A DNA stretch of 33,203 nt, taken from positions 1 to 33,203 of the forward strand of contig MFCV01000020.1 of NCBI GenBank assembly GCA_001777015.1, given 5' to 3'. The notes beneath the pieces are model-generated. The model was not told the origin of the DNA. It searched no databases and was given only the letters and a program-made list of their open reading frames with translations. The stretch is from Candidatus Daviesbacteria bacterium RIFCSPHIGHO2_02_FULL_36_13 (GTDB taxonomy: Bacteria > Patescibacteriota > Microgenomatia > Daviesbacterales > UBA10151). Below are positions 1-33,203 of this stretch, piece by piece. How positions within the stretch are numbered: the stretch's first letter is position 1; the number at the start of each line of letters is the position of its first letter. The position numbers and the translations under genes were made by a program.

Positions 1-1
1 A

Positions 2-148
2 GATACAACTGATCAACGAGAATTCTCTAAAAGAACATTAATTGGATATGTTGACGAGGTGGTACTTGCTGAAAATCCTGTAACCACCGCCAATCTTCTG
101 CAGAGTGGTTTCAATAATGCAAATAATATTACTACAACCGAACCATAA
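2..148 (+). CDS. C-terminal end of an unrecognised protein (partial)
   Basis: An open frame enters from the left edge and stops at TAA (146-148), giving about 48 residues ending in a Thr/Asn-rich tail (NNANNITTTEP). Codon use looks protein-like (GYVDEVVLAENPVTTANLL). I do not recognise the family. It ends 10 bp before the 3' end of the leftward tRNA-Leu(GAG), so the two are convergent. If the element boundary lies at 154-162, this is the last host gene on the left. Confidence 0.6.
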   Translation, partial: DTTDQREFSKRTLIGYVDEVVLAENPVTTANLLQSGFNNANNITTTEP

Positions 149-153
149 TCACT

Positions 154-162
154 CGTGTGCCG
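154..162. repeat. Candidate left attachment core (CGTGTGCCG)
   Basis: The nine bases are identical to 32112-32120 and cover the last four bases of tRNA-Leu(GAG), the discriminator position and the flanking CACG. Part of the match is expected because both are leucine tRNA 3' ends (GGC plus A73). The flanking CACG is not part of the tRNA and is the informative portion. Large serine recombinases need only a very short identical core. Confidence 0.4.
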
Positions 163-241
163 GGAACAGGACTTGAACCTGCAAGCTTTTTACAGCACAA
201 CCACCTCAAGGTTGCGAGTTTACCAATTTCTCCATCCCGGC
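159..241 (-). tRNA. tRNA-Leu (anticodon GAG)
   Basis: On the minus strand the acceptor arms GCCGGGA (235-241) and TCCCGGC (159-165) pair fully. The D stem is GAG/CTC. The anticodon stem CAACC/GGTTG encloses loop TTGAGGT, so the anticodon is GAG (reads CUC). A long variable arm (GCT/AGC stem) marks a class II leucine tRNA, and the T arm is GCAGG-TTCAAGT-CCTGT. CCA is not encoded (CAC follows the discriminator A). The gene is uninterrupted. Its first 36 nt overlap the end of the homing-endonuclease frame, so it may be cotranscribed with that gene. Confidence 0.95.
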
Positions 242-862
242 TTGTTTGGCTATTATAGCTAATGCTAACAGAATTTTCGAGCGCTTTCTTTTAAGAAATG
301 GTATATTTTCTTTGTAATATATTATTTTAAGTAGCTTAATCGAGGCCGCCTTAGCATAAACGAGCTGGTAAATAGATTTCCCTGAAAATTTAATTTTTCC
401 TTCAACTTGATAAAGTTTTTGAATTCTTTCTTGAATCCATTCTAAATGGATAGAACTGGCAGAAACAAAAGTTGTATAAAACATAAAGCTGCTTTTCCAG
501 CGCTTGTCCCAATAAGAATAAGTACATCCATCTCCATCTAAATGTCCCCTAAGAAAATCGGCAAAATAGCGTTCAGGAATAGCTATACTACCAATACTTT
601 TAGTCTTGTGGGGAGTTAATCCTATTTTCAAAAGGAATCTATAGAATTTTACGTTGCCAAATTGAATTTGAAAATATTCTTTATCCTTTTTCGCAGAACT
701 GTACTTTATACCTATTTTATTCTTAAGAACTAATATTTCTGCAAAAGTTTCTATTTGATCTATGTCTTTAGAGGTTAAATTAATATGTCTGCCATCTTTA
801 GATAAATTACCATCAGTCGTTATTAACCCGATTGCATAGGAAAGTTTGGCACTCCATCTCAT
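206..862 (-). CDS. LAGLIDADG homing endonuclease
   Basis: The protein has 218 residues and two LAGLIDADG-type helices, IGLITTDGN (about 11-19) and FLRGHLDGDG (about 103-112), with acidic residues D17 and D111 placed to bind catalytic metal. Two motifs in one chain indicate a monomeric, pseudosymmetric DNA endonuclease. It lies directly upstream of tRNA-Leu(GAG), and its last 12 codons are read from the tRNA 5' part. No intron is visible in the tRNA, so the gene is free-standing. The ATG at 860-862 is fixed by TATTAT (869-874) exactly 6 nt upstream, preceded by TG (extended -10), which implies a leaderless mRNA. The recognition target is unknown; a site in or near a tRNA gene is a guess from position. 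Confidence 0.85.
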   Translation of the reverse strand: MRWSAKLSYAIGLITTDGNLSKDGRHINLTSKDIDQIETFAEILVLKNKIGIKYSSAKKDKEYFQIQFGNVKFYRFLLKIGLTPHKTKSIGSIAIPERYFADFLRGHLDGDGCTYSYWDKRWKSSFMFYTTFVSASSIHLEWIQERIQKLYQVEGKIKFSGKSIYQLVYAKAASIKLLKIIYYKENIPFLKRKRSKILLALAIIAKQAGMEKLVNSQP

Positions 863-951
863 TAATTTATAATAGCATGCCTCAAGGATATAGTGTATAC
901 CATTTCCCCTGTGTTAACTTTATTCTATTCCACCTTCGGAGACCATAGCAT

Positions 952-1002
952 CCCTCTTGTGCACTCTATGGAACGATGTTCGAACCTGCTTGAGATTCAA
1001 CA
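952..1002. repeat. Imperfect direct repeat, copy 1
   Basis: This stretch matches 1900-1952 at roughly three-quarters of positions with one 2-nt gap. Shared blocks include CCCTCT, TGTGCAC, GGAACGATG and GAACCT. It overlaps the C-terminal codons of the leftward gene at 966. It resembles the 3' end of a minus-strand tRNA (TGTGC...TTCGAACCT), but the T stem does not pair. Confidence 0.6.
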
Positions 1003-1556
1003 ACATAATATAGTCTTAATGCTCCAAGATCAGGATTGTTATAACCTACAGCACGCATTCTAATAAATAGCGGTAGTATATATTCGTAAAGGGCTAAATC
1101 ATCTCTATTTCTTCGCATCTGTTCCATTTTCTCAATATCTAAGTGTTCTTCTTGGACTCCACCTCTGATAGCTTCATAAAACTGTTTGGGAGACTGATTG
1201 AATTTAAACTCGGATGTGCCTTCTTGGATGCCAGAATGTTCTCTGTACGGCTTTTCCCACTCGTTGCTCTTTCTAGCATTATTTTCAAATGTATAAGACT
1301 CTGCTTTTGCCGGATCAAGAGGTAAATCAAACATGAAATGCTCCAATGCAATTAACTTTGCATTTCTTTTTATTCTTTCAAGTTGTTCAATTTGTTCAGG
1401 TCTAGTAGGATTGAATGATTTGAGTTTCTCATATCTAGTACGAGCGTCATCACAATTATGGGAATTCCAATATAATTCCATTTCCTCTTCAACTCGTTTA
1501 GCAGTTTCCTCCAATAGAACTTGTTCAACATTCACCGAAATTTCAGGGTCACTCAT
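966..1556 (-). CDS. Orphan protein, 196 aa
   Basis: I do not recognise this family. The protein is charged and mostly helical by composition, with a Glu-rich N-terminal half (VLLEETAKRVEEEMELYW) and a more hydrophobic region near 155-185 (YEYILPLFIRMRAVGY). There is no signal peptide or membrane segment. The start follows a weak -10 (CATTAT about 5 nt upstream) with no Shine-Dalgarno. It is divergent from the gene at 1613 across 56 bp. Its last 8 residues (GSNIVP end) are encoded within a direct repeat whose second copy lies beyond the next gene. The pair 966-1894 could therefore be a small insertion unit. Confidence 0.65.
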   Translation of the reverse strand: MSDPEISVNVEQVLLEETAKRVEEEMELYWNSHNCDDARTRYEKLKSFNPTRPEQIEQLERIKRNAKLIALEHFMFDLPLDPAKAESYTFENNARKSNEWEKPYREHSGIQEGTSEFKFNQSPKQFYEAIRGGVQEEHLDIEKMEQMRRNRDDLALYEYILPLFIRMRAVGYNNPDLGALRLYYVVESQAGSNIVP

Positions 1557-1600
1557 TGAACATAATGTAAACCTAGGACCTTACAAAAGTCAATTTTTGA

Positions 1601-1606
1601 TATAAT
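1601..1606 (+). promoter_or_regulatory. Extended -10 (TGA-TATAAT) of a leaderless gene
   Basis: TATAAT sits exactly 6 nt before the ATG at 1613 and is preceded by TG at the extended -10 position. There is no Shine-Dalgarno. Transcription should begin at or next to the start codon. Confidence 0.65.
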
Positions 1607-1612
1607 CTATAT

Positions 1613-1894
1613 ATGTCAGGCAGAGAAGCCTTTTTAGGCCCCAAGCATACAATCACTGGAATTCCTGAGGGTAATCAATCTGTTGGAGAATTTAAGGCTC
1701 CTCCTACTGAACTTGAAGAGTTAGCTTTAAAATGGCCGGGCTTAACAGTGGAGCAAAAGGATGAAGTAATATGGGGCCAGTTAACAGATGCAAATAGAGC
1801 ACAATTTATAAATATACTGCCGCCCGTAGAACCCCCAGCACCGGAATTCTTTCAGGAAATATTTGACAGAATTAAAAGAGAAAGAGGCCTCTAA
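1613..1894 (+). CDS. Orphan small acidic protein, 93 aa
   Basis: Unrecognised. It has a proline-containing, disordered-looking first 30 residues, then a helical segment (ELEELALKWPGLTVEQKDEVIWG) and a Pro-rich linker (PPVEPPAPEFF) before a basic C-terminal helix. The start is supported by TATAAT 6 nt upstream. Together with its divergent neighbour at 966-1556 it is framed by the two imperfect direct repeats. A two-gene cargo unit is possible, but nothing in either sequence shows a function. Confidence 0.6.
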   Translation: MSGREAFLGPKHTITGIPEGNQSVGEFKAPPTELEELALKWPGLTVEQKDEVIWGQLTDANRAQFINILPPVEPPAPEFFQEIFDRIKRERGL

Positions 1895-1899
1895 AATAG

Positions 1900-1952
1900 C
1901 CCTCTATTGTGCACCATCTGGAACGATGTCGGAACCTATTTGACCTCAAACA
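1900..1952. repeat. Imperfect direct repeat, copy 2
   Basis: This is the second copy of the repeat at 952-1002. In one plus-strand frame the two copies read similarly (LCTLWNDVRTCL and LCTIWNDVGTYL), so the repeat may descend from coding DNA rather than from a recombination site. Confidence 0.6.
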
Positions 1953-2014
1953 TCAGTCCCAAAGAAAAAACTGAGCTCATTGTAGCAATTAACTATTTCA
2001 AAGAAGAATGGTGA
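1907..2014 (+). pseudogene. Possible gene remnant, about 35 codons
   Basis: A short open frame starts with TTG inside repeat copy 2 and runs to TGA at 2012-2014. It ends in a protein-like stretch (SPKEKTELIVAINYFKEEW). No promoter, Shine-Dalgarno or ATG supports it. It is best read as the 3' remnant of a gene cut by insertion or recombination at the repeat, or as a chance frame. The rest of 1895-2060 shows nothing else. Confidence 0.25.
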
Positions 2015-2060
2015 ATAGTAAGTTTGCTAATTACCCAGTAATATATTACTCTCTCTTCTT

Positions 2061-2756
2061 ATGGCTAGTCCAGATATTTTTATATCTCCCTATGCTCTAA
2101 AAATAATGGGTATATTAGGAGATCCAGTAAGATCTACTATTTTAAATGGATTTCATCCTGATATTAAAGCCAGTATTGGGGAAGTAGAGGAATGGGTAAG
2201 ATCTAATCGCCCAAGAGTACAAATACCTACCTTATATCGTATGTGTGATGAAATGGAAGGTGATAATCTTCTTGAGAGAAGGGCCCGTGGTGTATTTGAA
2301 CTTACACCATTTGGCATAACTGTAATAGAATCATCCAGAGTTTTTCATAATAGCATTAAGGCGTCTCTTTTCGACTCACGAATGAGACCAACAATCGAGT
2401 TTCAATACAATAAAGAGTATGCTGATGAAAGGGAGCAGGATTTCTTGCAAACTGACCAACCAACTAGAGAGACACGTAGAGTAATGGGTCTCTTAAAACA
2501 TCCTATTCGTGTTAGAATGATGCTAGTTTTATCTGAAGCTCCGGCAGAATTGTTACAACCCCAGTTAGTGCTTGATAGAGTATCAGAACTCCAAGGTAAA
2601 AAGGTTCCAAGTATCTATAAATATACAACTGAATTAGAAGGAGAACGTTTATTGAAAAGACTATATCCCAGAGTAGACCCTCAACTTGCGATAACCTCTC
2701 TTGGGGTTGCTGCTACAGAAGGCTTTGTAGAATTTCAAAAAACTTTGACTACTTAA
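2061..2756 (+). CDS. Double winged-helix transcriptional regulator
   Basis: The protein has 231 residues with two tandem winged-helix units of the ArsR/PadR kind, at about 12-95 and 135-225. The repeats align with each other: IMGILGDPVR with VMGLLKHPIR, and PTLYRMCDEMEGDNLLER with PSIYKYTTELEGERLLKR. A single chain thus carries what is normally a homodimer's pair of DNA-binding domains. No ligand domain or metal-binding cysteines are visible. TATATT (2042-2047) lies 13 nt before the ATG, with no Shine-Dalgarno. The likely role is regulating element or defence genes; its operator is unknown. Confidence 0.7.
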   Translation: MASPDIFISPYALKIMGILGDPVRSTILNGFHPDIKASIGEVEEWVRSNRPRVQIPTLYRMCDEMEGDNLLERRARGVFELTPFGITVIESSRVFHNSIKASLFDSRMRPTIEFQYNKEYADEREQDFLQTDQPTRETRRVMGLLKHPIRVRMMLVLSEAPAELLQPQLVLDRVSELQGKKVPSIYKYTTELEGERLLKRLYPRVDPQLAITSLGVAATEGFVEFQKTLTT

Positions 2757-2886
2757 CTATTATAAGAGCGTAGTTATCTAATTGTGCGGACGGGAGTTCC
2801 TATTTTGAACCGCTCCTACCGCAAATACTCTCCCATTTTAGCAACTTAATGGAGGCATATCAAGCTAATGAGGAGGTAGAAGAGAC

Positions 2887-3339
2887 ATGAGCTCAACTCT
2901 GTTTAACTCCCAGCTTCATGATGAAAAGACATTTTATCAAAAGTTCTTAACTGATCTTGAAGGCTGTACTAATGAAATAATCATAGAAAGCCCCTACATT
3001 ACCACAGAAAGAATGAGAACTTTTGATCGTTTATTTAAAAAACTACTTCAAAAGGGCGTTAAAATCTATATTTTTACCAGAGATCCAAGAGAACATGATG
3101 AATACATGGAGCCACAGTCAGAAGATGCTATAACCTGGTGTGAACAGGAGGGAATACAGGTTTTACTTTGTATTGGAAACCATCACAGGAAATTGGCAAT
3201 TTTAGACAGGAAAATACTCTGGGAAGGCAGCTTAAATATTTTAAGTCAAACTTTCAGCCGAGAGATTATGAGAAGAATAGAAGGGCAGGAATTGGCTTTA
3301 CAGATGTTTAATTTTCTAAAACTCGAAAAATTCCTCTAA
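2887..3339 (+). CDS. Phospholipase D-fold protein with one HKD motif
   Basis: The protein has 150 residues with one HxKxxxxD motif (HRKLAILD, H100, K102, D107), followed by G114-S115 and N117, as in the PLD superfamily. One motif means it must dimerise to form an active site, as in Nuc-type nucleases. There is no signal peptide, so a cytoplasmic nuclease role is more likely than lipid cleavage. Such domains also occur in defence proteins. GAGGAGGT about 10 nt before ATG is a strong Shine-Dalgarno, unlike most cargo genes here, so a leadered transcript is expected. It is followed 22 bp later by an orphan gene at 3362. Confidence 0.75.
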   Translation: MSSTLFNSQLHDEKTFYQKFLTDLEGCTNEIIIESPYITTERMRTFDRLFKKLLQKGVKIYIFTRDPREHDEYMEPQSEDAITWCEQEGIQVLLCIGNHHRKLAILDRKILWEGSLNILSQTFSREIMRRIEGQELALQMFNFLKLEKFL

Positions 3340-3361
3340 ATCTGTTATATTCAGGCTATAA

Positions 3362-3634
3362 ATGAGCAAAATTAATATTCCAGCTATGGATTCCTTACCC
3401 TGGGATGAAATAGATAATATGATCCAAGCAGATCGCCACCAGGAAGTAATTAAAAAGATCAGTAAAAGCACCTTAAGGTATTTATCTAGTGAAAAAAGTC
3501 GCCCGGAACTGATTGAATCTGCACTAAATTATTTACAAAAGAATAATCCTGAGCAAGCTACACCAAGTAGAGCTGTAAATGCAGTGGATATAATTCAGAA
3601 CTTTGCTAAATTAGCTTTAGAATCAAAGACCTAA
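3362..3634 (+). CDS. Orphan helical protein, 90 aa
   Basis: Unrecognised soluble, helical protein with a DEID-containing start and a C-terminal helix (AVDIIQNFAKLALESK). TGT-TATATT lies 10 nt before the ATG, suggesting its own promoter with a leader of about 3-4 nt. It follows the PLD-fold gene closely and its 3' end overlaps the convergent HTH gene by 12 bp. A partner role for the PLD protein or the downstream restriction-like module is possible from position only. Confidence 0.55.
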   Translation: MSKINIPAMDSLPWDEIDNMIQADRHQEVIKKISKSTLRYLSSEKSRPELIESALNYLQKNNPEQATPSRAVNAVDIIQNFAKLALESKT

Positions 3635-3832
3635 TAGATCTTCTGCTTTTACATTTAAAAGCTTGGCAATGTTTCTAAGCACCTCTCTTGTAGGATTATC
3701 TTCCTTGCCACGTTCAATACGAGAAATATAACTGACATGTTTGCCAATTTCATCAGCAAGTTGTTGCTGGCTTAATTCAGCATCTTCTCTGGCTTTCTTG
3801 ATGATCCTTCCAAGTTGTACTTTTGAACTCAT
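3623..3832 (-). CDS. XRE-family HTH protein, candidate restriction controller (C protein)
   Basis: The protein is a single Cro/CI-type helix-turn-helix domain of 69 residues (QLGRIIKKAREDAELSQQQLADEIG, then SYISRIERGKE), typical in size for C proteins of restriction-modification systems. I place the start at the ATG 3830-3832, because TATAAT (3839-3844) is exactly 6 nt upstream; an upstream TTG in frame would put the promoter inside the coding region. It is divergent from the EcoRI-type methylase across 78 bp, as in many C-regulated systems. That region holds three CTAG sites spaced by multiples of 13 bp. The HTH assignment is firm; the controller role is inferred. Confidence 0.8.
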   Translation of the reverse strand: MSSKVQLGRIIKKAREDAELSQQQLADEIGKHVSYISRIERGKEDNPTREVLRNIAKLLNVKAEDLLGL

Positions 3833-3855
3833 ACGCATATTATACAACTTTTTGG

Positions 3856-3901
3856 CTAGTTTTCGATTCTAGTATCTTATAGCTCTTGTTTTTGCTAGAA
3901 T
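3856..3901. promoter_or_regulatory. Candidate controller operator: three phased CTAG sites
   Basis: CTAG occurs at 3856-3859, 3869-3872 and 3895-3898, with spacings of 13 and 26 bp. The last two sit in an inverted pair, ATTCTAG (3866-3872) and CTAGAAT (3895-3901). The right arm overlaps the methylase -10 (TAGAAT, 3896-3901). A dimeric regulator could bind here and act on both divergent genes. Confidence 0.35.
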
Positions 3902-3910
3902 TGAAATCAA

Positions 3911-4981
3911 ATGGCTCAGAAAAATTTACAGCTCGCTAAACAAAAGAAAACAGATGAATTTTATACTCAGCTTGTTGATATTGAAAAGGAACTAAAACAT
4001 TACAAAGACCAATTTCGTGGTAAAGTGGTTTATTGTAATTGTGATGATCCGTTCGAAAGTAACTTTTTTAGATATTTTGCAGCAAATTTCAACACACTAG
4101 GTCTCAAAAAACTTATTACTACTAGTTATGTTAAATCTCCAATAGCTGGTGGACAGTTACCTCTATTCGAAGTAAAGGGATTAAAGCCGAAAGGAAAAGA
4201 GCCTTTTAAAATCGAAATTAATGAGGTCTTAGATTCTAATTCTGATGGCGCGATAGGATTATCAGACGTTGAATGGCTACTTAAGCACGATGCAAATGTT
4301 TCAACGCCTCTCAAAGGAGATGGTGATTTTCGTAGTCAAGAATGTATTGAGCTGCTCAAAGAAGCAGACATAGTAGTTACCAATCCTCCCTTTTCACTTT
4401 TTCGAAAATATGTTGCACAACTTGTTGAATATGACAAAAAGTTTCTAATTCTTGGTGATCAAAATGCAATTACCTATAAAGAGATATTCAAGTTAATTAA
4501 AGAAAATAAACTTTGGTTCGGGTATGATAACGGTGGAACAAAATGGTTTCAAGTTCCTGATGATTATGACATACCAACAGAATCAAGAAAGAAGATTGAA
4601 GATGGAATCCAATATTTCAGTATGGGAAGGGTCTTCTGGTTTACAAATCTAGACACAATTAAACGTCATGAAGAACTTACCTTATATAAAAAGTTTAGTC
4701 CAGAAGAATATCCAGAGTTTGACAATTATATTGCAATAAGTGTAGGTAGATACATGGATATTCCTATGGATTACGATGGTGTAATTGGTGTACCAATTAC
4801 ATTTCTAGATAAATATAATCCTGAACAGTTTGAAATCGTTGGAAGTGACTATAATATAAAGGAGGGTTTATTGCCCCAATTAGTTAATCCAAATTGGCAA
4901 GGAAAAACAGATCGAGCATATTTAAAAGGAAAAAGATTATATAGCCGTATCTTAATTAAAAATAAAAGATTAAAAAAATAA
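3911..4981 (+). CDS. EcoRI-type adenine-specific DNA methyltransferase
   Basis: The protein has 356 residues of the EcoRI methylase family (SAM-dependent N6-adenine methylation). Family marks in order are DEFYTQ (15-20), GKVVYCNCDDP (37-47, the SAM-binding side), GDGDFRSQE (about 136-144), and catalytic NPPF (158-161) followed by SLFRKY. Length is normal for the family. The ATG is preceded by TAGAAT 9 nt upstream without a Shine-Dalgarno. The stop is one base from the next gene's ATG, so the DUF262-HNH nuclease is cotranscribed. Context suggests it protects DNA against that nuclease. An orphan methylase is the alternative. Confidence 0.9.
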   Translation: MAQKNLQLAKQKKTDEFYTQLVDIEKELKHYKDQFRGKVVYCNCDDPFESNFFRYFAANFNTLGLKKLITTSYVKSPIAGGQLPLFEVKGLKPKGKEPFKIEINEVLDSNSDGAIGLSDVEWLLKHDANVSTPLKGDGDFRSQECIELLKEADIVVTNPPFSLFRKYVAQLVEYDKKFLILGDQNAITYKEIFKLIKENKLWFGYDNGGTKWFQVPDDYDIPTESRKKIEDGIQYFSMGRVFWFTNLDTIKRHEELTLYKKFSPEEYPEFDNYIAISVGRYMDIPMDYDGVIGVPITFLDKYNPEQFEIVGSDYNIKEGLLPQLVNPNWQGKTDRAYLKGKRLYSRILIKNKRLKK

Positions 4982-4982
4982 T

Positions 4983-6074
4983 ATGCAAATTGATTTACAT
5001 AAAATAAAAATTAGAGATGTGATTTCTGGATACAAAGACAGCGCCGAAGAGGGTGTGGTGGCTTATGGAGGAAAACTTGATATTCGACCAAAATATCAAC
5101 GAGAATTTGTGTATACAGGAAAACAGCGTGATGCTGTAATTGAAACTATAAAAAACGGATTTCCACTTAATGTTATGTATTGGGTCAAAACAAATCTAGG
5201 TAGTTTTGAAGTTCTGGATGGTCAACAAAGAACTATAAGTATAGGGCAATATGTAAATGGCGATTTCTCACTTAATAATTTTTATTTTGGTAATTTGACT
5301 AAAGAAGAACAAGACCAAATTCTGGATTATGAATTGATGATTTATTTCTGTGAAGGTACTGACAAAGAAAGATTAGATTGGTTTAGGATTATCAACATTG
5401 CTGGCGAAAAGTTAACAGACCAAGAAATACGTAATGCTGTTTATACAGGACCATGGCTTAGCGATGCTAAATTGAAATTTAGTAAAACTGGTTGTGTTGC
5501 ATATTTACTGGCTAGTGACGGAGGACAACTTCTTAGTGGTTCGCCAATCCGACAAGAATATTTAGAAACCACACTTTCATGGATCAATGATGGAAATATT
5601 GAAGATTATATGGGTCAACATCAACATGATTCGCATGCTGACGAATTGTGGAAATATTTTCAAAATGTCATTGCATGGGTCAGAAATACTTTTACCAACT
5701 ACAGACGAGAGATGAATAATGTAGCGTGGGGGGTCTTATATAATGAATTTAAAGATTCAAAGTACGATAGCAAAAAATTAGAAAGTGAAATTAAAGAACT
5801 AATGCAAGATGAAGATGTAACTAAAAAATCAGGTATTTATCCCTATATTTTAACTAGGCAAGAAAAATACTTATCAATTAGAGAGTTTACAGACAGGATG
5901 AAACGTGAATCATTTGAGCGACAGAATGGAAAATGTGTGAAATGCAAAAAAACATTTACTATAGAAGAAATGGAAGCGGATCATATAACACCCTGGCATG
6001 AAGGCGGGAAAACTATTACTGATAATTGCCAAATGCTATGCAAGCAAGATAATAGAACTAAATCGGGAATATAA
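4983..6074 (+). CDS. DUF262 plus HNH nuclease, candidate restriction enzyme
   Basis: The protein has 363 residues. The N-terminal DUF262 (ParB/Srx-like) domain shows PKYQREFVY (36-44) and DGQQR (79-83), the nucleotide-dependent motif of this family. The C terminus, about 315-363, is an HNH nuclease with CVKC, ADHI and NCQMLC zinc and metal ligands. This is the architecture of GmrS/GmrD-like and related restriction proteins. It directly follows an EcoRI-type methylase, so it probably cuts DNA lacking that methyl mark. Unlike GmrSD it is short, with the HNH directly appended. It could instead cut modified phage DNA. Pairing and operon are seen; substrate is inferred. Confidence 0.85.
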   Translation: MQIDLHKIKIRDVISGYKDSAEEGVVAYGGKLDIRPKYQREFVYTGKQRDAVIETIKNGFPLNVMYWVKTNLGSFEVLDGQQRTISIGQYVNGDFSLNNFYFGNLTKEEQDQILDYELMIYFCEGTDKERLDWFRIINIAGEKLTDQEIRNAVYTGPWLSDAKLKFSKTGCVAYLLASDGGQLLSGSPIRQEYLETTLSWINDGNIEDYMGQHQHDSHADELWKYFQNVIAWVRNTFTNYRREMNNVAWGVLYNEFKDSKYDSKKLESEIKELMQDEDVTKKSGIYPYILTRQEKYLSIREFTDRMKRESFERQNGKCVKCKKTFTIEEMEADHITPWHEGGKTITDNCQMLCKQDNRTKSGI

Positions 6075-6139
6075 CTCCTTAGAAAAAATCTTACATTACC
6101 TATCTTATAAGGCTAGTTTCTGGTAAAATTGACCCCATC

Positions 6140-7042
6140 ATGCCCCCCATTCCAAAAATTGCAGATATAGATGCTACGTTCAACTCGTGGGCAAAAAGTC
6201 CGAGTACAACTGAACAAGAAAAATGTGACAATTCGGTACGAGCTGTTAAACAAGCTGTAGTGAGTTTTGAAGGATTTAATGATAAAGATGTGAGCGTTTT
6301 TGCTCAAGGTTCATTTAGAGATAGAACAAATATTAGTTCTGAAAGTGATGTGGATGTTGGAGTACTATGCACGGATACTTTTTATTACGATTTACCGGAG
6401 GGTACCACTAAGGAGGATTTCGAAATTAGTGCAGCTGGATATGAGCATCCTCAATATAAAGACGATTTGCATCAGGCTTTGAACGACCATTTTGGGGAAA
6501 GTGCTGTAGTAAGGGGTAATAAAGCCTTTGATGTCCATGAAAATTCCTACAGAATTGATGCTGATGTCGTACCTCATTTTGAGTACAGATTGTATGATAA
6601 GTATGGCTCGTATCGAACCGGTACAGCCTTTCTTACAGATGATGGTAACAGAATAGTTAATTGGCCAGAACAAAACTACAGTAATGGTGTGACTAAAAAT
6701 GATGAAACAAAAGGATCATTTAAAGCTGTTACACGAATCATCAAAAATCTGAGGGTTAAAATGGAAGAGGATGGAATAGCTGCTGCAAAACCAATTCCCT
6801 CATACTTAATTGAGTGTTTAGTATGGAATGTCCCTAATCCAGGTCTTATGCACGATACTTACAAAGAAGATGTTAGATATGCATTGGCACATCTATTCAA
6901 TGATACTAGAGAGTTTGAAAGCTGCAAAGAATGGGGAGAGGTAAATGAGATAAAATATCTTTTTAGAGATTCTCAACCATGGAGAAGGGTTCAGGCAAAT
7001 GCCTTTCTTGATGCTGCTTGGAACTATTTAGGATTCGAATAA
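6140..7042 (+). CDS. CD-NTase, CBASS nucleotide cyclase
   Basis: The protein has 300 residues of the cGAS/DncV-like nucleotidyltransferase family. The active-site core reads QGSFRDRT (56-63), then ESDVDVGV (68-75) with D70 and D72, and a third acidic residue in RIDADVVP (D140/D142). It should make a cyclic oligonucleotide on phage infection. Its TAA overlaps the ATG of a Cap15-like effector (TAATG). No Cap2/Cap3 or HORMA/TRIP13 genes follow, so this is a minimal (type I) CBASS operon. TGG-TAAAAT lies 10 nt before the ATG with no Shine-Dalgarno. The nucleotide product cannot be read from sequence. Confidence 0.92.
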   Translation: MPPIPKIADIDATFNSWAKSPSTTEQEKCDNSVRAVKQAVVSFEGFNDKDVSVFAQGSFRDRTNISSESDVDVGVLCTDTFYYDLPEGTTKEDFEISAAGYEHPQYKDDLHQALNDHFGESAVVRGNKAFDVHENSYRIDADVVPHFEYRLYDKYGSYRTGTAFLTDDGNRIVNWPEQNYSNGVTKNDETKGSFKAVTRIIKNLRVKMEEDGIAAAKPIPSYLIECLVWNVPNPGLMHDTYKEDVRYALAHLFNDTREFESCKEWGEVNEIKYLFRDSQPWRRVQANAFLDAAWNYLGFE

Positions 7043-7713
7043 TGAAAAATATAAAAGAAGAATTATCAATGTGGTTTAATATTGTTCCCTTTATTACTGT
7101 TTGGTATTTTGTTTGCTATTTTTACAATATACCATTCGGTACTAAAGAAGCGTTGTGGAAATTACCTGACGTTGTATTTATTTTAGTGATCCTCAAGGTC
7201 TTATTTTCTAATTGGATTTGGCGATTTTCTATACTTCAGGGTTGGTTAATTAAATACCCTGATTTACAAGGCACATGGGAAGGTTCATTACAAACAAACT
7301 GGCGAAATCCTGAAACGAGTGAAATACCAGGACCTATCCCCATGATTTTAGTTATAAAACAGACTTTTAATTCAATTAACTGTGTTATGCATACACAGGA
7401 GTCTACAAGTTACAGTAACGCTTCTATGCTTAATGAGGATGATGATAGCGGTATTCAGAGACTAAGCTACAACTATACTAATACTCCGGATACAACCATC
7501 CGAGGAAGAAGCGCAATACATTATGGGGCAGCAACTTTAAGAATTGTTAAAGAAAGAAATAAATACACTCTTCAAGGTGAATACTGGACAAGTCGAAGTA
7601 CTGCTGGAAGCATATCATTAAAATTTAGGACAAGAGAATTACTAGGTGCATTCCCAGAAGACTTGATACCTAAAAAGAAATCCGAGACAAAAGTTACAAA
7701 GAAAAGTAAATGA
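7042..7713 (+). CDS. Cap15-like CBASS membrane effector
   Basis: The protein has 223 residues with two N-terminal membrane segments (about 10-28 and 40-60). A beta-rich soluble domain follows with the marks I associate with Cap15: YPDLQGTWEG and GEYWTSRSTAGSISLKF. Cap15 binds a cyclic nucleotide with a beta-barrel and disrupts the inner membrane, killing the infected cell. I start at ATG 7042, which overlaps the cyclase stop; an in-frame TTG at 7018 lies inside the cyclase gene and is less likely. The TGA (7711-7713) overlaps the ATG of a third, tiny membrane gene. The effector assignment is strong from the family look and position. Confidence 0.85.
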   Translation: MKNIKEELSMWFNIVPFITVWYFVCYFYNIPFGTKEALWKLPDVVFILVILKVLFSNWIWRFSILQGWLIKYPDLQGTWEGSLQTNWRNPETSEIPGPIPMILVIKQTFNSINCVMHTQESTSYSNASMLNEDDDSGIQRLSYNYTNTPDTTIRGRSAIHYGAATLRIVKERNKYTLQGEYWTSRSTAGSISLKFRTRELLGAFPEDLIPKKKSETKVTKKSK

Positions 7714-7853
7714 ATCTTTTTAAGAAAGAAGAAAAGAAACCAATTAGTTTTGCTTCAGTTGAGATGAAGAAAAACTCCAAAGGCTCTGGTTGGTGGACTG
7801 TAATTTTACTCCTAGCAGTTATAGTTTTAGTAATTTTTATACTAACAAGATAG
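7710..7853 (+). CDS. 47-aa single-pass membrane protein coupled to Cap15
   Basis: ATG at 7710 overlaps the Cap15 stop (ATGA), giving 47 residues. A charged N-terminal segment (KKEEKKPISFASVEMKKN) is followed by GSGWW and a membrane helix (TVILLLAVIVLVIFIL) ending in TR. It is too short for usual gene calls, yet the overlap, the basic-then-hydrophobic layout and the clean stop argue for a real gene. As the third gene of the CBASS operon it could modulate or assist the pore-forming effector. That role is inference from position; I know no described family for it. Confidence 0.65.
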   Translation: MNLFKKEEKKPISFASVEMKKNSKGSGWWTVILLLAVIVLVIFILTR

Positions 7854-7895
7854 CTTCTTCTTTGGTAAAATTAGCTACATAAAATCAATCTTCCT

Positions 7896-9125
7896 ATGCC
7901 AAGTCAGTTTAAAAATAATCACTATGTTCCCGAATGGTACCAGAATAGATTTTTGCCTGCTTCCCAAACAAACAAGGAGCTCTACTATCTACATCTAAAG
8001 CCAGAAATATTTATTGATTCTAAAGGTATCGCCCACCCAACAAAAGGAGTTTTTAAACAGGGTTTTAGAAAATGTTTCGCTCAAGATGATTTATATACAC
8101 TTAAACTAGGACCTGTTGAATCTACTGAGATCGAACAAAAGTTTTTTGGGGATATTGATAGAAATGGCCAGAAAGCTGTTGAATTTTTTACTAACTTTAC
8201 TCATTCTTCGCCAGGTCATGCTCATTATGCTCCCATGGTGCTGTATATGAGCACTCAAAAACTCAGAACCCCTAAAGGACTGGATTGGTTAGCTACACAA
8301 GTTGATACTGGTGACTGGAATCAACTTCTAGCTTTTATGGTAAAACTCAGGAATCTCCATAGTGCAATTTGGACAGAGTGTATTTGGCAAATTACAGATG
8401 CTTCTCAATCTCCAACAAAATTTATAATTTCTGATCATCCAGTTACAGTATACAATCGCGTGTGTGGACCTCGCTCACAATATTGCAAAGAAGCAAATGA
8501 CCCAGATATTCGGCTCCATGCAACTCAAACCATATTTCCATTATCTATAGATAAATTGCTTATCTTAACTAACTTATCGTGGGTCAGGAATCCTTATCAG
8601 TCGGAAGTTAAATTTAGACCAAATCCAAACCCTTTTAGAAATTCTGTATTCAACTTTTTGGATATACAAATTGGACGTCAGTTAAGTGAACAGGAGGTAA
8701 GGGAAATTAACTTTATCATTAAAAGTAGGGCTTACAATTATATTGCGGCTGCAGAAGAAGATTGGTTGTTTCCAGAAAAATATGTATCAAAGTCAAATTG
8801 GAATAAGTATGGAGATGGGTATTTATTAATGCCTGATCCTAGAGGGGTAAATGCAGGTGGAGAACTTTATTGGGGTAATAATGATGGTACAACTGGTGGA
8901 ATAGATCCATATGGTCGACTACCTGGTGACCCAGATTTCAGTAAAGAAAGCGATGAAGGAATAGAATTTGCCACCCTGCATAAATTTAAAGGTGAGTTTG
9001 CTACTAAATTTGGGCCAGTAAGAAGAGGTTGGAATTTCGATATGGGAAGTTTTATTAAAAAAGACACCGATGAAATGTATAAATATCATTTAAGTCTATT
9101 CAAGAAGAAAAAATATCCACATTAA
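7896..9125 (+). CDS. DUF4238 protein
   Basis: The protein has 409 residues and opens with the DUF4238 signature (NNHYVPEWYQNRFL, about 7-20). A conserved-looking middle follows (FIISDHPVTVYNR near 181-193). DUF4238 proteins occur sporadically and often near defence genes; their activity is not known to me. The C-terminal third is Gly/Asp-rich (RGVNAGGELYWGNNDG) and may be an added segment. There is no signal peptide. A second TAAAAT lies 10 nt before the ATG, suggesting its own promoter. Its TAA shares the bases TTAA (9122-9125) with the convergent M23 gene, leaving no room for a terminator. Confidence 0.75.
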   Translation: MPSQFKNNHYVPEWYQNRFLPASQTNKELYYLHLKPEIFIDSKGIAHPTKGVFKQGFRKCFAQDDLYTLKLGPVESTEIEQKFFGDIDRNGQKAVEFFTNFTHSSPGHAHYAPMVLYMSTQKLRTPKGLDWLATQVDTGDWNQLLAFMVKLRNLHSAIWTECIWQITDASQSPTKFIISDHPVTVYNRVCGPRSQYCKEANDPDIRLHATQTIFPLSIDKLLILTNLSWVRNPYQSEVKFRPNPNPFRNSVFNFLDIQIGRQLSEQEVREINFIIKSRAYNYIAAAEEDWLFPEKYVSKSNWNKYGDGYLLMPDPRGVNAGGELYWGNNDGTTGGIDPYGRLPGDPDFSKESDEGIEFATLHKFKGEFATKFGPVRRGWNFDMGSFIKKDTDEMYKYHLSLFKKKKYPH

Positions 9126-9742
9126 TTAGAGTTTCCCGAGCCTAAGAATGTCCTGGGATTTACAGGAATTCCAAATACCCTTACTTCAAAATGAAGATGG
9201 GGTCCTGTTGACCAACCTGTACTACCTTCTCTTCCTATAACTTGTTTTGTATCTTTTATTTCTTGCCCTTTAATAACAAATATTTTATCTAAATGGGCAT
9301 AGACAGTTGTAATATTATTTCCATGATCCATAATAATGTGCTTGCCATATCCCCAGAATATTTCACCGGCATAGATCACTTTTCCAGGTAACATAGGATT
9401 TATGGGATCTCCTACTTTCCCTTTGGCATTTGCTACATCTATTCCTGTATGGAAAATCTGATATCCACTGCTTTGTGCAAACTCCAAAGTGATAACTCCT
9501 GTGGTAGGCCAAGCAGCTTTAACTTCAATTGGGGTGGCTTCACCAGTTAAAGGATCATGTATTTCAACCTGTTGAGTGACTTCATTAACTGTTGCTAACT
9601 TATCAGAGATAATATCAACACCAATCTGGGTTAGAAGAATGACAGCAATTATGGGAACAAGAAGTGCCAGTCCAAATGCCAAAGCCACATATTTTAAGTC
9701 TTGTTTAAAGGAAAACAGTGTTAAAAATAATTTTGGGTTCAT
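9122..9742 (-). CDS. M23 peptidase, probable conjugation cell-wall hydrolase
   Basis: The protein has 206 residues. One N-terminal membrane helix (about 18-38) anchors it, with a periplasmic or external LytM/M23 zinc endopeptidase domain (about 78-200). Zinc and catalytic residues are in order: H98xxxD102 (HTGID), H150 (YAHLD) and HLH (182-184). All are present, so it should cut peptidoglycan cross-links. It is the only wall hydrolase in the element and probably opens a path for the mating channel, like VirB1. It is not in the main transfer operon. TATAAT lies 24 nt upstream, and a 6-bp hairpin directly precedes the ATG. Confidence 0.9.
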   Translation of the reverse strand: MNPKLFLTLFSFKQDLKYVALAFGLALLVPIIAVILLTQIGVDIISDKLATVNEVTQQVEIHDPLTGEATPIEVKAAWPTTGVITLEFAQSSGYQIFHTGIDVANAKGKVGDPINPMLPGKVIYAGEIFWGYGKHIIMDHGNNITTVYAHLDKIFVIKGQEIKDTKQVIGREGSTGWSTGPHLHFEVRVFGIPVNPRTFLGSGNSN

Positions 9743-9757
9743 CTGCCTACGAGGCAG
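9743..9757. promoter_or_regulatory. Start-codon hairpin of the M23 gene
   Basis: CTGCCT-ACG-AGGCAG forms a 6-bp, 3-nt-loop hairpin touching the M23 ATG. It takes the place of a Shine-Dalgarno in a leader of about 17 nt. It could damp or control translation, or be a stray palindromic repeat. Confidence 0.35.
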
Positions 9758-9810
9758 GTAGGGCTATTATAACCTATTTGAAGCTGTAGGTACTTTCTTC
9801 TTCCTACTGT

Positions 9811-9816
9811 TATAAT
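9811..9816 (+). promoter_or_regulatory. Extended -10 (TGT-TATAAT) of a leaderless gene
   Basis: The box is exactly 6 nt before ATG 9823, with TG at the extended position and no Shine-Dalgarno. It is divergent from the M23 promoter within 80 bp. Confidence 0.65.
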
Positions 9817-9822
9817 CCAATT

Positions 9823-10524
9823 ATGGATGAACTTGTAATTAAAGCAGCTCAAAATAACGCTGATTGGTGTGATGTTGTGTGTAGAACTCATGGAGTACCA
9901 GGAGAATTTTTAGAAAATGTATGGATTAACCAACATGAAGTTCCTGCTTATTACCCAAACGCAGTAACAATTAAACCTTTATCTAATAATGATGTTACTG
10001 ATGCTCTAAAAAAGATCTCTTTGGAAGCGTATGCAATAAAAGATAGTTTTAATGAATTAAATGAAGATGAAATAGGATGCAAAATTTTATTTGAAGCTGA
10101 ATGGATTTCTTACTCTCAAGATGAATCAAAACGTAAAAGTACAATTGATAACTGGACTATCATAAAAAATGATGAGGAATTAAAAAATTGGGAAAGGGTT
10201 TGGAATAATGCTAACCCAACGGATAAAAAAATCTTTTTACCAAATATTTTATCTTCCGAAGGCGTATTTTTCCTAGCCAAATATAAAGATAATCAGATAG
10301 TCGCGGGAGGAATTGTAAATATCTCTCACGATGTTGTTGGCTTATCAAATGTATTTACTAAAGGATTAGTTAATAGCAACATATATTCCGAGTTGGTTTC
10401 TTTTATTAAAGAAAAAATATCTACAATACCTATTGTTGGGTATGAAAAAGATAAAGAACTAGAATTAGCACATGAGGCAGGTTTTAAAACAATTGGAAAA
10501 TTAAAAGTTTTATTAAAGATATAA
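9823..10524 (+). CDS. GNAT-like acetyltransferase, divergent
   Basis: The protein has 233 residues. The C-terminal part has a GNAT-like course: FLAKYKDNQIVAGG (strands beta 2-4), DVVGLSNVFT, a helix, then GYEKDKEL...AHEAGFKTIGKLKV, the usual closing 'one position in a chain, G-F' pattern. The acetyl-CoA loop (Q/RxxGxG/A) is not clear, so catalysis is uncertain. The first 130 residues are unassigned. It is followed 22 bp later by a clear GNAT with its own promoter. A role in modifying a small molecule or toxin is possible; nothing fixes the substrate. Confidence 0.55.
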   Translation: MDELVIKAAQNNADWCDVVCRTHGVPGEFLENVWINQHEVPAYYPNAVTIKPLSNNDVTDALKKISLEAYAIKDSFNELNEDEIGCKILFEAEWISYSQDESKRKSTIDNWTIIKNDEELKNWERVWNNANPTDKKIFLPNILSSEGVFFLAKYKDNQIVAGGIVNISHDVVGLSNVFTKGLVNSNIYSELVSFIKEKISTIPIVGYEKDKELELAHEAGFKTIGKLKVLLKI

Positions 10525-10546
10525 ATTTTTAGGTTATAATTTAATT

Positions 10547-11026
10547 ATGGCTGAAGGATCAGGTATAGAAATTCATCAATATCAATCTAGTGATTTAGAA
10601 GGGGTTAAAAATTTAAATTCCAAAGCAATAGAAGAATTTGGAGATTCTTTCAGAAGACCTACTTTTCCAGACCTAGATCAGATTGAAAATACTTACTTAA
10701 ATAATAATGGAGATTTTTTAGTAGCTACTAATGAAGGCAAGGTTATTGGCATGGGGGCCTTAATGAAGGTTTCTGATGATAAGGCCGAAGTTAAAAGAAT
10801 GAGAGTATCTCCCGATTCACAAAGACAAGGGTTAGGTAAGGCAATCTTAGATAGGTTAGAACAAAGAGCAAAAGAATTAGGATATAAAACACTTGAGTTA
10901 GATACATCCATTAACCAACCAGCAGCACAAGAATTTTATATGAAAAATGGTTATGTTGAGGTTAGAAGAGAGGGTCCAGAACAAGGTTGGCCTGTGGATA
11001 CCATTTTCTACGAAAAATCTCTTTAA
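10547..11026 (+). CDS. GNAT-family N-acetyltransferase
   Basis: The protein has 159 residues, a complete GNAT fold. GKVIGMGALMKV (strands), AEVKRMRVSPDSQRQGLGKAI with the acetyl-CoA loop RQGLGK, and QPAAQEFYMKNGYVEVRR at the end are all typical. It transfers an acetyl group from acetyl-CoA to an amine; the substrate cannot be told. TATAAT (10535-10540) is exactly 6 nt before ATG, predicting a leaderless mRNA separate from the gene upstream. Its TAA shares TTAA with the convergent VirB4 gene, the same arrangement as at 9122-9125. Confidence 0.88.
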   Translation: MAEGSGIEIHQYQSSDLEGVKNLNSKAIEEFGDSFRRPTFPDLDQIENTYLNNNGDFLVATNEGKVIGMGALMKVSDDKAEVKRMRVSPDSQRQGLGKAILDRLEQRAKELGYKTLELDTSINQPAAQEFYMKNGYVEVRREGPEQGWPVDTIFYEKSL

Positions 11027-12852
11027 TTTAGAACTATTCTTTCTGCTGGATTTGTAGTTATAAGTGGGTGTTCTTTAGATGAAGCCACAACTTTTAAAGC
11101 TACATGGTTTTGGTCTGCAATTATTAGAGCTTCACCTTTATCACAGGTTAATAAAAACTTCTGCTCATATTCTGAGAGATTAAATTCTTCAGCTACTTTT
11201 TTAATAGTGGTGGTATCTTGCCTCATTAAAATTCTAAGTGAGGCTTGGGAAGCTATGGCTTTGCCATGTTCACTACTTAGAAAATCACTGGCTTGTTGGG
11301 ATATAACTGAAACTCCCAAGTAATATTTTCTAGCTCTTCTTGTTAGTCCTGATACAAAATTAGCTGTTTCTTCATGTTTTAGAAGCATCCACCCCTCATC
11401 AATAACTAAAAGTCTTTTGACCGGATCTTTTTTAACCTGGTTATAAACAAATGAGGCTACTGTAAACATCATTATCTGTCTTAGGCTTTCAGTTAAATCT
11501 TTAATATCAAAGACAACTAATCTATTATTTAGTTCAATATTGGTCTTGGAATCAAATACTCCTGATAATGATCCTCTGATGTATTTAGAAAACCTTGTAC
11601 ATAGCTTTTTCTGGCCCATTTGTCTTAAAGTCTTATATAGATCCTTTAGGATTGGATAATCTCTCATCTTTCTTGGCCTTCCTCTTTTTACTTTCTTCTT
11701 TCTCTTATTCTTCTTGGTAATTTCTTCTTCGGTTTCTTCCTTCAATGAATGGTGAAAATGTTTATATGTTTGGATGATAGCTTTATCAACCACTGCTTTC
11801 TCCTCTGGGTTTAATCCATCTGCCATTAAAGAAATTAATTGTGTTAAATCCTGGATATGTTCAGCTAAAGAGCCTTCTTCAGAAGAAGACAGGGAAAAAT
11901 CAAATGGGTTGATTTTCTCTTTGGATCTAACTGATAGCTTAATATAGGTTCCACCAACTGATTCAGCCAGTTTTTTATATTCTCTCTCAGGATCAATCAC
12001 TATTACTTTTGTGCCTTGCATAAGATGTCTTAATATCTCTACTTTTGCTGTAAACGACTTACCTGATCCTGACTGAGCGAAAATAATTGAGTTTGAATTA
12101 TTAAGAGAAAATCTGTCTATCATTACCAGGGAATTATTAGATTTATTGATTCCATATAATATTCCTGATTCCTGAACCAGTTCTGATGAGGTAAAAGGAA
12201 AAGTTAGAGCTGTAGATGATGAATCTAAATTCCTTTTTTGATTAAGCAGATTTTCAGCTCTGGGCAGAACAGATTGTAATCCTTCAAGCTGTTGGAACGA
12301 AGCAGTCTTGGTATAAAATAGCCTGGTAGATAAAGTAGTTTCTAAAAGGGTAGTGATCTTATTTAGTTCTATCAAAGAATCAGCGGATAGACTAATAATA
12401 ATTGATATTTGAAATAGCTTCTCTTGCCCTCTCTGGATTTTATTTTTAAGTTCTATAGCACTCTCAAGAGGATCAAGGATTTCAGAACCTATTAGTTTCC
12501 CTGATTGCTGCATGGCTCTTTTGGTTGATTCCAGCTCTGTTATTTTTCTATTTAGCTTAGGTAAAGCCAGTCTTGGATCAGTCTGTTCAATGTGGTAGGA
12601 AATATCTGCATTATGGTTAAAATTAATAAGGTGTGCTAACCAGCCAGTTGAAGCTATATATGGGTATCCGGAGATAAAAAGTGTTCGTATATACTTATTA
12701 CCCATAATTAAGTAATTAGCTTGTTCTTGTAATCCAGAGTATGAAATGAGATCAATTTGATCTTGAGAAGCATAATTAAACTTCACCATCCTTTGCTTAT
12801 CTTTTTTAGTCTTTCTTTTATTTTGATATTCTTTCCAAAGATTAATTAACAT
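11023..12852 (-). CDS. virB4: VirB4/TraC-type conjugation ATPase
   Basis: The protein has 609 residues. It is the motor ATPase of the type IV channel, at the inner face of the membrane. Walker A (AQSGSGKSFTAK) is near residue 255, followed by IDPEREY; Walker B (LLVIDEGWMLL) is near 482; then LTRRARKYYLGVSVISQQ is the usual sensor segment. A Lys/Arg-rich insert (KKNKRKKKVKRGRPRK) lies near residue 390. I start at ATG 12850-12852 behind AAGGAG rather than the in-frame TTG 12 nt upstream. The N-terminal VirB4 domain is partly encoded by the preceding gene (11-bp overlap). It is the last gene of the transfer operon. Confidence 0.92.
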   Translation of the reverse strand: MLINLWKEYQNKRKTKKDKQRMVKFNYASQDQIDLISYSGLQEQANYLIMGNKYIRTLFISGYPYIASTGWLAHLINFNHNADISYHIEQTDPRLALPKLNRKITELESTKRAMQQSGKLIGSEILDPLESAIELKNKIQRGQEKLFQISIIISLSADSLIELNKITTLLETTLSTRLFYTKTASFQQLEGLQSVLPRAENLLNQKRNLDSSSTALTFPFTSSELVQESGILYGINKSNNSLVMIDRFSLNNSNSIIFAQSGSGKSFTAKVEILRHLMQGTKVIVIDPEREYKKLAESVGGTYIKLSVRSKEKINPFDFSLSSSEEGSLAEHIQDLTQLISLMADGLNPEEKAVVDKAIIQTYKHFHHSLKEETEEEITKKNKRKKKVKRGRPRKMRDYPILKDLYKTLRQMGQKKLCTRFSKYIRGSLSGVFDSKTNIELNNRLVVFDIKDLTESLRQIMMFTVASFVYNQVKKDPVKRLLVIDEGWMLLKHEETANFVSGLTRRARKYYLGVSVISQQASDFLSSEHGKAIASQASLRILMRQDTTTIKKVAEEFNLSEYEQKFLLTCDKGEALIIADQNHVALKVVASSKEHPLITTNPAERIVLN

Positions 12853-13483
12853 AGGCTCCTTCAAAAAGTGGTTTTAGATTTTCTGCTTTTAATGGTTGGG
12901 ATTTAATCTGGTCTGGATTATAGAAAGTATAAAATAATTCTAAAACTTCCAAAGAATCTAGAACTCTGGTTTTCATGCCTAGTTTTTCTAAACCCTTAAC
13001 AATAATATCTTGCCTAAGCTGTATCTGTTCTTTAATCAGTTCAAAGTCACTCTTTTTATCTAATACATCATAGGGAATAATTACATAAAACTTTCTTGAA
13101 AGGATTTTGTTACCTGAAACTAAATCAGATATAAATTCACAATAGTTTTGGATCTGATCCTTATAAACTTGGCTTTCTTCGTTCTCCTGCTTTTTGGTAA
13201 AGTCTTCCAAATACTTATCAATATCAACTTCCCTTACTCTGATAAGTATTTGAATATTGGCAGGAAGAGAATTTAGGAAGTTTTGAAAGTTATCTATAAT
13301 CTGATCTTTTTCTTCTTCTGATCTAAGTTCAAAATTAACAGCTGATGTTTCAATAATACTTCTGTACCTATTGCCGGGCAGTATCAGAATTCCCTCTTTT
13401 ACCTCCTTAATCCTAATCTGTTTTCTGGATGATGATTTTTTACCTCCGTTGGAAGAGTTAGTTTTTGACCGGCCAAATAGCAT
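12842..13483 (-). CDS. VirB4 N-terminal-domain-like (TraC-like) subunit
   Basis: The protein has 213 residues with no Walker motifs. After a basic start (KSSSRKQIRIKEVKEGIL) it reads like the substrate-side N-terminal domain of VirB4/TraC proteins: NRYRSIIETSAVNFELRSEEEKDQI, ILIRVREVDIDKYL, and RKFYVIIPYDV. The ATPase half follows as a separate overlapping gene, so the family's usual single chain is split in two here. AAAGGAGGT 7 nt before ATG is a very strong Shine-Dalgarno. It overlaps PrgI upstream by 26 bp, implying coupled translation and fixed stoichiometry. Confidence 0.75.
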   Translation of the reverse strand: MLFGRSKTNSSNGGKKSSSRKQIRIKEVKEGILILPGNRYRSIIETSAVNFELRSEEEKDQIIDNFQNFLNSLPANIQILIRVREVDIDKYLEDFTKKQENEESQVYKDQIQNYCEFISDLVSGNKILSRKFYVIIPYDVLDKKSDFELIKEQIQLRQDIIVKGLEKLGMKTRVLDSLEVLELFYTFYNPDQIKSQPLKAENLKPLFEGAYVN

Positions 13484-13970
13484 CTACTGTACCTCCTTTG
13501 CCAAATTTTAAGTCTAATTTGCCTCTATGCAGTGCCAAAATCTTTTCCAGTTGTCCAAAGTCGGAAATTACACCATCAGCAGTTTTAGCCTTTATAGTAG
13601 CCTTCTCTTCTTGGATAGTTTTTTTCTTAATAAGTTGTATTTCAGGAAGATAAACTATGTCCCTAAGATACGAATCATTTTTATCAAAGACATATAATTT
13701 TGGTCTTATAAAATATCCAGATAAAAGTAAAATCCAGTTTAATAACACCCTGCCCTTTATTCTAAAAGAGAGGGTAAAACAGGAAAGAGTTGTAAATGTA
13801 ATCAGAGGAATTTTATAAAGGTTAAATTGTAGCTTTTCAGGTAAAACTGCAAAGATGGCTACCCCAATAAATAGAGCTGAGGCAATCAGAACAATTTGGG
13901 TCATGTTTAAATTAGCCACAATCTTATCCTCAACTGTGGTGATTTGTGCCGGAACTATAGTAGTCCTCAT
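13458..13970 (-). CDS. PrgI-family conjugation membrane protein
   Basis: The protein has 170 residues. The N terminus (TTIVPAQITTVEDKI) and two adjacent membrane helices (about 25-45 and 52-72) are characteristic of the PrgI family of type IV systems. A soluble tail (RPKLYVFDKND...) faces the VirB4 side. It is a small inner-membrane partner of VirB4 (VirB3-like). Its ATG overlaps the VirB6-like gene's TGA (ATGA), and its 3' end overlaps the TraC-like gene. Confidence 0.85.
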   Translation of the reverse strand: MRTTIVPAQITTVEDKIVANLNMTQIVLIASALFIGVAIFAVLPEKLQFNLYKIPLITFTTLSCFTLSFRIKGRVLLNWILLLSGYFIRPKLYVFDKNDSYLRDIVYLPEIQLIKKKTIQEEKATIKAKTADGVISDFGQLEKILALHRGKLDLKFGKGGTVDAIWPVKN

Positions 13971-15271
13971 GCAGCCACCATCTTTCTACCTGCTTGTGTT
14001 TCTTTATCAGGAGAAGCCAGTTTCTTTTTCATGCTAGCTTCTCTGGATGAAGCAGATATGACATTCATAATCTGTCCTCCCACTTTTCTAATAACCATCT
14101 TGCCAGTGTTGTAGAAGATAAATTGCATCATAATTGATGAAGTTTTTAAAAGTGTTGTTAAAAGTCCAATTCCTATAAGGATTGATATTAAAGAATTAGT
14201 ACCGGTCTGCCCTGGAATTGTTAAGAAAGCTGAAGCCAGCTGAATAATAACTATGTGAACAAAGACAGAAAAAATAGCTACCAGATAGCTTTTAAATGCT
14301 ACCTCAGCAGTATCAGCAAACTTAGGAATTGCCCAAAGAAGGCAAATTAAAGGAGCAAGTACAGCTCCTAAAGCAATAGTGATAAGCCTGGTTATATAAA
14401 AAAGCAAAAGCACTATGGATAAGATTACAAATAGGATTATAAAAATTAAAGTTATTAAGGCCATACCTCCCAGACCAATACTAGCTGGATCAATAGCAGT
14501 ATTAATAATCCAGGCATTTTCTAACCCTCCTGTTACATTAAGGAGTGCTTTAACTAGAGTATTACAAAGCAAGACTAACCAATCTGCCAAAAAGATTGAC
14601 ATATTAGCTCCTAAAAAGGCAAGACCGATTCTGGGAAGGAGATGCTTAAACTCAATCTCTTCAAATCCAAAAGTAGTGGCAGACATAAAATGAAATCCCA
14701 AAGCCACAATGACAAAAAGGAATAAAGAATCAGCAATGGCTAAGATAATTGCCCAGTATTGAAAGATGACAGAGTTGGAAAGGATAGAAGGAGTGGTAGT
14801 TAAAAAGGTGATGATGGCATCAGTTAAAGGTTTAACAGCAGACTGGGATATATTTTGTAGAAAGCCTGCAACAGCATCAAGTAAAACTTGAGTTAAACCA
14901 TCTGACGGTTCAGCAGGTTCAATATTTGTTAGCTGAATCTGGGTTTGGGTAGTAGATGAGGTAGGAGTATTAAAGGCGTTTTGAAGTAAAGATGAAATAA
15001 CAGCAGCTCCGATAACTAAAGCCAAACCAATTAAGGCATTTCTGATAGTCAGTTTTGCATGATCTAGGGAATCAGGATTATTAGCTGAAGTGATATACCC
15101 ATAACCGCCTTTAACTAAAAAGAAAGTAGCAGCTAGTGTGGCAAAGACTAAAAGGGTATTTAAAGTTTGATTGGTAAAATTATTTACATCTGAATTGGTG
15201 GTAGCTGCAAAAACTGCGGAAGGAAAAAAGAAGGTTATAGAAATTAAAAATAAAGAAGCAATGAACTTCAT
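13967..15271 (-). CDS. VirB6/TrbL-like channel protein with N-terminal pilin-like domain
   Basis: The protein has 434 residues. The start is ATG 15269-15271, giving a signal peptide (MKFIASLFLISITFFFPSAVFAA); the longer frame upstream runs into the pilin gene and lacks one. After the signal, about residues 25-115 copy the pilin encoded just upstream: GGYGYITSANNPDSLDHAK here against GGFKYMGANDNPEHLDGAK there, then RNALIGLALVIGAAVI. Residues 150-400 hold five or more membrane helices, as in VirB6/TrbL pore proteins. It should form the inner-membrane part of the DNA channel. It overlaps PrgI by ATGA. Confidence 0.85.
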   Translation of the reverse strand: MKFIASLFLISITFFFPSAVFAATTNSDVNNFTNQTLNTLLVFATLAATFFLVKGGYGYITSANNPDSLDHAKLTIRNALIGLALVIGAAVISSLLQNAFNTPTSSTTQTQIQLTNIEPAEPSDGLTQVLLDAVAGFLQNISQSAVKPLTDAIITFLTTTPSILSNSVIFQYWAIILAIADSLFLFVIVALGFHFMSATTFGFEEIEFKHLLPRIGLAFLGANMSIFLADWLVLLCNTLVKALLNVTGGLENAWIINTAIDPASIGLGGMALITLIFIILFVILSIVLLLFYITRLITIALGAVLAPLICLLWAIPKFADTAEVAFKSYLVAIFSVFVHIVIIQLASAFLTIPGQTGTNSLISILIGIGLLTTLLKTSSIMMQFIFYNTGKMVIRKVGGQIMNVISASSREASMKKKLASPDKETQAGRKMVAA

Positions 15272-15314
15272 ATTTAGATAGACAGACTGGCAGAAAAACT
15301 TAGGCAGGAGAAAA

Positions 15315-15641
15315 TCAGCCACCAAAAGCAGTTTTGGCAGCAGATGAGACAATCTGCATAATGACGTAAGCTGCGATAACAATAACCAGACCAATCAAAG
15401 AGTTAGCTATAGTCCTTTTAGCTCCATCAAGATGTTCTGGATTATCATTTGCACCCATATACTTAAATCCTCCATATACTAAAAATCCAGCTGCAACAGA
15501 GCCAGCAAGAAATGTTAAGTAACTTACTATAGTTTTAATAAAGGATTCAACTTTACCTATATCAGCACTTTGTGCAAATACCGGAGAGGCAAATATTAAT
15601 GCGGTCAGTAATAATGAAGATGTAAAGATTACTTTTTTCAT
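15315..15641 (-). CDS. VirB2/TrbC-like pilin
   Basis: The protein has 108 residues: a signal peptide (cleavage near SPVFAQ-S), then two membrane helices (about 38-60 and 80-100) joined by a short polar loop with NDNPEHLDGAK. This is the layout of VirB2/TrbC conjugative pilins. It is first in the transfer operon, with a near-consensus Shine-Dalgarno (GGAGGTGAGG) and a strong promoter at 15716-15744. The short gap before the next gene (about 43 nt) suggests more pilin is made than downstream proteins. Confidence 0.88.
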   Translation of the reverse strand: MKKVIFTSSLLLTALIFASPVFAQSADIGKVESFIKTIVSYLTFLAGSVAAGFLVYGGFKYMGANDNPEHLDGAKRTIANSLIGLVIVIAAYVIMQIVSSAAKTAFGG

Positions 15642-15715
15642 ACCTCACCTCCAATCTTTTTAGGCAGAGGCAGAAAATCTTAAGCAGTAAATTTAAGATT
15701 TAGCAGTGTAGCGCG

Positions 15716-15744
15716 AATATAATCCTTCCAAAGAAAAATGTCAA
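15716..15744 (-). promoter_or_regulatory. Promoter of the conjugation operon
   Basis: On the minus strand TTGACA (15739-15744), a 17-bp spacer and TATATT (15716-15721) form a near-consensus sigma-70-type promoter. It predicts a leader of about 65-70 nt to the pilin ATG, which has a Shine-Dalgarno. It stands back to back with the promoter at 15794-15823. Confidence 0.75.
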
Positions 15745-15793
15745 GGCTTGGTACACAAGTGTCATCTTCACGCACTTAACAAATAAGACAATG

Positions 15794-15823
15794 TTGACAA
15801 ATCCAGTTTAGACTACATATACT
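15794..15823 (+). promoter_or_regulatory. Promoter of the (GA)-tract gene
   Basis: TTGACA (15794-15799), an 18-bp spacer and TATACT (15818-15823) precede the ATG at 15833 by 9 nt. It is one of the strongest promoters in the window, divergent from the conjugation promoter 50 bp away. Confidence 0.75.
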
Positions 15824-15832
15824 AAGCTCAGT

Positions 15833-16431
15833 ATGTCTGAACCAGTAGATAGTTCTAAAAACGAAGCGCCGAGAGAGAGAGAGAGAGAGAGAGTAACGAG
15901 GACAAGAGAAAAAGAGTCTGGGAACCCACTGTTAGAGCTCATCAAGAAGGTTTAGACCTTACCCCTGAACAACAGAGAGCAATAGAACTACGAACTACAA
16001 GTCTTTCATTTGTGAACGCCTTAAATCAGCTTGTTGAAGACCCTGATATTAAAGAGGATGCAGCAAAAGAGGCAGAAGTAACAGCACAGTATTGGCAGGC
16101 ATTGCTTAAGTTACAAGACTTAGGTATTGAAGAAAATATGCATGTTGGTAAACCACAAGAATTCTTTGATGATCCTAAAAATGTTGCAGAATATGTAGCT
16201 GGACAATTAATTGGAATTGAAGGAGATAAAATTCCTAATGTCAGACAAGCCTTGTATCAAGTCAAAGAACATTCAGAAGACCCACTCAAAATAACTGAAG
16301 AAACTAGTATGTATACAATACCTACTGAAAATATATCTCCAACATTAAAAAATTGGATGGTACTCCGAAGTATGGTTAATATAGCTCATATGTTTCTTGC
16401 TTCAGATTTAGATAGGCCTTCTAAAACTTAA
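15833..16431 (+). pseudogene. Orphan gene frameshifted at a (GA)11 tract, candidate phase-variable
   Basis: ATG 15833 reads MSEPVDSSKNEAPR, enters an Arg-Glu run encoded by the GA tract (15871-15893) and hits TAA at 15894-15896. The next frame is open from 15859 to 16431 and has no good start; it reads on from the tract as SNEDKRKRVWEPTVRAHQEG through to the DRPSKT end. Loss of one GA unit, or gain of two, would fuse the two into a 198-residue (or slightly longer) protein. The promoter and start are intact, so the gene is either switched off by slippage, decayed, or misread in assembly. A GTG at 16012 could start a 139-aa form but has no Shine-Dalgarno. The family is unknown; the protein is acidic and helical. 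Confidence 0.75.
15871..15893 (+). repeat. (GA)11 dinucleotide tract inside a coding region
   Basis: Eleven GA units plus a G lie 38 bp after the start codon. The unit length of 2 means each slip changes the reading frame. It is the only long simple repeat I see in the window. Confidence 0.95.
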
Positions 16432-16437
16432 TTCTCC

Positions 16438-16460
16438 TCTCTTATTAAGAGAACATTTTT
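16438..16460 (+). terminator. Intrinsic terminator after the (GA)-tract gene
   Basis: TCTCTT-ATT-AAGAGA (16438-16452) is a 6-bp hairpin 6 nt after the TAA, followed after ACA by TTTTT. It is AT-rich but correctly built. Confidence 0.6.
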
Positions 16461-16485
16461 ACCTTCCTTCGGAAGGTCGTTATTT
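16457..16485. repeat. 29-bp hairpin repeat, left copy
   Basis: It contains ACCTTCC-TTC-GGAAGGT (7-bp stem), flanked by TTTT and CGTTATTT. It is identical over 29 bp to 17398-17426. The two copies frame the inositol-monophosphatase-family gene. Confidence 0.8.
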
Positions 16486-16498
16486 TTCAAAACTTTGT

Positions 16499-16504
16499 TA
16501 TACT
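16499..16504 (+). promoter_or_regulatory. Extended -10 (TGT-TATACT) of a leaderless gene
   Basis: The box is exactly 6 nt before ATG 16511 with TG at the extended position. No Shine-Dalgarno is present. Confidence 0.6.
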
Positions 16505-16510
16505 CTTGTT

Positions 16511-17395
16511 ATGAATTTAAACGAATTTAGTAAAAATAAAAATGAGGTCTTAAAAGTTATGTTTAAAGCTAGCGAAATGGCTTGGCAAAAAGCGATTAAG
16601 CCTAGAATGAAAAAAATCCGAGAGGATTCTGTTGATAAAAGTTCTATAAAAGGCGGGGGGACAGACTTTTTCACTGAGGCTGATACAGAAAGTGAAAGAG
16701 TAGTTAAAGAAGAATTAATTAAAAGATTTGGTAAGGATGTTTTTAGAATATTCGGAGAAGAAGAAAATGGTTATATAGGGAATTTAGAATCAGATATAAC
16801 AATCCGTATAGACCCAATTGATGGCACAGAAGCATTTAAATTTGGGAAGCCCAACTGGAGTATTCTGATTGGAGTATATAGTGGTAGGGATGATCAAGAG
16901 AAACAATTGTTAGCTACAATCTATTATCCTGAATATTACAACGAAATGCTCTACTTCCTTGAAGGCAGCGGTATATTTCTCCAAAATATGTCAACTGGAG
17001 AAAAACAGGAAATAACTAACATAGAGGATCAGGATAGTTTAGAAAATATTATTGTGGCATATTGGAAAAATTCAAATCTTCAAAAAAGAGGTAGGATAGA
17101 TGAGATCTTAGATGAATTAGAAAAAAATGGGGCAAGAGTCAGGAGTATCTCGCCTACTGAAGTTAAAGAAGCTCTTATAACCCATGGTAAAAGAGCCATG
17201 ATTATGGATGGTGATTATAATCAAGTCGACTTTATTTCATATTCACTACTAATAAAACTTGGCTATAAGGTTTATGACTGGAATGGATCTGAATATAATA
17301 TAAATGATCCAGGCTTAACTGATAAAAAACTTGTAATTATTCCTCCAGGAAAAGCAGGTAAGCAAATATTAGAGATTGTTAATCAAAATAAATAA
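16511..17395 (+). CDS. Inositol-monophosphatase-superfamily phosphatase
   Basis: The protein has 294 residues. Metal-binding motifs in order are TDFFTEAD (51-58), FGEEE (81-85) and DPIDGTEAFKFG (101-112), the family core that binds Mg2+ and the phosphate. The last motif (usually WDxAA) is changed to QVDFISYSLL, keeping the Asp. The family includes inositol monophosphatases, fructose-1,6-bisphosphatases and CysQ-type 3'(2'),5'-bisphosphate nucleotidases; the substrate cannot be fixed. Its neighbours act on nucleotides, which makes a nucleotidase role attractive but unproven. It has its own leaderless-type promoter and lies between two identical 29-bp hairpin repeats, as if inserted or moved as a unit. 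Confidence 0.85.
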   Translation: MNLNEFSKNKNEVLKVMFKASEMAWQKAIKPRMKKIREDSVDKSSIKGGGTDFFTEADTESERVVKEELIKRFGKDVFRIFGEEENGYIGNLESDITIRIDPIDGTEAFKFGKPNWSILIGVYSGRDDQEKQLLATIYYPEYYNEMLYFLEGSGIFLQNMSTGEKQEITNIEDQDSLENIIVAYWKNSNLQKRGRIDEILDELEKNGARVRSISPTEVKEALITHGKRAMIMDGDYNQVDFISYSLLIKLGYKVYDWNGSEYNINDPGLTDKKLVIIPPGKAGKQILEIVNQNK

Positions 17396-17397
17396 AG

Positions 17398-17426
17398 TTT
17401 TACCTTCCTTCGGAAGGTCGTTATTT
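17398..17426. repeat. 29-bp hairpin repeat, right copy
   Basis: This is the identical second copy of 16457-16485, starting 2 nt after the phosphatase stop. It may work as a weak terminator (stem followed by CGTTATTT). Confidence 0.8.
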
Positions 17427-17482
17427 GAATATTAATCAAGATAGTGGAAGATGTTTACCTACACTCGCACTATTAGTACCAT

Positions 17483-17511
17483 TTGCAATTTGTCCCCAAA
17501 TTAACCATACT
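17483..17511 (+). promoter_or_regulatory. Promoter of the 17518 operon
   Basis: TTGCAA (17483-17488), 17 bp, then CATACT (17506-17511), which ends 6 nt before ATG 17518. It predicts a leaderless transcript covering 17518 and the NUDT9-like gene. Confidence 0.6.
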
Positions 17512-17517
17512 TAAATC

Positions 17518-17871
17518 ATGGATCCAGAAGCTTATAGGAAGAAACTTGAGTTGGATATTCTTACAATTATTGAGGAGAAATTAAGAAATGGACAGATGGA
17601 TGCTGAAAGAGCCAAAGCTATTGCTAGAATGGTTTTAGATAAACTTCATCCTCCCCTTACTTTAGAGCAAATCCATCAAATTGCCCCAACGCTTGATGAC
17701 CATTTTGCAGAACTTGCAAAAGCAGTCATGCCCATAATTCATGACCATGAAGAAGAAGTTAAAAAAGTTGTTTCAGAACATGCTTCCAAACTCATCAAAT
17801 CTGGTAAGATTGATGAGGCCTTATCAATTCTGAAACAAGCAACACAAAAAGGAATAGAAGTTAAAACATAA
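17518..17871 (+). CDS. Orphan helical protein, 117 aa, upstream of the NUDT9-like gene
   Basis: Unrecognised, almost entirely helical by composition, with heptad-like stretches (LELDILTIIEEKLRNGQM and VKKVVSEHASKLIKSGKI). There is no membrane segment. Its TAA overlaps the ATG of the NUDT9-like gene (TAATG), so the two are translationally coupled. A small gene coupled to a large enzyme could be an inhibitor, chaperone or adaptor. I know of no family to support a choice. Confidence 0.6.
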   Translation: MDPEAYRKKLELDILTIIEEKLRNGQMDAERAKAIARMVLDKLHPPLTLEQIHQIAPTLDDHFAELAKAVMPIIHDHEEEVKKVVSEHASKLIKSGKIDEALSILKQATQKGIEVKT

Positions 17872-19670
17872 TGGAAATAACCGCAGGAATAAAACCAACC
17901 CTAGAGAATACTGGTTCTGAAAGTCCAAAAGGACATATAAAAGCCCGTACAGAGAAACCGGATACCTATCCCGAAAGAGCACCTGTATCAGATGGAGTAT
18001 CATGGGAGACAATTGATAAAAGTAAATATCACCCACCATATTTTGTAGATAATAGGGTTTTAGCAAACGATCGAACAAAAGACCCCAAAAATAAAAAATT
18101 GTGGGCAGATCCGGAAGATATTTCGCTACTTGAAGACAAAAAATTCCTAAGCTACGAGGGAGAGGTACGGCTTGATGAGAAAGGTAGGCCACTTAATCCA
18201 AGAGGTCCAACAGGAATTGAGGGAAGAGGAGAACTAGGAAGATGGGGAGCAAATAAAGCTGCGGATCCAATAGTTTTCCGTACAAATGAAGACGGTTTTA
18301 TGGAAATGATTACTATAAAGCGAAAAGACACTGGAGAGTGGGCTATCCCTGGAGGAATGGTGGATGAAGGAGAACGGGTGACTGCTACCCTAAAGAGAGA
18401 ATTAGGTGAAGAGACTTCTGCAAATCTAGACTTTGAGGATGCCCAACCGATTTATCAAGGGTATGTGGATGATCCACGGAATACCGATAACGCATGGATG
18501 GAAACTGATGCTTTCTATCTCTATTTGCCAGAAGGTACAAAGACTAATCTTCAAGCAGGAGACGATGCTTCAGATTCGAAGTGGATGGTGTTAAACGAAG
18601 AATCAGTTAATTCGTTATACGCCAGTCATGCGGATCTTGTTCAAAGAGCTATAAGATCCTGGCAAGAGAAAACAGGTTTTGTTGTTGATAAAGAAGGAAA
18701 TATCAAAAAATCAGCAGAGGGAGAAATAGTCAGTCAAATCACGGAAGCTCGCGCGAACGGAAACAATTCAAATCCTGATGATGTATTGGAAGAAATTGTC
18801 TCATCTGGTGCAGAAATATTATCAGCATCAGAGCCTACTATTGAAAGCTCCTCTGAACAATTACAAAGCTATCTCGTAACAGAGGCTAAAAGTGCGTTGG
18901 GACAACCCACTTTTAACACAAGGAATGAGCTCATGGGAAAAGCAGTTGGTCTTGAATCCTCCTTATTAGCAGCAAAGTCTATTGGTAAGCCAGAAGTAGC
19001 TGATAAATTAAGAGGTGTTTTCACCCAAGCTGCTGAAGAATCAGGAAAAACTTTTGCAGGTGCATTTGATGAAACTGGTAAAAAAATGGAAGATAAAAAT
19101 GGTGAATACGATACTGCGATGAAAGCCGCCGGAGAAGTTGCACTCCAACATCTTCCGGATGCGTTGAAAGTAGCTGGTATTAATGTTGACATTCAAAAAG
19201 TCTTAAGAGATGCAACATTCAATGATGTTTTAAGAGTAACAGCAAAAGAATTGGGCCAACCTGAACCCGTGGGTATAGATCCAGATCAGGTTAGACAAAC
19301 CCTACATAGCATGGTACCAAATAATGAATATGGTGTAGAACATATTGATACGATGCCATTTGATGAAAATACCCCATTATCAGAACAGGAACAAAAAGCA
19401 TTAGATGTAGCTGTAAGACTCGCAAATGCAACATGGAAGGTGGGACAAGTTCATAGAGCAGCTTGGGAAGGCAATGATGGTAGAATCAATCCTGATGTCA
19501 GAGAGGTGTTTAATCCATTTGATTTATTAAAGAAAACTCAATTTGACAGAGTTATACAGGAAGGACGACAACCTCAAGAAGCATTAACAAGAGTGGGTTT
19601 TGAAATTTATAAAGATGTAGCTCAACTTAAACCACTTGTTGCTCAACCCCAACCAGGACCAGCTCGTTAA
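17871..19670 (+). CDS. NUDT9-like ADP-ribose pyrophosphatase with a long C-terminal extension
   Basis: The protein has 599 residues. Residues about 40-265 match the whole NUDT9 layout: a cap segment (VLAN, WADPEDIS, GRPLNPRGPTGIEGRG at about 105-120), LGRWGANKAADPIV, KRKDTGEWAIPGG, and the Nudix box G162-E168-R176-E177-E180-E181. GYVDDPRNTDNAWMET (197-212), AGDDASDSKW and LYASH follow. NUDT9 splits ADP-ribose to AMP and ribose-5-phosphate; all catalytic acids are kept. The rest (about 280-599) is unassigned, helical, with a PFDLLKKTQFDRV segment near 547-559 and a Pro/Gln tail. It is coupled to 17518. Roles in NAD-linked defence or counter-defence, or as an exported effector, are inference. 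Confidence 0.85.
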   Translation: MEITAGIKPTLENTGSESPKGHIKARTEKPDTYPERAPVSDGVSWETIDKSKYHPPYFVDNRVLANDRTKDPKNKKLWADPEDISLLEDKKFLSYEGEVRLDEKGRPLNPRGPTGIEGRGELGRWGANKAADPIVFRTNEDGFMEMITIKRKDTGEWAIPGGMVDEGERVTATLKRELGEETSANLDFEDAQPIYQGYVDDPRNTDNAWMETDAFYLYLPEGTKTNLQAGDDASDSKWMVLNEESVNSLYASHADLVQRAIRSWQEKTGFVVDKEGNIKKSAEGEIVSQITEARANGNNSNPDDVLEEIVSSGAEILSASEPTIESSSEQLQSYLVTEAKSALGQPTFNTRNELMGKAVGLESSLLAAKSIGKPEVADKLRGVFTQAAEESGKTFAGAFDETGKKMEDKNGEYDTAMKAAGEVALQHLPDALKVAGINVDIQKVLRDATFNDVLRVTAKELGQPEPVGIDPDQVRQTLHSMVPNNEYGVEHIDTMPFDENTPLSEQEQKALDVAVRLANATWKVGQVHRAAWEGNDGRINPDVREVFNPFDLLKKTQFDRVIQEGRQPQEALTRVGFEIYKDVAQLKPLVAQPQPGPAR

Positions 19671-19688
19671 TCCGAACCTCTGAATTGA

Positions 19689-19717
19689 TTGACTCCTCAA
19701 ATCAAAAATGAAACAAT
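19689..19717 (+). promoter_or_regulatory. Possible promoter of the RelA/SpoT-like gene
   Basis: TTGACT (19689-19694), 17 bp, then AACAAT (19712-19717), a weak -10, 6 nt before ATG 19724. Spacing matches the leaderless pattern seen elsewhere. Confidence 0.4.
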
Positions 19718-19723
19718 GTTGAT

Positions 19724-22249
19724 ATGGATTCTGAAGCAGCAAGTGCTGGTACGGCTAAAATAGCAGCTGCAGAAGCTGCAAAAGGGACTGAGCCAAAGAC
19801 CCAGGAAGCAGGCTCTCCTCACTTACAACCTCAAAAGGATGCTGACGGAACGTTGCCTCCTGCTCCCAATAGTGAGACACCAAAAACTACACAAGCAAGA
19901 TTAATCGAAATTGCACAAGTTGCAGATGCTAATCCTAGAGAACAACAAGGAGTTCCTAATAGTGAACAAGAGCTACAATTAATTGACACTCAACTCGGAC
20001 AGTCAATTCATAATAGCGAAATAGCAACTATTGCATCAAGATATTTGAGAGATAATGAGAAAACAGATATCCAGACCTTATTGCGTAATAAAGATACAAG
20101 ACCTCTTGTTATTGACCAGCTAGGAAAAATCTCTGATCGTGCATATCGTTCTTTAGTAAGCTCATTGGTAGAAGGCCCCGAAGAAATCAATGCTATTGGA
20201 GGTGTACAGGCAAGCGTTGACGTATTAAGTCGGGAGATGATGACTAGGGGTTCTGCAATTTTTGAAAGAGGAAAATTTAACTTACCGAATGATCCAGACT
20301 ATTGGGTAGATGAAACACGTTTTATAGACACAAGAAAAACCAGTGGTGATAGTAGATGGTTGGTGTGGGATGTTAATAATCCTGAGCATAGAGCAGCAGC
20401 AGAATCAATTCTTGCAGAAGCAAGAGGATTAGAAGATGGGTTGGGAACCTTTCTAGATCAAATTAGACAAAGAGCTGGTTTGGCAGAAGGAGCATTTGTA
20501 AATATTTCCCACAGGACTAAAGGAGTAGAAAGCTTACTTAATAAAACTGGCAAGTTTAGAGAAACTGAGTGGGGAAAAGATGCGACTATTGCAGATGCAG
20601 TTGATCTACTTGGAGGAAGGATTGTTGTGCAAGATCTTACTTCTTTAGAAAAAATAATGACAACACTTGAATCAACCGCCGAAGGTACTCCAGGAGTTCA
20701 AATACTCAGGAAAGAGAATAAATTTATTGCAAATCATGAAAAACCTGATCCATATAGAGCCATCCAATATATTGTTACTATCCCAGGTGAAGGAGGAAAA
20801 CTACATACCTTTGAGTTGCAGCTTAAGACATTTTCTTCAATGGTAGCTTCAGATTTGTTTCATAATGCTGTTTATAAACCGGATGTATTAAATTTACCGG
20901 CAGAACTACAGCAAGTTGTTAGAGAGTATAACTGGGAAAGTGATGAGCGAGAAATGATGGATTATCTAGATGTAAAAACCGGTGTTACAGCAGAACTAAC
21001 TCCTGATCAGCAAATCGAAAAAGCAATTTCTGAACTCGATTATAATGCTTTTTATGATTTGGTATTGAGCAAGGTTGATCCTGGTAAACCCTTAGACGAA
21101 GCAGCCAGACAAAGGTTGCAACTCTTCCATCAAAAAGAAGTAGCAAAGTTTCAAGGATTACAAGATAGAGATGAATCTGCTGTATTAGAATTAGCGGGTG
21201 CTGCCCATGATAGTTATTATCAAAAAGCTGCAAAGGATTTAGTGGAAAATCCAAAATCGGATCAACTAGGAAATAGTATTCCCGAAGCAGCTTTACAATA
21301 TCTTAGTCCTGAAGCACAGGCAAAATATAAGGCAAGGTATGAGACATTTAATGGTAGGAATAACAAGCTTTCTGTAGAGGACTTACAGTTGTATAAACTT
21401 ACAGATGAGCAACTAACTCAATTCCTGACTGCTGCCGGTAAGGATTTATCCACTGATGGCACAAAAGTAAGCGCTTTAGTTGAAAAAGTGAAACAATTTA
21501 GGGGTGAAGATGAGGTTTCAAAAGCAGAACGCCAAAAAATGAATGTAATGAATCTATATCACGCACCATTTGAACAATTAGTCAGATTAACACAAGAGAG
21601 CTCACCTGATGCTATTCAAGATCCTCAAGTTAGAGAACTTTGGAAACAGACTCTAATATCAAGCCAAATCAAAGCCATAGCTACATCCTCTATTCTAACT
21701 GAGGTGGGAGGGTATGATAGCGTGGGAAATTTAAGAGATTTAAGTAGAGAAGTTATTCAAGGCAGCGGATATTCACAAAGAGAAATGTTAACTTTCCTAT
21801 TTTTCACATCTGCTGATAGATCTAGTTCAGAGTTTGCAAATACGTCCTACCAAGAGTTTGCTACATCGGAACAAACAGCTTGGGCAAGAGATTTTGATAG
21901 GACAATGGATAGAGCCATACTGACTAAATTAACTGCTATACAGCTTCAATCCATTGACCAAGCTATGGCGGGTGAACCAAGTGCCGTTTATATGGCGAGA
22001 TATCAGAAAGCTAGGTATGAACTTATGAATAAATATATACGCTCTATGGTAGCAAATCCCTATTTAGCAGATCGGGTTTCTCCTTCTATCACTCAAAGAA
22101 GTAGAGAAGAGGTTGGTTTGCTACTCGAAGGAAGTGAAGAATCCCTGGAACTTGCCGCAAAAATAAAAGATCCAGCAGCATTTCAAGAATTTTCAACTTT
22201 TATAACTACAGAAGCTGGAGTACCTAATATTGTTCTACAAAGGAGTTAA
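19724..22249 (+). CDS. Large protein with a RelA/SpoT-like synthetase domain
   Basis: The protein has 841 residues. An Ala/Pro/Glu-rich, probably disordered start (1-60) and a helical part precede a RelA/SpoT synthetase-like domain at about 255-390. Its motifs are SHRTKGVESLLNK (ATP-side Arg/Lys), DAVDLLGGRI with D294, PYRAIQYIV in place of GYRSLHxxV, FELQLKT with E364 in place of EVQIRT, and DLFHNAVYK. The Mg and catalytic acids are kept, so pyrophosphate transfer is plausible. There is no TGS or ACT domain, so it is not a housekeeping Rel. About 450 helical residues follow, unassigned. A convergent HD hydrolase gene ends 11 bp away, resembling toxSAS toxin-antitoxin logic. Confidence 0.75.
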   Translation: MDSEAASAGTAKIAAAEAAKGTEPKTQEAGSPHLQPQKDADGTLPPAPNSETPKTTQARLIEIAQVADANPREQQGVPNSEQELQLIDTQLGQSIHNSEIATIASRYLRDNEKTDIQTLLRNKDTRPLVIDQLGKISDRAYRSLVSSLVEGPEEINAIGGVQASVDVLSREMMTRGSAIFERGKFNLPNDPDYWVDETRFIDTRKTSGDSRWLVWDVNNPEHRAAAESILAEARGLEDGLGTFLDQIRQRAGLAEGAFVNISHRTKGVESLLNKTGKFRETEWGKDATIADAVDLLGGRIVVQDLTSLEKIMTTLESTAEGTPGVQILRKENKFIANHEKPDPYRAIQYIVTIPGEGGKLHTFELQLKTFSSMVASDLFHNAVYKPDVLNLPAELQQVVREYNWESDEREMMDYLDVKTGVTAELTPDQQIEKAISELDYNAFYDLVLSKVDPGKPLDEAARQRLQLFHQKEVAKFQGLQDRDESAVLELAGAAHDSYYQKAAKDLVENPKSDQLGNSIPEAALQYLSPEAQAKYKARYETFNGRNNKLSVEDLQLYKLTDEQLTQFLTAAGKDLSTDGTKVSALVEKVKQFRGEDEVSKAERQKMNVMNLYHAPFEQLVRLTQESSPDAIQDPQVRELWKQTLISSQIKAIATSSILTEVGGYDSVGNLRDLSREVIQGSGYSQREMLTFLFFTSADRSSSEFANTSYQEFATSEQTAWARDFDRTMDRAILTKLTAIQLQSIDQAMAGEPSAVYMARYQKARYELMNKYIRSMVANPYLADRVSPSITQRSREEVGLLLEGSEESLELAAKIKDPAAFQEFSTFITTEAGVPNIVLQRS

Positions 22250-22260
22250 GATCTAAATTA

Positions 22261-22920
22261 CTAAGCTGCTCTAACACTTTCTAAAGCAGCATCCAATTTA
22301 TCTTGCAATGAGGAATCAATACTTGCTAGTTCAATAAAATATTTTTCTGTCTCTACTAAATACCTATCACTAAATTCTTTAGTTCCTACATTATTAGGTG
22401 ATGTCGTAAGCAAAAGTATTGAATACAAATTATCAATTCGATCGTAGACTTTAATTCTCCTAATATAATTTGGGGAGGAGGGTGATTTTAAAACATTAAA
22501 ATATTCATCCGTATCTTTTTTATTTCCAGTACTTGCAATGGTTTTTGATAAAGCTGCTACTCCTTGAGAAATTTCATTTCCAAAATTGGTATTTAAATCA
22601 TCTGTAGTTAATGTAGGACAATCTTCTAGAGTGTCGTGCATAACTGCAACAGCAACTGCCTCTAAGGGTTGACTGCCTTCTTCAAGGAGACGTAGAGAGA
22701 CTCTTAAGGGATGTAGGATATAAGGTGTTCCCTCTTTCCTCTTTTGTCCAGTGTGTGCTGACTCAGCAGTTTCAATTGCTCTTGTAACCAATCCAAGAGA
22801 ATCTTGAGCTGCAACCCTATGTAATAAGATACCTTTAAGAATGTCAGGATCTTTAATTAACATAAATTCTGGATTGGTTGAGCTCATTTCTAAGTAATGA
22901 TCAGATATAGTACGTTCCAT
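22261..22920 (-). CDS. RelA/SpoT-type HD hydrolase, candidate antitoxin
   Basis: The protein has 219 residues, a single HD-domain phosphohydrolase of the MESH1/SpoT type. Ligands are H56 (AHTGQKRK), H70 (YILHPLRV), H95-D96 with E99-D100 (MHDTLED), then FGNEI and KVYDRIDN with D160. In this family the domain removes the 3' pyrophosphate from (p)ppGpp and related products using Mn2+. It is separate, convergent with the synthetase-like gene, and has its own promoter: TATAAT (22929-22934) 8 nt before ATG. Neutralising that neighbour is the obvious hypothesis. Confidence 0.88.
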   Translation of the reverse strand: MERTISDHYLEMSSTNPEFMLIKDPDILKGILLHRVAAQDSLGLVTRAIETAESAHTGQKRKEGTPYILHPLRVSLRLLEEGSQPLEAVAVAVMHDTLEDCPTLTTDDLNTNFGNEISQGVAALSKTIASTGNKKDTDEYFNVLKSPSSPNYIRRIKVYDRIDNLYSILLLTTSPNNVGTKEFSDRYLVETEKYFIELASIDSSLQDKLDAALESVRAA

Positions 22921-22975
22921 TAGGTGATATTATACTAAATTGCATAATAAGAGGCTCATGAGACTTATTTTTAAA

Positions 22976-23278
22976 TTAAAAGAAAGGGATTAGGAAATAG
23001 AAGATTATCATAACTAAATTTAAGACTAAACAAGCTATTGCCAGTTTCAAGTATTTATCCTTGCTTTGTAATTGTGCAATCCCTGAAAATAAATTTATTA
23101 ACCCGTAACTAACAAGAGCAACGGAGATAACATAGGTCATGGGAGTTTGCAATTTTAATATTTGACTGTTTGTTTGGGTAAGGGATAATCTTGCTGCATT
23201 CAATAAAAATAGACCAGACTGTAATGATATTACAATTCCAAACAATATATTAAAAATTCCAATTAATTTATTCTTCAT
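22976..23278 (-). CDS. Small membrane protein, 100 aa
   Basis: Three hydrophobic helices at about 5-25, 46-68 and 78-98, with a short polar loop carrying QSKDKYLK between the last two. It is unrecognised. TATTTA lies 6 nt before ATG. Nothing in the sequence suggests enzymatic activity. It is separated from the HD hydrolase by 55 bp and does not look cotranscribed with it. Confidence 0.6.
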   Translation of the reverse strand: MKNKLIGIFNILFGIVISLQSGLFLLNAARLSLTQTNSQILKLQTPMTYVISVALVSYGLINLFSGIAQLQSKDKYLKLAIACLVLNLVMIIFYFLIPFF

Positions 23279-23326
23279 AGTAATTAAATACTAGCATAAT
23301 AAATTCCAATTGCTATTAATGAAGAT

Positions 23327-23383
23327 TCATTTAAGCTCTCCCCTTATTGGGTCATTCGGAGATTGATCAACAGGTTCAGACAT
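23327..23383 (-). CDS. Possible 18-aa peptide gene
   Basis: ATG 23381-23383 lies 2 nt after the stop of the 23386 gene and reads MSEPVDQSPNDPIRGELK, then TGA. Its first six residues equal those of the (GA)-tract gene at 15833 (MSEPVD), and the next ten are similar in pattern. There is no Shine-Dalgarno. It may be a truncated remnant of a related gene or a chance frame. Confidence 0.3.
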   Translation of the reverse strand: MSEPVDQSPNDPIRGELK

Positions 23384-23385
23384 AT

Positions 23386-23871
23386 CTATTTAGTTGGTTG
23401 AGCAGGAGGTGGGGTTGGTGGTAAAGGTTCTGCGGGTGTGTGATTTACTCCCTCTTGATGTTCCATGCCCATTCTAAAAGCGAGTAATTGATCGTGAGCA
23501 AAAGCTAATGCTATCCGAGACTCTTCTGTTGGATTTGTATGATTAACTTGTAAAACTCTTCTAAAATTATTAACATTTGCCATTAGACCGTTAAAGACAG
23601 GAAAATCTCCTTCTTCCACAATTAGACTTCCAGAAGGTTGATTCTCTGGATGAATGCCCACTTCTGCTCTTCTGGCATCTCCCATTGTTTCTTGGCGTAA
23701 TCTTACTTTGCCTGAATTGAATCTTGGAACCGGAATATTCATTTCTGTTAGCTCATTTATTGTATCAATGTAAATCTTGTAATCCTCTTTACTATTTAAA
23801 GGTATCTCTTTTGATGGAGCTTCACCAACTTCCATATGATGAAAAAATCTAGCATCGGGTACTTCAGCCAT
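23386..23871 (-). CDS. Orphan protein with Pro-rich tail, 161 aa
   Basis: Unrecognised soluble protein. I place the start at ATG 23869-23871 (MAEVPDARFF): a promoter, TTGACT (23905-23910), 17 bp, TATTAT (23882-23887), ends 10 nt upstream, and a longer frame would begin inside it. The body is mixed alpha/beta with a middle part that reads SGKVRLRQETMGDARRAEVG. The last 15 residues are PPTPPPAQPTK-like, closely similar to the tail of the next gene (PTPIPTPTK). A shared tail on two unrelated-looking neighbours suggests a common anchoring, export or binding feature. Confidence 0.65.
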   Translation of the reverse strand: MAEVPDARFFHHMEVGEAPSKEIPLNSKEDYKIYIDTINELTEMNIPVPRFNSGKVRLRQETMGDARRAEVGIHPENQPSGSLIVEEGDFPVFNGLMANVNNFRRVLQVNHTNPTEESRIALAFAHDQLLAFRMGMEHQEGVNHTPAEPLPPTPPPAQPTK

Positions 23872-24025
23872 ATTAACTACTATAATAATACTTACTTTTG
23901 GGATAGTCAACCGCGTATGTTTTCACTCTAAACATATGGAATACTTAAATCCTATTTTTAATTCCTCATGGCAGTAGAGTTTAACCCTCCTTCACAATCT
24001 GACCCCATAGGAATTTTACAAATTA

Positions 24026-24592
24026 CTATTTAGTTGGAGTGGGAATAGGGGTAGGAGCTGTTGCAGCAGCAGCTTGTGGAGGTTGTGTAGGTCTGTAAGT
24101 TTCATCAAAAGATTTTTTGTCAATAATATAGATATCATCCAAGTTACCTGGTACTTCTGTTACAACATCTACTGTGGTAGCTACCATACAATCGGGTTCA
24201 CCATATTGGTATCCACCCCATGCTGGTACAATAGCTATTTTTTCTGCGTGTGGGTTAGTTACAGCTCTAATTTTTCCAAAGGCTTCAAAAGTACCGGGTT
24301 TCTCTTCAACTGGTCTGTATCTTGCTTGAAACTTGTTAGCGGCTAAAACATATTGCTCACCTTGGGGGCCAGTAATAACATAATCACCAGGATTTGCAGT
24401 ATTCCTTGTTTCTTCTTTTCCTTGAATGTGAGTTACAACTTCTTCTGTGGCTTCAGCAACCCTTGCAGAAACTTCACCAAACTTTGTATAAACAGGAGCT
24501 TCAGTTAAAGTTTCTCCCATACCTTCAGCTTTTAGGTCATGATAAGCAAAACCTGGTTCTACGTCCATTGGTGGTTGTCCTCCTGCTTCCAT
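24026..24592 (-). CDS. Orphan protein with phage-like 'PGDYVITG' repeat domain, 188 aa
   Basis: The protein has a segment NPGDYVITGPQGEQYVLAAN (about 67-86) then FQARYRPVE, a pattern known from small phage-type proteins (GDYIxxGxxGExYPxxPxxFxxTYEPV). A second, looser copy follows (YIIDKKSFDETYRP, about 154-167), so the domain seems doubled. It ends in an Ala/Pro/Thr tail like that of the 23386 gene. ATG is fixed by TTGACA, 17 bp, TTAACT and a 6-nt gap. The function is unknown. Confidence 0.65.
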   Translation of the reverse strand: MEAGGQPPMDVEPGFAYHDLKAEGMGETLTEAPVYTKFGEVSARVAEATEEVVTHIQGKEETRNTANPGDYVITGPQGEQYVLAANKFQARYRPVEEKPGTFEAFGKIRAVTNPHAEKIAIVPAWGGYQYGEPDCMVATTVDVVTEVPGNLDDIYIIDKKSFDETYRPTQPPQAAAATAPTPIPTPTK

Positions 24593-24598
24593 ATCTTC

Positions 24599-24675
24599 AG
24601 TTAACTCTATTCTTACAGGATTGTCAAGACAGCTATTTTAGGGGATTGACAGTTATGTTAAAGAAATAGTTAAAT
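24599..24675. promoter_or_regulatory. Divergent pair of leaderless promoters
   Basis: Leftward: TTGACA (24622-24627), 17 bp, TTAACT (24599-24604), 6 nt to ATG 24592. Rightward: TTGACA (24646-24651), 18 bp, TTAAAT (24670-24675), 6 nt to ATG 24682. Both -35 boxes are perfect and both -10 to ATG gaps are equal. The two -35 boxes are 18 bp apart. Confidence 0.75.
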
Positions 24676-24681
24676 TAAAAT

Positions 24682-25194
24682 ATGTCAGAGGGTACAGATG
24701 GTATAGAGCAATCAGAACAAACTCAAGAGGTTAAGTTATCCCCAGAAGAATTAAAAGAAAATGCCCAAACATTGTTAGGTTCATACCTAAATCATGAAAC
24801 CGTAAAAAGTGCAAAATTTCAAGAGACCGTAGACTCAACAAATAAAGATAGAGTTATTAAACGTAGTACTCTTTACGGAGGAACAGGTTTAGACCGTGAT
24901 CAAAAAATAACCATTGTAGAGATTAAGGGTCAGCCAGTACAGGTAACGCATGAAACTTCAGCTGGAGGAGTAATGCCTTCTAGGAAAGAGATCCACATAA
25001 CCTCGGATCCTGACGGAAAAAATAGTATTCAAGCATTTGATTTTGGTCCAGGGGGTAGTTATCGTGGATCGCGTTATATTGAGCCCAGAATAGAAAAACA
25101 AGGGATAGATAGTAATATAGCAGTAGGAATGGCTGAAAATATGCTGGCGAAAATACCTCAACCCGTGAAAGTAGCCGCCCCTGTTGCTGCCTAA
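24682..25194 (+). CDS. Orphan protein, 170 aa
   Basis: Unrecognised. An acidic, disordered start (EQSEQTQEVKLSPEELKE) leads to a beta-rich middle (KITIVEIKGQPVQVTHE, KEIHITSDPDG, IQAFDFGPGGSYRGSRYIEP) and an amphipathic C-terminal helix. There is no signal peptide or membrane segment. It shares a divergent promoter region with the 24026 gene, so the two may be expressed together. Confidence 0.65.
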   Translation: MSEGTDGIEQSEQTQEVKLSPEELKENAQTLLGSYLNHETVKSAKFQETVDSTNKDRVIKRSTLYGGTGLDRDQKITIVEIKGQPVQVTHETSAGGVMPSRKEIHITSDPDGKNSIQAFDFGPGGSYRGSRYIEPRIEKQGIDSNIAVGMAENMLAKIPQPVKVAAPVAA

Positions 25195-25223
25195 TTAAAT
25201 TTCATGAATAAGTACATATTTTA

Positions 25224-25754
25224 CTACTCTTTAGCCTGTTTTTTAGGCTTGCCTAAAATGTCAAAACGTACGATTCCAGTAACTACTGATAGGAAAATAA
25301 ATATTTCTGTAGCCATGCCAGCATAGGAACCAACAATAAGGTTATATATAAACCATAAAGGTCTTGGAGCTAACATAATAAATCTGATGGCTCTTGGGTT
25401 TGTTTGCCAAACCGCAATTGTTCCGAATATTTGAGCTAAAACAGGGAAAGAATCTACCCAGGATTTTGAAGTAACTGCTCCTGCAATAATAAAAAGAGAG
25501 ATAAAAAGGTATGGCCAAAATTTTTGCTGTGCCCACAATCTAGTTTCTTTTTTGAAAGCTACAAACACCATCCCAGCTTCAATTAAGTTCATCAATGCAC
25601 CTATCCATGCACCAAGTAAGCTGTAATGGACTACAAATAATAAGAGACCAATAAGCATAAAAGACAATAAGGCAAGCCTTTTATTTTTTTGGAACGAGAA
25701 GATAACAAAAAGAAGAGCTACAAAGCCTATACCCTGAATAACTACTTGGTCCAC
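25224..25754 (-). CDS. YgjV-family inner membrane protein
   Basis: The protein has 176 residues with about six membrane helices. The N-terminal SFQKNKRLALLSF and the helix containing HYSLLGAWIGALMNLIEAG fit the YgjV (Imp-YgjV) family of unknown function. It starts with GTG 25752-25754, supported by TGC-TATAGT (25761-25766) exactly 6 nt upstream. The lack of a Shine-Dalgarno and the GTG make this a clear leaderless case. A known carrier or enzyme role is not established for the family. Confidence 0.75.
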   Translation of the reverse strand: MDQVVIQGIGFVALLFVIFSFQKNKRLALLSFMLIGLLLFVVHYSLLGAWIGALMNLIEAGMVFVAFKKETRLWAQQKFWPYLFISLFIIAGAVTSKSWVDSFPVLAQIFGTIAVWQTNPRAIRFIMLAPRPLWFIYNLIVGSYAGMATEIFIFLSVVTGIVRFDILGKPKKQAKE

Positions 25755-25799
25755 AAATTTACTATAGCAGAATCATAATTAGAATGTACTTCTTTCTAA

Positions 25800-25914
25800 A
25801 GGGGTTGCACCCCTCAGATTACAAGGGTCTAGATAAACGAGGTCGTTGCCTCGCCCTTGTAATCCTCACCCCGCTTAAAAACTTCAGGTATTGGTAGCAG
25901 GCAGGCTGCTACCA
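25800..25914. ncRNA. Structured leader, candidate cis-regulatory RNA or oriT
   Basis: Three perfect inverted repeats occur in 115 bp. AGGGG/CCCCT is at 25800-25814. GATTACAAGGG (25817-25827) pairs with CCCTTGTAATC (25854-25864), with an inner CGAGG/CCTCG stem (25838-25853). TGGTAGCAG (25892-25900) pairs with CTGCTACCA (25906-25914) around loop GCAGG. GC content is clearly above its surroundings. Next come AAAGGAGGTGA and the DUF2958 ATG. It could be a structured 5' leader controlling that gene, a free RNA, or the element's transfer origin. No known riboswitch class is recognised. Confidence 0.5.
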
Positions 25915-25959
25915 GAAAAAATATTTTCTAGGTAAAGGCCAGGAAAGGAGGTGAACTAA

Positions 25960-26268
25960 ATGCAACTTTTGACAAAAGAATTAACAACAAAGTTACCCTT
26001 TTTATATACGCAGGAAGATGAAGATGACCCCATTGTTATCTGTAAATTCTTTGCTGTCTGGACTAACTGGACATGGTACGCCATAGAATTTGACGGAAAA
26101 GATACCTTCTTTGGTTATGTTATTGGTCATGAGAATGAGTTAGGATATTTCACTCTTTCCGAGCTACAAGGATTAAAAGGTCCTATGGGTTTAGGTGTTG
26201 AAAGGGATATGTACTTTAGACCGTGCAAGCTTTCAGAAATTAAAAGGCTACACGAAGGACAGTATTAA
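25960..26268 (+). CDS. DUF2958 protein
   Basis: The protein has 102 residues, a full-length DUF2958 domain: LLTKELTTKLPFLY, DDPIVICKFFAVWTNWTWY, EFDGKDTFFGYVIGHENELGYF, GLGVERDMYF. The family is common on plasmids and conjugative elements; its biochemical role is unknown to me. It has a near-consensus Shine-Dalgarno (AAAGGAGGTGA) 5 nt before ATG and lies behind a strongly structured leader. A hairpin terminator follows the stop. Confidence 0.88.
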   Translation: MQLLTKELTTKLPFLYTQEDEDDPIVICKFFAVWTNWTWYAIEFDGKDTFFGYVIGHENELGYFTLSELQGLKGPMGLGVERDMYFRPCKLSEIKRLHEGQY

Positions 26269-26275
26269 TATTTAG

Positions 26276-26303
26276 ACCTGCCGCTGTTTCCCCGGCGGCA
26301 GGT
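26276..26303. terminator. Bidirectional hairpin terminator
   Basis: ACCTGCCGC (26276-26284) pairs with GCGGCAGGT (26295-26303), a 9-bp GC-rich stem with a 10-nt loop. It lies between the convergent DUF2958 and Replic_Relax genes, with T-rich sequence to its right and A-rich sequence to its left. Confidence 0.65.
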
Positions 26304-27083
26304 TTACTCTTCTGGTCTAATTTCTTCCCAATTAACTTGACCTGTCCTTATTTCCCTTTTAGTAGTTAAAAATAGGTCAATATCATCTCCTATATTTTTA
26401 GTTAAAATTGCCTGGCTGAACATTTTAATATGGTATTTCCTCTTATCTGAGGGGAGAACAAACAGAATGGTAGGAAAAGGAGCATTATTAGTATTTGCCT
26501 GCCAATCACCACCTTTGCAGTAGTTAAGATAATAAGTAACTCTTTCTGTTATGACCTTGTGAGGGGTATAATCGTCATAGTAGTCTAGAAAATATCTGTT
26601 AGTATCAGCACCATCTATTTCCTCAATATAGGCAGTTGGCAATGGGTCAGGAAAATATTCACAACTGCCAAGTTCTTGTTTAGTAAAAAAGTTTAATACC
26701 TGCCCCTTTGTTTTCCTGGATAGAAAGAAGAGGAATATATCTGCAATAAATAAATTTCTTTTGATAAATGGGACCTCTTTTGTTTTTTCTTTATATAACC
26801 TGTCCAAAAAGTCCTCATCAATATTACTATCTTCTTTGCTGCTTTCTTCTTTTAAGATGTACCTTGCCTTTGTATCCAGACAATAAATATAACCATCTGC
26901 AATTTCTTTATCCTCTATATAAGTTATAAACTTTTTGCTGACTAAATCATTTAATGCAATTTGTAATCTTTTTTTATCTTTATGTTCAAATAATTTTATT
27001 AGTTGTTTAATAAGTAAGTATCTGAATTGATAGAGATAGAAAATAATATCATCTTGTTTTTTAGAATGAGGTGGTATTTCCAT
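26304..27083 (-). CDS. Replic_Relax-family (MobC-like) DNA-processing protein
   Basis: The protein has 259 residues. An N-terminal winged-helix part (IIFYLYQFRYLLIKQLIKLF...LQIALNDLVSKKFI) is followed by the family's core: NLFIADIFLFFL, FLDYYDDYT, YYLNYCKG and APFPTILFVLPSDKRK. Replic_Relax proteins act in plasmid replication and in DNA relaxation for mobilisation, and no other relaxase is visible here. It is thus the best candidate to prepare the transfer strand and deliver it to VirD4, whose gene lies upstream on the same strand. It has its own promoter (27184-27212). Confidence 0.8.
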   Translation of the reverse strand: MEIPPHSKKQDDIIFYLYQFRYLLIKQLIKLFEHKDKKRLQIALNDLVSKKFITYIEDKEIADGYIYCLDTKARYILKEESSKEDSNIDEDFLDRLYKEKTKEVPFIKRNLFIADIFLFFLSRKTKGQVLNFFTKQELGSCEYFPDPLPTAYIEEIDGADTNRYFLDYYDDYTPHKVITERVTYYLNYCKGGDWQANTNNAPFPTILFVLPSDKRKYHIKMFSQAILTKNIGDDIDLFLTTKREIRTGQVNWEEIRPEE

Positions 27084-27183
27084 GTAAGTATTTTTAATAG
27101 TTCGTTTTAGGTTTTTATTTTAAGATTAGGGTAGGAGTTTTAATAGACTAAATAAGAGGGCAGATTAAACTAATCTAGTAGTA

Positions 27184-27212
27184 TATATAAAGAAAGGATG
27201 TGTTTTTGTCAA
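27184..27212 (-). promoter_or_regulatory. Promoter of the Replic_Relax gene
   Basis: On the minus strand TTGACA (27207-27212) is followed after 18 bp by TATATA (27184-27189). A leader of about 95 nt then includes a small GATTA-GTT-TAATC hairpin and has no clear Shine-Dalgarno. Confidence 0.6.
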
Positions 27213-27239
27213 CTTTAGCTTCATTTTTAGTCAATTTTA

Positions 27240-27256
27240 GCCCTAACCCCTAGGGC
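27240..27256 (-). terminator. Hairpin downstream of virD4
   Basis: GCCCTA-GGGGT-TAGGGC, read on the minus strand 11 nt after the VirD4 stop, is followed by TAAAATTG. A weak intrinsic terminator is the simplest reading. The -35 box of the next gene lies about 30 bp further on. Confidence 0.5.
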
Positions 27257-27266
27257 ATAATTATTA

Positions 27267-30053
27267 TTACCTGTTCTTCTTAGGTAAACCACCTTTAGGA
27301 GTTGTATTTGTGGTATTTTTATCTAATTTATCATTAGCTGGTTTAGTATTTTCTTCTTTTACTTCAACTTTTTTCTGAGCTCTTACATATTTTATGGCAT
27401 AATTTTTTCTGGATGAGTCAATAAGTTTTTTAATAAGTTCTAAATCCTTATCTATTTTTATCTTAATGGTTTCACCGGAAAAGGCTGCCTCTGCATCAGT
27501 TGCTGAAACCTTAATATAGAATTTATATCTTGGTAAATTCATAATTTGTCCCATCTTTACAGCCGGTGCAAATTGAGCAAGCATTAACTCTTCATCTTCT
27601 GGATTCCCTGTTTTAAAACTAATTAAAGTAGTTACATTAGCTAAGATGGTACTGACAATATTGTCATCACTTTGTTGGGCAGTTGATTGCTCTGCCATAC
27701 AAATATCCATTCCATATTTTCTAACCCTCGATAACATCTTGGCAAAAGATAATGTGGCAAAGTCCTGAAACTCATCAACATATAAGTGGAATTGTTTTCT
27801 ATCTTCCTCAGGTATCTCTGCTCTTCTAAGGGCTGCTTGTTGAATTTTAGTTAGAATTGTTGTCCCAAGTAACTTTGATGTATCTTCACCTAGTTTTCCG
27901 GCTGATAAATTACAGATTAGAATTTTGCCATTTAATATCTCATTAAAGTTGATAGTAGATTTTGGCTGCTCTAAAATTCTTTTGGCAATGGGAGAAAATA
28001 AAAATCTACCAATTTTAGCTGTTACTCCACCTACCATTTTAACTATCTGGTAATCACCAGCCCTACCAAATTCATTCTTCCAGAAATCTAATAAATCAGG
28101 ATCTTCTAAGGTTTTAATAACAGATTTTAAATAGGTTGGATTATTTAGCAGTTTATAAACTGTAAATATTGTCCTATCTGGGATAGTAAAAGCAGTATGA
28201 ATGGCATTTCTTAGGATATATTCAATTCTGTGAGCTTCTATTCTTTCATCTTTGGAGAATACTTTTCTAAATAAAGAGATAACCCCTTCTGCCACTACTT
28301 CTTTTTCCAAATCTGCCTCATTTTCAGATAATCCCGGTGTCAGCTCTAAAAGGTTAATACCGATTGGGTTATCCATATCACGGGGATTAAAGTAGACAAA
28401 ATCATTTATCCTTTCCTTTGGAATAGAAGATACTAAAAGCTCAGATACATCACCATCTGGGTCAATAAAAGCCAAACCTTCACCTTTTAGAATGTCCTGA
28501 ATAGCCATTGAAGACATCAGAGTGGTTTTACCTCCACCAGTTCTTCCTATAATATAGGCATGAGTTTTTCTTTCCTCTTCAGTTAGTCCAATTGGTGTTT
28601 CATCACCCCCATACCTATTTACTCCAAACACCACTGCTAAATCCCTGCCTTGTTTTAAAGACAAAGGAGCTGATAAATCATCAGAGTATGATTTAACAAT
28701 ATTTTCTGTTTGAGTAGTCCTGGTAAAGGGAAAATGGTAGAAACTTGATACTTCTGAAGCAGATAGCAGTGATGAACCATTATCAGAAACTAAAGACAGC
28801 AATCTTTTCTGGAAATTTAACATCTTTAGTTTTCCAAAGACTAAATCATAAATTAAGGGAATATTGTTTTTAACAATTATTGATTGATATTTAGGAACAG
28901 AAAAAGAAGTCATAGTTGAGGTAAAGCCCTTAGTTCTTTGATTTAGTGATTTTTTATCTGAGACTATAGCTAGTAATCTAAGTGATGTTTCAAATAAAGG
29001 CTGATCAATCTTTTCCTTAATTGATTTAACAGTTTCTTCTTCAAATGGAGTGATTACTCTGGCTGGCCTAAGTTGCATTTGGTATTGAAATTGGTTTTGC
29101 TGAAATTGGTAATCAGGAGATGCAGCATATGAAGGTCTAGCTTTACTATGAGCAATAGAATTTAGAAACCATTCCACTTGTTTACCTATCTCAAGGCACA
29201 TCTTTATTAAAATACTAATAGTAAAAGTAATTGGAATAAGGAATGCTGGATATCTAATTCTATCTAAATACTTTAAGACATTTTCATTACCCAAAATCAT
29301 GTTATTGATTTTGTTTGTTTCATTAGTTTTAGTTGGAGAAATAACAATTTGAAAGGAAATTAACTCATCAGGGGATAATTTTGTCATCATACCTGTTAAA
29401 AAAGCTATTGGGTCATGCTCTATAAACATATCCAGTTTTTGCAGTGGATAGGCAAAATGTTTTTTAAGACCGAATTCTAAAACTTTTTTCCTCAAGCCTT
29501 TTTTCTTTTCAATATAATCCTCAACCTCTTTAATCTTTAAAGAAGACATAAATGAGGTTAGGTGTTTTTTAACATTAGGTGCTTCATTAGGTGTAGTTCT
29601 AACCAAGTATCTTATACCTGTATGTAAACTTGATACTATTTCAAATGAGAGCTTCAACTTTCTTCCTAATAACTTATCCATCCATGATCTGTCCCAATTA
29701 AGCTCCTGGTGGAGGATCTCAAATAACCTCTGGGTAGTATAAGCTGATTTATCAATATATGCAGGAGGGGTTATTTCTAAAAGCACTGATTCTTCATTAA
29801 ATATCTTTTTAAGTCTTAGAATTAAACGGATTGCCAGTAACCCTAAAACAAAAACTACTAATAAATATAAATAAGGCAAATAAGAGAACAAGTTGATTAT
29901 AAATCCTACAAAATCTGAGATAGGCTTGGTTATAAAAGGAGGAAAAAAAGTCCAGACAAGTAAGAAGAAGTCTTTTATAACAGCTAAATAATTCCCGTCA
30001 GAGAAGTTTTTAAGAAGTTCTTTGGAATAAATGTCCGCAGGCTTATCTACCAT
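27267..30053 (-). CDS. virD4: VirD4/TraD-type coupling ATPase
   Basis: The protein has 928 residues. It is the hexameric membrane ATPase that recruits the DNA-protein complex to the channel. Membrane helices lie at about 25-45 and 62-84. After a long insertion with a further hydrophobic stretch near 280, Walker A (IGRTGGGKTTLMSS) is near residue 500 and Walker B (LYVDEFQDFATL) near 757; then CMAEQSTAQQ is the usual sensor. I start at ATG 30053 (MVDKPADIY), with AAAGG upstream, because TATAAT (30090-30095) lies inside the longer frame. The protein is longer than usual VirD4 and ends in a Lys/Thr-rich tail. Confidence 0.9.
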   Translation of the reverse strand: MVDKPADIYSKELLKNFSDGNYLAVIKDFFLLVWTFFPPFITKPISDFVGFIINLFSYLPYLYLLVVFVLGLLAIRLILRLKKIFNEESVLLEITPPAYIDKSAYTTQRLFEILHQELNWDRSWMDKLLGRKLKLSFEIVSSLHTGIRYLVRTTPNEAPNVKKHLTSFMSSLKIKEVEDYIEKKKGLRKKVLEFGLKKHFAYPLQKLDMFIEHDPIAFLTGMMTKLSPDELISFQIVISPTKTNETNKINNMILGNENVLKYLDRIRYPAFLIPITFTISILIKMCLEIGKQVEWFLNSIAHSKARPSYAASPDYQFQQNQFQYQMQLRPARVITPFEEETVKSIKEKIDQPLFETSLRLLAIVSDKKSLNQRTKGFTSTMTSFSVPKYQSIIVKNNIPLIYDLVFGKLKMLNFQKRLLSLVSDNGSSLLSASEVSSFYHFPFTRTTQTENIVKSYSDDLSAPLSLKQGRDLAVVFGVNRYGGDETPIGLTEEERKTHAYIIGRTGGGKTTLMSSMAIQDILKGEGLAFIDPDGDVSELLVSSIPKERINDFVYFNPRDMDNPIGINLLELTPGLSENEADLEKEVVAEGVISLFRKVFSKDERIEAHRIEYILRNAIHTAFTIPDRTIFTVYKLLNNPTYLKSVIKTLEDPDLLDFWKNEFGRAGDYQIVKMVGGVTAKIGRFLFSPIAKRILEQPKSTINFNEILNGKILICNLSAGKLGEDTSKLLGTTILTKIQQAALRRAEIPEEDRKQFHLYVDEFQDFATLSFAKMLSRVRKYGMDICMAEQSTAQQSDDNIVSTILANVTTLISFKTGNPEDEELMLAQFAPAVKMGQIMNLPRYKFYIKVSATDAEAAFSGETIKIKIDKDLELIKKLIDSSRKNYAIKYVRAQKKVEVKEENTKPANDKLDKNTTNTTPKGGLPKKNR

Positions 30054-30089
30054 ATTACCTTTAAATTGGCAGGTAGGCAGATTAGCCCG

Positions 30090-30117
30090 ATTATATACCC
30101 TGAACATAAAATTGCAA
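30090..30117 (-). promoter_or_regulatory. Promoter of virD4
   Basis: On the minus strand TTGCAA (30112-30117), 16 bp, TATAAT (30090-30095). Transcription would start near 30083, giving a leader of about 30 nt with AAAGG before ATG 30053. This rules out the longer reading frame. Confidence 0.65.
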
Positions 30118-30156
30118 CAGGGCAAATTAGGCTTAATCTTCTTACAATTCTCTATC

Positions 30157-30198
30157 TTGACAACTGACCATATATGGTTATATACTAGTCATATATGA
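30157..30198 (+). promoter_or_regulatory. Integrase promoter with two palindromic operators
   Basis: TTGACA (30157-30162), 18 bp, TATACT (30181-30186). ACCATATATGGT (30167-30178) fills the spacer, and TCATATATGA (30189-30198) covers the likely start point. The palindrome centres are 21 bp apart, two helical turns, so they lie on one DNA face. A dimeric repressor binding both would block the promoter fully. Confidence 0.65.
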
Positions 30199-30239
30199 TT
30201 AGTTTAGCCTCAATTTTAACCATTTTCAGGACTTAAACT

Positions 30240-30599
30240 ATGGAAACTGCCGAACAACAATTACTTATAACAGAAGAACAAATTGTTACACCTGCAATAG
30301 AGATTTTAAATGAAGTATCACCCCTTGTAGAAAAGACCCCTAGTCAACAATTAGAAAGCTCAAAAGCTGTAGTCAATGTCCTAGATACCTTATTTCCAGA
30401 GCAACAATTTGATGAAAAGAATATCCAAAAAGCTAAGGAGATATTAGGATCATTAACTGAAAGTTTAAGCCCTCAACAACTGAGAGATACAGTAGCGGAA
30501 TTTCAATACCTGGTGAATAGTTGGTTGGATGATTTTGAAAGAGAAATTTTCAAAGGGAAAACTTTAAAAGAACTTCTTCACGAGAAAGGGGGCGTATGA
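30240..30599 (+). CDS. Small acidic protein coupled to the integrase
   Basis: The protein has 119 residues, acidic and helical, unrecognised, with QQL-rich N-terminal half and a final FEREIFKGKTLKELLHEKGG. It is first in the integrase operon, and its TGA overlaps the recombinase ATG (ATGA), so translation is coupled. A partner that sets recombination direction or stability is a reasonable guess from position. No HTH is visible, so it is unlikely to be the operator-binding repressor. Confidence 0.7.
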   Translation: METAEQQLLITEEQIVTPAIEILNEVSPLVEKTPSQQLESSKAVVNVLDTLFPEQQFDEKNIQKAKEILGSLTESLSPQQLRDTVAEFQYLVNSWLDDFEREIFKGKTLKELLHEKGGV

Positions 30600-32134
30600 G
30601 TTTTGGGCAAAATGTAATTCATGCTGACGGGAAAAGAGCCATAATTTATCTCCGGGTCTCAACAGAAGAACAAGTTGATAATTTCTCATTAGATACTCAA
30701 GAAGATTTATGTAGAAAAGAAGCTGAAAAAAGGGGCTATGAAATCATTGAGGTTTTTAGAGAAGAAGGCAGATCAGCTAAAACTATTTTAGGAAGACCCG
30801 TACTCATAAACCTCCTTGAATATTGCCGAAAGAATAAAAATAAAATTCAAGCTATGTTTGTCTATCGAATTGACAGAATTTCTAGGCAAACAGCAGATTA
30901 CTTAGCTATCAGAAAAAAACTATCTGAAAATGGAGTAACAATCATTTCTTCAACAGAACCTACTGGGGATAGCCCCACTGAAAAGTTAGTAGAAACAATT
31001 CTGGCTGGTTTCGCCCAGCTAGATAACGATATAAGATCAGAAAGAGCTAGAAATGGACTTAGAGCTAGGTTTCTCTCAGGAAGAATTGTTACGGGCATGG
31101 TTCCACTAGGTTATACAGTTCAGGCTGGATATGCGGTAAAAGATCCTGCTATTTGGGATAAGATGGTTGAGGCTTGGAATTTAGTGGCTACCGGAACCAA
31201 ATCAATGGAGGAAATGGCAAATATTATGACTGATTGGGGCTTAAAACATAAAAGAGGTAAAAGAGAATACTCCTTAATCCGTCAAAGAGTTAATGAAATT
31301 TTTAGAAATAAATTCTATATGGGTGTTTTAACTTCTGGAGTTTATAAAGAAGAGGTTAAAGGTCAACATGTGCCTATGATTACAGAAGAGATATTTTATA
31401 AAGTCCAGGCAATTCTAGATGGTAGAAACCCTAATAAGCTAGCTTTAGCAACTAGAAAACATCTAAATCCTGATTTTCCTTTAAGAAGGGTGATCAAGTG
31501 TGGTAAATGTGGGATGGGCTTAACAGGTGGATGGAGTCAAGGAAGGCATGCGAAATATGGATATTACAGGTGTGGTGGACACTGTACAACTGCCTCAATT
31601 AAGGTTGAGGACTTAGATAATGCACTAATTAAGGTTTTGAAAGAGACAACACCTAAAAAGGAGTGTTTAAATCTCTTTATTGAGTTTATGTATAAAAATT
31701 ACCATGAGAGATTATTAAGGTTAAATAAGATAAGAGGCGAGGCTGAAAACGAAATAATAAGATTAAAAGCTCTTAGAAAAACTTTAGTTGACAAAAACCT
31801 ATCCGGGATTTATTCAGACGAGATATTTAAGGAACAAAGTAAGGAGATAGAAAATCAGATTACAAAGGCTCAGATAGCCAAAGAAGATGCACTATTTGAT
31901 AAATACAATATTGATAAGCTGACTTCTTTTATAAAGACACTACTAGCAGACTTAGGAGAAACTTACAAAAGATCGAGCTTAGGACAAATAAAAGTGCTTA
32001 TTGGTTCAATCTATCCCACTGGGGTTGCTTGGAGCTACAATGGCACCTTGAATCACCAGATTAGCCCATTATATCAAGCTATTCTGGGGTTCGATAAAGT
32101 CACTAGACTTCCGTGTGCCGAGGAGAGGATTTGA
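30596..32134 (+). CDS. Large serine recombinase (integrase)
   Basis: The protein has 512 residues. The resolvase domain begins RAIIYLRVSTEEQ with nucleophile S22 and R20, continues with YRIDRISRQTADYL and DNDIRSERARNGL (the long E helix). The recombinase domain follows (PLGYTVQAGY to GVLTSGVYKEEVKG), then a zinc ribbon (CGKCGMGL...YRCGGHC, about 302-330), and a coiled coil (about 375-430). All are present, so it should integrate and excise the element at att sites. Its last codons (CAEERI, stop) are read from the 3' end of tRNA-Leu(CAG), placing the right junction inside the gene. In the proposed excised circle the stop would stay in register, ending CAGNRT. Confidence 0.95.
   Translation: MSFGQNVIHADGKRAIIYLRVSTEEQVDNFSLDTQEDLCRKEAEKRGYEIIEVFREEGRSAKTILGRPVLINLLEYCRKNKNKIQAMFVYRIDRISRQTADYLAIRKKLSENGVTIISSTEPTGDSPTEKLVETILAGFAQLDNDIRSERARNGLRARFLSGRIVTGMVPLGYTVQAGYAVKDPAIWDKMVEAWNLVATGTKSMEEMANIMTDWGLKHKRGKREYSLIRQRVNEIFRNKFYMGVLTSGVYKEEVKGQHVPMITEEIFYKVQAILDGRNPNKLALATRKHLNPDFPLRRVIKCGKCGMGLTGGWSQGRHAKYGYYRCGGHCTTASIKVEDLDNALIKVLKETTPKKECLNLFIEFMYKNYHERLLRLNKIRGEAENEIIRLKALRKTLVDKNLSGIYSDEIFKEQSKEIENQITKAQIAKEDALFDKYNIDKLTSFIKTLLADLGETYKRSSLGQIKVLIGSIYPTGVAWSYNGTLNHQISPLYQAILGFDKVTRLPCAEERI
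32112..32120. repeat. Candidate right attachment core (CGTGTGCCG)
   Basis: It is identical to 154-162 and lies in the last codons of the recombinase and the 3' end of tRNA-Leu(CAG). Confidence 0.45.
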
Positions 32135-32198
32135 ACCTCCACGAGCTTACGCTCACTATCGTCTGAGGATAGCGTGTATACCGTTTCACCACCTCGGC
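32117..32198 (-). tRNA. tRNA-Leu (anticodon CAG)
   Basis: On the minus strand acceptor arms GCCGAGG (32192-32198) and CCTCGGC (32117-32123) pair. The D stem is GTG/CAC. The anticodon stem CTATC/GATAG encloses CTCAGAC, giving anticodon CAG (reads CUG). The long variable arm has stem GAGC/GCTC with loop GTAA; the T arm is GGAGG-TTCAAAT-CCTCT. CCA is not encoded. The integrase gene ends inside its 3' part, the classic integration position. Confidence 0.95.
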
Positions 32199-32252
32199 AG
32201 ATTGAACCTATTTTATCATCCCTTCATTTGTAATGATATAATACACAGTTAA

Positions 32253-33203
32253 ATGGCAACTAACGGTAAGACATATTCATTTAAACAAAAAATTGTCACT
32301 TTTGGTGGGGGAACAGGTCATTTTTCCCTTCTTAGGGGTTTAGTTGAACTAAACCAGCCTGAAAATATTACTGCTATTGTTGGAACCTGGGATTCTGGTG
32401 GATCTTCCGGCAAGCTTAGGACAGAATTGGGAGTGCTGCCTCCTGGAGATATCAGACAGTGTCTTTTGGCTTTAATGGAAGATAGTAAACAAAGACAGGT
32501 TGCCCAAAAGCTTTTTGAAGACAGGCTGATTGATATAAAGGGCCCTCTTCGTGGTCATAGCATGGGTAATTTAATTGCAGCCAGACTTGAACAAATTTAT
32601 AAAGGACCAGACAGAGGCACAGAAGCTGAAAGACTGCTTTTTAGAATCAGAGCTAAAGTTTTACCTGTCAGTATTTCTGAACTCAATTTAATGGCTCACT
32701 TAGAGGGTGGCAAAGAAATTAATGGGGAATCAAAAATAGATTTAAGGGGCCAAGATAAAAATTATAATCCAAAAGAAAAAATAAACAGAATTTATTTTGA
32801 AACAAATGCTGACCCAAATCCAGATGCTATTCAGTCTATTACTGAGGCAGATAAGATTGTTTTTTCTGCAGGGGATTTATATACCTCTATCTTGCCTCAC
32901 CTGTTGGTTGGAGGAATAAGAGAGGCTATAGAAAGCTCAAATGCCAAAATCATTTTGATTTTAAATTTAATGACTAAAGTAGGGGAAACAGATAATTTTA
33001 AGGCCTCTGATTATCTTAAGGCTTTTATTTATTACCTGGGAGGAGACAAGAATATTGATATCATGATTGCCAACTCTAATGGATTGGATAAGGAAGTCTT
33101 AAAAGTATACAAAAAGGATAAACAACAGCCTGTGGAAGTTGATTCTGAAATCTGCTCTAAAATTGCCCCAGGCATTAAGATTATTAAAGAACCACTTGCC
33201 ATC
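32253..33203 (+). CDS. yvcK: YvcK/CofD-like family protein (partial, host gene)
   Basis: 317 codons run off the right edge. The N terminus has the family's nucleotide-binding loop GGGTGHFSLLRGL (18-30), then WDSGGSSGKLRTELGVLPPGDIRQC (46-70), and later GHSMGNLI. YvcK-type proteins (gluconeogenesis factor family) bind UDP-sugars and influence wall synthesis and carbon use; they are housekeeping genes. ATG 32253 follows TGA-TATAAT by 10 nt with no Shine-Dalgarno. It marks the return to host chromosome to the right of the element. Confidence 0.9.
   Translation, partial: MATNGKTYSFKQKIVTFGGGTGHFSLLRGLVELNQPENITAIVGTWDSGGSSGKLRTELGVLPPGDIRQCLLALMEDSKQRQVAQKLFEDRLIDIKGPLRGHSMGNLIAARLEQIYKGPDRGTEAERLLFRIRAKVLPVSISELNLMAHLEGGKEINGESKIDLRGQDKNYNPKEKINRIYFETNADPNPDAIQSITEADKIVFSAGDLYTSILPHLLVGGIREAIESSNAKIILILNLMTKVGETDNFKASDYLKAFIYYLGGDKNIDIMIANSNGLDKEVLKVYKKDKQQPVEVDSEICSKIAPGIKIIKEPLAI

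Follow-up and report, generated by a model that had tools for sequence, protein, structure and literature searches.

Frpo single-strand promoters precede anti-restriction genes in F-type plasmids, and Frpo/ssi single-strand promoters are described for the leading regions of F and ColIb-P9 (PMC11541004, which cites Masai and Arai 1997). In pLS20, EGeRS1 is a structured, promoterless element located just upstream of the ribosome binding sites (RBSs) of establishment genes including ardC; it stops read-through only when in its native orientation, and the transferred strand of this plasmid is the non-template strand (PMC8708921). Both Frpo and EGeRS1 are solutions to one task, the production of anti-restriction proteins right after entry into a cell. 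MOBC relaxases are described as combining a winged helix with a PD-(D/E)XK-like domain (PMC12857230).

Region 25800-25914 of the window, that is, the whole stretch of 33,203 nt analysed here, which is a complete contig of a genome of about 0.96 Mb, shares features with these systems. Like EGeRS1, to which it is likened by description, it is a conserved multi-hairpin element situated right before the RBS of putative establishment genes, ArdC-like ones among them, it can occur in several copies per element, and it possesses no recognisable sigma-70-type promoter. It is shorter (about 115-160 bp versus 400-600 bp) and belongs to Patescibacteria instead of Bacillus plasmids, and read-through blocking is a measured property of EGeRS1, whereas the present leader is known from its sequence. 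With Frpo/ssi it shares the position of a structured intergenic element directly before putative establishment or anti-defence genes, here ArdC-like and DUF2958 genes, the possibility of several copies, and an orientation fixed relative to the transfer genes. It differs from Frpo/ssi in host phylum and in that the folded strand of Frpo/ssi shows -35 and -10 sequences, whereas none are recognisable in the leader by the sigma-70 consensus, which may not be that of the host. Thus, from the match to the Frpo and EGeRS1 patterns, a fold-dependent leader of establishment cassettes is proposed. That 25800-25914 is a regulatory leader of establishment cassettes on conjugative elements of Patescibacteria is considered probable (about 75%).

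Fold and conservation of the leader

The leader and the gene behind it comprise the following features:

25800-25814, + strand: hairpin 1, AGGGG (25800-25804) and CCCCT (25810-25814), loop TTGCA
25817-25864, + strand: hairpin 2, GATTACAAGGG (25817-25827) and CCCTTGTAATC (25854-25864), a perfect outer stem of 11 bp
25838-25853, + strand: nested hairpin 2b, CGAGG (25838-25842) and CCTCG (25849-25853)
25866-25875, + strand: unpaired conserved block, TCACCCCGCT, consensus TCACCCYGCT, near-invariant across homologues
25892-25914, + strand: hairpin 3, TGGTAGCAG (25892-25900) and CTGCTACCA (25906-25914), preceded by a conserved GTAT
25946-25954, + strand: Shine-Dalgarno (SD) sequence of the cargo gene, AGGAGGTGA, strong as judged from sequence
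25960-26268, + strand: cargo gene, acidic DUF2958 protein of 102 aa (Pfam E 4.6e-14)

All three inverted repeats reported for 25800-25914 in the initial annotation were found as placed there, as were the 11-bp perfect central repeat with its nested 5-bp stem (CGAGG/CCTCG), the CCCC at 25869-25872 and the strong SD downstream. Folding of 25780-25930 gave an energy of -51 kcal/mol, versus -34.9 +/- 3.5 in dinucleotide shuffles (z -4.6, 0/200).

The leader region is shared upstream by DUF2958 relatives within the same family. Two covariance models were built, R1 from seven leader copies and R2 from sixteen, and searches with these models, for which strict filters were set on the large genome sets, detected the leader in 9 of the 45 genomes from the window's own family, 30 of 374 sampled from its class, 6 of 380 sampled across the phylum, and 2 of 45 and 1 of 86 from two other classes, a few of these genomes belonging to other Patescibacteria lineages. 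These counts do not represent independent events because the homologues are related, many of them lying in syntenic modules. The data are mostly metagenome assemblies. The leader had no match in Rfam, either at the gathering threshold or at E<=1, and no exact leader motifs were found in the viral contigs searched. One copy, together with DUF2958, Replic_Relax and coupling protein genes, was carried by a contig filed under a Micrarchaeota MAG (JAHKLX010000019.1), which is probably a misbinned Patescibacteria contig.

Covariation analysis of homologous upstream regions, which had been suggested along with the initial annotation, revealed strong compensatory change. In an alignment of 36 copies that had been fitted to the structure of the covariance model, 95.6% of the stem cells pair and 15 of the 24 stem pairs are double-changed (55 such cells), a level reached by 0/500 shuffles, and slid versions of the pairing, included as controls, collapse. 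Double changes occur at 5 pairs of hairpin 2 and 6 pairs of hairpin 3. Stem mismatches counted with a hand-made pairing come out too high at the outer ends of these two hairpins, and those counts were set aside. The arms of hairpin 1 are replaced by AAACC/GGTTT in loci L107 and L108, sequence comparison showed that hairpin 2b is swapped for unrelated hairpins in homologues, and 9 of 35 copies carry a 1-nt bulge in the outer stem of hairpin 2, confined to the 5' arm. Three unpaired motifs are conserved: RATRAAC, within the hairpin 2 loop (GATAAAC in the window), TCACCCYGCT, which follows hairpin 2, and GTAT, ahead of hairpin 3. The 5' boundary is exact, conservation in the aligned copies beginning at AGGGG A of the window (25800). 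The fold of 25800-25914 is therefore real and not a product of chance, being held by covariation across 36 homologues.

Exchangeable cargo genes and transfer gene neighbourhood

An SD and a start codon lie directly downstream of the leader in nearly all intact copies, mostly 30-48 nt from hairpin 3. The cargo of most copies is DUF2958, a family with a median pI of 4.9, whose predicted model (pLDDT 92) gave no convincing match in a structure search of the PDB. Three copies (the second copy in L051, and those in L093 and L097) precede ArdC-like genes belonging to one sequence cluster, of which that of L093 matches the ArdC domain PF08401, and four (L055, L096, L099 and L100) precede genes for a family of acidic proteins about 110 aa long. 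Two tandem direct leaders occur within one element in L051, one before DUF2958 and the other before ArdC. All three ArdC leaders have DUF2958 leaders as their nearest relatives; thus, the genes behind this conserved leader have been exchanged. In L090 the leader is intact but no cargo follows, and hairpin 2 and the TCACCCYGCT block remain in L106, where the cargo has been lost. For L093, it is the ArdC domain that points to an establishment role of the cargo, and DUF2958 and the 110-aa family would have a similar role, with a presumable anti-restriction function.

A fold kept by matched mutations while its cargo is swapped for unrelated genes indicates a real control element. Of the two identities offered in the initial annotation, a new leader RNA or an oriT, that of a leader is upheld by the compensatory changes and by the fixed place before the SDs of three unrelated cargo genes, and that of an oriT is the less likely.

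Solitary 5' leader halves, consisting of hairpin 1 and the 5' arm of hairpin 2 with the break inside the hairpin 2 loop, were observed at L061:2811-2937 (-), L103:6908-7011 (+), L089:3269-3341 (-) and L110:3119-3173 (+), the first three being followed by a complete leader that is oriented alike. They may be left over from recombination at the leader. Their interpretation as breakpoints of a site-specific process was rejected; the breaks fall at varying positions, some 28-40 nt past the start, and no mechanism is claimed. Two contigs of one genome, L064 (G038:C13, 1-600) and L063 (G038:C32), have 165 bp in common, ending inside hairpin 3, past which one leads to DUF2958 and the other to the C-terminal part of a serine recombinase, representing either a deletion variant or an assembly branch.

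The window carries T4SS genes, and the following genes lie downstream of the cargo:

26304-27083, - strand: Replic_Relax-type protein, convergent with the cargo gene, recognised via homologues (PF13814, E 1.7e-7 for that of L054)
27267-30125, - strand: VirD4/TraD-type coupling protein of a conserved transfer module
30596-32134, + strand: large serine recombinase of the element, its 3' end overlapping tRNA-Leu(CAG)

The nearness of the region to Replic_Relax and VirD4 genes, as noted initially, was thus confirmed. The cargo is convergent with Replic_Relax in 31 of 31 loci and with the coupling protein gene in 29 of 29 loci in which these genes are in reach, figures that in part reflect inherited gene order. 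In L098 and L101, the leader precedes DUF2958 and transfer genes were not found nearby.

The predicted model of the Replic_Relax protein (pLDDT 89) consists of a winged helix and a PD-(D/E)XK-like domain, with AF2093 and FokI as its best PDB matches, PaqCI as a further match, and the nickase N.BspD6I matching more weakly. Where the PD motif is expected, the protein of the window has PT, lacking the Asp, and across the family a catalytic Lys is not apparent. Judged from the model, this protein is a candidate for an unrecognised relaxase of Patescibacteria elements, MOBC-like in architecture only. The end of the serine recombinase ORF in tRNA-Leu(CAG) suggests integration at the 3' end of a tRNA gene; a search of the window for a repeat of the tRNA-Leu end, as an attachment site, gave none.

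Elsewhere on the contig, a restriction-modification pair at 3911-6074, an EcoRI-type adenine methyltransferase followed by a restriction enzyme of the HNH/GmrSD-N type, accompanies the establishment cassette, and 17871-22249 encodes a NUDIX-domain protein followed by an 841-aa RelA/SpoT-domain protein, the two showing weak matches to the PADLOC candidate defence families PDC-S07 and PDC-S33.

Folded form and alternative readings

The DNA upstream differs between leader copies and is unrelated, and the gap to the previous gene can be as little as 15-30 bp. Across copies, the 40 nt upstream contain no conserved column and no -10 box. Promoter scores of the leader, its antisense strand and the upstream flank did not exceed those of shuffles, with no recognisable -35/-10 pair on either strand, and the region upstream of the coupling protein gene gave a modest signal, slightly above shuffles, in the same scan; these tests use the bacterial sigma-70 consensus, which may not be that of Patescibacteria. 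The hexamer AAGCGG, which we take to be a primosome-assembly sequence, is present on the antisense strand of the window and was rejected as a conserved feature, the other copies having CCGCTA or CTGCTT. A possible resemblance of GGGGTGA, on the same strand, to a MOBC nic site was considered and set aside.

Within the leader stems, 5 cells are G-U versus 818 that are Watson-Crick (0.6%), compared with 90 of 1134 (7.9%) in tRNAs of the same loci. This scarcity of G-U, unusual for RNA, leans toward a fold at the DNA level. The antisense strand folded better in 30 of 35 copies; the choice of strand by folding energy is uninformative because composition-matched shuffles give the same difference.

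In a rival reading, the region is an ordinary RNA leader, in which hairpins in the 5' untranslated RNA would regulate the cargo by insulation, attenuation or control of its translation and single-stranded DNA would be uninvolved. Consistent with such a leader are the position directly upstream of the SD, the presence of several hairpins, the conserved motifs left unpaired and the one-sided bulge in hairpin 2, as well as the read-through block of EGeRS1, limited to the native orientation (PMC8708921). However, an RNA leader would not be expected to lack G-U pairs nearly entirely, no promoter is conserved upstream, Rfam contains no match, and pairing with the SD shows no clear covariation. An RNA leader is possible, although we consider it doubtful.

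That the region is an oriT at which the adjacent Replic_Relax protein makes its nick is unlikely, and this reading fits less well than an establishment leader. Similar to a MOBC oriT (PMC12857230), the region has hairpins, a conserved unpaired block and, close by, a coupling protein gene and that for a winged-helix/PD-(D/E)XK-like protein, the Replic_Relax protein being MOBC-like in its model. The near-invariance of TCACCCYGCT, the stems that are nearly Watson-Crick-only, and the survival of hairpin 2 and the block after the loss of cargo in L106 would also agree with an oriT. An oriT normally occurs once per element together with the transfer genes, and most loci have a single leader per element. 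Unlike in a MOBC oriT, however, the position of the leader is tied to gene starts, with rigid spacing to the SD across three cargo families, and tandem copies occur in one element, L051 having two intact direct copies each with its own cargo. Copies before DUF2958 with no transfer genes in reach (L098 and L101), the missing PD-motif Asp in the Replic_Relax protein of the window, and the catalytic Lys not evident in its family also argue against an oriT.

A switch between two RNA states is highly improbable, whether through pairing of AGGGG with CCCC at 25869-25872, as the initial annotation had suggested, or through masking of the SD by TCACCCC. The window and many homologues do have the complementary sequences, but the AGGGG-CCCC pairing shows no covariation (388 of 500 shuffles equally good) and cannot form in L107 and L108 because hairpin 1 there is AAACC/GGTTT, and SD sequestration was rejected as not clearly above that of SDs swapped among loci (28/500), with TCACCCYGCT still conserved where the SD mismatches (L102, L103 and L105).

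Proposed action of the establishment leader

For the establishment leader, the observed parts are the conserved fold, the placement next to the SD, the exchangeable cargo and the orientation fixed relative to the transfer genes. Lying between arbitrary upstream DNA and the RBS of the cargo, such a leader would set when an anti-restriction-type gene is expressed. The resident double-stranded copy would give little expression of the cargo, there being no promoter signal beside or inside the leader. Upon entry into a new cell, the hairpins would work in the single-stranded element, and the protective gene would thereby be made early after entry, in the manner of Frpo or EGeRS1. As the active form, the folded DNA strand is preferred. 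The transferred strand of pLS20 being the non-template strand counts against a chain in which the single strand serves as template here. Further points against the proposed action are the lack of a recognisable -35/-10 pair on either strand, folding energies that favour neither strand once composition is accounted for, and the intact leader of L090 that has no cargo. The full chain, a fold-dependent and cis-acting establishment leader that also acts in the transferred DNA strand, is put at slightly below even odds.

More tentatively, and less likely than not, the leader might represent a new class of single-strand-DNA element, a promoter or entry switch, in Patescibacteria, which would activate exchangeable anti-restriction genes during conjugative entry and would lie beside a MOBC-like Replic_Relax relaxase that current profiles may miss. 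The leader may serve as a mark for further establishment genes; DUF2958 and the acidic 110-aa family are already linked to ArdC through it. The presence of the leader and establishment-type genes beside the coupling protein and Replic_Relax genes argues that at least this family of elements moves, or recently moved, by conjugation.
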